Source of the DNA: Fibrobacter sp. UWR3
GTDB lineage: Bacteria; Fibrobacterota; Fibrobacteria; Fibrobacterales; Fibrobacteraceae
Length of the DNA stretch: 64,000 nucleotides
Assembly (NCBI RefSeq): GCF_900143055.1
Contig: NZ_FRCW01000005.1
Span: 124,001 to 188,000, forward strand
Direction: 5' to 3'
Positions 1 to 64,000 of the stretch are shown in pieces. The notes beneath the pieces were generated by a model, which worked only from the letters and a program-made list of their open reading frames with translations, was not told the origin of the DNA and searched no databases. The number at the start of each line of letters is the position of its first letter. Position 1 is the first letter of the stretch. Made by a program: the position numbers and the translations under genes.

Positions 1-1
1 T

Positions 2-910
2 AGCGCCGACTGCGGCTGGGGCAACTGCATCAAGGACGAATATTTCAAGATTATCAAGGATGCCGGTTTCCAGTCTGTACGCCTCCCGGTGCGCTGGAAC
101 TACGATGCCGAACAGAACTCACCCTACACGCTGGATAACGGGCGACTCTCTGGAGTGAAGGCCGATATCGACCTCGCTCTTGCCCAAGGCCTCGTCGTCA
201 TCGTGAACTTCCACCATTACGAAGAACTGAACAACTACGCCGTCAACTACGACAGGAACCCGAGCGGCTACGAAAACGAGAAGAAGCGCTTCCTCGGCAT
301 GTGGGAACAGGTGGCGAAGGCAATGAACGCCTATGCCGACGACCAGGTGGTTCTCGAAATCTTGAACGAACCGCACGACATGAAGAACAAGCAGGTTGAC
401 GACCTGATGATGTCCGCCTACGAGGTCATCCGCAAGAACGCCCCGGGCAAGACCATTATGTTCGAAGGCAACGGATATTCCAAGTTCGCACAGATTTCCA
501 ACGTGCAGCTCCCTGCCGACGGCAACATCATCTTCACGGGCCACTACTACGAACCGTTCTCCTTCACGCATCAGGGTCATGGTTACGACTGCGGAACGAG
601 GCTGAAGGATAGCGACATTTCCAAGATGCCGAACCAGTTCAAGGCATACGTGGATTCCGCCCTCGTGCACTACCCCGACATTAACGGCGGGCACATCCCG
701 ATGAACATGGGTGAATTCGGTGTATCGACATGCAGCGGCAACGGCCCCACGAGCGAAGAACGTGCAAAGTGGACCGACGCTGCCATCAAGGCAGCAGAAA
801 GCTACGACATGTCCTGGCATTACTGGGGACTCACGGGCGTGGGCGGCTTCGAAGCCTACTCGGGAAGCTGGAACAGCAACCTCCTGAACGTGTTCAAGAA
901 GTACCTCTAG
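2..910 (+). CDS. Glycoside hydrolase family 5 cellulase (5' end outside window)
   Basis: This is the C-terminal part of a GH5 endoglucanase-type catalytic domain; the reading frame is open from the first base, so the start lies upstream. GH5 enzymes cut beta-1,4-glucans by a retaining mechanism with two glutamates. Visible landmarks are SVRLPVRW near the start, NFHHY, the acid/base motif LNEP (Glu codon at 368-370), the HYYEP strand, and the nucleophile motif GEFG (Glu codon at 713-715). The frame ends at FKKYL with no C-terminal carbohydrate-binding or basic tail domain. The substrate is inferred from the family; other GH5 subfamilies (mannanase, xyloglucanase) cannot be excluded. Confidence 0.9.
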   Translation, partial: SADCGWGNCIKDEYFKIIKDAGFQSVRLPVRWNYDAEQNSPYTLDNGRLSGVKADIDLALAQGLVVIVNFHHYEELNNYAVNYDRNPSGYENEKKRFLGMWEQVAKAMNAYADDQVVLEILNEPHDMKNKQVDDLMMSAYEVIRKNAPGKTIMFEGNGYSKFAQISNVQLPADGNIIFTGHYYEPFSFTHQGHGYDCGTRLKDSDISKMPNQFKAYVDSALVHYPDINGGHIPMNMGEFGVSTCSGNGPTSEERAKWTDAAIKAAESYDMSWHYWGLTGVGGFEAYSGSWNSNLLNVFKKYL

Positions 911-930
911 GATTTCTCCTTGGATTGACG

Positions 931-962
931 GGGGCGGCGCAAGACAGCGCAGCCCCTTTTTT
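931..962 (+). terminator. Rho-independent terminator after the GH5 gene
   Basis: A GC-rich inverted repeat (GGGGCGGCGC against GCGCAGCCCC, one bulged base) is followed by a run of T, just after the cellulase stop. Confidence 0.75.
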
Positions 963-963
963 C

Positions 964-970
964 TATATTT
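964..970 (+). promoter_or_regulatory. -10 element of the leuCD promoter
   Basis: TATATTT followed by GTGCCCGC matches the -10 box seen before many genes in this window. It lies directly after the upstream terminator and about 95 nt before leuC. The leader between contains a GGGCC-TTC-GGCCC hairpin. No clear -35 is visible. Confidence 0.5.
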
Positions 971-1063
971 GTGCCCGCAATAAAACGCCAAAAACAATCC
1001 TGATGGATTCTATCGGGCCTTCGGCCCTCCAGAATGACAGCGGGAATAAAAAGAGACAAAATC

Positions 1064-2473
1064 ATGGGAAAATCACTCTATCAGAAGATTTTTGAAAGCC
1101 ACACGGTAGCTAAGCTCCCGAGCGGCCAGTGCCAGCTCTTTATCGGGCTCCACCTCTGCCACGAAGTCACGAGCCCGCAGGCTTTTGCGCAGCTCCGCGA
1201 AGAAGGCCAGAAGGTGCTATTCCCGGAACGCACTTTCGCCACGGTGGACCACATCATTCCGACCACGTTCCCGGAACGTAACCGCCCGCTCAAGGACGGC
1301 ATTTCCGAAGAGATGTTCTCCCATATCGAAAACAACACCAAGAACAACGGCATCAAGTTCTTTGGCCCCGCTACCGCCGAACAGGGCGTTATCCACATCG
1401 TGGGCCCCGAAGAAGGCGTGACCCAGCCGGGCATGACCGTTGCCTGCGGCGACTCTCACACGGCAACGCACGGTGCCTTCGGCGCTATCGCATTCGGTAT
1501 CGGCACGAGCCAGGTGGCAGACGTTCTCGCCACCCAGACGCTCGCCATGAGCCCGCTCAAGACTCGCCGCATCAAGTTCACCGGCAAGCTCAAGCCGGGT
1601 GTGACCGCCAAGGACGTGGCTCTTGCCTACATCGCGAAGCTCGGCGTGAACGGTGGCGTTGGCTACGCTTACGAATTTGCCGGTCCGGTCATCGAAGAAA
1701 TGGGCATGGAAGGCCGTATGACGGTCTGCAACATGGCTATCGAAGGCGGCGCCCGCGTCGGTTACTGCAACCCCGACGAAAAGACTTTCGAATACCTCAA
1801 GGGCCGTCCGTACGCCCCGAAGGCCGACAAGTGGGACGAAGCCGTCGCTTACTGGAAGTCCGTGGCTACCGACGCCGACGCTCAGTTTGACGACGAAGTC
1901 GAAATCAACTGCGACAACCTCGAACCGATGGTTACCTGGGGTATCACTCCGGCCCAGGCCATTCCGCTGAACGGCAACATGCCGAAGATCGACGAATTTA
2001 CCGGCAGCGAAAAGAAGGTCATCTCCGAAGCCTACGAATACATGGGCTGGGAAGAAGGTTCCAAGATGATTGGCCGCCCCATCGACATCGCCTTCGTGGG
2101 TAGCTGCACCAACGGCCGCCTCAGCGACTTGCAGGCCGCCGCCGAAATCATCAAGGGCCACAAGGTCGCCCCGACCGTCAAGATGTGGGTGGTGCCTGGC
2201 TCCATGAAGATCAAGGTGGAAGCCGAAGCTCTTGGTCTCGACAAGATTTTCAAGGAAGCCGGTGCCGAATGGCGCGAAGCGGGCTGCTCGCTCTGCCTCG
2301 CCATGAACCCGGACAAGCTCAAGGGCCGCCAGGTGAGTGCCTCCTCCAGTAACCGTAACTTCAAGGGCCGTCAGGGCAGCCCCACGGGCCGCACCATCCT
2401 CATGAGCCCCGCCATGGTGGCCGCCGCCGCCATCGAAGGCTGTGTCACCGACGTCCGCAAGTACATCAAGTAA
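1064..2473 (+). CDS. leuC: 3-isopropylmalate dehydratase large subunit
   Basis: LeuC, an aconitase-family [4Fe-4S] enzyme, isomerises 2-isopropylmalate to 3-isopropylmalate with LeuD in leucine synthesis; the same pair can isomerise citramalate derivatives in the isoleucine route. The start is set at [10 protein letters not shown], the usual LeuC N-terminus; an ATG 30 nt upstream in frame is less likely. Landmarks are the GDSHT motif, the GSCTNGR cluster cysteine (codons near 2102) and the CSLC pair near 2284. At 469 residues it has the normal length for the family. leuD follows after 18 nt with its own AAGGAG site, so the two form an operon. Confidence 0.97.
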
Positions 2474-2491
2474 CGCAAGGAGATTTAAAAA

Positions 2492-3094
2492 ATGAATTCT
2501 ATCGACATTGTTAAAGGTTCCGGCGTTCCTGTACGCGGCAACGACATCGACACTGACCGTATCATCCCGGCACGCTTCCTCAAGTGCGTCACGTTCGAAG
2601 GCCTCGGCGACAACGCCTTTGCCGACGATATCGCAGGCCTCGCCGCTCAGGGCAAGGTTCACCCGTTCCGCGATCCGGCCTACAAGAACGGCTCCATTCT
2701 CGTCTCGAACCAGAACTTCGGTTGCGGTTCCAGCCGCGAACACGCTCCGCAGGCTCTGAAGCGCTGGGGCATCCGCGCCATCATCGCCGAAAGCTACTCC
2801 GAAATCTTCTTCGGTAACTGCGTGGCCATTGGCGTGCCTTGCTACAAGGTGAGCCACGAAGTGGCCGACAAGATTCTCGCTTGGATCGAAGCACACCCGA
2901 GCGAAGAACTCGTCACGAGCACCGAAAGCCGCACGCTCAAGATGGGTGACGAAACCATCGAGCTCACGCTCGCCGACGGCCCCCGCGGCCAGTTCCTCGA
3001 CGGCTCCTGGCACGCACGCTCCGCCCTCATGGCCAACGCCGACAAGGTGCAGGAACTCGCCAGCAAGCTGCCGTATATGAACTTTCTGAAGTAA
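2492..3094 (+). CDS. leuD: 3-isopropylmalate dehydratase small subunit
   Basis: LeuD is the swivelling small subunit of isopropylmalate isomerase. It is full length (200 residues), with GNDIDTDRIIPARF near residue 20 and the conserved GCGSSREHAP motif at residues 77-86. AAGGAG at 2477-2482 is a good ribosome site. A truncated second copy of this gene lies 2.1 kb downstream (5199-5576), so the 3' end of leuD has been involved in a duplication or insertion event. Confidence 0.97.
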   Translation: MNSIDIVKGSGVPVRGNDIDTDRIIPARFLKCVTFEGLGDNAFADDIAGLAAQGKVHPFRDPAYKNGSILVSNQNFGCGSSREHAPQALKRWGIRAIIAESYSEIFFGNCVAIGVPCYKVSHEVADKILAWIEAHPSEELVTSTESRTLKMGDETIELTLADGPRGQFLDGSWHARSALMANADKVQELASKLPYMNFLK

Positions 3095-3100
3095 TTCAGG

Positions 3101-3129
3101 ATGTCATCCCCGCGAAGGCGGGGATCTCC
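3101..3129. repeat. REP-like palindromic repeat, copy 1
   Basis: A 29-bp element with a CCCCGC-GAAG-GCGGGG core hairpin between the leuD stop and its terminator. A near-identical copy lies after asd at 13435-13463, one base different. Confidence 0.7.
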
Positions 3130-3139
3130 CTTACAAAAC

Positions 3140-3169
3140 GTCCAGGTTAAAAGCCTGGGCATTTTTTTG
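3140..3169 (+). terminator. Terminator of leuCD
   Basis: A 7-bp stem (GTCCAGG / CCTGGGC, one G-T pair) with a TTAAAAG loop and a T run. A close copy follows the truncated leuD at 5669-5699. Confidence 0.8.
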
Positions 3170-3279
3170 TATTACGAGCAAAAACACCCAAAGCTACAGT
3201 TCTTTTATCTAAAATTTCTGTTTTTTTCAGCGACAAAACGCTTGTGAACCTGCATAAATAAAGGTATATTCAAAAATAG

Positions 3280-3306
3280 GTCTTATAGGGACTCTTTATG
3301 AGCAGA
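3280..3306 (+). repeat. 27-bp direct repeat, copy 1
   Basis: The 27 bases from GTCTTATAGGG to GAGCAGA recur identically at 3939-3965, flanking the lipoprotein gene. A TATATT box lies just upstream near 3265. The repeat contains ATGAGCAGA, which could open a 5-codon peptide. Confidence 0.85.
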
Positions 3307-3330
3307 GATAAAACATAAGGGGTATTTTAA

Positions 3331-3900
3331 ATGGTAAAAAGGTTTGCGATGTATTTGCCGGTTATTTTGCTGATTTGTGGATGTGCTAAACAAGAAGATA
3401 ATTTGCGTGTCCGGCAAAATAATGATGTAACAAGGTTGCCGACTCCCGAAGTTATCCCTTATGAGGATGCCGATGGCGAATGGGATTCGCTCTATGCATT
3501 GAACAGGGCCTTTTATGATGAATTGGTTTCGTGTATTTATTATGGGAAAAAACATGTGGTACGGGCGGTAAATCCTTTATCGTTAAACGACACCCTCCAT
3601 ATTTATGTTTCGGATGTTGGTAAATCTTTAAACGACTCTTTGGAATTGTTCTTGGGACCCAAAGAAGTACGGGATGATGCTGCATCAAGGGTGGAGAAAG
3701 AAGTTGAAGAGCCGGGAATGTTGATATTCCGCCAAATAGAAGGTTTCGATTTATATTTAGAAAAAGGAAAACCTTTTGCAGTAGATCCTTTTTGTGACGA
3801 ATTTCGCTGTGAAAAGGATTTTATAGAAAAGTTGCGCTCGTGTGCCGAAAACAAGGGTATTCCCTTAAAGGCTATGAGAGGAACACCTTATTGGGATTGA
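3331..3900 (+). CDS. Small lipoprotein, unknown function
   Basis: 189 residues. A lysine-arginine start, a hydrophobic stretch (YLPVILLI) and a cysteine at about residue 18 (LICGC) look like a lipoprotein signal, though Cys at -2 of the lipobox is unusual. The mature part is acidic and polar with no recognised domain. It is AT-rich compared with leuCD and lies between two identical 27-bp repeats, which suggests acquisition by recombination. AAGGGG about 9 nt before the ATG is a plausible ribosome site. I do not recognise the family. Confidence 0.65.
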   Translation: MVKRFAMYLPVILLICGCAKQEDNLRVRQNNDVTRLPTPEVIPYEDADGEWDSLYALNRAFYDELVSCIYYGKKHVVRAVNPLSLNDTLHIYVSDVGKSLNDSLELFLGPKEVRDDAASRVEKEVEEPGMLIFRQIEGFDLYLEKGKPFAVDPFCDEFRCEKDFIEKLRSCAENKGIPLKAMRGTPYWD

Positions 3901-3938
3901 CGAGGGTGTTTCGAAGCTGTAAACTAAACTGTGTCACA

Positions 3939-3965
3939 GTCTTATAGGGACTCTTTATGAGCAGA
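3939..3965 (+). repeat. 27-bp direct repeat, copy 2
   Basis: Identical to 3280-3306 and 659 bp away. After this copy (3966-4135) I see no gene, only the 3' flank of the convergent nuclease gene. Confidence 0.85.
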
Positions 3966-4135
3966 TGCTTTTAGCACGCAACCCCACCCTACACCATTTC
4001 GGCCTTGAGCTTTGCGGCCCGCTTCGCAAATCTTCTATTAAAGTTCCCACCAAGGGACGGCCATTAAGACTCTATTTGCAAAAACCAGCCCCTGCGGACC
4101 GGTTTTTGACTAAAAAATGCGTGCCAAGGCCCTGG

Positions 4136-4930
4136 TTAAAGAAGTCCGTGTTCCTTGAGCATTTTCTCGTACCTGTCAGCACGGGATTCCGCCTCATCGG
4201 CGCGAGATTTCTCTTCATCAGCACGGCGTTCCGCCGCATTGGCGCGTTCACGCTCCACATACACTGCATCATCGATTTCCTGTTGCCAAGTCATATAGCG
4301 TTTCCTTGTTTCGTTGTCCGACAGATACCATTGCCGCTGGCGTTCGATGTCCTTTGTTTCCTGGGATGTGGCCTTGTTGGTCGCGAAATATTCAAGATAC
4401 TCCTTGATTGACTGCTCGGCAACATCCCTGTATTTATTGAATATATAAAAATTTTTGAAGCATAGGTCTCCCAATTCATGCTCAGGGTGCTCTTTTTCCA
4501 AGTTCATGAACTTGTAAACAGCCCTACCCCACCCGAAAATGTCGTCGGGGCAAATGAACATGATATACTGTTCCTTGAGGTTGCGGTAGGATTCTCCCTT
4601 GTTCAATGCTTCTGAGTCACACAGCGCCTGGTAGTAACGGGCGCGCTTCGGCAGTTCGTGGGTGTCCTCGATCTGCATCTCGATGTCAAAGGTGCGGAGG
4701 ATTTCGCCCTTGGGTCCCTGCTCCTTTACAAATACATCGTAGCGGACCCCCTTGTTAAAGGGGCTGCTTTCGGTCGCTTTCTCCGGCTCCGGTTCATGCA
4801 AGTCAAAAATTTTGACACCGAGAAGAGCCTCCAGAAAGGGCTTTGCGATGTGCTTATGGCTGAACACCAGCGCGAACATGAAACGGTTCGTGATGGGCAA
4901 CTGTTCAAACGGAACATGGTTCGTATTCAT
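4136..4930 (-). CDS. Rpn/PD-(D/E)XK family nuclease ('transposase'-annotated family)
   Basis: 264 residues. The N-terminal half fits the Rpn (recombination-promoting nuclease)/PDDEXK_2 family: TNRFMFALVF near the start, then an Asp in VRYDVFV and DIEMQ, matching the D...ExQ active site. The family cuts DNA and promotes RecA-independent recombination in E. coli. The last 60 residues are a heptad-like ERRADEEKSRADEAE coiled coil. GGAGTG six nt before the ATG is a good ribosome site. It lies inside the segment flanked by leuD and its truncated copy, so it may have taken part in the rearrangement (inference). Confidence 0.8.
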   Translation of the reverse strand: MNTNHVPFEQLPITNRFMFALVFSHKHIAKPFLEALLGVKIFDLHEPEPEKATESSPFNKGVRYDVFVKEQGPKGEILRTFDIEMQIEDTHELPKRARYYQALCDSEALNKGESYRNLKEQYIMFICPDDIFGWGRAVYKFMNLEKEHPEHELGDLCFKNFYIFNKYRDVAEQSIKEYLEYFATNKATSQETKDIERQRQWYLSDNETRKRYMTWQQEIDDAVYVERERANAAERRADEEKSRADEAESRADRYEKMLKEHGLL

Positions 4931-5019
4931 TTTTCACTCCTCCCACCTACATGCAAAAAAGGCGGGGCTTAGGTTGTTTTTCTTCGCTCATGTGAGCAAG
5001 ACAAATATACAATCACTCG

Positions 5020-5038
5020 AATGTCAAAAGATGACATT
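5020..5038. repeat. Inverted repeat upstream of the Rpn gene
   Basis: AATGTCA and TGACATT arms of 7 bp with a short spacer, about 90 bp upstream of the divergently read nuclease start. Possible operator or hairpin; the function is unknown. Confidence 0.4.
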
Positions 5039-5165
5039 TGTCGTTTTTTTCGAGAACTATTTTAATTGACACAATAATGGGCGGGTGGGTGGGGGAAGCC
5101 CGGGCGTTGCGGGCGCGGCGATTGAGCGCCCACTAGAAGGGGTGGTGAGCTACGAAGTGTGAACC

Positions 5166-5183
5166 AGGGGAAGGCTTTCCCCT
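5166..5183. repeat. Short dispersed palindrome (AGGGGAA / TTCCCCT)
   Basis: A 7-bp-arm hairpin immediately upstream of the leuD copy. A similar AGGGGGA / TCCCCCT palindrome sits at the breakpoint of the truncated L,D-transpeptidase copy (6413-6430). The surrounding 4931-5198 otherwise holds no gene. Confidence 0.5.
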
Positions 5184-5198
5184 CTCCCATAATTGAAA

Positions 5199-5576
5199 AT
5201 GAATTCTATCTCCAGCCGCGAACACGCTCCGCAGGCCCTGAAGCGCTGGGGTATCCGCGCCATCATCGCCGAAAGCTACTCCGAAATCTTCTTCGGTAAC
5301 TGCGTGGCTATCGGCGTTCCCTGCTACAAGGTGAGCCACGAAGTGGCTGACAAGATTCTCGCCTGGATCGAAGCACACCCGAGCGAAGAACTCGTCACCA
5401 GCACCGAAAGCCGCACGCTCAAGATGGGTGACGAAACCATCGAGCTCACGCTTGCCGACGGCCCCCGCGGTCAGTTCCTCGACGGCTCCTGGCACGCACG
5501 TTCCGCCCTCATGGCCAACGCCGACAAGGTGCAGGAACTCGCAAGCAAGCTGCCGTATATGCAGTTCCTTAAATAG
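5199..5576 (+). pseudogene. Truncated leuD copy (internal deletion of residues 5-79)
   Basis: The frame starts with the leuD N-terminus MNSI and continues directly at leuD residue 80 (SSREHAPQ) to the end, an in-frame loss of 75 residues including the GNDIDTDR region. The shared 363 nt differ from leuD at about 18 positions by my count, nearly all synonymous; the only amino-acid change I see is Asn to Gln near the C-terminus. It cannot be a complete LeuD. The bias to silent differences suggests the sequence came from a functional leuD of a related strain rather than decaying here. A copy of the leuD terminator follows. Confidence 0.9.
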
Positions 5577-5662
5577 ACTAAAGACTAAAGACGAAAGACG
5601 ATAGATTTTTCTCAAAGATCTTTCGTCTATCGTCTAAAGCGAAGCGTTCTTTCGTCTAAAGA
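5577..5662. repeat. Short-period degenerate repeat with inverted half
   Basis: Units of the type GACGAAA/GACTAAA, then after a short spacer the complement TTTCGTC, giving a long imperfect hairpin. The same unit occurs before adk at 27791-27826. Confidence 0.7.
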
Positions 5663-5668
5663 AAAAAG

Positions 5669-5699
5669 CGTCCGGTTTAAAAGCCTGGGCGTTTTTTTT
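5669..5699 (+). terminator. Terminator after the leuD copy
   Basis: Stem CGTCCGG / CCTGGGCG around TTTAAAAG plus eight T; a close variant of the leuCD terminator, so the duplication covered the 3' flank. Confidence 0.75.
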
Positions 5700-5741
5700 A
5701 TATTCTTTTTATAATTACCCATAATTCACAAGGCATTTTTG

Positions 5742-6230
5742 ATGACTAGCGATATAAAAAAAAGATTTTTGTTTACAGTGGCTAGCATAATCGTCTTCAT
5801 TGAAACGATTATTGTCGATTTAATATACATGGGCGATAAATGGGTGGTAATTTTTCTGCTGATCAGCATCGTTCCCTTTTCTTGGCTTACGTTTGCGATT
5901 CTGAAATCAAAATCAATAAAAGACAATCCACTTATAATTACAAAGCCCTTTCGTTTTCGTGGAATAGACAAGCCTGAAGAAGACTCTCTTTTTTGGAGTA
6001 TTATTATATTCCAAATAGCGCTATTCTTTCATTGTATAATCAGCATCGCAAAACCCGACATTGATACCAAAATACTTTCTATAAGCGTTTTATTAAGTTG
6101 GTTTACAATTGGAGCATTTACTCTTTTATGCATAAAATCATTTCGGCGATGGAAAAAGTCAAAAAACCTGCAAGACCTACTTTTCGACTGGCCTTTTAAA
6201 AACAAATCGTTGCCGAACAAATTAGAATAA
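5742..6230 (+). CDS. Hypothetical four-helix membrane protein
   Basis: 162 residues with four hydrophobic segments: about residues 11-30, 35-53, 88-107 and 113-133. A conserved-looking polar stretch (PFRFRGIDKPEEDS) lies between segments 2 and 3, and the C-terminus is basic. It is AT-rich, unlike leuCD. ATG at 5742 is preferred to the TTG directly before it; AAGG lies upstream with a long spacer. I recognise no family. Confidence 0.6.
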   Translation: MTSDIKKRFLFTVASIIVFIETIIVDLIYMGDKWVVIFLLISIVPFSWLTFAILKSKSIKDNPLIITKPFRFRGIDKPEEDSLFWSIIIFQIALFFHCIISIAKPDIDTKILSISVLLSWFTIGAFTLLCIKSFRRWKKSKNLQDLLFDWPFKNKSLPNKLE

Positions 6231-6274
6231 ATCAAATCCAATAAAGAAAGACCTTTATCACTACATTTCAACTC

Positions 6275-6397
6275 ATGCTCACCTCACCCATCGACAACAT
6301 TCTCGTAGAAAAAGCGAAACGTCAGATGCAGTTGTGCAACGGAGAGAACGTTGTCAAGACCTACAGAATTTCTTTGGGCAAGAATGTTGGGTTTTAA
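6275..6397 (+). pseudogene. Truncated 5' copy of the L,D-transpeptidase gene
   Basis: The first about 37 codons match the intact gene at 6836 (MLTSPIDNILVEKAKRQM, then TYRISLGKN), then the similarity stops and the frame ends after 40 codons. I estimate roughly 85% nucleotide identity. It lacks the whole catalytic part. The breakpoint is followed at once by the dispersed AGGGGGA/TCCCCCT palindrome. Confidence 0.85.
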
Positions 6398-6412
6398 GGC
6401 GGGGCCGTAGCG

Positions 6413-6430
6413 AGGGGGAGACTTCCCCCT
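6413..6430. repeat. Short dispersed palindrome (AGGGGGA / TCCCCCT)
   Basis: A 7-bp-arm hairpin at the break of the truncated transpeptidase copy, of the same type as 5166-5183. Confidence 0.5.
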
Positions 6431-6480
6431 ACCCTTTCTCGCAAAATTTTATATATTATGCTTATACCGGTGAGGTTTAT

Positions 6481-6732
6481 ATGAATGCCATAAGACCCGT
6501 GTCAGACTTGCAAGATTGTCTCGAAGACATTTCCAAGACCGTCCACGAATCTGGACAGCCTGTGTTCTTGACTAAAGACGGCTATGGCGACATGGTTCTT
6601 ATGAGCATGGAAGCGTTCGCCCATTTTCAAATTGAAAATGAAATCTACGCCAAGTTGCACGAGGCCGAACTGCAAGCACAGGAATCCACCAAAAGATATA
6701 CTTCAGAAGAAATCCTAAATTTCCGACATTAA
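6481..6732 (+). CDS. Phd/YefM-type antitoxin, orphan
   Basis: 83 residues. The N-terminus (MNAIRPVSDLQ), the PVFLTKDGYGDMVLMS strand-turn and the helical acidic C-terminus are typical of Phd/YefM type II antitoxins, which bind their own operator with the N-terminal half and a RelE/ParE or Doc toxin with the C-terminal tail. GAGGT sits before the ATG and a TATATT box about 25 nt upstream. No toxin gene follows: 6733-6835 has no reading frame of suitable length and the next gene is the transpeptidase. It may act in trans or be left over from a module. Confidence 0.8.
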   Translation: MNAIRPVSDLQDCLEDISKTVHESGQPVFLTKDGYGDMVLMSMEAFAHFQIENEIYAKLHEAELQAQESTKRYTSEEILNFRH

Positions 6733-6835
6733 CTCATTAGCCAATATCATTTCATTAATTCGATAACGACATCTACAAAAAAAAAGGTCAGTCGGGATTA
6801 CTCCAAGTTTTAGGGCGGATAGGATTCAGAAACCC

Positions 6836-7276
6836 ATGCTCACCTCACCCATCGACAATATTCTCGTAGAAAAGGCGAAACGTCAGATGCACTTGCGAAG
6901 CGGCGAGATTATCTTCAAGACGTACAGAATTTCGCTGGGCAAGAATCCTGTGGGAGCGAAGGTCAAGTCCGGCGACAACAAGACGCCCGAAGGCGACTAC
7001 ACCATCGTACTTCACAACCCCAAAAGCAAGTTCCATTTATCGCTCCGAATTTCGTACCCGAACGCGGAGCAAATCGAGGCTGCAAAAGTTGGCAACTACG
7101 AGACCGGCGGCGACATCATGATTCACGGCTATCCGAATAAAGTTCCCGCTTTCCTCTTTAAATTCTGGCACAGGTGGAAAGACTGGACTGCCGGATGCAT
7201 CGCCGTCACAAACGACGAAATCGAAGAAATTTACGATGCGGTAAAAGACGGAACGCCGATAACCATCAAGCCTTAG
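6836..7276 (+). CDS. L,D-transpeptidase (YkuD domain, YafK-like)
   Basis: 146 residues. YkuD-fold enzymes form or cut 3-3 peptidoglycan cross-links or attach proteins to the wall, through a cysteine. The signature is present: IMIHGYP, then about 25 residues on DWTAGCIAVTN with the catalytic Cys. DNKTPEGDY near residue 50 is typical of the YafK/ErfK group. No signal peptide is visible at this start, odd for a periplasmic enzyme; no better upstream start is in frame. A truncated 5' copy lies 560 bp upstream. The next gene follows after 4 nt. Confidence 0.8.
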   Translation: MLTSPIDNILVEKAKRQMHLRSGEIIFKTYRISLGKNPVGAKVKSGDNKTPEGDYTIVLHNPKSKFHLSLRISYPNAEQIEAAKVGNYETGGDIMIHGYPNKVPAFLFKFWHRWKDWTAGCIAVTNDEIEEIYDAVKDGTPITIKP

Positions 7277-7280
7277 AATT

Positions 7281-8249
7281 ATGTCAAAGAAAAAGTTTAT
7301 TTGGATTGCTGTGGCAACATGTGTAATTGCGCTGATATACTTTCATCAAGATATCATCCATAAATTAGACGACGCTGATGTTTTTCGCATTGATGATTTT
7401 CACGAATTCAACGCAGATGACAAACAAAACCTAAAAGACATTTTAAGCAAATACGATTTAGAGCCTATTTCAGCAGGCAACTTTTTCTCTTTACGATATG
7501 CGTTTTCCAACGATGATATGGGCGGACTCGTTCGAGAATTTACATGCAAAACAGCCGATTTTTCTAAATGCACCAAGACCATTTATGAAGATGATGGAAA
7601 TAACATTCATAAAACAGTAAAAAGCACGGAACAACAAGAAGCAAAAAACATTTACAATGAATTTATCGAATTGGACATTTTTGATTTAAAGTCCATCGAA
7701 ACAAAGCCCCTAGGTGTTTATTTAGAAATTTATAATATTGCCTACCTTTGTTCAAACTTATCCATCGAAGTTTCAGATGAAAAACGACTGAATCGATTTT
7801 CCATTACTCCCGGCAAGCATAATGACGAACGTTACGCCAAGATCCTCAATATTTTCCAGACACATGACTTTTTACCAGAAAATCCCAAAAAGAACACAAG
7901 CATCGACACAGACTCCAAAGCCATTGAAAAAATCCAGACGTTTTACAGTAGGCATATTTTCGGAAACGAGTTCGCAAGCGATTCTGTCATCGCGAAGTAT
8001 TGCACAAAGGAACTTGCCCAAAAACTCCGCGACGATTACGACAACGAATTCAGCGATGGTGGCGGCTACGCCGTCTGGAAGTTCCGCAGCAACGCTCAGG
8101 ATGGCTCAGACATCCAGGAAGTCGAGAAAATCGAACCTCTTGGCGATGGCAAATACCTTGTCCATTACAACGACATGGGCAACATAGGCTCGCACACCAT
8201 CACTATCGTCCAGCAAAACGGCGAGATTTTCTTCGACAAGCTGGATTGA
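7281..8249 (+). CDS. Membrane-anchored hypothetical protein
   Basis: 322 residues. A lysine-rich N-terminus and one hydrophobic helix (residues 6-21) suggest an anchor with the rest outside the membrane. The C-terminal third (from about residue 210, KAIEKIQTFYSRHIFG...) resembles DUF3828/NTF2-like small-molecule or immunity-type folds, with a strand-rich end; this is a weak impression. Only 4 nt separate it from the transpeptidase gene, so they are probably co-transcribed. The first two thirds are AT-rich and the last third GC-richer. Confidence 0.6.
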   Translation: MSKKKFIWIAVATCVIALIYFHQDIIHKLDDADVFRIDDFHEFNADDKQNLKDILSKYDLEPISAGNFFSLRYAFSNDDMGGLVREFTCKTADFSKCTKTIYEDDGNNIHKTVKSTEQQEAKNIYNEFIELDIFDLKSIETKPLGVYLEIYNIAYLCSNLSIEVSDEKRLNRFSITPGKHNDERYAKILNIFQTHDFLPENPKKNTSIDTDSKAIEKIQTFYSRHIFGNEFASDSVIAKYCTKELAQKLRDDYDNEFSDGGGYAVWKFRSNAQDGSDIQEVEKIEPLGDGKYLVHYNDMGNIGSHTITIVQQNGEIFFDKLD

Positions 8250-8882
8250 TTACCCGCGATACCTTGATTTATACCCGTGATTTTCCTTGGGGCGCAAGTC
8301 GTTCGGGTACATCACGTCGGTGTAGATGTCCTCCTGCAGTTGCTTCACGAGCTTGTACACTTCAGCGTAATTGGCGATGCTGTCGATGGAAATGCCTGCG
8401 TTAGTCGACCTTCTTCGCCCGTTCAGCGTCGCGGGGTTCGCCTGGGCCGAGGTCGTGATGATATCGCCCACGCCAAACCACTGGTCAAAAATGCCGCGGT
8501 GCAAATCTACGTGCGAAAGTTCCGCGAAGGGTTTTGACTTGTATGTTCTTGCGAAGATTCCGCCGGAAGCATAGATGGCCTTGTCCGTGACGATATAGGC
8601 CGTATTGCGATACCGCCTGAACGAGAGCAGCGCCCCGCCCAGGTAAATCCATACGGGCATCAGGTGGAGAGCCATGAAGGGGACAATAAAGTAGGCCACT
8701 TGGTCCGACTGGTCCGAAGAAAAGGCAGTCCCGATAAAAAACATGTCGAAAAATCCCCAGACGAGCGCGAACGGGAGCATCGGATTGAAAATGCATTCAA
8801 AAACGAAGCACCTCTTGTCGGGCTTGCCGGCATAGAGAATTTTTTCATCTTTCCCGATCAAAAGTGAAAGTTCGTTGTCCAT
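8250..8882 (-). CDS. Bacterial PH-domain membrane protein
   Basis: 210 residues. Two hydrophobic segments (about 32-52 and 65-88) are followed by a bPH_2-type domain: RRYRNTAYIVTDKAIYASGGIF, then PFAELSHVDLHRGIFDQWFGVGDI, the typical layout of YdbS/YdbT-like proteins of unknown role. Here the domain carries an STNAGISIDSI insertion. GAGGAG precedes the ATG. It is convergent with the upstream gene and their stops abut. Confidence 0.75.
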   Translation of the reverse strand: MDNELSLLIGKDEKILYAGKPDKRCFVFECIFNPMLPFALVWGFFDMFFIGTAFSSDQSDQVAYFIVPFMALHLMPVWIYLGGALLSFRRYRNTAYIVTDKAIYASGGIFARTYKSKPFAELSHVDLHRGIFDQWFGVGDIITTSAQANPATLNGRRRSTNAGISIDSIANYAEVYKLVKQLQEDIYTDVMYPNDLRPKENHGYKSRYRG

Positions 8883-8969
8883 AATTTTCGCTCCTCAAAA
8901 AATCACTCTCCATTAATATAAACAAAGGTCGCCCAAATAGGCGACCTTCTATCATAAAATTTGAATTTC

Positions 8970-9569
8970 TTACCCGAGGCGCTTGTTGACTTCGTCCCAG
9001 TTGACGATGCTCCAGAGCGCCTTGAGGTAATCCGGACGGCGATTGCGGTAGTCGATGTAGTAGGCATGTTCCCACACGTCGAAGGTGAGGAGCGGCTTGA
9101 GCCCCTTGGTGAGCGGGTTCTGGGCGTTGCCTTCCTGCGTAATCACGAGCTTGCCGCTTGCATCGGCAGAGAGCCAGACCCAGCCGGAACCAAAGAGGCC
9201 TGCGCCCTTCGCCTGGAATTCTTCCTGGAATTTTTCGAAGGAGCCGAAATCGCGGGCGATGGCTTCCGCGATCTTGCCCGAGGGGGCGTTGCCGGCCTTC
9301 GGGGCGGCAAACTGCATAAAATACATGGAGTGGTTCAGGAACTGGCCCGCGTTGTTGAAAACGCCGCCTTCGGAGGTTTTCACGATGTCTTCGAGGGACT
9401 TGCCTTCGAAGGCGCTGCCCGGAAGCGCCGCGTTCAGGTTGTTCAGGTAGGTCTGCAGGTGCTTGCCGTAGTGGAACTCGATGGTTTCGGCGCTGAGGGC
9501 CGGGGCCAGGTCCGCCGCCGCATACGGGAGGGCGGGCATTTCAAATTTTCCGTTTTTCTGTTCTGTCAT
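8970..9569 (-). CDS. sodB: Superoxide dismutase, Fe/Mn family
   Basis: 199 residues. It converts superoxide to oxygen and peroxide in the cytoplasm. The metal ligands are all present: H33 (FHYGKH), H80 (FLNH), D164 and H168 (DVWEHAYY). Gln76 in AGQFLNH sits where iron-type enzymes carry the glutamine, and the manganese-type position near residue 150 is not Gln, so iron or cambialistic use is likely. AAGGAGAC before the ATG is a strong ribosome site. For an anaerobe this is an oxygen defence gene. It appears to be a single-gene unit. Confidence 0.95.
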   Translation of the reverse strand: MTEQKNGKFEMPALPYAAADLAPALSAETIEFHYGKHLQTYLNNLNAALPGSAFEGKSLEDIVKTSEGGVFNNAGQFLNHSMYFMQFAAPKAGNAPSGKIAEAIARDFGSFEKFQEEFQAKGAGLFGSGWVWLSADASGKLVITQEGNAQNPLTKGLKPLLTFDVWEHAYYIDYRNRRPDYLKALWSIVNWDEVNKRLG

Positions 9570-9598
9570 TGTGTCTCCTTTTCGCGGCTACGCCGCGG

Positions 9599-9669
9599 TG
9601 TGAGGTGTGAAATGTGAGATGTGTAGTGAGTAATTTTAATTTCACATTACACACTCCACATTACACATC
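9599..9669. repeat. Short-period degenerate repeat with inverted half
   Basis: Units like GTGAGATGTGTAGTGA are followed by their complement (TTTCACATTACACACTCC), giving a long imperfect hairpin between the NamZ stop and the sodB start. Confidence 0.7.
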
Positions 9670-9671
9670 AA

Positions 9672-10769
9672 TTAAATGCTTGTCTCTATATAGTCTCGTC
9701 TAAAAGTGCCGTTGCCGAGCAAAATGTCGATGGGCAACTTCTTGAATTCATATTCGTAGGGCGGCAGCTTCCAGGCGAAATCGTTCGGGTACTCGTTGAA
9801 GATGTACTGCAAGAGCTTCACCGCCATATCGAAACTGCGGAACTTGTCGCGGTCGAGCACGTGAATCTGCGCGCCCCCGCAAATCTGGCCTGCGCCCTTG
9901 TGGAACGTGGGCTGGAAGTAGTTCTCGCGGAAATACACGCCGGGCAATTTCAATCCGTTCATGTACTTGCAAAGTTTGACCGCATCGATAAACGGCGCAC
10001 CGAAAATCTCGAACGGGCGCGTGGTACCGCGGCCTTCGCTCACGTTGGTCGCCTCGAACAGGCACATGCCGGGGTAAACGATTGCGGTATCGAGGGTAGG
10101 CATGTTCGGGCTCGGTAAAATCCACGGGAGCCCCGTCTGGTCGTACCACATCTTTTTGTCGTAGCCTTCCATGCCCAGCACGTAGAGTTCACACTTGAGG
10201 AAGCGTTCTTCCTTAAACTGGACGGCCAATTCGCCAATGGTCTTCGCGTGGCGCGTGCGGATGCTGTGCAGGCCCACGAAACTCGTGTAGTCGAGGTCCA
10301 GCACCGGGCCTTCTTCATCGATACAGTTGATGGGATTCGGGCGGTCGACAACAATCACGGGGATTCCCGCCTTCTCGCAGGCTTTCATACAAAGGAACAG
10401 CGTCCAGATGAACGTGTAGTAGCGGGCGCCAACGTCCTGCAGGTCTACAAGCATCATGTCCACGTGGCTGAGCATCTCGGGCGTGGGTTCGCGGTGTTCG
10501 CCGTACAGGCTATAGACGGGAAAGCCCAGTTCGGGGTCGGTGTAGCCCTCCCATTCGATCATGTTGTCTTGTGTGTGGCCCTTGATGCCGTGCTGCGGGC
10601 CAAAGAGCGCCGAAAGCTTGAACAGCTTGCCGTCGTATTCCTTCAGGAGGTCGAGGGTGTAGTGCAGGTCCGGGAGTACCGAAGCCGGGTGGAGGACGGC
10701 GCCGAGGCGCTTGCCCTTGAGGTTAGCGGGGAAAGCCTTTTCAAAACGTGTAAGTGCGAGAGAAACCAT
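9672..10769 (-). CDS. DUF1343 / NamZ-type exo-beta-N-acetylmuramidase
   Basis: 365 residues. The family member NamZ of Bacillus removes terminal N-acetylmuramic acid from glycan fragments during wall recycling. Typical motifs are LFGPQHG near residue 56, VDLQDVGARYYT near 110, DRPNPIN near 143 and EGRGTTRPFEIFGAP near 245, in the usual order and length. No signal peptide is seen, so a cytoplasmic location is suggested unless export is unusual. The start is preceded by degenerate GAATTCGGA repeats instead of a clear ribosome site. Confidence 0.85.
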   Translation of the reverse strand: MVSLALTRFEKAFPANLKGKRLGAVLHPASVLPDLHYTLDLLKEYDGKLFKLSALFGPQHGIKGHTQDNMIEWEGYTDPELGFPVYSLYGEHREPTPEMLSHVDMMLVDLQDVGARYYTFIWTLFLCMKACEKAGIPVIVVDRPNPINCIDEEGPVLDLDYTSFVGLHSIRTRHAKTIGELAVQFKEERFLKCELYVLGMEGYDKKMWYDQTGLPWILPSPNMPTLDTAIVYPGMCLFEATNVSEGRGTTRPFEIFGAPFIDAVKLCKYMNGLKLPGVYFRENYFQPTFHKGAGQICGGAQIHVLDRDKFRSFDMAVKLLQYIFNEYPNDFAWKLPPYEYEFKKLPIDILLGNGTFRRDYIETSI

Positions 10770-10771
10770 TT

Positions 10772-10816
10772 TTTAATTCGGAATTCGGAGTTAGGAATTA
10801 GGAGTTAGTTGTTAGT
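10772..10816. repeat. Short-period degenerate repeat (AATTCGGA / TTAGGA type)
   Basis: Tandem-like AATTCGGAATTCGGAGTTAGG units directly upstream of the NamZ start; the same type is seen at 52614-52730 and 59990-60128. Confidence 0.6.
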
Positions 10817-10944
10817 TATTAACGAAAATATAAATATTTTGCCAAACATTATTCCAAAACGAAAAATTTTTTCAAAAATGGCACAAAATGACAAAATGAA
10901 TTTTTTATTTTTGGGACAGAAACAAAAACAAACAGGATAGTATT

Positions 10945-11412
10945 ATGGCATATCTGAACAAAGTGATGCTCATTGGCAATATCGGTAAGGACCCTGAAAT
11001 TCGTATGGGCCAGAACGGCGGACGCAAGCGCGTCTCGTTCTCGCTCGCCACCAGCCGCCGCTACCGCGACAACAACGGTGAACAGAAGGAACAGACGGAC
11101 TGGCACAACATCGTGGGCTGGGGCAAGATCGCCGACATCGTCGAGCAGCTCGGCATCCACAAGGGCATGAGCCTCTACGTGGAAGGCACCCTCACCAACC
11201 GCAGCTGGACCGACCAGAACGGCCAGAAGCGCTACGTGACCGAAGTGAACATGGACACCTTCCAGCTTCTCGGACCCCGTGGCCAGGGTGGCGCTCCCGG
11301 TGCCGCACCCGCAAGTTCGTACAACCAGCAGAACAGCTACTCCCCCGCCCAGAACTCGGCTCCCGCGTACGACGCCCCGATGGATGGCGACGGCGACGAC
11401 CTGCCGTTCTAG
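10945..11412 (+). CDS. ssb: Single-stranded DNA-binding protein
   Basis: 155 residues. An OB fold (MAYLNKVMLIGNIGKDPEI, WHNIVGWGKIADI, YVEGTLTNRSW) is followed by a flexible Gly/Ala/Gln-rich linker from about residue 110 and the acidic tip DDLPF that recruits repair and replication partners. The length is standard. AGGATAG precedes the ATG. The next gene begins 12 nt after the stop and may be co-transcribed. Confidence 0.97.
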   Translation: MAYLNKVMLIGNIGKDPEIRMGQNGGRKRVSFSLATSRRYRDNNGEQKEQTDWHNIVGWGKIADIVEQLGIHKGMSLYVEGTLTNRSWTDQNGQKRYVTEVNMDTFQLLGPRGQGGAPGAAPASSYNQQNSYSPAQNSAPAYDAPMDGDGDDLPF

Positions 11413-11424
11413 TAGCGCAGTCCT

Positions 11425-12396
11425 ATGAACCAGGACGTAGCCAATATTGCATTGATGTTCGTGCTCCCGCTCGGAGTGACGTTTATTACCATACTCCAGT
11501 CAGCGGCTGCCGAACGCAATACGCACAAGATTATAGGGGCAATCCTCTCGCTGTTCATCGTCGTGATGGACTGCCTGTTCTATTTCTCGAAGAATTCCTT
11601 CATCAGCTACAATGCCGATGGAGGGCTTCTCCTTGCATTCGCAAGCCTCATGCTCTTCGGCGTGCTCTACACGGTACGCAGCGAAGATATGCCCGCGAAA
11701 TTCGCGAACGGGCTCTTTACCGCATTCATGCTCGCCGCATTTGTCGGCATCGCTTACTGGGAACGCCCGACGCTCCTGGTCACTTCGGAATATACGCCGG
11801 CAGAACTCGCCGCGCAGAACGCGAAGTACCAGGACTACATCGCATCGTTCCAGAACGGTGAAGGCGGCAAGTGGCAAGAGGCCCCGAAGGCACCTGCCGC
11901 AAGGAACGGTGGAGCCAACGCCCAAGCGAACTCTCCGGCGCAAAAAACGCAGATGTCCGAGGCTTCGCTCTCCAGGCTCGAGAAGTACATCACTGAATGT
12001 ACGAAGGTCATTGACCGCATGAACGCCATCATGGCGAGCATCGAGAACTTCGGCACGCTCCCTGCAAACGTGAGCGAATCCGAACGCGAAAAGAAGAGCC
12101 AGCAGGCGCTCGCCATCAACAACAACGCGACCGCGCTCAACAAGAAGACTCTCGGGCTTTTCCACCCGCACGAATCAAGCGAGGCGCATTCCGAAATTAT
12201 ACAGGCGAGCGAAAGCGTTCGCCTTGCCGCCTATTCGCTGTACACCTACGCCCTGCAAGAAAACGCAGAAGAGCAGGCGAACCAGTACAGGCAATGCCGC
12301 AACCAGATTGCGCAGGCCAGGGCTTCCCTGGAGCGTTTCTGGATCGACATACAGAACTTAAAATCAAACAACCAACCTCAACAAGAAGATAACTAA
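11425..12396 (+). CDS. Membrane protein with cytoplasmic or periplasmic helical tail, unknown
   Basis: 323 residues. Four hydrophobic segments lie at about 7-25, 35-53, 65-82 and 92-110; then an Ala/Gly/Gln linker and a helical, coiled-coil-like tail (about 175-310) with many Glu/Gln/Arg. No domain is recognised. It lies between ssb and asd with short gaps (12 and 9 nt), so it is probably part of the same transcript. Confidence 0.65.
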   Translation: MNQDVANIALMFVLPLGVTFITILQSAAAERNTHKIIGAILSLFIVVMDCLFYFSKNSFISYNADGGLLLAFASLMLFGVLYTVRSEDMPAKFANGLFTAFMLAAFVGIAYWERPTLLVTSEYTPAELAAQNAKYQDYIASFQNGEGGKWQEAPKAPAARNGGANAQANSPAQKTQMSEASLSRLEKYITECTKVIDRMNAIMASIENFGTLPANVSESEREKKSQQALAINNNATALNKKTLGLFHPHESSEAHSEIIQASESVRLAAYSLYTYALQENAEEQANQYRQCRNQIAQARASLERFWIDIQNLKSNNQPQQEDN

Positions 12397-12405
12397 AGGT
12401 TAATT

Positions 12406-13428
12406 ATGATTCGCAACGTTGCCATCATGGGCGCAACCGGCGCCGTGGGCCAAGAAATCCTCTCCATCCTCGAGGAACGCAACTTCCCGCTGCAGAGCCT
12501 CAAGCTCCTCGCCTCCGAGCGCAGCGCGGGCAAGGAATTCAAGTTCAAGGGCGAAACCCTCAAGTGCGAAGTCCTGAACAAGGATTCCTTCAAGGGTATT
12601 GACCTGGTGCTCAGCTCCGCCGGTGCCGCGATTTCCCAGGAATTCGCCCCCATCGCCGTCGAGAACGGCGCCGTGGTGGTGGACAACACCAGCTTCTTCC
12701 GCATGGACCCGAAGGTCCCGCTGGTCGTGCCCGAAGTGAACCCCGAAGACATCAAGCTCTACAAGGCCGAACTCGGTGGTAAGGGCATCATCGCGAACCC
12801 GAACTGCACGACCATCATGATGGTTGTGGTCTTGAACCCGATCGAGAAGATTTCTCACATCAAGAAGATTCACATTTCCTCTTACCAGAGCGCGAGCGGC
12901 GCAGGTGCCATCGCCATGGAAGAACTCAAGCAGCAGTACAAGGACATCATCGAGACGGGCACCACCACGCACATCAACAAGTTCCCGTTCCAGCTCGCGT
13001 ACAACGTGATTCCGCAGATCGACAAGATGACGGAAAACGACTACACGAAGGAAGAAATGAAGATGTTCAACGAAACGCGCAAGATCATGCACTCCGACGT
13101 GCGTACGAGCGCTACCTGCGTGCGCGTGAGCTCGCTGCGTTCTCACTCCGAATCCGTGTGGTTCGAGACCGAGCGTCCGGTTTCTGTCGAAGAAATCCGC
13201 AACGCCCTCAAGAATGCCCCGGGCGTGACCCTCAAGGACGACCCGCAGAACTACGTCTACCCGATGCCGCTCGAAAGCGCCGGCAAGGACAACGTGTTCG
13301 TTGGCCGTATCCGCAAGGACCTCGCCGACGAGAACAGCAACACGCTGTGGCTCACCGGTGACCAGATCCGCAAGGGCGCTGCTCTCAACGCCGTGCAGAT
13401 TGGCGAGATCTTGGCCAAGGGTGTGTAA
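12406..13428 (+). CDS. asd: Aspartate-semialdehyde dehydrogenase
   Basis: 340 residues. It reduces aspartyl phosphate to aspartate semialdehyde for lysine/diaminopimelate, threonine and methionine. The NADP-binding GATGAVG is at residues 9-15, the catalytic cysteine is C134 in NPNCTT, and SYQSASGAG and the SSLRSHSES histidine region are present. AAAGG precedes the ATG. With dapB and alr elsewhere in the window it feeds wall precursor synthesis. Confidence 0.97.
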   Translation: MIRNVAIMGATGAVGQEILSILEERNFPLQSLKLLASERSAGKEFKFKGETLKCEVLNKDSFKGIDLVLSSAGAAISQEFAPIAVENGAVVVDNTSFFRMDPKVPLVVPEVNPEDIKLYKAELGGKGIIANPNCTTIMMVVVLNPIEKISHIKKIHISSYQSASGAGAIAMEELKQQYKDIIETGTTTHINKFPFQLAYNVIPQIDKMTENDYTKEEMKMFNETRKIMHSDVRTSATCVRVSSLRSHSESVWFETERPVSVEEIRNALKNAPGVTLKDDPQNYVYPMPLESAGKDNVFVGRIRKDLADENSNTLWLTGDQIRKGAALNAVQIGEILAKGV

Positions 13429-13434
13429 TTAAAG

Positions 13435-13463
13435 ATGTCATCCCCGCGAAGGCGGGGACCTCC
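13435..13463. repeat. REP-like palindromic repeat, copy 2
   Basis: The same 29-bp hairpin element as at 3101-3129 with one base changed, again just downstream of a gene and before its terminator. Confidence 0.7.
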
Positions 13464-13476
13464 AGAATGACTATTA

Positions 13477-13506
13477 GAAAAGTCGCCCTACGGGGCGACT
13501 TTTTTG
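13477..13506 (+). terminator. Terminator of asd (bidirectional shape)
   Basis: AAAAGTCGCCC-TACG-GGGCGACTTTTTT, a perfect stem flanked by A and T runs, between convergent genes. Confidence 0.85.
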
Positions 13507-13525
13507 CATGCAATAAAGCAAGAGG

Positions 13526-14263
13526 CTAAGGCAATCTATAACAGCGGACATAGGCCGCACGGCCCGCGTAACCGCCCTGCATATTGCCTTTAACCTGATT
13601 ATAGGCAAGTCCCACAGTAACCTCGCCCATAATGTCTTTGTCGCAAGTCATGAACTTCGCTACTTCCCCCTCACTCAGGTAGGAACCTTCATAGTAGCGG
13701 GACCCTCCGGGAAGAGCCGAAAAACCGAACTGGTCCAGACCATTCCCGTCTTCTTTCCAACCATGATCTGACTTAAGGGCAACAGCAGAACTGTCCGCAC
13801 CCACTTGATCGAAGAGAATCCTGTACTGATAGCTGCTCGCCAGATAGAAATCCTTGGGACAAACGGTATTCGCGACATCAAACGTATATAGACGTCCGTA
13901 CTTTTCGCAGTTTTCTTCCTTGTCGTCGTAGCAGTAGCTGCCCTCACCCGCATCGTAGTTCAAGTTTTCCGCCATCCATATCCAGTTCCCGATCTTGACC
14001 GTCTTGTAAGTCTTCCCATCGCGTTCGTCAGTGATGGTTCCATACTCACAATTGTCCTCCGTCTCTGTCCTGCAAGGCTGCAAGCGCACGGACGAACTAG
14101 ACGCAACACTGCCAGAAGATTGAATGCTAGACGAACTTTCGTCCATCGTAAGATACGGGCCGGAAGAATCATCCCCGCAAGCCGCAAGAAACAGGCCCGC
14201 AACAAACAAAGGCATGATTTTTCCCAGCGGCAAGCCAGAAAAAAATGTCCTCAGGTTTTTCAT
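13526..14263 (-). CDS. FISUMP-domain lipoprotein (TIGR02145 type)
   Basis: 245 residues. A lipoprotein signal ends at LFLAACG (Cys about residue 29), followed by a Ser-rich linker and one 'Fibrobacter succinogenes major paralogous' domain: GTITDERDGKTYKTVKIG, WMAENLNY, YGRLYT, and the C-terminal AAYVRCYRLP in place of the usual SVRC ending. The family is probably surface-exposed; its function is unknown. Here the segment after YGRLYT is shorter and diverged from the larger paralog at 15845 (no WHLPT motif). The gene starts 4 nt after the aminopeptidase stop, with CTGGAG inside that gene as ribosome site, so the two form an operon. Confidence 0.85.
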   Translation of the reverse strand: MKNLRTFFSGLPLGKIMPLFVAGLFLAACGDDSSGPYLTMDESSSSIQSSGSVASSSSVRLQPCRTETEDNCEYGTITDERDGKTYKTVKIGNWIWMAENLNYDAGEGSYCYDDKEENCEKYGRLYTFDVANTVCPKDFYLASSYQYRILFDQVGADSSAVALKSDHGWKEDGNGLDQFGFSALPGGSRYYEGSYLSEGEVAKFMTCDKDIMGEVTVGLAYNQVKGNMQGGYAGRAAYVRCYRLP

Positions 14264-14267
14264 AGCG

Positions 14268-15386
14268 CTATTTCTCCAGCTGGTCGGGATTCAAGCACTT
14301 AAGTTCATCGACCACGAACAGGCCGTCCTTGCGGATGAGCTTGTCATCGAACCAGATTTCGCCGCCGCCATATTCCGGGCGCATGATGAGCACCAGGTCC
14401 CAGTGGATGGCGGAATTGTTGCCGTTCGGGGCTTCCTCGTAGCACATGCCGGGCGTAAAGTGGATGCTGCCCGCAATCTTCTCGTCGAAGAGGATGTCGC
14501 ACATCGGCGCGTTCACGAACGGGTTGAAACCGATGGCGAACTCGCCCACGTAGCGTGCGCCCTCGTCGGTATCGAGGATGGCGTTGAGTTGCGCGTTGTC
14601 GCCCGTTTCGCAGGTGGCGTCCACAATCTTCCCGTCCTTGAATTCCAGGCGGATGTTGCTGAACTGCTTGCCCTCGTAGAGCGTGGGCGTATTGTAGTGG
14701 ATTACGCCGTTGATGCTGTTACGCACCGGTGCGGTATAGACTTCGCCGTCCGGGATGTTCATGTTGCCGCAGCACGGAATCGCGGGGATATCCTTGATGC
14801 TGAACGTGATATCGGTGCCGTTTGCCACGAGGCGCACCTTGTCCGTCTTGTTCATGAGGTTCACGAGATTCTGCGCGGCGCGGCCCATGCGCGGGTAGTC
14901 CGCGAGGCATGCCTGGAAGTAGAAGTCCTCGAACGCCTCGGTACTCATCTTCGCGCCCTGCGCCATGGAGGCGTTCGGCCAGCGGAGTACGCACCAGCGC
15001 GTCTTGTTCACGCGGTAGTCGAGCGTTTCCTTAGTCATCTTGCGGTACATGAGCATCTTCTCGTCGCTCACGTCGCAATTTTCCATAAAGTTGTCGGCCC
15101 CGCGGATGGCGATATAGGCCTGCATCTTCTTCATTTCGGCAAGGGCAAGTTCCGCCTCGACCTTCATCTGGGCTTCGCTTGCAGAAAGGAGCATCTGACG
15201 GCGCACGCGGCTCTTGGAGTTGCGCACGAAGGCGTTGCCCCCCACCTTCTCGACAGCCTTAATGAGCTCGGTAGAGACTTCGTCGGGCGTGTCGGTGGTT
15301 TCAATAAGGATATTCTCGCCCGCCTTGAGGGCAAGCGCGTTGTTAATCAAGTTTTCGGCAAGTTTTGTAATGCGCGGATCAGTCAT
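14268..15386 (-). CDS. M29-family metallo-aminopeptidase
   Basis: 372 residues. M29 (aminopeptidase T/S/II) enzymes remove N-terminal residues using two metal ions. Likely ligand motifs are IPDGEVYT, YVGEFAIG, GSIHFTPG, and AIHWDLV with the last His and Asp. The length fits the family. A TATATT box (read on this strand, near 15415) lies about 35 nt before the ATG, with TGGAG at the ribosome site position. First gene of an operon with the FISUMP lipoprotein. Confidence 0.85.
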   Translation of the reverse strand: MTDPRITKLAENLINNALALKAGENILIETTDTPDEVSTELIKAVEKVGGNAFVRNSKSRVRRQMLLSASEAQMKVEAELALAEMKKMQAYIAIRGADNFMENCDVSDEKMLMYRKMTKETLDYRVNKTRWCVLRWPNASMAQGAKMSTEAFEDFYFQACLADYPRMGRAAQNLVNLMNKTDKVRLVANGTDITFSIKDIPAIPCCGNMNIPDGEVYTAPVRNSINGVIHYNTPTLYEGKQFSNIRLEFKDGKIVDATCETGDNAQLNAILDTDEGARYVGEFAIGFNPFVNAPMCDILFDEKIAGSIHFTPGMCYEEAPNGNNSAIHWDLVLIMRPEYGGGEIWFDDKLIRKDGLFVVDELKCLNPDQLEK

Positions 15387-15480
15387 TTTAAATTCTCCAT
15401 TTTATTCCGCATGAGAATATAGCAAAAAGGAGAAACAAACGCAATGTCAATATTTTCTTGCGTAAAGGCCGAGCCTCAAT

Positions 15481-15663
15481 CTATTTAAACGTATTAGAGT
15501 CCTCTGCAGCGAGCATGGCCTTCGCCTGGGCAATCATTTCTGGAGATGCGCCCAGTTTTTCGAATACACTGATAGCATTAGCTTCGCCTTTAGATTCACC
15601 ACGAGCTTCTGCTGCAAGTTCCTTTCCGGCAGCCCAGCATTCGTAATCTTCTTTCGTCGTCAT
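15481..15663 (-). CDS. Free-standing C-terminal tail of Rpn-type nucleases
   Basis: 60 residues. The C-terminal half (NAISVFEKLGASPEMIAQAK) closely matches the tail of the Rpn-type protein encoded at 34153 (DALSVFEKLGVPPEKIAEAK). The first half is Ala/Glu/Gly-rich like the linker of that protein. The start is set at MTTKEDY because AGGAG lies 7 nt before it; an ATG 21 nt upstream is in frame. A TATATT box is about 40 nt upstream. It could be a separate small gene or what is left of a nuclease gene. Confidence 0.65.
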   Translation of the reverse strand: MTTKEDYECWAAGKELAAEARGESKGEANAISVFEKLGASPEMIAQAKAMLAAEDSNTFK

Positions 15664-15844
15664 GTCGTGCTCCTGTGCTTCCAAAAGTTTGCAAGGAAAA
15701 TATACTTATTTTTCTTTGAAAGCGGTACCGCCATCCCGTTCCTGATGGCGTGCCTGCTGTAGAGAGCCCATTCGTCCCAGTATTCGTCTTTCGCCTCGGA
15801 AATGGTCGCTCAAGTAAACTTGGCGACCGATGTTATCGCCGACC
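15664..15844 (-). other. Intergenic stretch, possible gene remnant
   Basis: On the minus strand, a frame of about 35 codons reads like protein (EAKDEYWDEWALYSRHAIRN) but is closed by a stop just upstream and has no start. I see no family. It lies between the larger FISUMP gene and the small tail gene and may be the end of a lost gene. Confidence 0.3.
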
Positions 15845-17404
15845 CTAGTCCTTGAGGCAACGAACAGAAAACCCTTTGAGCGCGTTGGTGCCGTCCAGGT
15901 ACGCATCGTCGTTGCCGTAGCGCAAGGCCATATTATACGCGTAATAGCTACCGTCCTCTGTAGAACTCCAGAAGTACGCGCCGTAGCCCTCGTAGAGGTA
16001 AATCCCGTTGCTGCCCCTGAAGCCGGCAGGGAGCGCGGAGAAGGCGAAGGCATCCGTGCCATTGCCACTACTATTCCATCCGGATGTGGACTTGAGCACC
16101 TTGCCTACGGTTGATTGACCACCGACTGCTGTGAACAATGTTTCGAATTCCTCTTCTGTTGGCAAGTGCCAGCCCTTTGGGCAAACACCGCGAACAGGAT
16201 AAGTCGGAGAGCATGTCTTATTATAGCCGCAACCCTTGCCGTTCGTGCTCCATGTGCCCACGCTGTCCATCGCGGCTGCCCATGTATAAAGGCGGCCGTA
16301 CTTGGAGCAGTTGCTTGCGTCGTCATTGTAGCACCAACTGGTGGAATCAGAGGTATAGTCTCCATTTTTATAAGGAACATCAGTATAGGTGTAGTTGAGG
16401 TTCTGGGCCATCCAAGTCTGAGTGCCGATGGTAACCGTCTTGTAAGTCTGACCGTCGCGGGAGTCGGTCATAGTTCCAGATGTCACTTCGGCAGGCTCTG
16501 TGACCTTGCTAGAAGATGATTCTGCTTTTTCTGAACTGCTCGACTTTGTCGAACTGCTAAACGCGACAGAACTACTTGATTTTACACTGCTGCTGGACAC
16601 ACTTGTCTCGCTATCGCTCGACTGCGGTGTGACGCTAGAAGAGGATTGTACAGTCTCGCCTTCGTCCTTGAGGCAACGGACAGAAAACCCGTAGTACTTG
16701 TCGTTGATCACGTTCGCACTCTCGTAGTTGTGGTACAAGTACATATTATACGCGGAATCGCTATAGTACTCTGTAGAACTCCAGAAGTACGCATAGTAGC
16801 CCTCGTGGTAGTAAAGCCCGTCGCCGTACCTGAAGCCGGCAGGGAGCGCGGAGAAGGCGAAGGCATCCGAGCCATTGCCACTCCATCCGGATGTGGACTT
16901 GAGCACCTTGCCTGCGGTTGATTGGCCGCCGACTGCAGTGAACAAAGTTTCGAATTCCGCTTTTGTTGGCAGGTGCCAGCCATCAGGGCAAGCCGTCGTC
17001 GCAGCCTCCCATGTGTAAAGGCGGCCGTACTTGGTGCAGTAGCTTGCACTGTCTTTGTAGCAGTAGCTGTTCGCAGTTTCGTAGTTGAGGTTCTGGGCCA
17101 TCCATGTTTGCGTGCCGATGGTGACAGTCTTGTACGTCTGGCCGTCGCGGGAGTCGGTCATAGTTCCGGTGGACACACTTGTCTCGCTATCGCTCGACTG
17201 CGGTGTGACGCTGGATGACGACGATTTTGCTTCACTGCTGCTAGACACACTTGTCTCGCTATCGCTCGACTGCGGTGTGACGCTAGATGACGAACCATCC
17301 GACGGGCGAGTCGCAAAATCGCTGTCGTCATCGCCGCAGGCGACAAGCAGCAGAACGGAAACTGCCGCAGCAACAAAAGAAAATCCATGTTTCGCTTTTA
17401 GCAT
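15845..17404 (-). CDS. FISUMP lipoprotein with two paralogous domains
   Basis: 519 residues. Lipobox LLLVACG (Cys about residue 23), then Ser/Thr-rich linkers and two FISUMP domains, about residues 79-253 and 314-519. Each has GTMTDSRDGQTYKTV, WMAQNLNY, YGRLYTW, GWHLPT, ALPAGFR, AYFWSST and GFSVRCLKD. The two domains are clearly duplicates; the second carries an insertion (WSTNGKGCGYNK). Three identical 41-bp DNA repeats encode parts of the linkers, so copy number could change by recombination. AGAGGT precedes the ATG. Likely surface-exposed; function unknown. Confidence 0.9.
   Translation of the reverse strand: MLKAKHGFSFVAAAVSVLLLVACGDDDSDFATRPSDGSSSSVTPQSSDSETSVSSSSEAKSSSSSVTPQSSDSETSVSTGTMTDSRDGQTYKTVTIGTQTWMAQNLNYETANSYCYKDSASYCTKYGRLYTWEAATTACPDGWHLPTKAEFETLFTAVGGQSTAGKVLKSTSGWSGNGSDAFAFSALPAGFRYGDGLYYHEGYYAYFWSSTEYYSDSAYNMYLYHNYESANVINDKYYGFSVRCLKDEGETVQSSSSVTPQSSDSETSVSSSSVKSSSSVAFSSSTKSSSSEKAESSSSKVTEPAEVTSGTMTDSRDGQTYKTVTIGTQTWMAQNLNYTYTDVPYKNGDYTSDSTSWCYNDDASNCSKYGRLYTWAAAMDSVGTWSTNGKGCGYNKTCSPTYPVRGVCPKGWHLPTEEEFETLFTAVGGQSTVGKVLKSTSGWNSSGNGTDAFAFSALPAGFRGSNGIYLYEGYGAYFWSSTEDGSYYAYNMALRYGNDDAYLDGTNALKGFSVRCLKD
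16596..16636 (-). repeat. 41-bp linker repeat, copy 1 (also 17172-17212 and 17244-17284)
   Basis: Three identical 41-bp direct repeats inside the FISUMP gene, each encoding SVTPQSSDSETSV. They sit between the two domains (this copy) and in the N-terminal linker (the other two). Confidence 0.9.
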
Positions 17405-17552
17405 AACCTAACCTCTACCAGATAGTTTTGTTTCAGATAATCTATATAATTTTTCGACATCCACAAATGCAGAGGCCTATTCCACAAGGAAAAAAAGGAA
17501 TTCCGGCAGCCGCCAGCCACCGGAATGGTATCATTTACAGGATTTTAGAGTC

Positions 17553-18500
17553 TTATTCGGTGAACGTGAACGGAATGGTCACCGTGGTGTTTCCAGATTT
17601 GACCTTGCTGAATGTCCAGCGACCGACAGCATTCTTGATTTCGCCATCGAATTCGCCGATACCCGTAGTGGACGAGACAACCGCGATGCTGATCACCTCG
17701 CCGCCCGGGGCAATCGTGAACTTGAGCGTCACCTTGCCTTCCAAGCCCGGTTTTTTCTTCAGGTACTTATTGTAGATATGGCGTAGTCCGGGTGTACGTG
17801 TGCGAACGACCTTCATGATATCGGAGGCAGATCGCGAGGAGTTCCCTGCACCCAGGTCGATATCGCGCACGGAAGGGGTCTTCATATTTCCCTTCATGGA
17901 CTTCGTATTGATTCCACCACCCGAACCGCCGAACAGGTTTCCGAGCGCCCCATCGATTCCGCCGCCACCCCCAGAAGCGACAGCCTCGTTAAAGGCTCCA
18001 TCGACCTTTCCGGCCCTCACGCCAATATGCGTTTTTCCCGTAGTCTGCAAGCCGTTCGTGTTCTTGAGGATTTTATCTATGTCTCTCGCGAACTTCTGGT
18101 CGTTCATGAGGTTGTATGCCGAAGCTGACGCGTTCTTGGTCATTGACGCGAGTTCCTTGAGGACGCCCCTTGTCTTGGGCGCGTTCGGTTTCCCCTGATT
18201 CTTGGGCTTGCCACCGCCGGGCCTGTTGTTCTTTTTTGCGATGTCTTTCGGTTTCTTATCCTGTTTCTTTTCCTGCTTTTTTTCTTCTTTCTTATCGGCG
18301 ATGTCGATTTTCGTTTCGATTTCCAAACTGGAGGTTTTCTCGAACATCATATCGTCGATAATAACCTCGTATGTCGTGGCCCAGAAACTCAGAGCGAGCG
18401 CGACAAGAAGCGAGACGCCGGAGATGCGTCCGAGCCGCTTGTCGGAATCAGGCATGAGCGAAGCCACGAATTCTTCCGTGGTCTGTTTTTTCGGTTTCAT
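17553..18500 (-). CDS. TonB/AgmX-type energy transducer-like protein
   Basis: 315 residues from the ATG at 18500, which has GGGGGAGGA at good spacing; an upstream in-frame ATG adds 27 residues without a ribosome site. One membrane helix (about residues 26-43) follows a short cytoplasmic part. A Lys/Glu-rich stretch with a KKQEKKQDKKPK run spans the periplasm, then a Gly-rich region, then a C-terminal TonB/AgmX-like domain with GLRHIYNKYLKKKPGLEGKV and a final beta-hairpin. This domain type is common in gliding/secretion and TonB-like proteins of Fibrobacter and myxobacteria. No ExbBD partner is in the window. Confidence 0.75.
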   Translation of the reverse strand: MKPKKQTTEEFVASLMPDSDKRLGRISGVSLLVALALSFWATTYEVIIDDMMFEKTSSLEIETKIDIADKKEEKKQEKKQDKKPKDIAKKNNRPGGGKPKNQGKPNAPKTRGVLKELASMTKNASASAYNLMNDQKFARDIDKILKNTNGLQTTGKTHIGVRAGKVDGAFNEAVASGGGGGIDGALGNLFGGSGGGINTKSMKGNMKTPSVRDIDLGAGNSSRSASDIMKVVRTRTPGLRHIYNKYLKKKPGLEGKVTLKFTIAPGGEVISIAVVSSTTGIGEFDGEIKNAVGRWTFSKVKSGNTTVTIPFTFTE

Positions 18501-18724
18501 GATTTTATCCTCCCCCTCTTGCGAGGGAATTGATGGTTTACGTTTTGTTTTGGGGGTGATTTTCTGGGGGTAATTTTTCAAGGTAAAAGGGGGCCTATCG
18601 CCTTGCGGTCAAGGCTTCAATTTTGCAAAAAAGCAATTTTCGTGAACAGGGCTTAACGGTCAAGCCTTGCACACAACGTAACGATGTACGGGGGATTTAG
18701 ACGACAATCATCGAAGGAATTACT

Positions 18725-18733
18725 TTATCCACA
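18725..18733 (+). promoter_or_regulatory. DnaA-box-like 9-mer
   Basis: TTATCCACA is a perfect match to the DnaA consensus. It stands alone with no cluster of further boxes and no dnaA or dnaN nearby, so an origin is not supported; regulation or chance is more likely. Confidence 0.35.
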
Positions 18734-19065
18734 ACACCAGTCTCAACTCCGTTCCTTCACTCAGATTCAAGACAAATTGTTCTCTCTGATTTTAAACTAT
18801 AAAGAAAAATCGGAACGGATTCACCCGAACGGGTAAACAAATTTTCAACATTTGAATTGTAAATTCCGACAAAAAGTGGCAGTACCAATAAGTACAAGGG
18901 CTGTGCGCGTTTTTGCTGATACGGTGAAGTCCTGCAACTTTACAAAAAGTTATTGCAAACAGATTTATTCCACCTTGTAGGCATATTTTGTTTACGTTCT
19001 AGTGTTTTAAACGGCTCTAGAGCGCACAACCAGGCCTGTCGCGGGCCGCAGGCATGGCCGTTTGT

Positions 19066-19071
19066 TATATT
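19066..19071 (+). promoter_or_regulatory. -10 box of alr, 9 nt before the start codon
   Basis: TATATT followed by TTACGCACT and the ATG. A normal start-site distance would place the 5' end of the mRNA at or next to the ATG, so the transcript is probably leaderless; no ribosome site is present. Confidence 0.5.
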
Positions 19072-19080
19072 TTACGCACT

Positions 19081-20304
19081 ATGAAGCTTTTACCGACCCC
19101 ACCCGACTTGAACCGTATCGCGCGCCCGAACTGGATTGAAATCAATCTTGACGCACTCTGCAACAACATTCAATTCATCCGCAGCCAGATTCCGGCAAAC
19201 ACGAAGATTCTGTTGCCCGTGAAGGCCGACTCCTACGGGCACGGGAGCCTCGCCTGCTCGTTTGCCGCAAAGTTCGGCGGCGCGGACTACCTGGGCGTCG
19301 CCCACATCAGCGAGGGCATGCTGCTCCGCCAGTACGGTATGGACTTGCCTATCCTGGTGCTCGGCCCCTGCACTCCAGCAGACTTCGCCTACTTCGTGGA
19401 GTTCCAGCTTACTGCTGCCATCACGGACATCCGTACCGCAATGGCGTTCGACCAGTTCCTGAGCGAAACGGGTACGACCTGCAAGGCGCACCTCGCCATC
19501 GATACGGGCATGAACCGCTACGGTTTCGATGCCGAGGACTTCAACAACATCCGCGCGGCACTGAGCCTCAAGAGTCTGAAATTCGAGGGGATGTTCACGC
19601 ACCTCGCCACGGCCGACATGCCGGGGAACCCGAAGACGGATATCCAGATACAGCGATTCACGCGACTCGTGGACGTGCTGGAAGCCGAAGGACTCCGCCC
19701 CGAAATCTGCCACTGCAGCAGTTCCGCAGGCACGCTCACGCGCCCCGAAAGCCACTTCGACATGGTACGCCCGGGCCTTGCGCTCTACGGCTACAACTGC
19801 ATGGGGGCAGCACCCTCCCCGTGGCCCATCAAGCCCGTCATGAAAATCAAGAGCACCATCCGCCACATTCACGACGTGAAGCCCGGCGAGACGGTGAGCT
19901 ACGGCGGCTACTGGATGGCACAGCAGCCCACCCGCATCGCGACCATCGCCATCGGTTACGGCGACGGCTACCTGCGCGGCGAATACAACAAGGGATTTGT
20001 CTTTATCCGCGGGCAGCTGTGCCCGATTCTCGGGCGCGTCTGCATGGACGCGACGATGGTCGACGTGAGCCACATTCCCGACGTGCAGGTCGGCGAAACT
20101 GTCGACGTGGTAAACGGCGAGCTCGACTTCCGCATTTCGATGGAAAGTGTCGCCGACGACCACCACACGATTCCGTACGAACTAACAAGCCGCGTGGCGC
20201 GCCGCCTGTACCGCAAGTACTTCTGGAAGAACCGCCTGGTGCGCTGGGATTACCTGAAGCAGGAATTCGGCGTGCAGGATTATAAAGAGTACCCGTTACG
20301 ATAA
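19081..20304 (+). CDS. alr: Alanine racemase
   Basis: 407 residues. A PLP enzyme that makes D-alanine for peptidoglycan. The PLP lysine is K48 in PVKADSYGHG and the second catalytic residue is Y274 in VSYGGYW. GYGDGYLR and GRVCMDATMVD are also conserved. The start is set at MKLLPTPP because WIEINLDAL, the family N-terminus, follows shortly and no ribosome site supports the upstream in-frame ATG. It is about 30 residues longer than many Alr proteins, mostly at the C-terminus (RLYRKYFWKNR...). Confidence 0.95.
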   Translation: MKLLPTPPDLNRIARPNWIEINLDALCNNIQFIRSQIPANTKILLPVKADSYGHGSLACSFAAKFGGADYLGVAHISEGMLLRQYGMDLPILVLGPCTPADFAYFVEFQLTAAITDIRTAMAFDQFLSETGTTCKAHLAIDTGMNRYGFDAEDFNNIRAALSLKSLKFEGMFTHLATADMPGNPKTDIQIQRFTRLVDVLEAEGLRPEICHCSSSAGTLTRPESHFDMVRPGLALYGYNCMGAAPSPWPIKPVMKIKSTIRHIHDVKPGETVSYGGYWMAQQPTRIATIAIGYGDGYLRGEYNKGFVFIRGQLCPILGRVCMDATMVDVSHIPDVQVGETVDVVNGELDFRISMESVADDHHTIPYELTSRVARRLYRKYFWKNRLVRWDYLKQEFGVQDYKEYPLR

Positions 20305-20416
20305 CCGTTCGCGCTACACTCGGATTTTAAATTACTCCGGTATGCGCTCACTCTCGCAACCGCCCTCGGTTAACACCCGAGGGCTTTGTTGCTCACAGCG
20401 ATAACCGTTCGCGCTA
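20299..20416. repeat. 18-bp direct repeat pair (20299-20316 and 20399-20416)
   Basis: CGATAACCGTTCGCGCTA occurs twice, 100 bp apart, overlapping the alr stop and between the two terminators. Role unknown. Confidence 0.7.
20363..20390 (+). terminator. Terminator of alr
   Basis: CCCTCGG-TTAACAC-CCGAGGG stem followed by CTTTGTT. Confidence 0.65.
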
Positions 20417-20436
20417 AGTTCGCGTTTATCGCATAT

Positions 20437-20464
20437 AAAAAAGGCTCCCGAGGGAGCCTTTTAA
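20437..20464. terminator. Bidirectional terminator between alr and hisD
   Basis: AAAAAAGGCTCCC-GA-GGGAGCCTTTT, symmetric A and T runs, between convergent genes. Confidence 0.8.
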
Positions 20465-20484
20465 TTTGTTTGCAAAACAGGACC

Positions 20485-21774
20485 TTAGAGGCGCTTGAGC
20501 ACCGCGGCGGCGTGGTGGATAAAGCCTTCTTCGGTAGCGACGGCGGCAATGGCCTTCGCGTTCTTCTTGATGGCCTTCTCGCTGTAGCGGATGATGCTCA
20601 TGCGCTTCAGGAAGTCGTACACGCCGAGCGGGCTGAAGAAGCGGCCCGTGCCGTTTGTCGGCAGCACGTGGTTCGGGCCCGCGAAGTAGTCGCCCACCGG
20701 CTCGCTGGACCACGGGCCGATAAACACGGCACCCGCATTTTCAATTTGCGCCGCCATGGATTCCGCTTCAGCGGTCATGACTTCCAAGTGTTCCGGAGCG
20801 ATGCGGTTTGCGATTTCCACGCCGTCGAACCAGTCCTTCACCACGAGGATGCGCCCGAAGTTGCCGAGCACCTTCTCGAGGAGTTCGCGCTTCGGGGAAT
20901 TTTCCACCTGGATATCCACGCAGGCGCTAATCATCTGGGCGGTTTCCATGTTGTCAGTAATGCAGATGGCCGCCTCGAAGCCGGAACCGTGTTCCGCCTG
21001 GCTAAGCAAGTCCGCAGCCACGAAGTCCGGATCGCAGGTGTTGTCGGCCATCACGAGCACTTCGCTGGGGCCAGCCACCATGTCGATATCCACGACGCCA
21101 AAAACTTCCTTCTTGGCGATTGCCGCAAACACGTTGCCCGGGCCCACAATCTTGTCGACACGTTCCACGACAGTCTTGCCCTTCGCATCCTTCGCGCCAT
21201 AGGCAAGCAGGCCAATCGCCTGAGCACCGCCGATGTGGTAAACTTCGGTAATGCCGAGTTCCTGCAGCACGAATGCGACTGCGCGGTTGATTTCGCCCTT
21301 GATAGGAGTGACGACCACGATGTCTTCCACGCCGGCAACGAGAGCCGGGACCGCGTTCATGATGACGGTGCTCGGGTAGATGCCCGCACCACCCGGCACA
21401 TAGAGGCCCACGCGCTTCATCGGGCGGATACGCTGGCCGAGCACGACGCCGTCGGCACCCTGCATGAGCCAGGATTCTTCCATCTGGTTCTTGTGGAAGT
21501 CGCGCACGTTCTTGATGGCCTGCTTCAGCGCCTTCTGCAGTTCCTTCGGGCACTTGGCGGCAGACTTCGCGATGGCCGAAACCGGCACGCGGATGTTCTT
21601 GCCCTTCAGGCCGTCGAACTTCTGGGCGTATTCCGTCGCCTTCGCGATGCCACCCTTCTTGATGTCGGCAAGGATCTGCATTACCTTGTCGTGAATTTCC
21701 TTGCTCGGGGCGACTTCGCGCCCGCAGATGCGTTCAATTTCTTGAGACTTTGGTGTAACCTTTACAATTTTCAT
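20485..21774 (-). CDS. hisD: Histidinol dehydrogenase
   Basis: 429 residues. A zinc enzyme that oxidises L-histidinol to histidine in two NAD-dependent steps. Motifs include VPGGAGIYPSTVIMNAVPA, DMVAGPSEVLV, LLSQAEHG (zinc ligands Gln and His) and FAGPNHVLPTNGTGRF. The start is set at MKIVKVTPK, with GGAAAG before it; an upstream ATG adds 8 residues. No other his gene is in the window, so it is a stand-alone copy here. Confidence 0.96.
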   Translation of the reverse strand: MKIVKVTPKSQEIERICGREVAPSKEIHDKVMQILADIKKGGIAKATEYAQKFDGLKGKNIRVPVSAIAKSAAKCPKELQKALKQAIKNVRDFHKNQMEESWLMQGADGVVLGQRIRPMKRVGLYVPGGAGIYPSTVIMNAVPALVAGVEDIVVVTPIKGEINRAVAFVLQELGITEVYHIGGAQAIGLLAYGAKDAKGKTVVERVDKIVGPGNVFAAIAKKEVFGVVDIDMVAGPSEVLVMADNTCDPDFVAADLLSQAEHGSGFEAAICITDNMETAQMISACVDIQVENSPKRELLEKVLGNFGRILVVKDWFDGVEIANRIAPEHLEVMTAEAESMAAQIENAGAVFIGPWSSEPVGDYFAGPNHVLPTNGTGRFFSPLGVYDFLKRMSIIRYSEKAIKKNAKAIAAVATEEGFIHHAAAVLKRL

Positions 21775-21795
21775 AGTCTTTCTTTCCTGCTGTGT

Positions 21796-21889
21796 CATTC
21801 TGAGCGAAGAACCGAAGGTTCGTAGTCGAAGAATCTAGATCCTTCGACGCCCCTATCGCTACGCTCCAGGGTCGCTCAGGATGACGCTT
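21796..21889. repeat. REP-like imperfect inverted repeat
   Basis: TCATTCTGAGCGAAG at one end and CGCTCAGGATGACG at the other, with internal GAACC-GAA-GGTTC, forming a long imperfect hairpin between hisD and cimA. Similar 'cattctgag...gtcgaagaatct' repeats are widespread in bacterial intergenic DNA. Confidence 0.7.
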
Positions 21890-21892
21890 CAA

Positions 21893-23614
21893 TCATCTTT
21901 TACGTCTCGTGATATCGGCGAGGTTCCTCACCTTGCGGGCACTCAACTTCTTGGCCTTCGCCGGAGCGGGTTCCTCTTCCTTCGCGGCGCTTGCCTGCCC
22001 CGCAACCGCAACCGACTTCACGTCGATATGCTTGTACGCGCTCTCGATGACCTTGTTGTCCACGAGAATCTTGTACGTGAGCCCGTCCACGAACGCCATC
22101 CAGGAGGCCTCGATGATATTGCTCGAGACGCCGACCACGTTCCAGTAGCCCTTCTCGTCGCCAAACGTCGTCCACACGCGCACGGTAGCGTCAGATGCCA
22201 CCTTGCTCCCGAGCACGCGCACCTTGTAGTCGTCGAGTTTGACCTTCGCCATGTTCGGGAAGAACGGGAGCAAGGCCTTGCGGAGAGCCGCGTCGAGAGC
22301 GTTCACCGGGCCATCGCCCTCGCTCACCTGATGGCTTATCTTGTCGCCAATCTGGAGCTTGACAGTCGCCTGCGAAACGGAAACGCCCTGAGTGGTCTTG
22401 TCTTCGATGACGCGGTAACCCAGAACCTTGAACGGCTCCTGCACCATGCCCAAGTGGCGGTACACGAGCAGCTTGAAGCTCGCCTCGGCGCTGTCGAAAT
22501 GCCAGCCCGCGTTCTCGCGTTCCTTGATGAGCGTGAGCAGCTTGCCCACCACCGGGTCCTTCTTGTCGATGCCCGGCTTGATGGCCCTGAGCTTTTCCAC
22601 CACGAGGGAACCACCCGCCTGGTCGCTCGTGACGAACACGCGGTCGTTGCCCACGGCATGCGGGTCGATATGCTCGAAACTGCGGCTCACCTTCATCACG
22701 CCGTCAATGTGGGCACCGCCCTTGTGCGCAAACGCCGCATCGCCCACGTACGGGGCGTGCACGTCGCTCGGCAGGTTCACAATCTGGTCCACGTTGCTGC
22801 TCAACTGGCGCAGCCTTGCAATCTTTTTCGCGGCAAAGAACTTCGCGCCCATCTTGAAATGGAGGTCTGCAGCGATGGTCGTGAGGTTCGCGTTTCCGCA
22901 ACGCTCGCCGTAACCGTTCACCACGCCCTGCACCATCGTAGCGCCGCTCTTCACGGCAAACAGGCTGTTGCACACGCCCAGGCCAGAATCGTCATGGACA
23001 TGGATTCCTATCGGAGTCGATATGCTCTTCTTGACTTCCTTGATAATCTCTTCGATTTCCCACGGCATGGTGCCACCGTTGGTATCACAAAGTACAATAC
23101 AGTCCGCGCGGCCGCGCTCAGCAGCCTTCAACGTCTCGAGAGCATACTGCGGGTTCGCCTTGTAGCCGTCAAAGAAATGTTCCGCATCGTAAATCACCTC
23201 CTCGGAATGGTCCTTGAGGTAGTCGATGGTAGACTCGATCATGTCGAGGTTCTCCTCGAGCGTCGTGCGGATAACGTCCGTGACATGCAAATCCCAGCTC
23301 TTTCCAAAAATCGTCTTGACCGGGGCGTCCGACTTCACGAGCGCCTGCAGCAGCGGGTCCTTCTCGGGCAGCACCTTCGGGCGGCGCGTAGAACCGAATG
23401 CGGCAATCTTCGCGTGCTTCAGCTTGACTTCCTTGATCTTCTGGAAGAATTCCTCGTCGGTCGGGTTGCTCGGATTGGGCCAGCCCCCTTCAATGTAGTC
23501 AAAACCGAAATGGTCAAGAATTCGCGCAATCTGCAGCTTGTCGGCGAGAGAAAGGCTTATCTTGCGGTCTTGGTTACCGTCGCGGAGGGTTGTATCGTAT
23601 AAAAAAACTTTCAT
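21893..23614 (-). CDS. cimA: (R)-citramalate synthase
   Basis: 573 residues. It condenses acetyl-CoA and pyruvate to citramalate, the entry to threonine-independent isoleucine synthesis; LeuCD in this window can act on the next intermediates. The N-terminal TIM barrel shows YDTTLRDGNQ, YIEGGWPNP, HVHDDSGLG and NGYGERCGNANL; the C-terminal LeuA-type regulatory domain follows from about residue 400. GGWPNP and the overall length favour citramalate over isopropylmalate synthase. A basic AKAKKLSARKVRN tail is added. TATCTT lies 7 nt before the ATG with no ribosome site, suggesting a leaderless mRNA. Confidence 0.92.
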   Translation of the reverse strand: MKVFLYDTTLRDGNQDRKISLSLADKLQIARILDHFGFDYIEGGWPNPSNPTDEEFFQKIKEVKLKHAKIAAFGSTRRPKVLPEKDPLLQALVKSDAPVKTIFGKSWDLHVTDVIRTTLEENLDMIESTIDYLKDHSEEVIYDAEHFFDGYKANPQYALETLKAAERGRADCIVLCDTNGGTMPWEIEEIIKEVKKSISTPIGIHVHDDSGLGVCNSLFAVKSGATMVQGVVNGYGERCGNANLTTIAADLHFKMGAKFFAAKKIARLRQLSSNVDQIVNLPSDVHAPYVGDAAFAHKGGAHIDGVMKVSRSFEHIDPHAVGNDRVFVTSDQAGGSLVVEKLRAIKPGIDKKDPVVGKLLTLIKERENAGWHFDSAEASFKLLVYRHLGMVQEPFKVLGYRVIEDKTTQGVSVSQATVKLQIGDKISHQVSEGDGPVNALDAALRKALLPFFPNMAKVKLDDYKVRVLGSKVASDATVRVWTTFGDEKGYWNVVGVSSNIIEASWMAFVDGLTYKILVDNKVIESAYKHIDVKSVAVAGQASAAKEEEPAPAKAKKLSARKVRNLADITRRKR

Positions 23615-23621
23615 GCGCACA

Positions 23622-23627
23622 AAGATA
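23622..23627 (-). promoter_or_regulatory. -10 box of cimA, 7 nt before the start codon
   Basis: TATCTT on the minus strand, then TGTGCGC and the ATG. Fits the leaderless pattern of this window. Confidence 0.45.
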
Positions 23628-23637
23628 GAAAATAATG

Positions 23638-26010
23638 CTATTCCTTTTTGAAATATACCCTCTGCAAATCATAAGATATTTCATCTTTGTGCGCTTTGTA
23701 AAATAAGATTTTTATTGCAACGACATGCTTTAAGGCTTCGGAAAGATCCATCTTGGCCCCCCAACCACCTTGTTTAAACTTATTCCATGAATAACAATCA
23801 CTCATAAGCGTAGAAGACGGAATCGCATGAACTTGGAAGAAATCATCATCAAGTGCAGATTTAAGAGAATCACCCATGTCAAGGACAATATAAATTGCAT
23901 CTGAACTTGCGTGTTCAAAACAAATTCCCTCTCTCTCTGAAAGGTCTACGGCCTTATGTTCACCGTTTTCGTTCTCGTCGGCCAGCCAAAAACCGAGTTC
24001 TACAAAAGGTTTCCATCCGTTTTCGAGAGTATCATCCGAAAAATAGGCTGTCCCGTACAAACGACGTTCCATAGTGAGGTAATTATCAAGTGCATCTGGC
24101 GCGCCCCAGTCCACGACCTTATACTCGTCACCATCACGGTTCAAAGCAAAACGGGAATGTCCTCCATAAATAGAATCTGTGTGCAAGAACCAGAGACCCG
24201 CAGAACCTCTTCCGTTGTCGAAAGGAGTAATAACCCTTGTCATGGAACCATCCCACTCCAAGTCCACTCCTTTTTTATAGTCTATACACATTTCTAACTG
24301 ACTCTTTTCCATGTGTACACCAGACTCATATCCTTTTTGATATAGGGCCGCGGAATCAGGATACTCGTCAAACCCGTTATCCTTCAAAAGTTGTTTAAAT
24401 TCTTCCGTATAATACAGCGTTCCACTTTGGCACCTATAGGATTTTGTCATAATGACGGGAGTAGGCGGCATGGCAAAGCGTCGACTCTGAAGACGTGATT
24501 GATATGGCAACTGATTCCTAAGGCAGCCTTTCGTTATCTCGTCCAAGGTATCCAGACCATACAGCGAGTCAATAACGTCCTTGTAGTCGTTGCGACCTTT
24601 AGCAGATCCGTTTGTAAAATTCGAGTCCTGAAGGGAAAAAAGAGTTATACTTCCGAAATCCACAATACGTTCCATTATTTCACAGGTATCCGGAAGTGTG
24701 TCTCCATTTGTAAGGACATCTGGAAGATTTTCGCAAAGAGCAAAAACGGAATCCCTTATGTAATTGCTTACAGAATCAACCTTAGCCTCGAATGTTTCAA
24801 GCGTTTCGGCATATTCCCGAGAGAGTTTTTCCGAGCCATCACTGCAAAGAATCGTCTTTGGAACAGGATTATCACAAGGCGCTTCCAATGAAGAAATGGG
24901 ATTCATAAACATCATAAGAGCGCCAGCCGCATTGGAAAAACATTTTCTTGACGCAGATGAATACACTTCCGTAGAATTGGCCTTTTCGAACAATAGGCGA
25001 TCGGCACTTACACGTCCTTCACGCGAGATTCTTTCTTCTGTATAGGAACATTCGCAATAGTATTCCTTTACCGATTCTGCCCTGCAGTCTTCGTCAACCG
25101 TATTCAGCGCCGCGGCGACATTTCCGGATATTTTTCCCAACGCAACGATATTAAAGTTCTTTGAGTCCCAATTCCGCGAATTCGACTCAAACGAGAATCG
25201 TAAACCTTTCAGGTGCGCTAGCACATCCTCTAGCGACATAGAAGGGACTAAATTTTCGTCGAACGACGAACGTGCCCAAAATTTATTCCACGGGTAACAT
25301 ACTCCTTTTCCATTGCCTGCGCCTTGATTATCAACATTGGTCAAAAGAACCCCATACAAGGGCTCCCCTTCAGGCTGCCCGGCATCAAGTTCCATTCTCA
25401 TCGGGCTGCCAAGGTACTCAATACAAATGCCTTGCATGTCAGTCGCATCAACACTTTCGAATTCGCCATTAGCGTTTTTTCCCGCAAAAGAAAATTCCAA
25501 GTAGCCATGGCTCGATTCTACGTAAAAAGGACGCAAGCCGAGCGAATCGGCGTCAACTTCGAATTCTTCAAAAATAACATTACCGCACATGCTCCCCTTG
25601 CACCGGTCAACGACTGGTGCAAGAGAAAGTGAATCATATTCTTCATTGACGGGAACACCCCAATTAAAATAAACATCACGGTCGTCATGCGGTTCAACTG
25701 ACCAGTACCATATACCCGACGTATTTGTCCCGTTATCATACCCGGTCCTTACGCGGTATCCCGAAGTAGGATTCCACATTTCACCAGTCCAGTAGCAACC
25801 TTCGTACTCTGAAGGCAATGCGCCTTGTGCAGCATATCTTCGACAAAAGACACTCGGGGTTGGCTCTCCGACCGACGTATCACCATCGGCGGTGAACATG
25901 TTCGGTTCTTCACTGGAACCCGAAATCCTGCCATTATCCGACTCCGAAGAGCACGAAGCAAAGAAGGACATTGTCCATACAAACGCTATACAAGCTAGAA
26001 GTTTATTCAT
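23638..26010 (-). CDS. Large two-part lipoprotein, unknown (possible carbohydrate-binding repeats)
   Basis: 790 residues. Lipoprotein signal with FFASCSS (Cys about residue 20). Two related regions, about residues 85-295 and 610-790, share a layout: TGYDNG/TPFDNG...GIWYWS/GLWFLH, a VNWG/VDWGAP turn, RPFYVE/KPFVEL, SFAGKNANGEF/WLADENENGEH, GICIEY/GICFEH, CYPWNKF/CYSWNKF and a late LEDVLAHLKGL/LSEALKHVVAI segment. This resembles beta-sandwich carbohydrate-binding modules but is unproven. The middle is Cys-rich. Its start lies inside the end of the regulator gene (8-nt overlap) with GGAG upstream, so translation is probably coupled. Confidence 0.7.
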   Translation of the reverse strand: MNKLLACIAFVWTMSFFASCSSESDNGRISGSSEEPNMFTADGDTSVGEPTPSVFCRRYAAQGALPSEYEGCYWTGEMWNPTSGYRVRTGYDNGTNTSGIWYWSVEPHDDRDVYFNWGVPVNEEYDSLSLAPVVDRCKGSMCGNVIFEEFEVDADSLGLRPFYVESSHGYLEFSFAGKNANGEFESVDATDMQGICIEYLGSPMRMELDAGQPEGEPLYGVLLTNVDNQGAGNGKGVCYPWNKFWARSSFDENLVPSMSLEDVLAHLKGLRFSFESNSRNWDSKNFNIVALGKISGNVAAALNTVDEDCRAESVKEYYCECSYTEERISREGRVSADRLLFEKANSTEVYSSASRKCFSNAAGALMMFMNPISSLEAPCDNPVPKTILCSDGSEKLSREYAETLETFEAKVDSVSNYIRDSVFALCENLPDVLTNGDTLPDTCEIMERIVDFGSITLFSLQDSNFTNGSAKGRNDYKDVIDSLYGLDTLDEITKGCLRNQLPYQSRLQSRRFAMPPTPVIMTKSYRCQSGTLYYTEEFKQLLKDNGFDEYPDSAALYQKGYESGVHMEKSQLEMCIDYKKGVDLEWDGSMTRVITPFDNGRGSAGLWFLHTDSIYGGHSRFALNRDGDEYKVVDWGAPDALDNYLTMERRLYGTAYFSDDTLENGWKPFVELGFWLADENENGEHKAVDLSEREGICFEHASSDAIYIVLDMGDSLKSALDDDFFQVHAIPSSTLMSDCYSWNKFKQGGWGAKMDLSEALKHVVAIKILFYKAHKDEISYDLQRVYFKKE

Positions 26011-26845
26011 CTTTGGTCTCCTTTAATCTTTTCAAGTTCCACGTCAACGGAAAAAACTGTAAATTCAACCGGTAGATTTGGTCAATTTCTTCACACTCCG
26101 CAGCAATCGCAATAACCTTCCGGCGACATAAATCAATTTCCTGAGCAATGCGTTCATAACATTCCCTGTTTACGCCCAGCGTAACGCCCGATATACTTCG
26201 TTCTTCCGGAGAAAAGCGGTCAATAGATTCTGCGGCAAGCCCAAGCATCTCCCGCTGCATAGAACGCACTGCAAGCGCGAGACCTTCCCTGGATGCAGAA
26301 ACTGACGTTTTCGTTTGGACATAATTTCCAACATCCGTTCTCTTTAGAAAGTCACACCGCATTAGGAACGAAAGAGATTGCAACACATCTGCCGCAGAGA
26401 TCTTGTTGCAGCAAGCCGAGGCTATTTTTCCCGGAGTCGCACCGGGCATCAATGGAGCAAGTTCGCGAATCACCGAATTTTTCCACCCGTCATAGAATTC
26501 GATGGCATCCTTGTCTACTATACGCACCTTGTGCTCCGTGGCAATCGACTGCATCTCTTTCAGAAAATACAATTTGGATGCATCGGTCTTCGCATTATTG
26601 AAATTGACAAGAGCGCGAAAATACGTAACTTCATAACCGGCAAGCCCCATCGCGGATGCTACGCGCTCAATTGTCACACGACTCAAATTGCTCTTAGATT
26701 CACTTACCAATCTCAAATAAGTGGAAGACGAGAAACCGGCGGTTCGAGCGAATTCACGCCAGGAAAAGGCAGAACAGCGCTTGCGCTCTTTGTAAAAATC
26801 CTTAATAAGGAGATGATAATCCTGATACTCAACAATCGGTTTCAT
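26003..26845 (-). CDS. TIGR02147-family protein (Fibrobacter paralogous regulator-like)
   Basis: 280 residues from MKPIVEYQDY. The family is expanded in Fibrobacter; members have an N-terminal helix-turn-helix-like part (FSWREFARTAGFSSSTYLRLV, then a SKSNLS turn) and a DUF4423-like C-terminal part (ALAVRSMQREM, ERSISGVTLGV, and an ECEEIDQIYRLNLQFFPLT ending). They are thought to regulate the adjacent lipoprotein genes, an inference from gene order. The stop overlaps the lipoprotein start by 8 nt. A longer upstream frame adds 17 residues; the TATATT box 7 nt before the chosen ATG favours this start and a leaderless mRNA. Confidence 0.85.
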   Translation of the reverse strand: MKPIVEYQDYHLLIKDFYKERKRCSAFSWREFARTAGFSSSTYLRLVSESKSNLSRVTIERVASAMGLAGYEVTYFRALVNFNNAKTDASKLYFLKEMQSIATEHKVRIVDKDAIEFYDGWKNSVIRELAPLMPGATPGKIASACCNKISAADVLQSLSFLMRCDFLKRTDVGNYVQTKTSVSASREGLALAVRSMQREMLGLAAESIDRFSPEERSISGVTLGVNRECYERIAQEIDLCRRKVIAIAAECEEIDQIYRLNLQFFPLTWNLKRLKETKDE

Positions 26846-26852
26846 GTCCTGA

Positions 26853-26858
26853 AATATA
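26853..26858 (-). promoter_or_regulatory. -10 box of the TIGR02147 gene, 7 nt before the start
   Basis: TATATT on the minus strand, then TCAGGAC and ATG. Upstream to 26990 the DNA is very AT-rich with no gene. Confidence 0.5.
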
Positions 26859-26994
26859 TATTCAAAAAAACATGATGTCAATATCAAATGACCCAAAATC
26901 TATAATTTTTAAATAAAAAACACAATTTTTATTTAAATTTTAAAAATTATTTTTCTATATGACCCAACCCATGTCATAAAGGCTTACAAAAAAA

Positions 26995-27027
26995 AATGCC
27001 CCGGCTCAATAGCCGTGGCATTTTTTT
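26995..27027 (-). terminator. Terminator of adk
   Basis: AATGCC-CCGGCT-CAAT-AGCCGTGGCATT with one internal C-T/C-G mismatch, flanked by A and T runs; works on either strand, and lies downstream of adk. Confidence 0.75.
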
Positions 27028-27084
27028 CAATTCTTTCGGGCTGGACTCGCAACGCCAAGCATGCTCGTCGTTGCAACGCTCGCC

Positions 27085-27738
27085 TTACTTGGCTTTCTTG
27101 CAAGCCTTCTTGCAGCCGCACTTCTTGGCAGCGGGCTTCTTGGCAGAAGCCTTGCAGAACTTCACGTAGGCAGCGAGGGTGTCGCAGAACACTTCGTCCG
27201 GGGTGTTGTCGCCGTTGATGCGGCTGATGATGGACTTGCTGTACTTGCCGAGCACCTTGGCGGTGGATTCCTTGTACACCTTGAGGCGGTTCTTGATAAC
27301 GGCTTCGTCGGCGTCGTCCTTGCGGCCTTCGATCTTGGCGCGGTTCAGGAGGCGGGCCACGATGGTCTTCTCGTCCTTGATGTCGAGCACAAAAATGTGC
27401 TTCACGTCGACGACGGATTCGATGAGCTTGACCTGGGCAACCGTGCGGGGAATACCGTCGAGGAGGAGGGTATCCTTATCCGGGTTTACCTTGTTCGTAT
27501 TGATGAGGCCTTCGATGAAGCGGCCGAAAATTTCGACAGTGGCTTCGTCCGGAACCAAGAGGCCCTTGCTGGAGTAAGAAGCGAGGAGCTTGCCGGATTC
27601 GCTGGAAGGAGCAATGCCACGGAAGATGTCGCCCGTGGAAATGTGCTTGAGGGAAGTGGTAGCAGCGAGCTTCGCGCCGACGGTACCCTTGCCGGAACCC
27701 GGTGCGCCGAAGATAAGAACTGCAGGAATTTTAGCCAT
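27085..27738 (-). CDS. adk: Adenylate kinase, short-LID type with basic Cys/Lys tail
   Basis: 217 residues. It interconverts ATP, ADP and AMP. P-loop GAPGSGKGT (residues 11-19), ISTGDIFRG AMP-binding segment and LDGIPRTVAQ match the family, and the LID is short (RAKIEGRKDDADEAVIKNRL) with no zinc cysteines. The C-terminus carries an extra KKPAAKKCGCKKACKKAK-type tail of about 18 residues, absent from usual Adk. A TATCTT box lies about 40 nt upstream. UMP/CMP kinase is an alternative from the short LID, but the sequence order fits Adk better. Confidence 0.88.
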   Translation of the reverse strand: MAKIPAVLIFGAPGSGKGTVGAKLAATTSLKHISTGDIFRGIAPSSESGKLLASYSSKGLLVPDEATVEIFGRFIEGLINTNKVNPDKDTLLLDGIPRTVAQVKLIESVVDVKHIFVLDIKDEKTIVARLLNRAKIEGRKDDADEAVIKNRLKVYKESTAKVLGKYSKSIISRINGDNTPDEVFCDTLAAYVKFCKASAKKPAAKKCGCKKACKKAK

Positions 27739-27790
27739 TGTTAACCTCTTGGGTTTGATTGTTGAAATTTTTCGCGGTCAAAGATAGCTT

Positions 27791-27826
27791 TTTAGACGAA
27801 AGACGATAGACGAAAGACGAAAGAAT
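27791..27826. repeat. Short-period degenerate repeat (GACGAAA type)
   Basis: TAGACGAAAGACGATAGACG-like units between clpC and adk, of the same type as 5577-5662. Confidence 0.65.
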
Positions 27827-27835
27827 TATAGATGA

Positions 27836-30346
<2,511 letters not shown>

Positions 30347-30356
30347 ACCAAATCTC

Positions 30357-31037
30357 CTATCCGATATCCTGAATCAATCCGTTATGCATCACCACACGGC
30401 GCTTCGCAAAACTCGCCAACTTCTCGTCGTGCGTCACAATCAAGAAGGCCTGCTTGAACGTCTCGTTGAGTTCGCCAAAGAGTTCGTTCAGCTTCGCGGA
30501 GTTCGCCTCGTCCAGGTTGCCGCTCGGTTCGTCGGCCAGCACCAGGTCCGGGTGATTCATGAGCGCACGCGCAATCGCAATACGCTGGCGCTCGCCGCCA
30601 CTGAGTTCGCGCGGCAAGTGCCTGAGGCGGTCCTTGAGGCCCACCGTTTCCAACAGCATCTCGCCACGTTCGCGGCATTCCTTCTCGGACTGGCCCACAA
30701 TGCGGCCCGGAACGCACACGTTCTCGATGGCGGTAAACTCGCTGAGCAGGTGGTGGAACTGGAACACGAACCCCACCTTGAAGCGGTGGTACGCGTCGCG
30801 CTCGTCGCTGTTGAACTTGCTGAGCGGCTTGCCCTTGAAAAGAATTTCGCCCGAGGTCGGCGTGTCGAGCATGCCCACGAGGTTCAGGAACGTAGACTTG
30901 CCCGAGCCGGAAGAACCCGTGAGCGCCACGAGTTCGCCCTCTTCCATCGAGAAGTTCACGCCCTTCAAGATTTCGAGCTGTTCGCCCGTCTCGGAGAACA
31001 CGCGCCTGAGGTCGACTGTCCGCAATAAACTACTCAT
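30357..31037 (-). CDS. lolD: Lipoprotein-releasing ABC transporter ATPase LolD
   Basis: 226 residues. It powers extraction of lipoproteins from the inner membrane for transfer to the outer membrane. Walker A GSSGSGKS, signature LSGGERQR and Walker B VLADEPSGNLD are all present. It overlaps the permease gene by 8 nt and is 10 nt before clpC, so it is in one operon with both. The high number of lipoproteins in this window fits an active Lol pathway. Confidence 0.93.
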   Translation of the reverse strand: MSSLLRTVDLRRVFSETGEQLEILKGVNFSMEEGELVALTGSSGSGKSTFLNLVGMLDTPTSGEILFKGKPLSKFNSDERDAYHRFKVGFVFQFHHLLSEFTAIENVCVPGRIVGQSEKECRERGEMLLETVGLKDRLRHLPRELSGGERQRIAIARALMNHPDLVLADEPSGNLDEANSAKLNELFGELNETFKQAFLIVTHDEKLASFAKRRVVMHNGLIQDIG

Positions 31038-32274
31038 GCCTAATCGCTCCTACGGGGTCAAGCCTGCTCGCCTTCCATGCCGGGAGCAAGGTCGCAAGTA
31101 CACAAAGCGCAATGCCAATCACGAAAATAAGGACCACGTCAATCAGGTGCACAGAAATCGGGAAGTACGGAATCACGTAGACATCGCCCGGGAGCGTGAT
31201 GAAGTGGTAGGCCTCCTGCAACTTGCAGAGCACAAGCCCGATGGTACCACCCACGATGGTGCCGCCCACGCCAATGAAGCTGCCCATGAGCATGAACACG
31301 CGCATGATGCCCGCCTTGCTGAAGCCCATGCTGCGGAGGATGCCGATTTCCTTCGTCTTGTCGATGACGACCATGATGAGGGAACTGATGATGTTGAACG
31401 CCGCCACGAGGATGATGAGGCAGATGACCGCCGCCACGATGAACTTCTCATAGTTCATCCACTTGAGGAGCGTGATGTTCTTCGCCTTCCAGTCCATCGA
31501 GTAGTACGGGTAGGTAAGCCACTGGCTCATGTCGTAGGCCGCCTCGCCTGCCTTCCAGTGGTCCTTGATGCGGAACTGGATACCCATCACGGCGTCACCC
31601 ATGCCGAGCAGTTTCTGCATTTCCTTGAGCCCGATGTAGGCAAGGTTGCCGTCGTACTCGTAAGTGCCCGTCTCGAAGATGCCGCTTACCACGCACATCA
31701 TCATCTTGGGGCCCGAGCCGAGCGCCTCGTCCGGGCTCTGGAACAGTTGCAGCACGAGCTTGTCGCCCACGACCACGCGCAGGCGGTTCGCAAGTCCCGA
31801 ACCGAGGATGATTCCCGGGCGCATCTTGCCCGTGAGGTCTTCCAGGCTATCGACGGAATACTCGCCCCACTTGATGTACTTGTAGATGTCGGTCACGCCC
31901 TTCGCGCTTTCGGCATCGATGCCGTAAATCACTATGCCGTCGTTCACCTTCTTGGAGCTGATGCCCACCTTGTAGATGATGAACGGCGACGAGGCCACGA
32001 TGTTCGAATCGCGGTTCTTCGCCTCGCGGGTAAGACTGTCGTAACTTTCGATAGGCTCGCCGTTGTACGACATGATTTCGAGGTGGGCGTCCTTCCCTAT
32101 CATCTGGGCGGTGACCTCTTCCTCGAAGCCGTTGACCGCAGCAAGCGCGACCACCAGCGCGAACACGCCGATACTCACACCGAGCATACTGAAGATGCCG
32201 ATAAGCGAAACGAAGAGACTCTTACGCTGAGCCCCCAGGTAACGCCAGGCGATGAGCCATTCCAGTTTATTCAT
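31030..32274 (-). CDS. lolC: Lipoprotein-releasing ABC permease (LolC/LolE family)
   Basis: 414 residues. FtsX-superfamily layout: one helix near residue 20-45 (FSMLGVSIGVFALVVALAAVNGFEEEV), a large periplasmic domain, then three helices in the last 150 residues (IVAAVICLIILVAAFNIISS and two more), ending with WKASRLDPVGAIRHE. A single permease gene sits with lolD, as in species with one LolF-like subunit. It begins 6 nt after the lysS stop. Confidence 0.9.
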   Translation of the reverse strand: MNKLEWLIAWRYLGAQRKSLFVSLIGIFSMLGVSIGVFALVVALAAVNGFEEEVTAQMIGKDAHLEIMSYNGEPIESYDSLTREAKNRDSNIVASSPFIIYKVGISSKKVNDGIVIYGIDAESAKGVTDIYKYIKWGEYSVDSLEDLTGKMRPGIILGSGLANRLRVVVGDKLVLQLFQSPDEALGSGPKMMMCVVSGIFETGTYEYDGNLAYIGLKEMQKLLGMGDAVMGIQFRIKDHWKAGEAAYDMSQWLTYPYYSMDWKAKNITLLKWMNYEKFIVAAVICLIILVAAFNIISSLIMVVIDKTKEIGILRSMGFSKAGIMRVFMLMGSFIGVGGTIVGGTIGLVLCKLQEAYHFITLPGDVYVIPYFPISVHLIDVVLIFVIGIALCVLATLLPAWKASRLDPVGAIRHE

Positions 32275-32280
32275 CGATAA

Positions 32281-33786
32281 TTAGGTCTCCGGCTTCATCA
32301 GCGGGAAGAGTTGAACGTCGCGGATGGTCTGCTGGTTCGTGAGGAGCATGACCATGCGGTCGATACCGAAGCCAACGCCGCCCGTAGGAGGCAGGCCACT
32401 TTCGATGGCATGCATGAAGTTCTCGTCCATCGGGTGCGTTTCGCCTTCGCCACCGCGGCCGCGGCGCACCTGGTCTTCCAGGAGCTCACGCTGACGGATG
32501 GGGTCGTTAAGTTCGGTATAGGCGTTGCCCAGCTCCCATCCGTTAGCGTACGGCTCGAACTGTTCGATGAGCCCATCGATGGTACGGTGCTTCTTGCAGA
32601 GCGGGGTGCTCTCGGTCGGCATGTCCTTGATGATGGTCGGCTGGATGAGCTTGTCTTCCACGGTGAGCTCGAACAGTTCGAGAATCCCGCGGCCGCGGCT
32701 GAATTCGCCGTCCAGGTGGCCGCCCAGCTCTTCCATCTTGGCCTTGATTTCGTCGTCGCTCATTTCATTGACCTTCAGGCCGCCGAACTTCTCGATAGCT
32801 TCGATCATGCTGTAACGAGGCCACGGGGCCTTGAAGTCGATAACCTTCCCCTGGTAGTCAATCTTGGTGGTGCCGTTCGCCGCAATGCAGGCGCGTTCGT
32901 AGATGTTCTCGAAGTGCACCATCATGTCGTTGTAGTCGGCGTAGGCTTCGTAGAACTCGAGGCCGGTGAATTCCGGGCTGTGCGTGCGGTCCATGCCTTC
33001 GTTACGGAAATTCTTGCTGAACTCGAAAACCTTTTCCATGCCGCCCACGATGCAGCGCTTCAGGTAGAGTTCCGGGGCCACGCGCAAGTAGAGCGTCATG
33101 TCGCAGGCGTTGTGGTGCGTGGTAAACGGGCGGGCGTTCGCGCCACCGTAAATCGGCTGGAGCGTCGGGGTCTCGACCTCGATAAAGCCCTTCTCGATGA
33201 GGTATTCGCGGATAGCCTGCAGAATCTTGAAGCGCTTGATGAACACGTCCTTCACGTCGTCGTTCAAGGCCATGTCGATGTAACGCTGGCGGTAGCGGGT
33301 ATCCACGTCGGCAAATTCGTTGAACACGACCTTGTTGCCGTTCTCGTCCACCTTTTCCTTCGCGACCGGAAGCGGGCGGACTGCCTTACTGAGCATCGTC
33401 ACCTTCTTCACGTGCACGGAGTACTCGCCCGTCTGCGTCTCGAACATGAAGCCGTTCACGCCGATAAAGTCACCAAGGTCGGTCATCTTGACGACTTCGT
33501 AGTTCTCCTCGCCCACCTCGTCGCGGGCGCAAACCACCTGCAGGCGGCCATAGCGGTCCTTCAGGTGCATAAAGCACATCTTTCCCTTGCGGTTGAAACG
33601 GACCACGCGACCAGCGAAGGCGACTTCCTCGCCCGATGCCATCAGGGCTTCCTTGTTTTCCTTGAGCATCTTGGAATCGTGCGTGCGGTTGAACTTGTGC
33701 GGATAGGCCTCGATGCCCATTTCCTTGAACTTCGCAAGCTTCGCCAAACGAGCCTGCACCTGGTCATTCATGTCTTGCATTGCCAT
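32281..33786 (-). CDS. lysS: Lysyl-tRNA synthetase, class II
   Basis: 501 residues. It charges tRNA-Lys; a tRNA-Lys gene lies at 42 kb. OB-fold anticodon-binding domain (GRVVRFNRKGKMCFMHL), then the class II catalytic core with FKILQAIREYLIEKGFIEVETP, RVAPELYLKR, FRNEGMDRTHSPEFT, and motif 3 GFGIDRMVMLL. First gene of the lysS-lolC-lolD-clpC set. The leader holds a GTGAC-CTA-GTCAC palindrome at 33801-33813 and a TATCTT -10 box at 33834-33839. Confidence 0.97.
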   Translation of the reverse strand: MAMQDMNDQVQARLAKLAKFKEMGIEAYPHKFNRTHDSKMLKENKEALMASGEEVAFAGRVVRFNRKGKMCFMHLKDRYGRLQVVCARDEVGEENYEVVKMTDLGDFIGVNGFMFETQTGEYSVHVKKVTMLSKAVRPLPVAKEKVDENGNKVVFNEFADVDTRYRQRYIDMALNDDVKDVFIKRFKILQAIREYLIEKGFIEVETPTLQPIYGGANARPFTTHHNACDMTLYLRVAPELYLKRCIVGGMEKVFEFSKNFRNEGMDRTHSPEFTGLEFYEAYADYNDMMVHFENIYERACIAANGTTKIDYQGKVIDFKAPWPRYSMIEAIEKFGGLKVNEMSDDEIKAKMEELGGHLDGEFSRGRGILELFELTVEDKLIQPTIIKDMPTESTPLCKKHRTIDGLIEQFEPYANGWELGNAYTELNDPIRQRELLEDQVRRGRGGEGETHPMDENFMHAIESGLPPTGGVGFGIDRMVMLLTNQQTIRDVQLFPLMKPET

Positions 33787-33833
33787 GTTAATCTAATCCT
33801 GTGACCTAGTCACTTGAAATTTTGAACGTGGTA

Positions 33834-33839
33834 AAGATA
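33834..33839 (-). promoter_or_regulatory. -10 box of lysS
   Basis: TATCTT on the minus strand about 48 nt before lysS. Divergent from the plus-strand promoter that starts 10 bp away at 33849. Confidence 0.45.
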
Positions 33840-33848
33840 GAAAAAAGC

Positions 33849-33878
33849 TTGCACGCGGCCCATCAAATTATGTATATT
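33849..33878 (+). promoter_or_regulatory. Promoter of a candidate non-coding RNA
   Basis: TTGCAC (33849-33854), 18-bp spacer, TATATT (33873-33878). A start near 33885 would be expected. No gene begins until 34153. Confidence 0.6.
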
Positions 33879-33884
33879 ATACCC

Positions 33885-34070
33885 CGTAGATTGCATTAAT
33901 CCTGCTGACAGCGTATTCAATCCGGGCAGGAAGTTTAACTATCTGCTTGACGCCGTTCTCCCTCCGCATGGTGCAACTAGCCTGCGGCTCGAGGACAGGA
34001 ACCCTGTGGGGAAGCCGGCCCCATGGCGAGCAACGTAGAGTTCCACCCGCAAAAATGCGGGTGCATTTCC
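33885..34070 (+). ncRNA. Candidate structured RNA, class unknown
   Basis: About 185 nt downstream of a good promoter with five plausible local stems: CCTGC/GCAGG (33901/33926), CCTC-CCGCA/TGCGG-GAGG (33961-33994), ACAGG/CCTGT (33995-34007), GGGG/CCCC (34008-34022) and ACCCGCA-AAAA-TGCGGGT (34045-34062). The 5' TTGCATT and 3' GTGCATTTC could also close the molecule. The length suits a 6S-type RNA but I find no decisive motif; no tmRNA, RNase P or SRP signature. It may instead be a long leader of the nuclease gene. No convincing protein on either strand. Confidence 0.45.
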
Positions 34071-34092
34071 AAAAAAACACAGCACTTTAACC

Positions 34093-34140
34093 GCCGTATG
34101 TTTACGCGTCCCTTTCGCGTACCGTAAACGTCTATACGGC
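34093..34140 (+). promoter_or_regulatory. Strong hairpin directly before the Rpn-type gene
   Basis: GCCGTAT-GTTTACG pairs with CGTAAAC-(GTCT)-ATACGGC, 14 bp with one bulge. The AAAGGA ribosome site follows immediately at 34141-34146. It could control translation or be a DNA site recognised by the nuclease. Confidence 0.6.
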
Positions 34141-34152
34141 AAAGGAATACCT

Positions 34153-35172
34153 ATGGAACAGGAAGACTTTGTTCCCGACTACGCACAGATTTCCCGTGAT
34201 ATCTGGATCCAGCAGACCTACGAAGAAATCAAGAAGCGCACCTATCTCGACCCGCTCTACGACGCCGCATTCAAGGCTTTTCTGAGCGACGAGCAGGCGC
34301 TTATCAGTTTCTTGAACGGAGTGTTCCAGCTGGAAGGCGACAACCGTATCACCGCCGTCACCATCAAGAATACGGAAGTGAACATCCTCTTTCCGCAGGT
34401 CAAGACGTTCAGGCTCGACATTCGCGCCACGACTTCGACCGGATTCAGCATCAATGTGGAAATGCAGAAGGCGAAGCACAGCCGCTTCATCGAACGCATC
34501 CTTTTGCAGCACAGCGCATTCATGCTCCAGAGCAAGCACGAATGGGACCAGGAATTCTTCAAGGAACCCGCGAGGGAACTCACCGACGAGGAGCGCGCTC
34601 TGCGCGAAGCCTCCCGGTACGAAATTCCGCCCACCTTCGCCATCTGGATTTGCGATTTTTACCTGGAAAAGCAGTCCGGATACCGCGGCACCTGGGCAAT
34701 CCGCAACGAGCAGGGCTTGACGCTTTCTGAAAAGGTTAAGTATATTTTGTACGACCTGACGCAGTTCAGCAAGAAACGCGAAGAAATCAACACCGCCGAG
34801 GACCGCTGGCTCTACCTGCTCAAGAACGCAGGTTCGTCCGACGACCTCCCCGATTTCGACGACGGTGTTATCGCGAAAGCGATCAAGCGCCTCCTTGTGG
34901 GAACAGCATCGGAAAAACTCCTGAAGGAACAGGCAAAGAACATGGTGATGACGGAAGAAGAACTGGACTATCTGGCCTCGCTGAAGGTCCGCGCCCGTGC
35001 GGAGGGCAAGGCCGAAGGCTTGGCTGAAGGCATTGCTGAAGGCAAGGCAGAAGGCAAAACGGAAGGCCACGCAGACGCTCTCAGCGTGTTTGAAAAACTG
35101 GGCGTTCCTCCGGAAAAAATCGCCGAAGCCAAAGCCATGCTTTCGGCAAAGAAAAATGAATTACCCAAATAA
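34153..35172 (+). CDS. Rpn/PD-(D/E)XK family nuclease with AEG-repeat tail
   Basis: 339 residues. The N-terminal 300 residues match the PDDEXK_2/Rpn family: YLDPLYDAAFKAFLSD at the start, KTFRLDIRATTSTG and INVEMQKAK giving the D...ExQ active site, then ERILLQHSAFM and PPTFAIWICDF. Members are often annotated as transposases and promote recombination. From about residue 285 an Ala-Glu-Gly repeat (EGKAEGLAEGIAEG) links to a DALSVFEKLGVPPEKIAEAK tail, which also occurs as a separate small gene at 15481. A strong hairpin and a possible RNA gene lie upstream. Confidence 0.85.
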   Translation: MEQEDFVPDYAQISRDIWIQQTYEEIKKRTYLDPLYDAAFKAFLSDEQALISFLNGVFQLEGDNRITAVTIKNTEVNILFPQVKTFRLDIRATTSTGFSINVEMQKAKHSRFIERILLQHSAFMLQSKHEWDQEFFKEPARELTDEERALREASRYEIPPTFAIWICDFYLEKQSGYRGTWAIRNEQGLTLSEKVKYILYDLTQFSKKREEINTAEDRWLYLLKNAGSSDDLPDFDDGVIAKAIKRLLVGTASEKLLKEQAKNMVMTEEELDYLASLKVRARAEGKAEGLAEGIAEGKAEGKTEGHADALSVFEKLGVPPEKIAEAKAMLSAKKNELPK

Positions 35173-35201
35173 GTTCGCTTAAAATGCATTAGATACAAAA
35201 A

Positions 35202-35233
35202 GGACGGAGACATGCTCCGTCCCTTGATTTTTC
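35202..35233 (+). terminator. Terminator after the Rpn-type gene
   Basis: GGACGGAG-ACATG-CTCCGTCC followed by a T-rich stretch. Confidence 0.75.
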
Positions 35234-35271
35234 TTGTCATGCGCGACTTAGATTATCCATTCAACACTCTT

Positions 35272-36981
35272 TTATGGGATGTTATTGGGCATCAAGCCTA
35301 ATTCACGAAGACGATAAATGGGAACGCTAAAAGTTGAATCCATTTCATAACTTTCATCCCCCAATGGATCGTAATAATGCCTTATTCCTTCTTGAACTGC
35401 ATCATAAAATGTCCAACTTGTATTACCAATCATTGTTGTTTCAACGAAACTTAAATCATCACCAAGAGGATTTTCAATCCACCCAACAAAAGCGTGCGAA
35501 GGAATGAATATAACATATGCAAGAAGTCCCAGACGTTCTAATACTGATGCAAAGAGCACAGCGGTTTCAATACATATTCCTTGTCTTTTTCGGAGCGTTT
35601 CAACAGGATAATTAACTCTTTGACCTAGACTTGCTGCGCCATTATTTTCGACATACTTAATATTTCGTGACTGAAGGACTTCAAAAACAGCTTTAACCAC
35701 ACGATAAGTACTCATCTCAATTGATTCATCTTGTCCGTATTTTTGATAAACCTTGAGTTCACCATTGGGTAGTTTTTTTGCAACTTCATCAACAATCTTC
35801 GTTATAGAATCCGCCATCGGAGTTACCCAAGCTCCTATCCACAATCTTTTATCAGGTATTGCTTTGGTCGAAAAGATCTGCATCGGGTGTATAGTCACAG
35901 GCTTAGACTCTGTATAGAACAGCATCTTACAATTATTTTCAAGGGCATAAGCTTCTATATGTCGTAAAGTCTGTTTTGGTGCAGACAAAGCATACAATGC
36001 ATTATCATTAAATTTAAACGACGGAGAAAGAATTAGCCTAGAATGAGGTTTAACAACACCTGTCGCAGTTATCGTATCAGTATAACCAGAAATCCATGTC
36101 TTTACCATTATTTTCTTTTGGTTACAACTCTCTGATAAAACATCACACGAATCATAGATGAAAATAGGAAATGGTGATTGAATTATTATTGAGTCACCAT
36201 TTTCATCAGCAATAGGAAAATCCTTATACATTAGCGAATACTGATTTGCGTATGCACCATAGATTTCATCCATGCCATCATCTTTAGCATACAAAGTCCT
36301 AATTACACTTTGTCTGTAAATATCACTATAAACACTGTCATAGAGTTTATTATAAAGCGAATCATAGTCCGCTTCTTTAAGGCTATCAATCAATGCCTGA
36401 CGCGCAGAATCAATCCATGCTTCGCTAAACGCACTGTCAAAACTATTTTTATAAACCGAGTCAACATAAGATTCCGCATAAAGACTGTCAATGAGAGTCT
36501 GGCGAACAGAGTCCATCCATTCTTTACCAAAGGCCTTTCCAAAAAGGTCGCCATTGACCGAATCCATATAGGATTCAGCATAAAGGCTGTCAATAATCGC
36601 CTGTCGGGTCGAATCCATCCAGGCCTCGCCGAAAGCCTGGTCGAAAAGATTTTTGTAGACTGTATCGATATTGGGAGCTGTTTTCACACTGTCCCAAAGA
36701 GAACCAGAGATTTCTTTTCGAATTGCGTCGGCGAGAGAATCAATATTCACAACAGCATCTTTTCCGTTTGCACCAGGGGCACCATCTTTACCATCAACAC
36801 CCGGTGTTCCATCCTTACCATTTGTACCTGCTAGTCCGTCTCTTCCATCGCGACCGTCGGCACCAGCAATTCCATCCTTGCCATCGGCACCCGAACAGGC
36901 GACCATACAAAAGCTTAGAGCCACCGCAATCAAAACTAGGAGTTTATTGAAGAACTGGAAGTAATGTTTTTCCGCAGCCAT
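35272..36981 (-). CDS. Lipoprotein with collagen-like repeats and transglutaminase-like domain
   Basis: 569 residues. GGAGG 5 nt before the ATG at 36981 fixes the start. A lipoprotein signal ends at CMVACSG (about residue 29). A Gly-X-Y stretch of about 45 residues (GADGKDGIAGADGRDGRDG...) is collagen-like. Then come three to four imperfect repeats of about 35 residues (FGEAWMDS.RQAIIDSLYAESY), probably helical. The C-terminal 200 residues are a transglutaminase/cysteine-protease-like domain with the triad in RQGICIETA (Cys), PSHAFVGW (His) and FVETT (Glu). Possibly a surface stalk with an enzyme head; substrate unknown. AT-rich, likely acquired. Confidence 0.75.
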   Translation of the reverse strand: MAAEKHYFQFFNKLLVLIAVALSFCMVACSGADGKDGIAGADGRDGRDGLAGTNGKDGTPGVDGKDGAPGANGKDAVVNIDSLADAIRKEISGSLWDSVKTAPNIDTVYKNLFDQAFGEAWMDSTRQAIIDSLYAESYMDSVNGDLFGKAFGKEWMDSVRQTLIDSLYAESYVDSVYKNSFDSAFSEAWIDSARQALIDSLKEADYDSLYNKLYDSVYSDIYRQSVIRTLYAKDDGMDEIYGAYANQYSLMYKDFPIADENGDSIIIQSPFPIFIYDSCDVLSESCNQKKIMVKTWISGYTDTITATGVVKPHSRLILSPSFKFNDNALYALSAPKQTLRHIEAYALENNCKMLFYTESKPVTIHPMQIFSTKAIPDKRLWIGAWVTPMADSITKIVDEVAKKLPNGELKVYQKYGQDESIEMSTYRVVKAVFEVLQSRNIKYVENNGAASLGQRVNYPVETLRKRQGICIETAVLFASVLERLGLLAYVIFIPSHAFVGWIENPLGDDLSFVETTMIGNTSWTFYDAVQEGIRHYYDPLGDESYEMDSTFSVPIYRLRELGLMPNNIP

Positions 36982-37561
36982 GACAGCCTCCATTGTTTAA
37001 GCTTATGGAGTTTGCCCCTGTCGGCAACAAGCCATGCCATTTGAAAAACAAAAAAAGGCGCAGATCGTTGCATTTACCTGCGTGGGGCTCTCGACTGCCT
37101 TTAAGCGATAAACGCAAACGACCCACGCCCCAAACGGGCGACAATACTGTAAAAACACAGTTTTGCCGAAATACGCAAAAACAAACCGCAAAAAGCGGTC
37201 TGACAAACGCATTTACGTGAGCGTTCGCCTTGTCTACGCTTAAGGAAATTGTCGAGATTTCACACAGAAGACAAGAGCAAAAACTCTATTTCACTCAAAA
37301 AAATAACATAAAAAATACTGTTGAGTACAAAAAATTTACAAAGAACGGCCTATTTCTGTCCTTTTTTGCGGAAAATCACTCTTTTTTAGAGGGGATACCC
37401 ATACTCCAAGTTAAAATACATTTTTGTATATTTCTCCCATCGCGCCAACGGCAGAGAACCTGCCCGAAGAGCCGACCGATTATTATGTGATTCCCGATGG
37501 CGAGAAATTCGTCGGGTTTTATGTAAATTCGGCCGGCTCTTTTTTGTTTATAGGAGAATTC
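36982..37561. other. 580-bp intergenic region
   Basis: No supported gene. It holds possible hairpins, GCGTGGG/CCCACGC (about 37079-37136) and ACCGC-AAAA-GCGGT (about 37186), and a terminator-like structure at its right end (separate entry). Open frames here have poor codon use and no ribosome sites. Confidence 0.5.
37469..37545 (+). terminator. Terminator-like hairpin before the toxin-like gene
   Basis: GAGCCGACCGA (37469-37479) pairs with TCGGCCGGCTC (37529-37539) with one mismatch, followed by six T. The loop is about 49 nt. The ribosome site of the next gene lies 7 nt beyond, so it may act as an attenuator. Confidence 0.5.
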
Positions 37562-38212
37562 ATGGCAATAGACAACCGGATAGAACGAGCCCGCGCTAGA
37601 GGTCTATATACCGATCATGAACTTAACGTGCTATGGCCAAAGTTTTTAACAGAAAAAGCATCCAAGCGTATCAACTCTGAATGTCAGAAAAAACATATCA
37701 CGGGCACAAAAACATTTGAAAATTACGACAAAAGTTCAAAAGAAAAAGGATTTGCCGGTGCTGCATATTTCAATTCTGACATTGATGTTTATGGCCTTGT
37801 AAACCAATCTATCGGAACAGGCTTGGTTGTTTTTAGCAAGGCTGAATTTGTAAAAGAAGAATTAGTTCAATTTGATAAAGAAATCGGCTACGCGGGAAGC
37901 GAAAAATTCGTAAGAACAAATGTTCTATCAATTCGGTATGCAAACAAAGGCATTCACGCAACTCCCGTTCATCCGTCAAAATACAAAGACACTATTAATT
38001 TTCTAAAAAAACGGGAAATACTCATTAACGACCAAAAAAGAAAAAACATCGGTAACCTTCCTGCAGTCCGGCATCACCAGCCGGTGCGTGTTTTCCGATG
38101 CTTTTACACTAATATACAATCTTTTCTCCGAAAAGTCAAGATACTCCTGAAAAAACTCAAAAAACGCAAAAAGAGCCCACAGTCCGTGGAAGATAGCGAG
38201 ACAACATCGTAA
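37562..38212 (+). CDS. Ntox50-like polymorphic toxin domain protein
   Basis: 216 residues. TAGGAG six nt before the ATG supports this start; a longer frame without a ribosome site runs from 37424. The middle part resembles the Ntox50 (bacterial toxin 50) RNase family: CQKKHITGTKTF near residue 45, then GLVNQSIGTG, a VQFDKEIGY segment, and IRYANKGIHATPVHP near residue 130 with the late His. In that family the domain is the C-terminal warhead of secreted toxins or phage capsid proteins; here it stands almost alone with a basic C-terminal tail (KILLKKLKKRKK). No immunity gene is recognised nearby. AT-rich. Confidence 0.5.
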   Translation: MAIDNRIERARARGLYTDHELNVLWPKFLTEKASKRINSECQKKHITGTKTFENYDKSSKEKGFAGAAYFNSDIDVYGLVNQSIGTGLVVFSKAEFVKEELVQFDKEIGYAGSEKFVRTNVLSIRYANKGIHATPVHPSKYKDTINFLKKREILINDQKRKNIGNLPAVRHHQPVRVFRCFYTNIQSFLRKVKILLKKLKKRKKSPQSVEDSETTS

Positions 38213-38270
38213 AATTTCTACATTTACCTCCGAAATTATACGGCGGCAGGCCCGCCAAAAAGGACTAAAA

Positions 38271-39965
38271 ATGAAACTCTCGAAGTACTTCTATGTGACG
38301 CTCCGCGAAACGCCGAGCGACGCCACCATGCCCTCCCACATCTTCTTGATGCGCGGCGGCTACATCAAGCCCGTTTCTACCGGTATCTATTCCATGATGC
38401 CGATGGGCTTCCGCGTGATCCAGAAGATCGTGAACATCATCCGCGAAGAAATGAACAAGATTGGCGGTATCGAAGTGGACCTGCCGGTGGTGCAGACCGC
38501 TGAACTCTGGAGCGAATCGGGCCGTTACCAGGCCATCGGCGAAGAACTCCTGCGCTTCAAGGACCGCAACAACCACAACATGGTGCTCGCCATGACCCAC
38601 GAAGAAGCCATGACCGACCTCGTGCGCTACGTGCTCAACAGCTACAAGCAGCTCCCGGTGATGCTCTACCAGTTCAAGACCAAGTACCGTGACGAAGCCC
38701 GTGCCCGCGGCGGCCTTATCCGCGTCCGCGAATTCCTGATGAAGGATGCCTACAGCTTCCATACCAGCCAGGAAGACCTCGACCGTCACTACCAGGAAGA
38801 ATACGACGCCTACCTGCGCATCTACCGTCGCGTGGGCATTGAACCGGTGGTGGTGCAGAGCGATACGGGCATTATGGGCGGTAAGGTCGCTCATGAATTC
38901 ATGCTCGATACTCCGAACGGCGAAGACTACTTGATTCTTTGTAAGAAGTGCGGCTACCAGGCAAACCGCGAAATCGCGAAGTTCCAGCGCGTGCCGTTCA
39001 AGGGCGATGAAAACGCAACGCTTGAAAAGGTCGCCACGCCGAACAGCGAAAGCATCGAAGAAATCACCAAGTTCCTGAACGTGCCTGCCGAATCTACCGC
39101 CAAGTGCGTGTTCTTCGACTTCGAAGGCAAGCTCATCACGGTGGTTGTTCCGGGCAACCTCGACGTTTCCGAAATCAAGCTTCACAACTTGCTGAAGGCC
39201 AAAGAACTTTACCCTGCCGAAGACAGCCTCATCAAAGCCTGCGGCATGGTTCCGGGCTTTGCATCCCCGATTAATTCTCACGACACTCGCATCATTGTCG
39301 ATGAAGCGATTGCCGATTCCTTCGACCTCGTGACGGGTGCCAACGAAGAAGGCTTCCACTTCAAGCATTGCAACCCGAAGCGCGACTTCCCGAAGTTCGA
39401 AGTGGCGGACATTGCCGAAGCTTCCGAAGTCTGCAAGTGCCCCTGCTGCGGCGAACTCCTCACCGAGACCCGCGGTATCGAAATGGGCAACATCTTCAAG
39501 CTCGGCACCAAGTTCTCCGAATCCATGGGCGCGAAGTTCCTCACCGCCGAAAAGACCACCGCTCCCGCCATCATGGGCTGCTACGGTATCGGCGTAGGCC
39601 GCCTGATGGCATCCGTCGTGGAAAACAGCCACGATGACTTCGGACCGATTTGGCCCAAGTCCATCGCCCCGTTCCAGGTGGAAATCGTCCCCATCGGCAA
39701 GGAAGCTGAACTCTTGGAACTCGCTGAAAAGTTCGAAAAGGAACTCGAAGCCGCCGGCATCGACGTGCTCGTGGACGACCGCGACGAACGCCCGGGCGTC
39801 AAATTCAAGGACGCCGACTTGTGGGGTTCTCCGGTGCGCATCGCCATCGGCAAGAAGGGCCTCGCCAACGGCGAAGTCGAATGGAAGTTCCGCAACGAGA
39901 AGGAATTCTCCATGGTCAAGGTGGAAGACGTTGTCGCCAAGGCGAAGGAGTATTTCGAAAAGTAA
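38271..39965 (+). CDS. proS: Prolyl-tRNA synthetase, bacterial type
   Basis: 564 residues. Class IIa synthetase with the bacterial INS editing domain between motifs 2 and 3. Landmarks: IFLMRGGYIKPVSTGIYSMMPMG, motif 2 QFKTKYRDEARARGGLIR, editing-domain region near residues 230-400, motif 3 MGCYGIGVGRL, and the C-terminal anticodon domain (VPIGKEAELLELAE). AAAGGA precedes the ATG. It appears to be followed by the agmatine genes on the same strand. Confidence 0.96.
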   Translation: MKLSKYFYVTLRETPSDATMPSHIFLMRGGYIKPVSTGIYSMMPMGFRVIQKIVNIIREEMNKIGGIEVDLPVVQTAELWSESGRYQAIGEELLRFKDRNNHNMVLAMTHEEAMTDLVRYVLNSYKQLPVMLYQFKTKYRDEARARGGLIRVREFLMKDAYSFHTSQEDLDRHYQEEYDAYLRIYRRVGIEPVVVQSDTGIMGGKVAHEFMLDTPNGEDYLILCKKCGYQANREIAKFQRVPFKGDENATLEKVATPNSESIEEITKFLNVPAESTAKCVFFDFEGKLITVVVPGNLDVSEIKLHNLLKAKELYPAEDSLIKACGMVPGFASPINSHDTRIIVDEAIADSFDLVTGANEEGFHFKHCNPKRDFPKFEVADIAEASEVCKCPCCGELLTETRGIEMGNIFKLGTKFSESMGAKFLTAEKTTAPAIMGCYGIGVGRLMASVVENSHDDFGPIWPKSIAPFQVEIVPIGKEAELLELAEKFEKELEAAGIDVLVDDRDERPGVKFKDADLWGSPVRIAIGKKGLANGEVEWKFRNEKEFSMVKVEDVVAKAKEYFEK

Positions 39966-39968
39966 GTA

Positions 39969-40031
39969 GATCCTCGCCTGCGCGAGGATGACAAAAACGC
40001 GGGGATGACAACAAGAATCGCGAGGATGACT
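39969..40031. repeat. Tandem GCGAGGATGAC-type repeat
   Basis: TCCTCGC-CTGC-GCGAGGA hairpin followed by two more partial GCGGGGATGAC/GCGAGGATGAC units, filling the gap between proS and aguB and supplying the AGGATGAC before the aguB start. Confidence 0.65.
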
Positions 40032-40032
40032 T

Positions 40033-40899
40033 ATGAGCAAGATTAAGGTCGCAACTTTGCAAGGCAAGTGGACAGGCGATTTCGACAGCAACAACGCCTG
40101 GTATGTGGAACAGGCCCGCGCCCTCAAGGGCAAGGGCTACGACCTGGTGGTTCTGCCGGAACTCTTCCACACGCCCTACTTCCCCTTCGAGGAAAACGCG
40201 GACTTCTTTGACCTCGCTATCGAAAAGGACCACCCGATTGTGGGCCAATGGCAGTCCATCGCCAAAGAACTGAACGCCGTGGTGGTGTTCCCGTTCTTCG
40301 AAAAGCGCGCCCGCGGCATCTACCACAATTCCGCCTTCGTGTTCGAACGCGACGGCAGCATCGCCGGCCTCTACCGCAAGAGCCACATTCCCGACGATCC
40401 CGCCTTCTACGAGAAATACTACTTCATCCCGGGTGATACGGGTTTCGAGCCCATCAAGACATCTGCAGGTACGCTCGGCGTGCTCATCTGCTGGGACCAG
40501 TGGTTCCCGGAAGCCGCCCGCATCATGAGCCTCAAGGGCGCAGACGTACTCATCTACCCCACGGCCATTGGCTGGATGGATAGCGAGCCCGAGGAAATCT
40601 ACCCGCGCCAGCAGGACAGCTGGACAACCGTCATGCGCGGGCACGCGATTGCCAACCGCACGTTCGTGGTGGCGGCTAACCGCATCGGCACCGAAGGACA
40701 CCTCACGTTCTGGGGCACAAGCTTCGTTGCCGCTCCCGATGGATACTTCATCGAGAAATGCTCGCCCGATTTTCTCGGAGTCTCTACCGTAGAAATCGAC
40801 CTCGCCGAAACCGAGGAAAACCGCCGCTGGTGGCCGCACTTCCGCGACCGCCGCATCGACCTCTATGGCGACATTCTCAAGATCTGGTGCGAAAAATAG
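40033..40899 (+). CDS. aguB: N-carbamoylputrescine amidohydrolase
   Basis: 288 residues. It converts N-carbamoylputrescine to putrescine, the last step of the agmatine route. A nitrilase-fold enzyme with the Glu-Lys-Cys triad at E43 (LPELFHTPY), K116 (YRKSHIPDDP) and C153 (LICWDQWFPEAAR). Length and the HIPDDPAFYEKYYF segment match AguB. The agmatine deiminase gene follows after 12 nt. Confidence 0.93.
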   Translation: MSKIKVATLQGKWTGDFDSNNAWYVEQARALKGKGYDLVVLPELFHTPYFPFEENADFFDLAIEKDHPIVGQWQSIAKELNAVVVFPFFEKRARGIYHNSAFVFERDGSIAGLYRKSHIPDDPAFYEKYYFIPGDTGFEPIKTSAGTLGVLICWDQWFPEAARIMSLKGADVLIYPTAIGWMDSEPEEIYPRQQDSWTTVMRGHAIANRTFVVAANRIGTEGHLTFWGTSFVAAPDGYFIEKCSPDFLGVSTVEIDLAETEENRRWWPHFRDRRIDLYGDILKIWCEK

Positions 40900-40911
40900 A
40901 AGAATAAAACT

Positions 40912-41934
40912 ATGACAAAAGCAGTCCGATATCCCGCCGAATGGGAAGACCAGAAGGCCACATGGCTCGCCTTCCCGCACAACGAGCAGAACTGGTACGG
41001 TGAACGCGGTGTAAAAATCCGCAAGTTCTACATCGACCTCATCCGCACCATCAGCGACTTCCAGCCGGTGAACCTTCTCGTGCCAAGCAAGAAATTCCTT
41101 ACCGACGCAGAAATGGAAATGCTCCAGAGCCCGGGTTTCCCCGTCACGCTTTTGAACATCAAGACCGACGACATCTGGATTCGCGACTACGGGCCGTTCT
41201 TCGTGAAGCAGGGCAAGAGAACAATCGTTTCCGAGACGCAGTTCAACGCCTGGGGCGCAAAGTTCCCGCCGTGGAAAAACGACAACCAGATTCCGGCAAG
41301 AATCATGAAGGCCACCGGCTACGGCAAAGGTGCAAGCGTCCCGTTTATTTTTGAAGGCGGCGCAATCGAGGTGAACGGAGACGGGCTCGGCATCACGACA
41401 CTAGACTGCCTCGTGGGCAAAAACCGCAACAAGCCCGAGGACATGTCGAAAATCATCAAGGCGATATGCGAGATGCTTGGCCTCAAGAGCCTGCTGATTC
41501 TCCCCCACGGCCTCAACGGCGACCACACCGACGGCCACATCGACAACGTGGCCCGATTCATCGCTAAGGACAAGGTCGTCATCGCCTGGGACAAGGGCAT
41601 GAAATCGAAGAACGCGCAGGTACTTTCCGAGGCAAAATACCTCATCGAAACCTGGCTCAAGGCCTTCTACGCCAAGAACGCCGTCGTTGAGACTCTCCCG
41701 CTCCCACCGCAGCGCAAGCTCAGCGACGGGCAGATTCTCCCGGCAAGCTACATGAACTTCATTTTCGTGAACGGCGGGTTAATTTACCCGAAATACAAGT
41801 GCAAGAACGATGCTGTCGCGCAGAAGTTCTTCGAGAAGGCTTTCCCCGACCGAATCGTGATAGGAATCGACAGCCGTACCGTAATCGAGGAAGGCGGCAG
41901 CCTGCACTGCATGAGCAAGCACGAGAGCCGCTAA
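40912..41934 (+). CDS. aguA: Agmatine deiminase
   Basis: 340 residues. It converts agmatine to N-carbamoylputrescine and ammonia. A GME-fold enzyme: DDIWIRDYGPFF, FEGGAIEVNGDG, HGLNGDHTDGHIDN and the catalytic cysteine C333 in GSLHCMS. AguB upstream completes putrescine synthesis, so the pair forms a two-gene pathway unit. No arginine decarboxylase is in the window. Confidence 0.95.
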   Translation: MTKAVRYPAEWEDQKATWLAFPHNEQNWYGERGVKIRKFYIDLIRTISDFQPVNLLVPSKKFLTDAEMEMLQSPGFPVTLLNIKTDDIWIRDYGPFFVKQGKRTIVSETQFNAWGAKFPPWKNDNQIPARIMKATGYGKGASVPFIFEGGAIEVNGDGLGITTLDCLVGKNRNKPEDMSKIIKAICEMLGLKSLLILPHGLNGDHTDGHIDNVARFIAKDKVVIAWDKGMKSKNAQVLSEAKYLIETWLKAFYAKNAVVETLPLPPQRKLSDGQILPASYMNFIFVNGGLIYPKYKCKNDAVAQKFFEKAFPDRIVIGIDSRTVIEEGGSLHCMSKHESR

Positions 41935-41967
41935 GAACTCCGCGCACGATACCATGAATCAAAAAGA

Positions 41968-42001
41968 AAAATCCGATCCCGAGAATTCGGAACCGGATTT
42001 T
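41968..42001. terminator. Bidirectional terminator between aguA and tRNA-Lys
   Basis: AAAATCCG...CCCGA-GAA-TTCGG...CGGATTTT, symmetric, between convergent transcripts. Confidence 0.75.
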
Positions 42002-42004
42002 CAC

Positions 42005-42077
42005 TGAGCTATGAAGGGCTCGAACCTTCGACCCACGCCTTAAAAGGGCGTTGCTCTACCAACTGAGCTAATAGCCC
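42005..42077 (-). tRNA. tRNA-Lys (anticodon UUU)
   Basis: 73 nt cloverleaf: acceptor GGGCTAT/ATAGCTC, D arm GCTC/GAGC, anticodon stem ACGCC/GGCGT with loop CTTTTAA, T arm GAAGG-TTCGAGC-CCTTC. The discriminator is A and CCA is not encoded. Confidence 0.95.
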
Positions 42078-42145
42078 GAGCAAGCCAAATATACGAAAAA
42101 ATCGCATTTTTGTAAAGGTTACAGGTCTCATTTTTGTTTTTTTTG

Positions 42146-42151
42146 TAAATT
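42146..42151 (+). promoter_or_regulatory. -10 box 6 nt before the barrel gene start
   Basis: TAAATT, then TAGCGC and ATG. Part of the leaderless set. Confidence 0.45.
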
Positions 42152-42157
42152 TAGCGC

Positions 42158-43171
42158 ATGGATTTAAAGAGAAAAGTTGCACTGCTCGCCTTCTGGAGCC
42201 TACTACTCCCGACGGGCGCGAACGCATACTTTTCGCAGAATGACCAGGGCGAAGAAGTGTTCTCGTTCCTGAGCACCTTCGACAGTCCGCGTAACGCCGC
42301 CCTCGAAAAAGCGGCATCGGCACTCCCCTCGACAGACCCGACCATCGTGCAGCTGAACCCGGCCGCACTGCGACTACCGGAAGGGACAAAGCGCATCGCC
42401 GAAATTCACTGGCAAACGGGCGACATGGCCGAAAACCAGGGTTCCATATCGTACACGTCGAGTTACAAGTGGTTCCTTTACCAGATTTCGTACAACTGGC
42501 TCGACTACGGCTCGCTCACGGGCTATGACGAATACGGCAACGAAACAGGCAAGGACTACAACCCCCTAAGCCAGATGGCAACGGCAACCGTTTCGTTCCC
42601 GATGAAGCATATCCATGTGGGTGTAACGGCTAAATTCGCAAGCGAGCACCTCGCCGACGATGCAACCGACCGCACTGCATGGGGTGCAGCCTTCGACTGG
42701 GGCATTTCGTGGCAGTCATCCAGCAAGATATTCGGACTCGCCGTCATTGCGCGCGACTTCGGATGCCTGCTACGCGACTACGTCGACGACGGAGAAGAGG
42801 CGTTCTACCCGATGTCGCAAACCTTCGGCATCGCGGGCTACTACAGACCGGTTATCGCCCCGAGACTCACGCTCATGGCCGAAAGCGACTTTCCGCGCTA
42901 CGCAGAGCCAAAACTGAACCTGGCCGGCGAATACGCCCTCGGGCAGAGTTTCTATATCCGCGCAGGCTTCACGCGTGCATGGCTCGACCTCACCCGCGAC
43001 ATGAAGCAGCTCATTTCTGCCGATAGCCGCCCTGACGAAGCACAAACTGCGCGCATGCTGAGCGCAGGCCTCGGTTACAACAGCAAGCTGTTCTCGCTAG
43101 ACTACGCATTCTCGTACCTCGCACAGGGGCTCGGGTTTGAACACCGCATCGGGCTCCGCGTAGGTCTTTAA
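42158..43171 (+). CDS. PorV/PorQ-like outer-membrane barrel
   Basis: 337 residues. Cleavable signal (LLPTGANA) followed by an NPAALRLPEGTKR segment and many alternating strands ending in IGLRVGL, the layout of PorV/PorQ/FadL-like 14-strand barrels. Such proteins act in outer-membrane export or surface attachment; the role here is inferred only. TAAATT lies 6 nt before the ATG without a ribosome site, a leaderless pattern. The next gene overlaps by 1 nt (TAATG). Confidence 0.7.
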   Translation: MDLKRKVALLAFWSLLLPTGANAYFSQNDQGEEVFSFLSTFDSPRNAALEKAASALPSTDPTIVQLNPAALRLPEGTKRIAEIHWQTGDMAENQGSISYTSSYKWFLYQISYNWLDYGSLTGYDEYGNETGKDYNPLSQMATATVSFPMKHIHVGVTAKFASEHLADDATDRTAWGAAFDWGISWQSSSKIFGLAVIARDFGCLLRDYVDDGEEAFYPMSQTFGIAGYYRPVIAPRLTLMAESDFPRYAEPKLNLAGEYALGQSFYIRAGFTRAWLDLTRDMKQLISADSRPDEAQTARMLSAGLGYNSKLFSLDYAFSYLAQGLGFEHRIGLRVGL

Positions 43172-43893
43172 TGCGCCAATTCGACGTTCTCGTATGGGGT
43201 GGAAATGATTCCGCAAATAGTCCGGAACCATTCACGCCGCCTTTCACCGACAAGGCGCTCGGCTGGTTCTACGGCAACGACCTGAACTCGAATGTCGAAA
43301 ATAGCGAGGCGGAATGGCTCGTTTTCGTGCACAGGTCCATCGCGATTGACAGGCAGTTCCTGAACGACCTCGCCGAATGCATCGCGGGTTACCCGATGGT
43401 CGACGCGTTCGCCCCGCGCATCCATGACGTGCAATCGGGCAAGTTCCTTTCGGGCTACGCGCTCGACAAGAAGGCAGGGCTCTCCATGCTTGACGAGAAC
43501 GCCAAAATGCGATTTGTCGCAGCCCCGCACCCGTATATTGCCGCATTCTCGCGCCGGATAGTGCAACGCACCGGCAGGCTCGACGACGCGCTAGCCCCGA
43601 GCGTCCAGCTGGCGGACTATGCGTTCCGCATGCTCCATGCCGGCGGGAAGATGTTCTCCGTGCCGTACCTGGTTGCAAACACGCAGGAACCGGCGGATGT
43701 CGCCTGGCATGCGAACGACCTCGCCTACGCGCTCGTAAAATCATTCGGGATTCCGCAGAACATCCGCTTCCTTGCAAGGAACCCGAAGGCGATTTACTTT
43801 ATATGGAAAAAACGCAAGGAACTTTTCGAGAAGCGCGACAAGGCGACGCTTTTAAGCAAGTTCAATAAGCAAGATATCGCGGAGCTGTACTAG
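43171..43893 (+). CDS. Glycosyltransferase-like protein, degenerate GT-A type
   Basis: 240 residues. The middle (EAEWLVFVHRSIAIDRQFLNDL, FAPRIHDVQSGKF, then PYIAAFSRRIVQRTGRLDD) has the spacing of GT2/GT-A enzymes, but the usual N-terminal VVIPTYN-type strand and the DXD motif are not seen, so it may be inactive or a distant branch. It overlaps the barrel gene by 1 nt and ends near the convergent GT4 gene. Part of the surface-polysaccharide cluster. Confidence 0.5.
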   Translation: MRQFDVLVWGGNDSANSPEPFTPPFTDKALGWFYGNDLNSNVENSEAEWLVFVHRSIAIDRQFLNDLAECIAGYPMVDAFAPRIHDVQSGKFLSGYALDKKAGLSMLDENAKMRFVAAPHPYIAAFSRRIVQRTGRLDDALAPSVQLADYAFRMLHAGGKMFSVPYLVANTQEPADVAWHANDLAYALVKSFGIPQNIRFLARNPKAIYFIWKKRKELFEKRDKATLLSKFNKQDIAELY

Positions 43894-43915
43894 GCGCGAT
43901 TTGAAATGCGCCTTA

Positions 43916-45076
43916 TCAACCCGGAGTTTCCAGGAACTCGAGCACGCGCTCCGCAAAGCCCTTCATGGAGCAGTAATCCAGAAGCTTGCGGGCGGCATCT
44001 GCATTAACGACGTTCTCGCCCGCAAGTACGCGGTCCAGCACGCGGGCATAGGCTTCCGCATCGTCGGCGGGCGCTATCAGCGGACACACTCCGTCCAGGT
44101 TTTCAGCGACCGCCGACGCCCTTGCGCACACCGCCGGTGTGCCGCAAGCTATCGCCTCGATAGGCGGAAGCCCGAAGCCTTCCAGAAAGCTCGGGTAAAC
44201 CATCAGGTCGGCGTGGCGGTAGAATTCCCGCAATTCCTGCGCGCTGAATTCATTGAAGTGGAACACGTTACAGAGTTTCTTCTCGTTCACTATCGCGCGC
44301 AAGCGCTCCGAGAACTTGCCCACGCGCACAAATGCTACATCGGGCCGCAGACGCGCCATCTCGAAATACGTATCGATATTCTTGCGCGGCTCGTCCAGGC
44401 TCACATTCAGGCACATGCCCTGAAAATTACGCATACCGTGCTTCCTGCGGAACGCGGCACGTTCCTCCTGTGTCACGGGAGTTTCCGGGGCCTTGAACAA
44501 CGCTGAATCAATCGGGCAGCCAATCACCTTCCCCGGCGCATCGGCCATCTTCTTGCCAAAATACTTGGCCGCCTCGCCCCGCGTCCAATTCGAATTGTAA
44601 ACGTAGCCGTCCGCACAGAGCGTCCCGCGTACAAAGAACATGTTCAAAAGCTTGAACTTTATGCTGTGCGGGTAGAGCGTCTCGGCGAACGTATCGTGCA
44701 CGAACATTACCTCGCGGGCCGAAGGGCATGCGGACTTAGCGACCGGCACAAGGAACCCGAGCTCGGGGCGAATAAAGAACACGATATCCGGAGCAATCTC
44801 TCGCAATGCCTTTTTCAATGGCGCCCGGAAGGCGAAAAATCCCGTATAGAGCGACTTCGCCCAAATTTCGTGCGCCGTGAAGCCACGGGCATCCGCGACC
44901 GGCTCCGAGGCAGACATCCTTGCCGCCTCGCCTGCGAAAAACTTCGGAGTCTTAAGCCAGAGAACATGCGTTTCGAACGAATCGTGCACGGCGTCAAGCA
45001 AGTTCATGGTCAAACGGCCAAAACTCGTGCGTTCGTTCTTGTCACAAACAAAAAGTATTTTGCGCTTCTGCGCCAT
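43916..45076 (-). CDS. Glycosyltransferase family 4
   Basis: 386 residues from MAQKRKILFV. GT-B fold: N-terminal Rossmann start, GMCLNVSLDEPRKNIDTYFEM linker strand, and the GT4 C-terminal motif YPSFLEGFGLPPIEAIACGTP (donor-binding Glu residues). It transfers an activated sugar to a growing glycan. A longer frame adds 16 residues without ribosome site. TATTTT is 8 nt before the ATG. Divergent from the GT2 gene at 45167. Confidence 0.85.
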   Translation of the reverse strand: MAQKRKILFVCDKNERTSFGRLTMNLLDAVHDSFETHVLWLKTPKFFAGEAARMSASEPVADARGFTAHEIWAKSLYTGFFAFRAPLKKALREIAPDIVFFIRPELGFLVPVAKSACPSAREVMFVHDTFAETLYPHSIKFKLLNMFFVRGTLCADGYVYNSNWTRGEAAKYFGKKMADAPGKVIGCPIDSALFKAPETPVTQEERAAFRRKHGMRNFQGMCLNVSLDEPRKNIDTYFEMARLRPDVAFVRVGKFSERLRAIVNEKKLCNVFHFNEFSAQELREFYRHADLMVYPSFLEGFGLPPIEAIACGTPAVCARASAVAENLDGVCPLIAPADDAEAYARVLDRVLAGENVVNADAARKLLDYCSMKGFAERVLEFLETPG

Positions 45077-45084
45077 ATTCCCGA

Positions 45085-45090
45085 AAAATA
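45085..45090 (-). promoter_or_regulatory. -10 box of the GT4 gene
   Basis: TATTTT on the minus strand, then TCGGGAAT and ATG; leaderless pattern, divergent from the next promoter. Confidence 0.4.
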
Positions 45091-45154
45091 GATTTTTTTT
45101 GTCATTGCCTGCAAAGCAAAACAACCGCCAGTATGTTTTCGCGCCTCATATTGC

Positions 45155-45160
45155 TATATT
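45155..45160 (+). promoter_or_regulatory. -10 box of the 45167 operon
   Basis: TATATT, then CTCGAT and ATG: 6 nt spacing, no ribosome site. First gene of a four-gene set. Confidence 0.5.
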
Positions 45161-45166
45161 CTCGAT

Positions 45167-46117
45167 ATGGCAAGAATCGCAATCGTCCTCGCGACATACA
45201 ACGGCGCACGGTATCTCCCACAGATGCTCGATTCCCTCGTCTCGCAAGAGCGCAGGGCCGACATCGTCTTTGCCATCGACGACGGTTCAAGCGATTCCAC
45301 TCCCGAAATATTGCGCAATTACGCCTCCAAACTGCCCATCTGCCTGGAAGCGCTACCCCATAATACGGGCCACCGGGCAGCATTCTCCGCGGCACTCGAA
45401 ATTGCACGGAAGGAACTTTCCCCCGATGACCTTATCGCGCTTGCCGACCAGGACGACATTTGGCTTCCGCAGAAATTACGCCTGCTCGAAAACGCCATCG
45501 AGAACAGCCCGAACAAGCCATCGCTCATCCTGGGCGATGCCGAAGTAATCGACGGCGAAGGCAAGCTGATTTACCCCTCCTGGCGGAAAGTGGCCCACAT
45601 CGCGACAAGCGAGCCGTTCAAGACGCGCATCGCGGGCACGAACAACGTGACAGGGTGCCTATCCCTTTTCCGCGCATCGCTTCTCGATAAGATTCTGCCC
45701 ATTCCAGAGGCCGTGGGCGTTCATGACGCCTGGATAGGGCTACTTGCGGCAAAGAACGGGGGCATCGCCTGCATCGATACGCCTGTCATACAATACAGGC
45801 TTCACAACTCCAACGCCGTCGGGCTAGGCAACCGCTACACTTTCGACGAGACCTGCAAAAAGCAAATCGCGTGGAGCGCCCTCATTTGCGAGAAGTCCGA
45901 TTCGCTCGGCCTCACGCCCGACGAAAAGCGCTTCGCCCGCGCACTACACCTCTACTGGAAAAAACGTGCAAAATACCCCTTCCTCCCCTGCTCACTAGCG
46001 TTTCTTGCCCGCAACAGAGAGTTTCTGTTCCCGCAAAAAGACGGAAGGCTCAAAAAGGTTCTATTTTCAATGCTGGGCGCACCCGCAGTCCACCTGCTAT
46101 TCGGAAAAGACAAATGA
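45167..46117 (+). CDS. Glycosyltransferase family 2 (rhamnosyltransferase-like)
   Basis: 316 residues. GT-A fold: IAIVLATYNGARYLPQMLDSL, FAIDDGSSDSTPEIL, LIALADQDDIWLPQKL (the DXD-type motif) and VGVHDAWIGLLA. Such enzymes add sugars to O-antigen or capsule chains. The next gene starts inside its stop (ATGA), so the four genes at 45167-49536 are translationally coupled. Confidence 0.88.
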   Translation: MARIAIVLATYNGARYLPQMLDSLVSQERRADIVFAIDDGSSDSTPEILRNYASKLPICLEALPHNTGHRAAFSAALEIARKELSPDDLIALADQDDIWLPQKLRLLENAIENSPNKPSLILGDAEVIDGEGKLIYPSWRKVAHIATSEPFKTRIAGTNNVTGCLSLFRASLLDKILPIPEAVGVHDAWIGLLAAKNGGIACIDTPVIQYRLHNSNAVGLGNRYTFDETCKKQIAWSALICEKSDSLGLTPDEKRFARALHLYWKKRAKYPFLPCSLAFLARNREFLFPQKDGRLKKVLFSMLGAPAVHLLFGKDK

Positions 46118-47211
46118 AGACTATCGCTTTCTACCTGCCGCAATTCCACCCGATACCGGAGAACAACCTCTGGTGGGGTGCAGGCTTTACCGAATGGCAC
46201 AACGTGAGCGCCGCAAGGCCGATGTTCCGCGGGCACAGGCAACCGCAAGTTCCGGGAGCGCTCGGGTACTACGACCTGCGCTGCGACGAAACCCGCCATG
46301 AACAGGCCGAACTTGCAAAAAGTTCCGGCATCGACGCGTTCTGCTATTACCACTACTGGTTCGGCGGCAAACAACTGCTAGAGACCCCGCTAAACAAGAT
46401 GCTCGACGACAAGGGCTGCGACATGCCGTTCTGCCTCTGCTGGGCAAATGAAACCTGGTCCCGCGCCTGGGACGGCAAGGAGAGCGAAGTCCTTATCCAG
46501 CAGGCCTACAGCGAAGAGGACGACCGCAAACACGCAGAATACCTCGTGCAGATTTTCAAGGATAGCCGCTACCTGAAATCGGAAGGCAAGCCGGTATTCA
46601 TCATCTACCGCGTGGGCAAGATGGACGACCCCGCAAGATTCGTGCAAATATTAGACGAGGCGGCCCGCTCCGAAGGTTTTCCTGGAGTGCGCGTTTTCGC
46701 CGTCAGGAACTTCGCCTGCGACGTCGACGACAACACGCTGCATTCTTACGGCATCGAAGACATCGTGGATTTCCAGCCCAACAACACGGAATACCCGCGC
46801 CGTTCCCTGTTCGGGAAGGGGGTACGTTTCCTGCAGCGCTGCTGGAACTCTCTTGCCAGGAAGGCGGGGCTCCCGCAGGTCAATTCCGTACTGCGCCTCA
46901 AGTACAACGATGTCGCCCGCAATGCGCTCGCCCTTTACGGCACGCTGGGGCAGAACCACTACCCGACGGTTTTCCCGAACTGGGACAACTCCCCGAGGCG
47001 CAAGGCCGCAACCGTCATCCAGAACGACAACCCGGAAGATTTCGCCCGCTGGGTAAGCGAAGCCGCAAGTATCGTGCGCAAACGCCCCGAACGCAACCAG
47101 TTCCTGTTCGTGAACGCCTGGAACGAGTGGGCAGAAAGCGCGCATCTTGAACCGGAGCGCAAGTACGGCGACGCATTCCTGAAAGCCTTCAAGGAAGGTA
47201 TAAGCAAATGA
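46114..47211 (+). CDS. WbsX-type glycan enzyme (GH99-like domain)
   Basis: 365 residues. The start KTIAFYLPQFHPIPENN, GFTEWHNV, FCYYHYWFGGK and FLFVNAWNEWAE are the hallmarks of the WbsX/GH99-like family found in O-antigen and capsule clusters, possibly with glycosidase or transferase activity. Overlaps its neighbours with ATGA at both ends. Confidence 0.88.
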   Translation: MKTIAFYLPQFHPIPENNLWWGAGFTEWHNVSAARPMFRGHRQPQVPGALGYYDLRCDETRHEQAELAKSSGIDAFCYYHYWFGGKQLLETPLNKMLDDKGCDMPFCLCWANETWSRAWDGKESEVLIQQAYSEEDDRKHAEYLVQIFKDSRYLKSEGKPVFIIYRVGKMDDPARFVQILDEAARSEGFPGVRVFAVRNFACDVDDNTLHSYGIEDIVDFQPNNTEYPRRSLFGKGVRFLQRCWNSLARKAGLPQVNSVLRLKYNDVARNALALYGTLGQNHYPTVFPNWDNSPRRKAATVIQNDNPEDFARWVSEAASIVRKRPERNQFLFVNAWNEWAESAHLEPERKYGDAFLKAFKEGISK

Positions 47212-48113
47212 GCCTTCCGGTACGGACAGTCCTCGTAAACTACAGGAACATGGAAAAGACCATCGCCTGTATACGCGCGCTCGCACGCATGAGCGTAAAG
47301 CCCGAACGCGTGTACCTTGTCGACAACGCTTCGACCGAGGAATCGCGCAGCACCTTCAAGAAGGCCTTCCCGCAAGGTCGCTCGGAATCATTCGAAATCG
47401 AATGTTTCTGGAACGAGAACAATATCGGGTTCGCCGCCGCCTGCAACCAGGGCATCCGCGCCGCAAAACAGAGCGGGTTCGAAGGGTTCCTCTGGCTATT
47501 GAACAACGACACGCTTCCCGAACCGGACGCCCTCAAGGAACTTCTCAATGTCGCCGTAAACACGCACGCGGGCATAACCGGCTCGCAGATCGTAGACATG
47601 CAGGGGAATTTCGCAGGCGGAGTCGGGTTCGTCAACTCGAACTACGCGACGGTACGCCGGGCCGCATCGCCCGAAGAACGCGGGTTCCACTACGTCGAAG
47701 GCTCATCGTTCCTGATATCGCCCGACTGCCTGCAGAAGGCAGGAGAACTTCCCGAAGAATACTTCCTGTATTTCGAAGAGAGCGACTACTGCTACAGAGC
47801 GCGCCTCGCTGGGTTCGACATCGCATGGGCAACCCGGAGCATCGTACGGCACGATATCGGGAGTTCTACCGGCAGCGAAGAAGGCAAGGGCAAGGTCCCC
47901 TTCTTCATCGACTGCCTCATGATAAGGAACCGCATCCTCTTTGCCCGCAAATACATGTTCCCCGAATTCCAGGTCAAGGTCGGGCTATTCCTCTCGCTCG
48001 CTATTCGCGTTTTCAGGTTACAGCCGCTTCGTGCCATAAAGATTCTGCAAATTCTCGCATCCGAAGAAAGTTTCCGCAAGTTCATACAGAAGAACGGAGG
48101 ATTTTATGCGTAA
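47208..48113 (+). CDS. Glycosyltransferase family 2
   Basis: 301 residues. VRTVLVNYRNMEKTIACI start, YLVDNASTEES, IGFAAACNQGIRA, LWLLNNDTLPEPDAL (DXD-like NND) and YFLYFEESDYCYRAR are typical of the rhamnosyltransferase-like GT2 branch. It overlaps the WbsX gene by 4 nt and the next gene by 8 nt. Confidence 0.88.
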   Translation: MSLPVRTVLVNYRNMEKTIACIRALARMSVKPERVYLVDNASTEESRSTFKKAFPQGRSESFEIECFWNENNIGFAAACNQGIRAAKQSGFEGFLWLLNNDTLPEPDALKELLNVAVNTHAGITGSQIVDMQGNFAGGVGFVNSNYATVRRAASPEERGFHYVEGSSFLISPDCLQKAGELPEEYFLYFEESDYCYRARLAGFDIAWATRSIVRHDIGSSTGSEEGKGKVPFFIDCLMIRNRILFARKYMFPEFQVKVGLFLSLAIRVFRLQPLRAIKILQILASEESFRKFIQKNGGFYA

Positions 48114-49536
48114 GTACAAAACCCTTCTCGGCATATTGCTTTTCACGGTCGCATCCATCGCAAGTGCGGCAAATCCGGGCGACCCCAAGGTAACGCACAT
48201 AGCCTTCCAGGACTCGGCACGCGATTTCCTCGTGAACATTCGCGGGCAGCTCGTCGATTCCGCAGTCATCACGAACCTCGACAACGCCCCCACGCACTAC
48301 GACAACTCCATGTCGGTGCGGCTGTTCCTCGACGGGCACTTTACCCCGGCGCTCAACTTCCGCGCGAGGGCAAGGATATTCACCGACTACACGAACAGGG
48401 AAATCGCCGACCATTTCTACAACCCGAGCGAAGGTTACCCCTACAACAAGCAAAGCGAAAACAAGCGCACCTGGGACCAGTTCGCGGCAAGCATTGACTA
48501 CAGGCTCAAGCCGCTCACGCTACTCGCCGGTTTTGACTTCATCGAATACGGGCCGGCACGCTACAACCACGTGATTCTCCGCGGCGAGAAAAACAACTAC
48601 CGTCCGTGGCAAGATTCCTCGGCCCGCATAAGCGAGCCCGCCCCGTTCCCCTACTTCGGTTACCGCTTCGAAATCGGGCCGGTCACGTACACGCAATACG
48701 CCGCAAAGCTTTTCGAAAAAAAGAACGCGGGCAAGTACTTCCATTTCCACAACCTCGACATCAGGCTACCGGCGCGCATTACCCTCGGGCTATCCGAGAC
48801 ATCGCTGTACGGGACGACAACCGAACCCGCGGGCACGAACCCGAACCACGACGCCGATAGCACGGGGCGCGAATTCGAGTGGGCGTACGTGCTCCCGTTC
48901 ATCCTCTACAATTTCCAGGAACACATCCAGGGCGACCAGGACAACATCTCGCTCGCGTTCAACCTGAGCGTAAAGACGATAAGGCACTGGGAATTCTACG
49001 GCGAACTCCTGTGGGACGACATGAAGACGCCCACGAGCATGTTCGACGACAGCTGGTGGGGCAACAAGTGGGCAACAACCGTAGGCATCGCCCGCGACAG
49101 CATCTACGCGGGTCCCGTCCAGCTGGATTTCTTCACGGAATACACGCGCATCGAGCCGTGGGTGTACACGCACCACAAGGGCGGCGGCTACACGTATGCA
49201 AACTACGCGCAGAGTCTCGGGAGTGAACTTGGCCCCAACAGCCAGGAACTGCACACCGAACTCTCCGCTACATACAAGTTCATCAGGGCGACGTTCCTTG
49301 CGGGCATGGTCGCGAAGGATACCGCTTTCGGCGGGAACCTAACCGACATCCACGGCCCCGAAGACGCAACGGACAAGAAATTCCTCGCGGACGCCTCTAC
49401 CCTGCGTTATCAAGAATTCGGCGCACGTCTAAGCGTCTCTCCCTGGGACTGGATGGATTTCCGCGCCGGCTACACGCGCTTCTTCGGGGACTACGAAGGT
49501 TTCCGCGCCTACGCTACCGGCACGTTGCAGTGGTAA
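48106..49536 (+). CDS. Wzi-like outer-membrane capsule protein
   Basis: 476 residues. Signal peptide ending near ASIASA, then a strand-rich barrel: EYGPARYNHVILR, PFPYFGYRFEIGPVTYTQY, LSETSLYG and a final aromatic strand TGTLQW. The order resembles the capsule assembly Wzi family, whose founder binds capsule at the cell surface. Its start lies 8 nt inside the last transferase gene, which ties it to the sugar genes. Another porin-like barrel cannot be excluded. Confidence 0.55.
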   Translation: MRKYKTLLGILLFTVASIASAANPGDPKVTHIAFQDSARDFLVNIRGQLVDSAVITNLDNAPTHYDNSMSVRLFLDGHFTPALNFRARARIFTDYTNREIADHFYNPSEGYPYNKQSENKRTWDQFAASIDYRLKPLTLLAGFDFIEYGPARYNHVILRGEKNNYRPWQDSSARISEPAPFPYFGYRFEIGPVTYTQYAAKLFEKKNAGKYFHFHNLDIRLPARITLGLSETSLYGTTTEPAGTNPNHDADSTGREFEWAYVLPFILYNFQEHIQGDQDNISLAFNLSVKTIRHWEFYGELLWDDMKTPTSMFDDSWWGNKWATTVGIARDSIYAGPVQLDFFTEYTRIEPWVYTHHKGGGYTYANYAQSLGSELGPNSQELHTELSATYKFIRATFLAGMVAKDTAFGGNLTDIHGPEDATDKKFLADASTLRYQEFGARLSVSPWDWMDFRAGYTRFFGDYEGFRAYATGTLQW

Positions 49537-49552
49537 CCCCGCGACAAACAAA

Positions 49553-49972
49553 CTAAAAAAGAGCCTTGACGCCCGCATCGTCGGGGGCGGCAAGCGCACG
49601 AGCCTTCCATTCCGGGTCCAGAATGAGCTTCGCGACACCCGCAATCGCCTGGGTATGCGCCATCGCCGATTCCGCAGGCGAAAGCAACACGCACATGAAC
49701 TGCGCCTTCTCTCCACCGCGGATTTCTATCCCGGTAAAGCCCGCGGGGCACACGCAGAACGCCATCAGCGGGCGCTCTAGCCCCGCAATGCGCGTGTGCG
49801 GCAACAGCAGGCCATCGCCCATATAGATACCCTGCTTCACGCGCTCCGAAAGGCTGTTCCACGCCGACATCGCATCGAAACGCGCCGAATGCACGAGTGC
49901 ATCATAGGCAAGCCCGAGCACGCCCGCAAACGTAGCCGGTCCGTTATAGAATTTCGTGTAGTCAGGTATCAT
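49553..49972 (-). CDS. PTS EIIA (fructose/nitrogen type) domain protein
   Basis: 139 residues. RVKQGIYMGDGLLLPHTRI carries the phosphorylated His (H59) of EIIA-2/PtsN domains. No EIIB/EIIC is near; such proteins often have regulatory roles. It directly follows the kinase gene with no gap, so they are co-transcribed. Confidence 0.8.
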   Translation of the reverse strand: MIPDYTKFYNGPATFAGVLGLAYDALVHSARFDAMSAWNSLSERVKQGIYMGDGLLLPHTRIAGLERPLMAFCVCPAGFTGIEIRGGEKAQFMCVLLSPAESAMAHTQAIAGVAKLILDPEWKARALAAPDDAGVKALF

Positions 49973-50995
49973 CTACACCAAGGTCTTCTTGATGAACTCA
50001 ATCGCATCGGGCTCGGTCGCCTTCGCGATAAGCTTGAATTCCTCGAAGAGGGCAAGCAACTGCTTCTTGCCCGGTTCAATATACTGTTCGAACTTCTTGA
50101 TTCCTTTCACCTTGCTCAGGAAGCAGTAGGCGCCCAGAGCCTGCATCACGCGCTGGAGGCTCGCATGGATAAAGCTTTCCCAGGCATCGTCCTTCGTGTA
50201 GGCCTGCACGCGCTTGTTCTGCATGCGCCAGTACTCGAAGAAATCCTTCACCATCGGCACCGGCAGGCACACGTACGGGTCCCATAGGAGGCTCGCGATA
50301 TCGTAGAATGCCGACCCGCGACGTGCCCCCTGGAAGTCCACGAAGGCAATCTCGGAATTCGGGCGCACCATGATGTTCTGGCTCTGGAAGTCGCGGTGCA
50401 TCAGCACCTTGGGCTGCGCATCCACAGAAACCGCCAACAGCGAGTAGAAGTTCATCACGCTCTGCGGGATTTCCTTGATACCGCAATGGGCCTTCAGGTA
50501 GTTCTCGGTAAAGTAGTCCGTTTCCCACTTGAGCGCGGCAAAGTCAAACCGGCGAATCCAGAGTTCGGTATGGCTGCTGAAAATCGGCTGGCTCGCCTCC
50601 TGCCACTTCACGAGGGCATCGATGACCGTCGGGTAGATAATGCGCTCGTTGCCCGAACGCACACCCGGGCTCACCGGAGAAACCTCGTCCAGCAGGTTGC
50701 GCTTGCCCAAGTCCTCCTGCAGCACCTGGCACGAGCTTTCATCCACGCAATAGATGCGCGTAACCGGCAGGCCAAAATCGCGGAAGGTCTTGGAATAATC
50801 CACAAAATGCCTAAAGTCATCGTTCACTTCGGCACAGACCTGCAAAACGCACGACTTGGAACCTTCAGAAATGCGGAAATACTGGCGGCCCGAACCCGCA
50901 CCCGCAATCGAGGAAACGGTAAAATTCTCGGAATAGCCGCGAGAAAGCAGATAGTCTTTGATAACAGGAGAAATTTGCAAGGATTCGTTACTCAT
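49973..50995 (-). CDS. Aminoglycoside phosphotransferase-fold kinase (AmgK-like)
   Basis: 340 residues. GAGSGRQYFRI replaces the Gly-rich loop, VLMHRDFQSQNIM is the catalytic loop and FVDFQGARRG the metal-binding motif. The last two with this length are close to AmgK, a kinase for cell-wall sugars. A NamZ muramidase elsewhere in the window would supply such sugars (inference). TATATT lies 7 nt before the ATG. Confidence 0.75.
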   Translation of the reverse strand: MSNESLQISPVIKDYLLSRGYSENFTVSSIAGAGSGRQYFRISEGSKSCVLQVCAEVNDDFRHFVDYSKTFRDFGLPVTRIYCVDESSCQVLQEDLGKRNLLDEVSPVSPGVRSGNERIIYPTVIDALVKWQEASQPIFSSHTELWIRRFDFAALKWETDYFTENYLKAHCGIKEIPQSVMNFYSLLAVSVDAQPKVLMHRDFQSQNIMVRPNSEIAFVDFQGARRGSAFYDIASLLWDPYVCLPVPMVKDFFEYWRMQNKRVQAYTKDDAWESFIHASLQRVMQALGAYCFLSKVKGIKKFEQYIEPGKKQLLALFEEFKLIAKATEPDAIEFIKKTLV

Positions 50996-51002
50996 ATTCT
51001 GT

Positions 51003-51008
51003 AATATA
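51003..51008 (-). promoter_or_regulatory. -10 box of the kinase-EIIA operon
   Basis: TATATT on the minus strand, then ACAGAAT and ATG; leaderless pattern. Confidence 0.5.
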
Positions 51009-51022
51009 GTTAACTCAAAACT

Positions 51023-51580
51023 TTATTTTTCTGGATTATTGCCAAAATCGCCCACAGAAGGATTAGTCCAGCCATCATCGCAACCCGAATAATCATTGAA
51101 AATAAAACGATAATGGCCCCGTGCACCACATTTCGTATTGAGTATAGGCAATTGCTTACCAAAATCTTCATGGTAAAAGTGAATAGAAACATCACGCCCC
51201 CGAGAAACGGACGCCCTGTATTCTGCATACGGGAACCATTCATCTCCACACATGACCTTGACAGACACCTTATACTCTCGCGTTTTTGTGTTCTCCCACG
51301 CAGGTCCTCCAAAGCCATCAAAATAAAACATGGTTCTTGATTTTTTCCCGTCGTAATTATCATCCCATATCTTGTAATGTTCATAAGTCGTTTCAAAAGG
51401 ATCCATCGAGGCGATAACAGAATCGTCCGCCACTATCTCCACGACAAAAGAATCCACGTCCAGAGGATTATCTACGCTTATAGAAAGACCACAGTATCCA
51501 TACGGCGTCGGACACCCCACCTGCAAGAACGCAAGAGACAGCAACAAAAGAAAAAAGACACCGCCTGCAATCTTTTTCAT
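51023..51580 (-). CDS. Small lipoprotein, unknown
   Basis: 185 residues. Signal MKKIAGGVFFLLLLSLAFL with lipobox LQVGC (Cys about residue 23). Mature part strand-rich with several Cys and Tyr residues; no family recognised. AAGGAGG with good spacing overlaps the permease stop, so it is probably co-transcribed with the permease. AT-rich compared with its neighbour. Confidence 0.65.
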   Translation of the reverse strand: MKKIAGGVFFLLLLSLAFLQVGCPTPYGYCGLSISVDNPLDVDSFVVEIVADDSVIASMDPFETTYEHYKIWDDNYDGKKSRTMFYFDGFGGPAWENTKTREYKVSVKVMCGDEWFPYAEYRASVSRGRDVSIHFYHEDFGKQLPILNTKCGARGHYRFIFNDYSGCDDGWTNPSVGDFGNNPEK

Positions 51581-51593
51581 TTCCCTTCCCTCC

Positions 51594-52610
51594 TTACGAG
51601 AACTTGATTCTCGGGTCCACGAGCGTATACAGGATATCGCTAAAGAGGCGGCCCACCATCGCCATGAGACTGCTCAAGAAAATAATGCCCATGACCACGT
51701 TGTAGTCGCGGTTCACCATGGAATTGTAGTACAGGAGGCCCATGCCGTCGATATCGAAGACTTTCTCGATAAGGAGTGCGCCGGCGAACATAAGCGTGCA
51801 GATTTCGGAAAGGCGCGTGGCTATCGGGATAAGCGCGTTACGGAGCGCATGGCGCACCAGCGCCTGTCTAAAACTCATGCCCTTCGCTAACGCCGTACGC
51901 ATGTAGTCCTTGCCCAGTTCCTCGAGCGCGGAGTTCTTCATGAGGAAGGTCAGGAACGCAAATTCGCTAATCATGTAGCAGAAGATAGGCAGCACCAGAT
52001 GGTGCCCGAGGTCCGCAATCTTCCCGAAGAAAGTGAAGTCCTCGAAGTCATCGCTCGTGAGGCCACCCAGCGGGAAAATATCGAGATACGACCCACCCGC
52101 AAGGAAGATAATCAGGAGGATACCGAGTGCATATCCCGGCATCACGTAGCCCGAGAAAATCAAGCCCGAACTGAGGGAGTCAAGTTTGCTCCCGTGATGC
52201 ACCGCCTTCCAGAGCCCGAGGGGAATACATACAAGGTAACTCAAGAAGAACGAGGTCACCCCGAAGAACAAGGAAATCGGGAAACGGCTCACGATGACGT
52301 CCCATACCGGGAGGCCGTAGGTGTAGCTCGAGCCCAGGTCCAGGTGCAGTACGTTCCAGAGCCAGGTCAAGTAGCGCTTCCAGGCGGGCTGGTCAAAACC
52401 GAAGTACGCCTGGATTTGTGCTATCTGGTCGGGCGAGAGCGCCTTCGAGGCATCTACCCCGCCCTTCATGGCGGCGGCCTGCTGCGCGCGCGAAATCATT
52501 TCCTCCACGGGGCCGCCCGGCAACAGCTGGATGAGAATAAAGCACACCAGCGAAATCCCGATGAGCGTCGGGACCATGAGCAGCAAGCGTCGGAGGATAT
52601 AGGAACGCAT
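51594..52610 (-). CDS. Oligopeptide ABC transporter permease (YejB/DppB type)
   Basis: 338 residues. MRSYILRRLLLMVPTLIGIS start, six membrane helices, and the binding-protein-dependent transport loop (RTALAKGMSFRQALVRHALRNALIPIAT) are typical; the insert with KALSPDQIAQIQAYFGFD favours the YejB branch. No partner permease, ATPase or binding protein lies adjacent; only a small lipoprotein follows. The upstream side is made of GAATTC-type repeats. Confidence 0.88.
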   Translation of the reverse strand: MRSYILRRLLLMVPTLIGISLVCFILIQLLPGGPVEEMISRAQQAAAMKGGVDASKALSPDQIAQIQAYFGFDQPAWKRYLTWLWNVLHLDLGSSYTYGLPVWDVIVSRFPISLFFGVTSFFLSYLVCIPLGLWKAVHHGSKLDSLSSGLIFSGYVMPGYALGILLIIFLAGGSYLDIFPLGGLTSDDFEDFTFFGKIADLGHHLVLPIFCYMISEFAFLTFLMKNSALEELGKDYMRTALAKGMSFRQALVRHALRNALIPIATRLSEICTLMFAGALLIEKVFDIDGMGLLYYNSMVNRDYNVVMGIIFLSSLMAMVGRLFSDILYTLVDPRIKFS

Positions 52611-52613
52611 CTT

Positions 52614-52730
52614 TAATTCGGAGTTCAGAATTCAGAGTTCGGAATGTGAAACTCGGACCTAAAAAGGTTGCGGCAAAGCCGCCATACTAAATAATTCCGA
52701 ATTCCGAAATCCGAATTCATAATTAATTAA
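52614..52730. repeat. Short-period degenerate repeat with inverted half
   Basis: TTCGGAGTTCAGAATTCAGAGTTCGG on one side and CCGAATTCCGAAATCCGAATTC on the other, forming a long imperfect hairpin between dapB and the permease gene. Confidence 0.7.
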
Positions 52731-53557
52731 CGCATCTTTCCGGCGCGCAGCACGTCCATCATGTTGAAGGGCTTGGCGGTACCGGCGGCAATCTGCTCGG
52801 CGAGGAAGTTCACGGCATCTACAGTGCCCTCGGCGTAAATCTTACGGCCGCACACGTTGTGCTGGAACTCAAAATGCACCGTACCGTCGGCGCTGTCGAG
52901 GCTGTAGGTATGGAAGGCGTGACCGCCGAGGTATTCCTCGGGCACGTGCATGCGTTCCATCTGTTCTTTTTCGTTGCGAACCTTCTCGATGTCATCGACG
53001 GAGAAATCGAATCCCATCTTTTGGAAATCTCCCACAATGGCCTTCGCCGTACCGCTCGTGTCGGCCTTCGTCTTCTGGTGGCTTTCCACCACGGAAAGCT
53101 TGTAGCCGCTGAACGCCGTCGGGAATTCCTTCGCCAGAAATTCAATCATCATCTGGAAGGCGACAATCTGTTTGGCCATGTTCGGGGCAATCACGCTCGG
53201 GTGGTTCGCGTCGGCCACGAGTTTTGCAAGCGCCTCGCGGTCACCGCCGGTAGTGCCCATCACGAAGGGAATCTTGTGCTTCACGTAGAATGCGGCGTTG
53301 TCGTTTACAGCCGTCGGGTGCGTGTAGTCGATGCAAATGACGTTCGGGTACTTCGCGAGCACTTCGCCAATACGGGCCTCGCGGTTGCTGGGCTTCAAGA
53401 GCTGGATGGTCTTCCCCGCCACCTCTGCCTCGTTTTCCACGATAATCTCGCCCGTCAACGAATACGGGACAAGTTCCAAGCCGCGGGCCACGCAGGTTTC
53501 AGCCACAATACGGCCCATGTTGCCCGGAATACCATTAACCATCACTTGTATAGACAT
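52727..53557 (-). CDS. dapB: 4-hydroxy-tetrahydrodipicolinate reductase
   Basis: 276 residues. It reduces the dihydrodipicolinate precursor toward diaminopimelate/lysine. NAD(P)-binding VNGIPGNMGRIV, ICIDYTHPTAV, GTTGGD, and substrate motif ESHQKTKADTSGTA match DapB, of a branch also found in plants. A TATTTT box lies about 25 nt upstream and CAGGAG before the ATG. With asd and alr it serves wall synthesis. Confidence 0.94.
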   Translation of the reverse strand: MSIQVMVNGIPGNMGRIVAETCVARGLELVPYSLTGEIIVENEAEVAGKTIQLLKPSNREARIGEVLAKYPNVICIDYTHPTAVNDNAAFYVKHKIPFVMGTTGGDREALAKLVADANHPSVIAPNMAKQIVAFQMMIEFLAKEFPTAFSGYKLSVVESHQKTKADTSGTAKAIVGDFQKMGFDFSVDDIEKVRNEKEQMERMHVPEEYLGGHAFHTYSLDSADGTVHFEFQHNVCGRKIYAEGTVDAVNFLAEQIAAGTAKPFNMMDVLRAGKMR

Positions 53558-53772
53558 AAAATCTCCTGTTTTTGGGGTGGAAAATAGAAAAAAAGCGGAA
53601 TAAAACTTTTTTTATCGTCCGAAAACGCCGTTTTTCGCTAATGAGTTGCAGGAGTTTTACATTTTTTGTAATTTTCTGTACACGGAAATAAATAATTTTG
53701 ACAACTTATGATTACAACACGACCTCTTATGTTTTCACAACGGCTTGCCATTTTTTTTTAAATCGTCATACC

Positions 53773-54111
53773 ATGAAACTGAAGAACGATGCAGAAAAGG
53801 CATTTGACCTAGAATTATCCAAGATTATTAAAGCCAGAAGAGACGAACTCAACCTTACTCAAGAATATCTAAGTTTTCATTCTGGTGTTACCCGCATTAC
53901 CATCGGTAAGTGGGAAAAGGGCGAGAAGACCCCTATCAGTTTTGACCTCTACAACGTACTCAAGGTTCTCTACAAGGATCCGTCTGAATTTTGGGCCGAA
54001 CTGTTCAAGAATTACGAAAAAACGCTTTCCCCTATCCAGAAGGCGGCCGACAAGAAGAAATTCATGGCCTACCTGGAACAGGCACAAAAGAACAAGAAGG
54101 GCGATACCTAA
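53773..54111 (+). CDS. XRE-family helix-turn-helix regulator
   Basis: 112 residues. The helix-turn-helix is RDELNLTQEYLSFHSGVTRITIGKWEKG, typical of Cro/CI-like proteins; the C-terminal part is basic and helical. The start at MKLKNDAEKAF avoids a poor upstream extension. Convergent with ruvX; the two stops overlap by a few bases. Target unknown. Confidence 0.8.
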   Translation: MKLKNDAEKAFDLELSKIIKARRDELNLTQEYLSFHSGVTRITIGKWEKGEKTPISFDLYNVLKVLYKDPSEFWAELFKNYEKTLSPIQKAADKKKFMAYLEQAQKNKKGDT

Positions 54112-54521
54112 CCGTTCTCGTCCAACCATCTCTGGAGAATTATCGCGGCGGCTAATTGATCAATTACCGCCTTATTTTTTTGCTTTTTCTTCTTGCTGAA
54201 GTAAGACGTCTTTTCCTGGGCCTGCACGCTGGAGTACGATTCGTCCTGCGTGTATACAGGAAGTCCCGGAAAACGGAGTTTCAGGTCCTCGACAAATTTT
54301 TCCACCACCACGTTCTTGCCGTCCTTACGGCCATCGGGGTGATACGGCATCCCCACCACGAACGCATCGATTTTGTTCACCTTCACGAGTTCATCGAGCC
54401 TTACAAACAAGTTCGTCGTTTTCTGGTCGATTGTCTCGCGAGAAAAAGCCATGCGCAGTTCGGAATCGGCAAAAGCGACCCCGACGCGATGTTCTCCGTA
54501 ATCTAGTGCCAAGTAGTTCAT
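54108..54521 (-). CDS. ruvX: Holliday junction resolvase-like protein RuvX/YqgF
   Basis: 137 residues from MNYLALDYGEHRVGVAF. RNase H fold with Asp7 as first acidic residue; VVGMPYHPDGRKDGKN, TQDESYSSVQAQ and the final IDQLAAAIILQRWL are conserved. It has roles in rRNA processing or resolving junctions. A longer frame adds 13 residues. TATATT lies 8 nt before this ATG, a leaderless pattern that supports the start. Confidence 0.9.
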   Translation of the reverse strand: MNYLALDYGEHRVGVAFADSELRMAFSRETIDQKTTNLFVRLDELVKVNKIDAFVVGMPYHPDGRKDGKNVVVEKFVEDLKLRFPGLPVYTQDESYSSVQAQEKTSYFSKKKKQKNKAVIDQLAAAIILQRWLDENG

Positions 54522-54529
54522 CGGAGCGA

Positions 54530-54535
54530 AATATA
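54530..54535 (-). promoter_or_regulatory. -10 box of ruvX, 8 nt before the start
   Basis: TATATT on the minus strand, then TCGCTCCG and ATG. Confidence 0.5.
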
Positions 54536-54555
54536 AAAAAAGAAGCCCGCAAAAA

Positions 54556-54592
54556 AACAAGAAGCCCGGCTAGAAGCCGGGCCGACCTGCCG
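54556..54592 (-). terminator. Terminator after the 54609 barrel gene
   Basis: On the minus strand GCCCGGC-TTCTA-GCCGGGC followed by TTCTTGTTTTTTT. Confidence 0.75.
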
Positions 54593-54608
54593 TTCAACGG
54601 GGCCTACA

Positions 54609-55391
54609 CTAGAGAAGGTAGGTCATCGAAAGCTGGATGTTCCAGGCGCTCGGCTTGTCTTCAACAGCATCGCTTACACTGTTGAAGTCGTACATGAAGC
54701 GCAGACCGACGTTCATGTCGTGACCACCCTGGTGGAACTGAGCACCGGCACCGAGAACAAGCGACACATAAACGCCGCTGGTCTCAATGTCATCGGCGGC
54801 GACAAGATCGCTTGCGTAGTCGACCTCGTTGTCGTAGGTATCATAGTAGTTGTACTGCGCCGAGAACATGTCGGCAAGGCAGAATGCGAGACGGAGACCG
54901 CCTTCCACGTAGAGGAAAGAAAGGGGTTCGTAACGGGCGAGCACGGGCACATCCATGAGGATTTGCGAGATGCCCTGTTCGTATTCGTATTCGTATCCAC
55001 CGCCAAGGGGATAGCGTTCGGAGGTTTCATAGAAATAGCGGAAAATGAAGTTCACTTCGGGAGCGACAGCAAACTGCTTGTTGATATAGTAACGGAGGGA
55101 ACCGCCCACATAGCCGCCAACGGCAGTAAGGTCGCCAAGACCGCCCACGCCCACGCCGATATGGCCGCCCAGACGGATTTTCTGGTAGTCGGTATCGTCA
55201 GAAGACTTTTCCGCGGCAGGTGCGGCAGACTCGGCTTCTTCGGCGGGTTCAGCCTGGGTGGATTCCTCTGTCGAGTAGCTGTTGTCTTCGGTTGCAGCGG
55301 GGGTCTCGCCATAATCCTCGTCGTCGTACTGGGCGAACGAAGGTACACAGGTAAAGCCAAGCGCTATCGCGAGCACGGCTATTTTTTTCAT
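54609..55391 (-). CDS. Outer-membrane beta-barrel protein (PorT/OmpA-like barrel)
   Basis: 260 residues. Signal peptide ending near PSFA, an acidic Glu/Ala/Ser-rich N-terminal spacer (about residues 22-68), then an eight-strand-like barrel starting at IRLGGHIGVGVGGLG and ending in NIQLSMTYLL. The protein is probably abundant at the surface; function unknown. AAGGAG precedes the ATG. Divergent from the large activase-like gene. Confidence 0.75.
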   Translation of the reverse strand: MKKIAVLAIALGFTCVPSFAQYDDEDYGETPAATEDNSYSTEESTQAEPAEEAESAAPAAEKSSDDTDYQKIRLGGHIGVGVGGLGDLTAVGGYVGGSLRYYINKQFAVAPEVNFIFRYFYETSERYPLGGGYEYEYEQGISQILMDVPVLARYEPLSFLYVEGGLRLAFCLADMFSAQYNYYDTYDNEVDYASDLVAADDIETSGVYVSLVLGAGAQFHQGGHDMNVGLRFMYDFNSVSDAVEDKPSAWNIQLSMTYLL

Positions 55392-55542
55392 TTTGTTCTC
55401 CTTATGAACTGATTGTTAGTTTGTTCATCAAAAAAAAACAATCGCCGGTGCAGATGTCAATAAAAAAATGGCTTAATCTCTTTTTTTGCGAATTTGGGCA
55501 TTTTACGTTCCCGTTTGCCAATAAGCTCCACCCCAATTTTTC

Positions 55543-55548
55543 TATCTT
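55543..55548 (+). promoter_or_regulatory. -10 box of the 55559 gene, 10 nt before the start
   Basis: TATCTT, then TACGCCCACT and ATG; no ribosome site. Leaderless pattern. Confidence 0.5.
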
Positions 55549-55558
55549 TACGCCCACT

Positions 55559-58500
55559 ATGAGCAATTTGAAGAATGATTTGTGGGTCGGCGTGGACGTA
55601 GGTTCCACCACCGTGAAGATTGCGGTCGTCGATCCCGAGACCAACAAGCTTTTGCATTACACATACCAGCGCCACAACGCCATGCAGGCGAAAAAGGTCT
55701 ACGAGGTGCTGCGGGAGGCCCACGGGCTCTTCCCGGACAAGAATTTCAGGGTGGCCTTCTGCGGTAGCGGCGGCCAGCCCTTCGCCGACGCCACGCACGC
55801 CTTCTTTGTACAAGAAGTGGTAGCAAACGCCCTCGCCGTGCGTGCCACCTACCCCGAATCCCGCGTCGCCATCGAACTCGGCGGCCAGGACGCGAAGGTC
55901 GTATTCTTCGAAAAGGACAAGACAACCGGCAAGCTCATCGCAAGCGACATGCGCATGAACGGCGTGTGCGCGGGCGGTACCGGCGCATTTATCGACCAGG
56001 TGGCCGAACTCCTCCGCATCAAGACGGAGGCCTTCGAAGGTTTTGCCAAGCGCGGCCAGAAGGTCTACGAGATTTCGGGCCGTTGCGGCGTGTTCGCGAA
56101 GACGGACATCCAGCCGATGCTCAACAACGGAATTGCAAAGGAAGACATCGCCCTTTCGAGCTTCCACGCCATCGCGAAGCAGACCATCGGTGGCCTCGCC
56201 CAGGGCATGGAAATCAAGCCGCCCGTGATTTTCGAGGGCGGCCCGCTCACGTTCAACCCGACGCTCGTACGCGCGTTCAAGGAACGCCTCGGTATTAACG
56301 ACGAGCAGGCAATCGTGCCGGAACACTCCGAAGTGCTCGTCGCCATGGGTGCCGCCCTCTCGCTCGGCTCCATGTTCGCGGGCCAGGAATGCCATTACCG
56401 CATGGAAGGCTCGCTCGACGCCCTGGTGCACTTCAACGAAGTCCGCCAGGCCGAAAACAAGGCGAAGGCCGCCGCCGACCTCTTCTTCAAGAACGAAGCC
56501 GAATACAAGATGTTCCTCGAGGAACACAAGATGGCCGACAACCACTACCCGCAGCCGGCCTCGGGTTCGACCATCAACGCCTACCTCGGTATCGACGCGG
56601 GTTCCACCACCACGAAGTTCGTGCTCCTCGACGAGCAGGACAACGTGATTGACGGGTTCTACGCCAGTAACGACGGCGAACCGCTCGCCGTCTTGAAGCG
56701 CGCCATGAACGAGCTCGCCGACCGCTACGAGGAATACGGCTGCAAGCTCAACATTCTGGGCGTGGGAACCACCGGCTACGGCGAGCAGCTCTTCGCAAAG
56801 GCCGTCCATGCCGACTACCATACCGTGGAAACGGTCGCGCATGCGAACGCCGCCCAGCGCCTGTGCCCCGACGTAAGCTTCATCCTCGACATCGGCGGCC
56901 AGGACATGAAGGCAATCTCCGTGCAGGACGGCGTCGTCACCGGCATCATTTTGAACGAGGCCTGCTCCTCGGGTTGCGGTTCCTTTATCGAGACGTACGC
57001 CCGCAGCCTCGGAATCCCGATGGAAAAGATTGCGGAACTCGCGTTCAACGCAAAGAGCCCCTCGCAGCTCGGTTCCCGCTGTACCGTGTTCATGAACAGT
57101 TCCATCATCACGGAACAGCGCGACGGCAAGCAGCCCGAAGACATCATCGCGGGTATCTGCCGCTCCATCATCAACAACGTGTTTACGAAGGTTATCCGTA
57201 TCCGTAACCTGAACACCCTCGGCAAGAAGGTCGTGGTGCAGGGCGGAACGTTCAAGAACAACGCGGTCCTCCGCGCCTTCGAGCAGTACACCGGACTCAA
57301 GCCCATCCGTCCCGAACGTCCGGGCGAAATGGGCGCCATCGGTATCGCGCTCCTCACCCGCAAATTCATGGAAGAGAAGCGCAAGGAAAATCCGGACCTC
57401 AAATCGAGCTTTATCGGCCTCGAGGCCATGAAGACCTTCAGCTGGCACAACCAGCCGGGCCAGCTCTGCCAGTACTGCACCAACCACTGCTCCCGCACCA
57501 TCGTCACGTTTAGCGACGGCCAGAGTTTCGTTACCGGCAACCGCTGCGAACGCGGCGAAGTCACTGCCGACCCGAACGACCCGAAGACTAAGGCCCTCAT
57601 CGCCGAAATCAACAAGAAGATGCTCTCCGTGCCCGACATGATCAAGCGCACGAACCAGCTGTTGGTGAAGGACTACGCCCCAGCCAAGCTCGTCGAGAAC
57701 ACGGGCAAGACCATCGGTATCCCGCGCGTGCTGGAATTCTGGGCAAGCCTCCCCTTCTGGAAGGCGTTCTTCACAAGCCTCGGCTACACCGTCGTGGTGA
57801 GCCGCCAGAGCGACTACAAGATGTTCGAGGCGGGCCTCCACAGCGTGCCCTCCGACACAGTGTGCTTCCCGGCAAAGCTCGTACACGGCCACGTGCTCAG
57901 CCTCATTGAAAAGAAGGTCGACCGCATATTCTTCCCGATGATGGTAGCCATCCCGAGCGACCACACCAAGTTTACGGCCACCTCCGTCTGCCCGGTGGTG
58001 CAGGCCTACCCGAACGTGTGCAAGAACACCGATGAACCCGAGAAGAACTACGGCGTCCCCATGGACCAGCCGATTTTCCACTGGTTCAACACCAAGCTCC
58101 GCAGAAGCCAGACCGTAGACTGGTTCCACGAACACTGGAAGCTCGACAAGAAGCTCCTGGACAAGGCCGTGACCGAAGGCGAGAAGGCTCTCAACAACTA
58201 CCGCACGACCCTTTTGGAAGAAGGCCAGAAGATTCTCGACGACGTACGCGCGAAGAACAGTTTTGCCGTGGTGATTGCGGGCCGCCCCTACCACGCGGAT
58301 ACGCTCATCAACCACAACATCGCAAGCCACTTTACCGCCATGGGCATCCCGGTGCTTACCACCGAATCGCTCCCCGGCGTATACGACCAGGATGTACCAA
58401 GCCACACCCGTATCGAAATCAAGAACACCTTCCACCTGCGCATGATTGGCGCAACCATGATTGCGGCGAAGGACCCGAACATCGAACTTGCGCAAATCGT

Positions 58501-59992
58501 GAGCTTCGGTTGCGGGCACGATTCCATCTTGACCGACGAAATGATGCGCATGCTGCACCTTGATTCCAACAAGGAAATGCTCATGCTCAAGCTCGACGAG
58601 GGCGACGCCCGCGGCCCCGTGGGCATCCGCATCAAGAGCTTCATCGAGACGGTGAAGGCACGCCGTGCGGCGAACCTCCCCGACAAGCCCGAAAGCCACG
58701 AACCGCTGTATCACACTCCGTTCGTCGCCGAAGACAAGCAGCGCCGCCGTATCCTTACGCCGAACCTCTCCCCCGCATTTACCGTGCTTGCGAGCGAGTA
58801 CATGAAGCGCGAGGGCTACATCGCCGAATACCTGCCCGTGGCCGACAGGGAAGCCATCGAGCTCGGCAAGAAGTTCGTGCACAACGATATCTGTTTTCCC
58901 TGCCAGGTGAACATCGGCGAAGCCCTCAAGTGGCTTGTCAATCACCCCAATGTTCCGCAGACCGAAGTTTCGATGTGCCTCGCGAAGAACTGCGAGAACT
59001 GCCGTGCCGTGCAGTACGCGGTACTCGCCCGTAAGGCCCTCGACGAGGCCGGTTTCAAGGACGTCACCATCATCACGACCGGTGTGGACTACAAGGGCAT
59101 GCACCCGGGCTTCCAGCTGGGCCTCGACTTCCGCCTCCACATGCTTTGGGGCCTTGTCACGATGGATGCCATCGAGACCATGTACCGAGCCCTGCGACCC
59201 TACGAAGTCAACAAGGGCGACACGCAAAAAGTCTACGACGAGTGGATGCCGAAGGTTATCGCCGTCGCAGGCCACCTCACCACCACGCAGCTGGTGCGCC
59301 CCTCCAAGCTCATCGAGGTCTTCGAGCAGTGCATCGAGGCGTTCAACGGTGTCGAGATTACCGAAGATCGCAAACGCGGAATCCGTAAGCCCCGCGTAGC
59401 GGTACTTGGCGAAATTCTCATGAACTACCACCCGAGCGCAAACGGGTTCGTGGAAGAATACCTCATGAACAACGGGATGGAAGTCTACCTCCCGGGCATG
59501 ACGGACTTCTTCCGCGTCGACGAAGTCGTACGTAGCGAAAAAATCAAACGCGGATTCTCGGCGAACCCGCTCATGGACCGCGTGGAAGGCGGCGTGACGG
59601 CGAAGGTCTACACGCATGCCGTAGAAACCGCCCGCAAGTCCATGCACAAGTTCAAGCTCTACGAACACCATGCCGACTGCTACGAACTCAAGGACTACGT
59701 CACAGACATCATCGACCCGACATACAACACGGGCGAAGGATGGCTTATCCCGGGCGAAATCCTGTACAACGCGCAGCACGGCGTGAACAGCTACATCATC
59801 TTGCAGCCGTTCGCCTGCCTTGCAAACCACATCAGTGGCCGCGGCCTCACCAAGGCCGTGAAGGAGCGTTGCCCGCACGTGCAGATCCTTTCGCTCGACT
59901 ACGACCCGGACACCAGTTTCGCGAACATCGAGAACCGCCTGCAGATGCTCATCATCAATGCAAGAGAATTGGAAAAAGCAAATCAGAATTAA
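55559..59992 (+). CDS. Giant acyl-CoA dehydratase activase-related protein
   Basis: 1477 residues. Two ASKHA (BcrAD/BadFG) ATPase domains: VGVDVGSTTVKIAVVD near residue 10 and LGIDAGSTTTKFVLLD near 343. The second has CSSGCGSFIE, the cluster-cysteine motif of 2-hydroxyacyl-CoA dehydratase activators; the first has CAGGTGAF. Next comes a Cys-rich QLCQYCTNHCSRT segment, then a DUF2229-like part, then an HgdB/HgdC-like C-terminal part (FGCGHDSILTDEMM near 982). This long fused family is known in anaerobes but its substrate is not. The start is set at MSNLKNDLWVG; a longer frame has no start signal. Confidence 0.88.
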   Translation: MSNLKNDLWVGVDVGSTTVKIAVVDPETNKLLHYTYQRHNAMQAKKVYEVLREAHGLFPDKNFRVAFCGSGGQPFADATHAFFVQEVVANALAVRATYPESRVAIELGGQDAKVVFFEKDKTTGKLIASDMRMNGVCAGGTGAFIDQVAELLRIKTEAFEGFAKRGQKVYEISGRCGVFAKTDIQPMLNNGIAKEDIALSSFHAIAKQTIGGLAQGMEIKPPVIFEGGPLTFNPTLVRAFKERLGINDEQAIVPEHSEVLVAMGAALSLGSMFAGQECHYRMEGSLDALVHFNEVRQAENKAKAAADLFFKNEAEYKMFLEEHKMADNHYPQPASGSTINAYLGIDAGSTTTKFVLLDEQDNVIDGFYASNDGEPLAVLKRAMNELADRYEEYGCKLNILGVGTTGYGEQLFAKAVHADYHTVETVAHANAAQRLCPDVSFILDIGGQDMKAISVQDGVVTGIILNEACSSGCGSFIETYARSLGIPMEKIAELAFNAKSPSQLGSRCTVFMNSSIITEQRDGKQPEDIIAGICRSIINNVFTKVIRIRNLNTLGKKVVVQGGTFKNNAVLRAFEQYTGLKPIRPERPGEMGAIGIALLTRKFMEEKRKENPDLKSSFIGLEAMKTFSWHNQPGQLCQYCTNHCSRTIVTFSDGQSFVTGNRCERGEVTADPNDPKTKALIAEINKKMLSVPDMIKRTNQLLVKDYAPAKLVENTGKTIGIPRVLEFWASLPFWKAFFTSLGYTVVVSRQSDYKMFEAGLHSVPSDTVCFPAKLVHGHVLSLIEKKVDRIFFPMMVAIPSDHTKFTATSVCPVVQAYPNVCKNTDEPEKNYGVPMDQPIFHWFNTKLRRSQTVDWFHEHWKLDKKLLDKAVTEGEKALNNYRTTLLEEGQKILDDVRAKNSFAVVIAGRPYHADTLINHNIASHFTAMGIPVLTTESLPGVYDQDVPSHTRIEIKNTFHLRMIGATMIAAKDPNIELAQIVSFGCGHDSILTDEMMRMLHLDSNKEMLMLKLDEGDARGPVGIRIKSFIETVKARRAANLPDKPESHEPLYHTPFVAEDKQRRRILTPNLSPAFTVLASEYMKREGYIAEYLPVADREAIELGKKFVHNDICFPCQVNIGEALKWLVNHPNVPQTEVSMCLAKNCENCRAVQYAVLARKALDEAGFKDVTIITTGVDYKGMHPGFQLGLDFRLHMLWGLVTMDAIETMYRALRPYEVNKGDTQKVYDEWMPKVIAVAGHLTTTQLVRPSKLIEVFEQCIEAFNGVEITEDRKRGIRKPRVAVLGEILMNYHPSANGFVEEYLMNNGMEVYLPGMTDFFRVDEVVRSEKIKRGFSANPLMDRVEGGVTAKVYTHAVETARKSMHKFKLYEHHADCYELKDYVTDIIDPTYNTGEGWLIPGEILYNAQHGVNSYIILQPFACLANHISGRGLTKAVKERCPHVQILSLDYDPDTSFANIENRLQMLIINARELEKANQN

Positions 59993-60128
59993 TTCGGAAT
60001 TCAGAGTTCGGAATTCGGAGTTGTTAAACAAACTATTTTGAATTCTGGATTCTGTTTTCCAAACTTAATCTTTTTTGAACGCACATTTTTACTTAATAAT
60101 TCATAAATCTGAAATCCGAATTCTGAAA
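59990..60128. repeat. Short-period degenerate repeat with inverted half
   Basis: TTCGGAATTCAGAGTTCGGAATTCGGAG on the left and TGAAATCCGAATTCTGAAAT on the right, with GAATTCTGGATTCTG in the middle, between the activase-like and ABC-F genes. Confidence 0.7.
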
Positions 60129-60134
60129 TAATTT

Positions 60135-61727
60135 ATGCTCAACGTCTCTAATGTCAGTCTTCAATACGGTAGCCGCGTCCTCTTCAAGGAGGTGAACCTC
60201 TCGTTCAAACGCGGCAACTGCTACGGAGTCATCGGTGCGAACGGCGCCGGAAAGTCAACCTTCCTCAAGATTCTTTCGGGCGAACTCGAGCCCAACACCG
60301 GCGAGGTCACCAAGGACCCGGGCGAACGCATCGCCGTCCTCAAGCAGGACCACTTCGCCTACGAACAGAACACCGTTCTCGAAACCGTCATGATGGGTTA
60401 CCCCGAACTCTACGAGCTGGGCAAGAAGCGCGACGAACTCTATGCGCTCCCCGAAATGACGGAAGAACAGGGCATGCAGGCCATGGAAATCGAGACGCGC
60501 TTTGGCGAAATCGGCGGTTACGAGGCCGATTCCAGCGCGGCAGTGCTCCTGAAGGGCCTCGGCATCCCCGAGGAATTCCACTACAGCCTCATGGCCGACT
60601 TGGACGCCGGCCTCAAGGTGCGCGTGCTCCTCGCCCAGGCGCTGTTCGGCAACCCCGACATCCTCCTGCTCGACGAACCGACGAACCACTTGGACCTCGA
60701 AACAGTCGGCTGGCTCGAAGACTACCTCGAACGCTTCGAAAACATCGTCATCGTGGTGAGCCACGACCGTCACTTCCTCAATGCGGTCTGCACGCACACC
60801 TGCGATATCGACTACGGCAAGATTAACCTCTATGGCGGTAACTACGAATTCTGGTACGCCGCAAGCCAGCTCGCCCAGAAACAGCGCAAGGACCAGAACC
60901 GCCGCGCCGAAGAAAAGATTGAAGAATTGAAGGCGTTCATCCGCCGCTTCGCCTCTAACGCAGCGAAGGCCAAGCAGGCCACCAGCCGTAAGAAGCTCCT
61001 CGACAAGATGACCGTCGAAGAAATGCCGGCATCGAGCCGCAAGTTCCCGTGGGTCAACTTCAAGATGGATCGCGAACCGGGCAAGATTGTGCTCGAAGTC
61101 AAGAACGCGACCATCGACGGCGGCGACGGCATCATCTGCAAGGGGCTCGACTTCAGCCTGGGCGGAGGCGACAAGGTCGCCCTCGTCGGCGAATACGATA
61201 CGCTAAAGACGGCATTTTTCCAGCTGGTTGCCGGAGAGACGAAGGCACCCGACGGCGTGCTCAAGTGGGGCAACACCATCAGCTACAGTTACTTCCCCAA
61301 GAACAACGACGCCTATTTCGGTTGCGACCTCTCCCTCGTGGATTGGCTGCGCCAGTACAGCAAGGAACAGGACGAAACGTTCATCCGCGGGTTCCTCGGT
61401 CGCATGCTCTTTACCGGCGAAGAAGCCCTCAAGAGCGCGAACGTTCTTAGCGGTGGCGAAAAGGTGCGCTGCATGCTCAGCCGCATGATGCTCAGCAACG
61501 CGAACTGCTTGCTCCTCGATGAACCCACCGCACACCTGGATTTGGAAGCGATTACCGCCCTCAACAACGGCCTCACCGCATTCCAGGGCCCCATCATCTT
61601 CTGCTCCCAGGACCACGAATTCGTGCAAACGGTCGCAAACCGCGTGCTCGAACTCACGCCGAACGGTGTACTCGACCGCTCCATTACCTTCGACGAGTGG
61701 CTCGAAACCAAGAAGAAAAAGAAATAG
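60135..61727 (+). CDS. ABC-F ATPase, YbiT-like, with altered second P-loop
   Basis: 530 residues. ABC-F proteins act on ribosomes rather than in transport. Domain 1 has Walker A GANGAGKST, ALFGNPDILLLDEPTNHLDLE, and a signature-like LDAGLKVRVLLAQ as in YbiT. The linker (RRAEEKIEELKAFIRRFASNAAKAK) fits YbiT. Domain 2 has LSGGEKVRC and LLLDEPTAHLD, but its Walker A position reads VGEYDTLKTAF, without the usual GxGK. So nucleotide binding at site 2 may be impaired. No ribosome site is seen before the ATG. Confidence 0.88.
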   Translation: MLNVSNVSLQYGSRVLFKEVNLSFKRGNCYGVIGANGAGKSTFLKILSGELEPNTGEVTKDPGERIAVLKQDHFAYEQNTVLETVMMGYPELYELGKKRDELYALPEMTEEQGMQAMEIETRFGEIGGYEADSSAAVLLKGLGIPEEFHYSLMADLDAGLKVRVLLAQALFGNPDILLLDEPTNHLDLETVGWLEDYLERFENIVIVVSHDRHFLNAVCTHTCDIDYGKINLYGGNYEFWYAASQLAQKQRKDQNRRAEEKIEELKAFIRRFASNAAKAKQATSRKKLLDKMTVEEMPASSRKFPWVNFKMDREPGKIVLEVKNATIDGGDGIICKGLDFSLGGGDKVALVGEYDTLKTAFFQLVAGETKAPDGVLKWGNTISYSYFPKNNDAYFGCDLSLVDWLRQYSKEQDETFIRGFLGRMLFTGEEALKSANVLSGGEKVRCMLSRMMLSNANCLLLDEPTAHLDLEAITALNNGLTAFQGPIIFCSQDHEFVQTVANRVLELTPNGVLDRSITFDEWLETKKKKK

Positions 61728-61782
61728 CACTTTATCGGGAATTTCGTCGCATAATCGCCGAAAAATTGCCGAAAGATATTCA

Positions 61783-61815
61783 AAAAAAGCATTTCGTCAA
61801 GGAAATGCTTTTTTC
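61783..61815 (+). terminator. Terminator of the ABC-F gene
   Basis: AAAAGCATTTC-GTCAAG-GAAATGCTTTTTT. Confidence 0.8.
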
Positions 61816-61829
61816 GTTTTGAATTTTTA

Positions 61830-61835
61830 TATATT
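61830..61835 (+). promoter_or_regulatory. -10 box of the 61864 operon
   Basis: TATATT followed by TAGCGAC; here a normal leader with AAAGGAG follows, in contrast to the leaderless genes. Confidence 0.5.
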
Positions 61836-61863
61836 TAGCGACATAGGGATAAAGGAGAAAATT

Positions 61864-62958
61864 ATGAACAACATTTCCAAGACCTTACTCGCAATTTTTA
61901 CCGCCTTTTCTGTCGCCACTTTCGCGGCAGAGAAAGTCTACATGGCTCCGGTCGGTACCACCAACATCCACAGCGACTACGGCATCGCCGCGCAGAAACT
62001 CATGAAAACCTACATCGAAGACGATGGCAGGTTTATTCTTGTTGAGGGCACAGCCGCCGATAGCGTTGTGCTCGAAAAACAGGAAACCGTAAAGAACAAG
62101 GCGGTAGAAAAAGGCTGCAGCAAATACCTCATCGCGGAATTTACCCGCCTGGGCGACAACGTGATTCTATCCTTCAAGCTCTACGGCACGGATAGCGACA
62201 CCCCCGTATGGCAGGACCGCCTCAAGGCAGCAAACCCCGATGACTTTGACCCGATTATCCAGCGAGTGGCCCGCACCATCGGCACAGACGAAAAGGCGAC
62301 CAACGACCAGGATATATACAACATAACAGAAAACGAGGTCAAGGCCCCCAAGCGCAAGAAAGTGAATTCCTACTTCGGTATCGGCATCGGCGGAATGGTC
62401 CCGCTTGCCCCCGAAATCGAATTGGCCCCAGGCCTGAACCTGTTCGGCATTTACGATACGCAGAGTATCCTCTTCGGGATTGACTGCAACCTGTGGGGTA
62501 TGAGCAGCGACTCCCGCTATTCCTATGCAGATTTTGGCATTTCGGCCTACTACGCATTCGGCCGTAAGTTCATTGCCCCCTATATCGGTGGCGGACTCAG
62601 CTTCTCTGCCGTCGATTACGAGACTGAAGTGTCCTATGTCGCCGAACGCGAATATTACGACTATGATATTCAAGGATACAGGACCACGAAAGAGACGGAA
62701 TACAATACCTATGTCGATGACAAGAGCGGCATCGGAGCATTTATTGGTGGCGGCGTGATGCTCAACCGCGCAAGCAGTATCATACTCCTGGCCGAAGTCA
62801 AGTACTTTGTCAACTTCTTCAAGCTGGCAGAACCGAAAGGCACTGTTACCTACGAGCAGTGGAAAGACTACGACTGGTACGACAACGATCTACCCACCAA
62901 GTCCGATAAACTCTTCCAGGGCTTCATGTTCAACCTCAAGTTAGGCTACGGTTTCTAG
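61864..62958 (+). CDS. Exported protein with C-terminal barrel-like region
   Basis: 364 residues. Signal peptide ending near TFAA. The first mature part (YMAPVGTTNIHSDYGIAAQKL..., ILVEGTAADSVVLEK) resembles the periplasmic segments that sense or bind in CsgG/TolB-like lipoproteins; from about residue 165 (NSYFGIGIGGMVPL) there are about eight amphipathic strands ending in FNLKLGYGF, an outer-membrane barrel. AAAGGAG precedes the ATG. The next gene overlaps by 1 nt. Confidence 0.65.
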   Translation: MNNISKTLLAIFTAFSVATFAAEKVYMAPVGTTNIHSDYGIAAQKLMKTYIEDDGRFILVEGTAADSVVLEKQETVKNKAVEKGCSKYLIAEFTRLGDNVILSFKLYGTDSDTPVWQDRLKAANPDDFDPIIQRVARTIGTDEKATNDQDIYNITENEVKAPKRKKVNSYFGIGIGGMVPLAPEIELAPGLNLFGIYDTQSILFGIDCNLWGMSSDSRYSYADFGISAYYAFGRKFIAPYIGGGLSFSAVDYETEVSYVAEREYYDYDIQGYRTTKETEYNTYVDDKSGIGAFIGGGVMLNRASSIILLAEVKYFVNFFKLAEPKGTVTYEQWKDYDWYDNDLPTKSDKLFQGFMFNLKLGYGF

Positions 62959-63452
62959 TGAACACAAAACGCAACATAGTCCTCCTGGGCTTGCTCGCGT
63001 TCGCACTCATGCTGAGCGGGTGTTACTTTAGCCGCACGACGATTAGGACGACCGACGGCAAAGACTACAAGATTTATGGCGACGACGAACTCATCTGCGA
63101 AAGTAGCCAGGACTGCAAGATTGGCCAGCGCGGAGCACCGCACACCATGGAACTGAAGGCGGTCAAGGGCAATACGGTCGTCGGGCGCACCACGATAAAG
63201 CGCGAGATAACCACGGCGTCTGTCATGTGGGGGTTTGTTTCGTACTTTACCACGCTGTTCGTTTACCAGGCATACCCCGACAACGTGTATATCCCTATCG
63301 ACTACAGCAGCGAGATGGTGAGCCGGACGGTGCGCGAGACGGGTGGCAACGACTGGAACACTTCGCCCTACAAGTCGCAAGGCAGCGCATGGGACAGACC
63401 CGGTTACGAGCCGAGCGCCGAGGAATACAACGCACCCGCCGAGGAATACTGA
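62958..63452 (+). CDS. Small lipoprotein, unknown
   Basis: 164 residues starting with GTG, which overlaps the previous stop (TAGTG). Lipobox LMLSGC (Cys at residue 22), then a polar region, a possible membrane-like helix (SVMWGFVSYFTTLFVYQAY) and an acidic tail. No family recognised. Likely co-translated with the exported barrel protein. Confidence 0.65.
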   Translation: MNTKRNIVLLGLLAFALMLSGCYFSRTTIRTTDGKDYKIYGDDELICESSQDCKIGQRGAPHTMELKAVKGNTVVGRTTIKREITTASVMWGFVSYFTTLFVYQAYPDNVYIPIDYSSEMVSRTVRETGGNDWNTSPYKSQGSAWDRPGYEPSAEEYNAPAEEY

Positions 63453-63457
63453 GACTA

Positions 63458-63482
63458 GGGAGGGTTCGGCCCTCCCTTTTTT
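63458..63482 (+). terminator. Terminator of the 61864 operon
   Basis: GGGAGGG-TTCGG-CCCTCCC then six T. Confidence 0.85.
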
Positions 63483-63503
63483 GCTAAAAAAAGGCGTTTT
63501 TGG

Positions 63504-63531
63504 TTGACAAGATGCGAGATATTTTTATATT
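63504..63531 (+). promoter_or_regulatory. Promoter of the 63559 gene and tRNAs
   Basis: TTGACA (63504-63509), 16-bp spacer, TATATT (63526-63531); the best match to a sigma-70 promoter in the window. Confidence 0.7.
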
Positions 63532-63558
63532 TGGCACGTAACCTAAGGAACGTAGTAA

Positions 63559-63756
63559 ATGTTGAACAAAAAGAATCTCATTCTTATCGCAATCGGCGTT
63601 TTACTGCTCGCAATCGGATTCCTTTGCCTCGCCACCGGCCCGGCAGATAATCCGGTAAGCCTCACGGTTGCACCCCTTATCCTGGTGTTTGCCTACCTGG
63701 TCGTGATTCCCGTGGGGATCCTCTTCGGCGGCAAGAAGCAGGACAAGCAGGATTAA
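63559..63756 (+). CDS. Small two-helix membrane protein (DUF3098-like)
   Basis: 65 residues. Two helices (about 6-25 and 34-56) with a TGPADNPVS turn and a KKQDKQD tail match the layout of DUF3098-type proteins. TAAGGAA precedes the ATG. The tRNA-Val gene begins 6 nt after the stop, so this gene and the tRNAs may share the promoter at 63504. Confidence 0.7.
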   Translation: MLNKKNLILIAIGVLLLAIGFLCLATGPADNPVSLTVAPLILVFAYLVVIPVGILFGGKKQDKQD

Positions 63757-63762
63757 ATTTTC

Positions 63763-63837
63763 GGGCGATTAGCTCAGTTGGTTCAGAGCGTCTGCCTTAC
63801 AAGCAGAATGTCAGCGGTTCGAATCCGTTATCGCCCA
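63763..63837 (+). tRNA. tRNA-Val (anticodon UAC)
   Basis: 75 nt: acceptor GGGCGAT/ATCGCCC, D stem GCTC/GAGC, anticodon stem TCTGC/GCAGA with loop CTTACAA, T arm AGCGG-TTCGAAT-CCGTT. CCA is not encoded. Confidence 0.95.
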
Positions 63838-63860
63838 CTACCGAGAATCGGAAACGATTT

Positions 63861-63936
63861 GGGGTGGTAGCTCAATTTTGGTTAGAGCACCGGCCTGTCA
63901 CGCCGGAGGTTGCGAGTTCAAGCCTCGTCTATCCCG
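63861..63936 (+). tRNA. tRNA-Asp (anticodon GUC)
   Basis: 76 nt: acceptor GGGGTGG/CTATCCC with two G-U pairs, anticodon stem CCGGC/GCCGG with loop CTGTCAC, T arm GCGAG-TTCAAGC-CTCGT, discriminator G as expected for Asp. The D loop is long (11 nt). Confidence 0.93.
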
Positions 63937-63939
63937 CGA

Positions 63940-63967
63940 AAAAGCCCTCTCACTTGAGAGGGCTTTT
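63940..63967 (+). terminator. Terminator of the tRNA operon
   Basis: AAAAGCCCTCTC-ACTT-GAGAGGGCTTTT. Confidence 0.85.
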
Positions 63968-64000
63968 CGTTTGCAATTTTTACGCGCAGTTACCAGAGGT

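What the first reader, a model, noticed from the sequence alone, without database searches (positions are those of the whole stretch)
33849..34070. Possible new structured RNA between lysS and an Rpn-type gene
A well-formed promoter (TTGCAC, 18 bp, TATATT) points into about 185 nt with five local stems and no convincing protein. The end stem ACCCGCA-AAAA-TGCGGGT is perfect. It matches no RNA class I can recognise. It may be a 6S-like RNA or part of the nuclease unit, for example a guide or leader.
Basis: partly seen in the sequence, partly recalled or inferred. Interest (0 to 1): 0.6.

Follow-up and report, generated by a model that had tools for sequence, protein, structure and literature searches.

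The report
Shared leader RNA of Fibrobacter toxins
This stretch is one of at least 112 copies of a previously uncatalogued folded RNA that Fibrobacter bacteria place directly in front of many unrelated toxin and anti-virus genes, which suggests one common RNA control element for a whole set of mobile defence genes.

Summary
The finding is real. Window 33896-34040 is one of four copies in this genome of a structured RNA, about 145 nt, absent from Rfam. Covariance models find it in 45 of 80 Fibrobacter genomes and two sister genera, and nowhere else searched. The fold is proven by covariation: on 92 distinct sequences, 27 of 31 base pairs change on both sides (327 cells against 68 in shuffles; 0/500). 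A TATATT -10 box is conserved upstream. It lies on the same strand just before a gene in nearly every copy, and those genes are unrelated to one another but mostly toxin or defence types: Rpn nucleases (64 of 112), DUF1016/YhcG nucleases, HigBA, PIN-like, Ntox50, GNAT-type toxin-antitoxin pairs, ORF6N, Schlafen-AlbA. Nearly identical RNAs (92-98%) precede different protein families, so it is not a cargo-specific RNA antitoxin. No terminator separates it from the gene in the window. Best reading: a new cis-regulatory leader RNA family whose fold gates expression (probably translation) of interchangeable toxin/defence genes. Structure and association are shown; the switch mechanism and trigger are inferred.

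The parts
33849..33878 (+). Promoter: -35-like TTGCAC (33849-33854), 18-base spacer, -10 TATATT (33873-33878)
   Evidence: Sequence. TATATT conserved at the same distance in other copies, often with TTGC- upstream. Strict scan does not score it.
33896..34040 (+). Conserved structured RNA core (model R1, 154.7 bits; model R2, 148.3 bits)
   Evidence: Covariance-model hits; covariation
33901..33930 (+). Hairpin P1: CCUGC 33901-33905 pairs with GCAGG 33926-33930. Its loop holds an extension of 70-90 nt in some other copies
   Evidence: All 5 pairs change on both sides across copies
33942..34039 (+). Closing helix P2: UCUGCUUGACGCC 33942-33954 with GGCG-A-GCAA-C-GUAGA 34025-34039
   Evidence: 97.7% of cells paired, 9 of 13 pairs change on both sides, near-invariant G-U pair
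33955..33996 (+). P3 (GUUCUC/GAGGAC) with apical stem CCGCA/UGCGG (33964-33968 with 33983-33987)
   Evidence: All 9 modelled pairs change on both sides
34008..34022 (+). P4: GGGG 34008-34011 with CCCC 34019-34022
   Evidence: 99.7% of cells paired, all 4 pairs change on both sides
34044..34063 (+).
   Evidence: Equivalent stems with different letters in other copies. No U-run follows on the + strand, so not an intrinsic terminator
34093..34140 (+). Last hairpin of the leader (GCCGUAU/AUACGGC), just upstream of the Shine-Dalgarno-like AAAGGA at 34141-34146
   Evidence: Folding of the leader
34153..35172 (+). Rpn-family PD-(D/E)XK nuclease gene, 339 aa, with AEGK-type repeats near its C-terminus
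   Evidence: PF12784 E=4e-26; TIGR01784 57.8 bits, cut-off 52.1

Best explanation
A new family of structured 5' leader RNA. A promoter-proximal folded core (P1; P2 closing P3 and P4) plus a variable 3' part precede, on one transcript, interchangeable toxin or phage-defence genes in Fibrobacteraceae. Shown: the fold, the family, the consistent position and the cargo classes. Inferred: the RNA is co-transcribed with the gene and controls it in cis, most likely by gating ribosome access. In short leaders the P2 3' strand ends 14-34 nt before the start codon. In many long leaders the same strand (GUAGAGCACC) can instead pair with a downstream GGUGUUCUGC, and a last hairpin buries the Shine-Dalgarno. 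Because the cargo proteins are unrelated, whatever the core senses or binds must be a shared cell factor or signal, not the cargo. Promoter, RNA and gene also act as an evolutionary unit in which the gene can be swapped.
For: Covariation: 27/31 pairs, 327 cells against 68 shuffled, 0/500 (initial set). Sense strand: 271 G-U cells against 27 A-C cells. Distribution: 45/80 genus genomes and two sister genera, none in the rest of the phylum. Position: 109 of 112 copies have a same-strand ORF starting within 330 nt, and almost all identifiable cargos are toxin/nuclease/defence types. Conserved -10 box; no + strand terminator in the window copy. Competing helix in 42 of 80 long leaders against 4.8 expected. 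Shine-Dalgarno less exposed than in control genes (median unpaired 0.17 against 0.33, p about 4e-7, copies not independent). Unrelated cargos behind RNAs 92-98% identical. Cargo replaced exactly after the core in L125/L129. Whole unit beside lysS in two genomes and beside ispD in two others.
Against: No expression data. The window copy itself lacks the GGUGUUCUGC competitor and its Shine-Dalgarno is only half buried. The HigBA copies carry a TTGACA-17-TATATT promoter between RNA and gene, so there the RNA may not be the main 5' UTR. Most Rpn genes lack the RNA (10 PF12784 hits but only 3 RNA-led Rpn genes in this genome). The competing-helix and Shine-Dalgarno tests count related copies.
Confidence: 0.6

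Rival explanations
1. A separate small RNA acting in trans, either as an RNA antitoxin that binds the downstream toxin (as in type III toxin-antitoxin or AbiF/RCd22) or as a global regulator that happens to sit next to these genes.
For: Own promoter and a compact stable fold. AbiF/RCd22 is a precedent: an RNA upstream of a defence gene, partly co-transcribed (PMC12373285). The HigBA copies have their own promoter after the RNA.
Against: Near-identical RNAs precede unrelated proteins (PIN/HigBA 97.6%, Rpn/Schlafen 95.7%, Rpn/Ntox50 93.5%). No terminator in the window copy.
Confidence: 0.18
2. A recombination or cassette-attachment site whose folded DNA or conserved 3' end (CAACGTAGRGC) is the joining point for incoming genes, like an integron att site; RNA function is secondary.
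For: Cargo is swapped exactly after GTAGAGCTC in L125/L129 and at the start codon in L066/L075. Tandem RNA-gene-RNA-gene arrays exist (L124, L136). The unit is found at different loci.
Against: Promoter conservation and G-U over A-C on one strand point to an RNA. No matching copy of the core was found at cargo 3' ends except in true tandems, and no consistent flanking repeat was found. Homologous recombination in the conserved RNA explains swaps equally well.
Confidence: 0.12
3. A leader that acts on transcription (attenuation, antitermination or mRNA protection) rather than on translation.
For: Promoter-proximal and highly conserved. The cargos are acquired genes that might need protection from premature termination (inference).
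Against: No terminator-like element in the window leader on the + strand. Alternative pairings point at the ribosome-binding region in long leaders.
Confidence: 0.2

Closest known systems
abiF RNA motif / RCd22 (Rfam RF03085; PMC12373285)
   Same: Structured RNA with its own promoter directly upstream of, and partly co-transcribed with, a phage-defence toxin gene
   Different: Tied to one protein family, about 100-130 nt with repeated motifs and a terminator, and binds its own toxin. The present RNA has a different fold, no Rfam match, and precedes about ten unrelated families
Type I toxin mRNA leaders such as tisB (PMC7708055)
   Same: Long folded 5' leader with a buried ribosome-binding site in front of a toxin gene
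   Different: Small membrane peptides with an antisense RNA antitoxin; no shared family fold across unrelated toxins
Rpn toxin-antitoxin/anti-phage systems (PMC10327210)
   Same: The downstream gene in the window and most cargo are Rpn proteins. Word searches of that paper's main text for 'leader', 'untranslated' and 'structured' gave no hits
   Different: Rpn is a gene-within-gene protein system. The RNA is an extra layer found with only some Fibrobacter Rpn genes
Riboswitches and other cis-regulatory RNA families
   Same: Position in the 5' leader, conserved junction core, possible alternative pairing near the ribosome-binding site
   Different: Downstream genes are toxins/defence genes, not metabolism or transport; no ligand known

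Membership tests
Any Rfam 15 family | Covariance-model score at or above the gathering cut-off | tested here: not met
   Only three tRNAs in the window. Core and two divergent copies give only weak chance-level matches
6S RNA | Long hairpin with central bulge, detectable by Rfam 6S models | tested here: not met
   No 6S match. The fold is a P1 hairpin plus a branched P2-P4, multi-copy and patchy
abiF motif RNA | RF03085 match and an Abi_2/AbiD/F gene downstream | tested here: not met
   No Rfam match; cargo families are others
Type III toxin-antitoxin RNA | RNA specific to one toxin partner, usually tandem repeats | tested here: not met
   Same RNA before unrelated proteins; no tandem RNA motif within a leader (sequence)
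Type III toxin-antitoxin RNA | RNA binds and neutralises the toxin protein | not testable with these tools
   Needs binding and toxicity assays
Cis-regulatory leader RNA (general kind) | Conserved fold with covariation, on the gene's strand, directly upstream of genes | tested here: met
Cis-regulatory leader RNA (general kind) | Co-transcribed with the gene and changes its expression | not testable with these tools
   No RNA-seq or reporter data; no terminator between them in the window
Riboswitch | Direct binding of a small ligand | not testable with these tools
   No ligand suggested by the gene set
Integron-type attachment site | Site copies at both cassette borders, recombinase-dependent | tested here: inconclusive
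   Cargo swaps at the core's 3' edge, but no consistent second border copy

The most novel reading that the evidence does not exclude
One RNA sensor class, bound by a common cell factor or signal such as phage takeover or translation stress, switches on a whole interchangeable set of toxin and defence genes, making it a shared RNA 'alarm' regulon carried on mobile promoter-RNA-gene cassettes.
Probability: 0.3. Interest if true: 0.88.

Novelty: new variant of a known kind. Interest (0 to 1): 0.72.

Why it matters
RNA leaders of single defence genes are known, but the papers read here describe no single RNA family heading about ten unrelated toxin and defence gene families. If it is a regulator, it gives a direct handle on how bacteria keep acquired toxins silent and when they release them. 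It also gives a sequence tag for finding new Fibrobacter defence genes: ORF6N, DUF1016 and several uncharacterised cargos are marked by it.

Tried and rejected
Rfam at gathering and permissive thresholds: nothing. Pattern scans of 84,980 species and of viral contigs, rescored with the model: none of the non-Fibrobacter hits passed; the best viral hit (16.7 bits, L290) was read and rejected. RNA antitoxin specific to the cargo: rejected by near-identical RNAs before unrelated proteins. Intrinsic terminator at the perfect stem: rejected, no U-run on the + strand. Extra pseudoknot pairs by mutual information: no convincing new long-range helix beyond the known ones; two weak within-P1-loop signals. 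The P1-loop extension as a free mobile element: its high-identity copies lie almost only inside these RNAs.

Full report
Observation. Only short mechanical ORFs overlap it. Rfam at curated and permissive thresholds finds nothing there.

It is a repeated family. DNA search of the same genome finds three further copies, and 32 of 100 relatives match, all in the same genus. An 18-sequence alignment and a hand-read consensus structure gave model R1. R1 finds copies in 45 of 80 genomes of the genus and in two sister genera of the family, but not in the rest of the 167-genome phylum set. A second model from 100 copies converges on the same 51 genomes with more divergent copies. A pattern scan of about 85,000 species genomes and of viral contigs, rescored with R1, adds nothing outside Fibrobacter (one borderline viral hit read and rejected). 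In all, 112 copies were tabulated.

The fold is real. On the 18-sequence set, 12 pairs change on both sides, with 34 such cells against 9.7 in shuffles. On 100 copies (92 distinct), 94.7% of cells pair and 27 of 31 pairs change on both sides, with 327 cells against 68. No shuffle reached any of the five measures, and sliding the partners destroys the signal. The second alignment was fitted to the structure, so it leans towards it, but the first was not. G-U cells outnumber A-C cells 271 to 27, so the + strand is the folded one, and it is an RNA. Core: AAUCC, hairpin P1 (UACG/UGCG-type loops in divergent copies), the near-invariant UCUGCUUGA, P3 with an apical hairpin, P4 GGGG/CCCC, and the near-invariant CAACGUAGRGC closing P2. 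The mutual-information ranking recovers the modelled pairs at the top and offers no convincing new long-range helix.

Transcription. TATATT lies in the 70 nt upstream of 65 of 98 copies, mostly at -19 to -24 from the core, against 72 of 1980 random windows, often with TTGC- 16-19 nt before it. I infer one transcript of RNA and gene from this promoter, with the gene starting at 34153.

Cargo. In 109 of 112 copies a same-strand ORF starts within 330 nt; a few of those ORFs are unconvincing, and five copies have no clear cargo. The classes are: Rpn nucleases (PDDEXK_2 or Transposase_31) 64, DUF1016/YhcG nucleases 10, HigBA 7, a small protein plus a GNAT-like partner 7, ORF6N 6, Ntox50 toxin 4, PIN-like plus partner 3, metallophosphatase 2, DUF2281 2, Schlafen-AlbA 1, DUF4258-like 1, none or unclear 5. 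The GNAT-like, PIN-like and DUF4258-like names are my reading of the sequences; Pfam gave no match for them. PADLOC lists the DUF1016 and ORF6N types as candidate defence proteins (PDC-S02, PDC-S05). Rpn proteins are toxin-antitoxin/anti-phage proteins in E. coli (PMC10327210). The window gene is an Rpn (PF12784; TIGR01784) with AEGK repeats. The RNA is not obligatory for Rpn: all 80 genomes have Rpn genes, 45 have the RNA, and this genome has 10 PF12784 matches against 3 RNA-led Rpn genes.

Mobility. RNA plus Rpn sits beside lysS in this genome and G054 but beside ispD in G029 and G033. At lysS, most compared genomes diverge from the window at 33842-33848, just before the promoter, and G033 keeps a decayed piece of the RNA there. 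In L125 and L129 the upstream DNA and RNA are about 95% identical, but the cargo changes from PIN to HigBA right after GTAGAGCTC. L066 and L075 share the whole leader up to the start codon with different genes. Cores 92-98% identical precede unrelated families. L124 and L136 hold tandem copies.

Mechanism. Shown: fold, family, position, cargo classes. Inferred: control in cis. In short leaders the P2 3' strand ends 14-34 nt before the start codon. In long leaders the same strand, GUAGAGCACC, finds a complement of at least 8 contiguous pairs downstream (typically GGUGYUCURC) in 42 of 80 cases against 4.8 expected, which would compete with P2. The last hairpin often buries the Shine-Dalgarno (median unpaired 0.17 against 0.33 in 151 controls, p about 4e-7, related copies counted). 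The window copy has P5 and a final hairpin but lacks the competitor, and its Shine-Dalgarno is half exposed, so the switch is least clear here. HigBA copies have a TTGACA-17-TATATT promoter after the RNA, which a pure 5' UTR model does not explain. Because cargos are unrelated, the partner or signal must be common to the cell.

Compared with the known. The closest described case is the abiF/RCd22 RNA (PMC12373285), which serves one protein family and binds its toxin. TisB-type leaders (PMC7708055) share the buried ribosome-binding site. Membership in Rfam families, 6S RNA, abiF motif and type III toxin-antitoxin RNA was tested and not met. Searches of the held papers did not turn it up, but subscription papers, including the 2017 survey of candidate RNAs, could not be read, so an earlier listing cannot be excluded.

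Noticed in passing
L114, L115, L124, L108, L109 and others: P1 loop of the RNA: About 20 copies carry a 70-90 nt extension in the P1 loop (GACGCC..GGCGTC and TTTCAAGC..GCTTGAAA hairpins). High-identity copies occur almost only inside these RNAs; a few weak partial copies lie elsewhere.
   Followed up: partly
L129, L130, L113, L135, L077: just after the RNA core: HigBA copies have a TTGACA-17-TATATT promoter overlapping an inverted repeat, ending a few bases before the start codon, which would give a near-leaderless toxin transcript.
   Followed up: no
L081, L083, L085, L086, L087, L091: about 65-125 nt upstream of the core and about 1.1-1.2 kb after it: A near-identical terminator-like hairpin (AGCAGGCCGCG-GAACGACCTGCTTTT) lies on both sides of the RNA-Rpn unit.
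   Followed up: partly
L166 (G033, lysS upstream region): A decayed 5' fragment of the RNA remains at the lysS site although this genome's full RNA-Rpn unit is at ispD, a scar of a lost unit.
   Followed up: partly
L089 (G010): Copy of the RNA without cargo at what looks like the same locus where G056 (L115) has RNA plus Rpn: cargo lost, RNA kept.
   Followed up: partly
window 34077-34099, - strand: Terminator-like hairpin with a T-run on the minus strand inside the leader; could end an antisense transcript, within chance expectation.
   Followed up: no
window 35272-36993, - strand: Neighbouring gene combines a collagen-like repeat with a transglutaminase-like domain.
   Followed up: no
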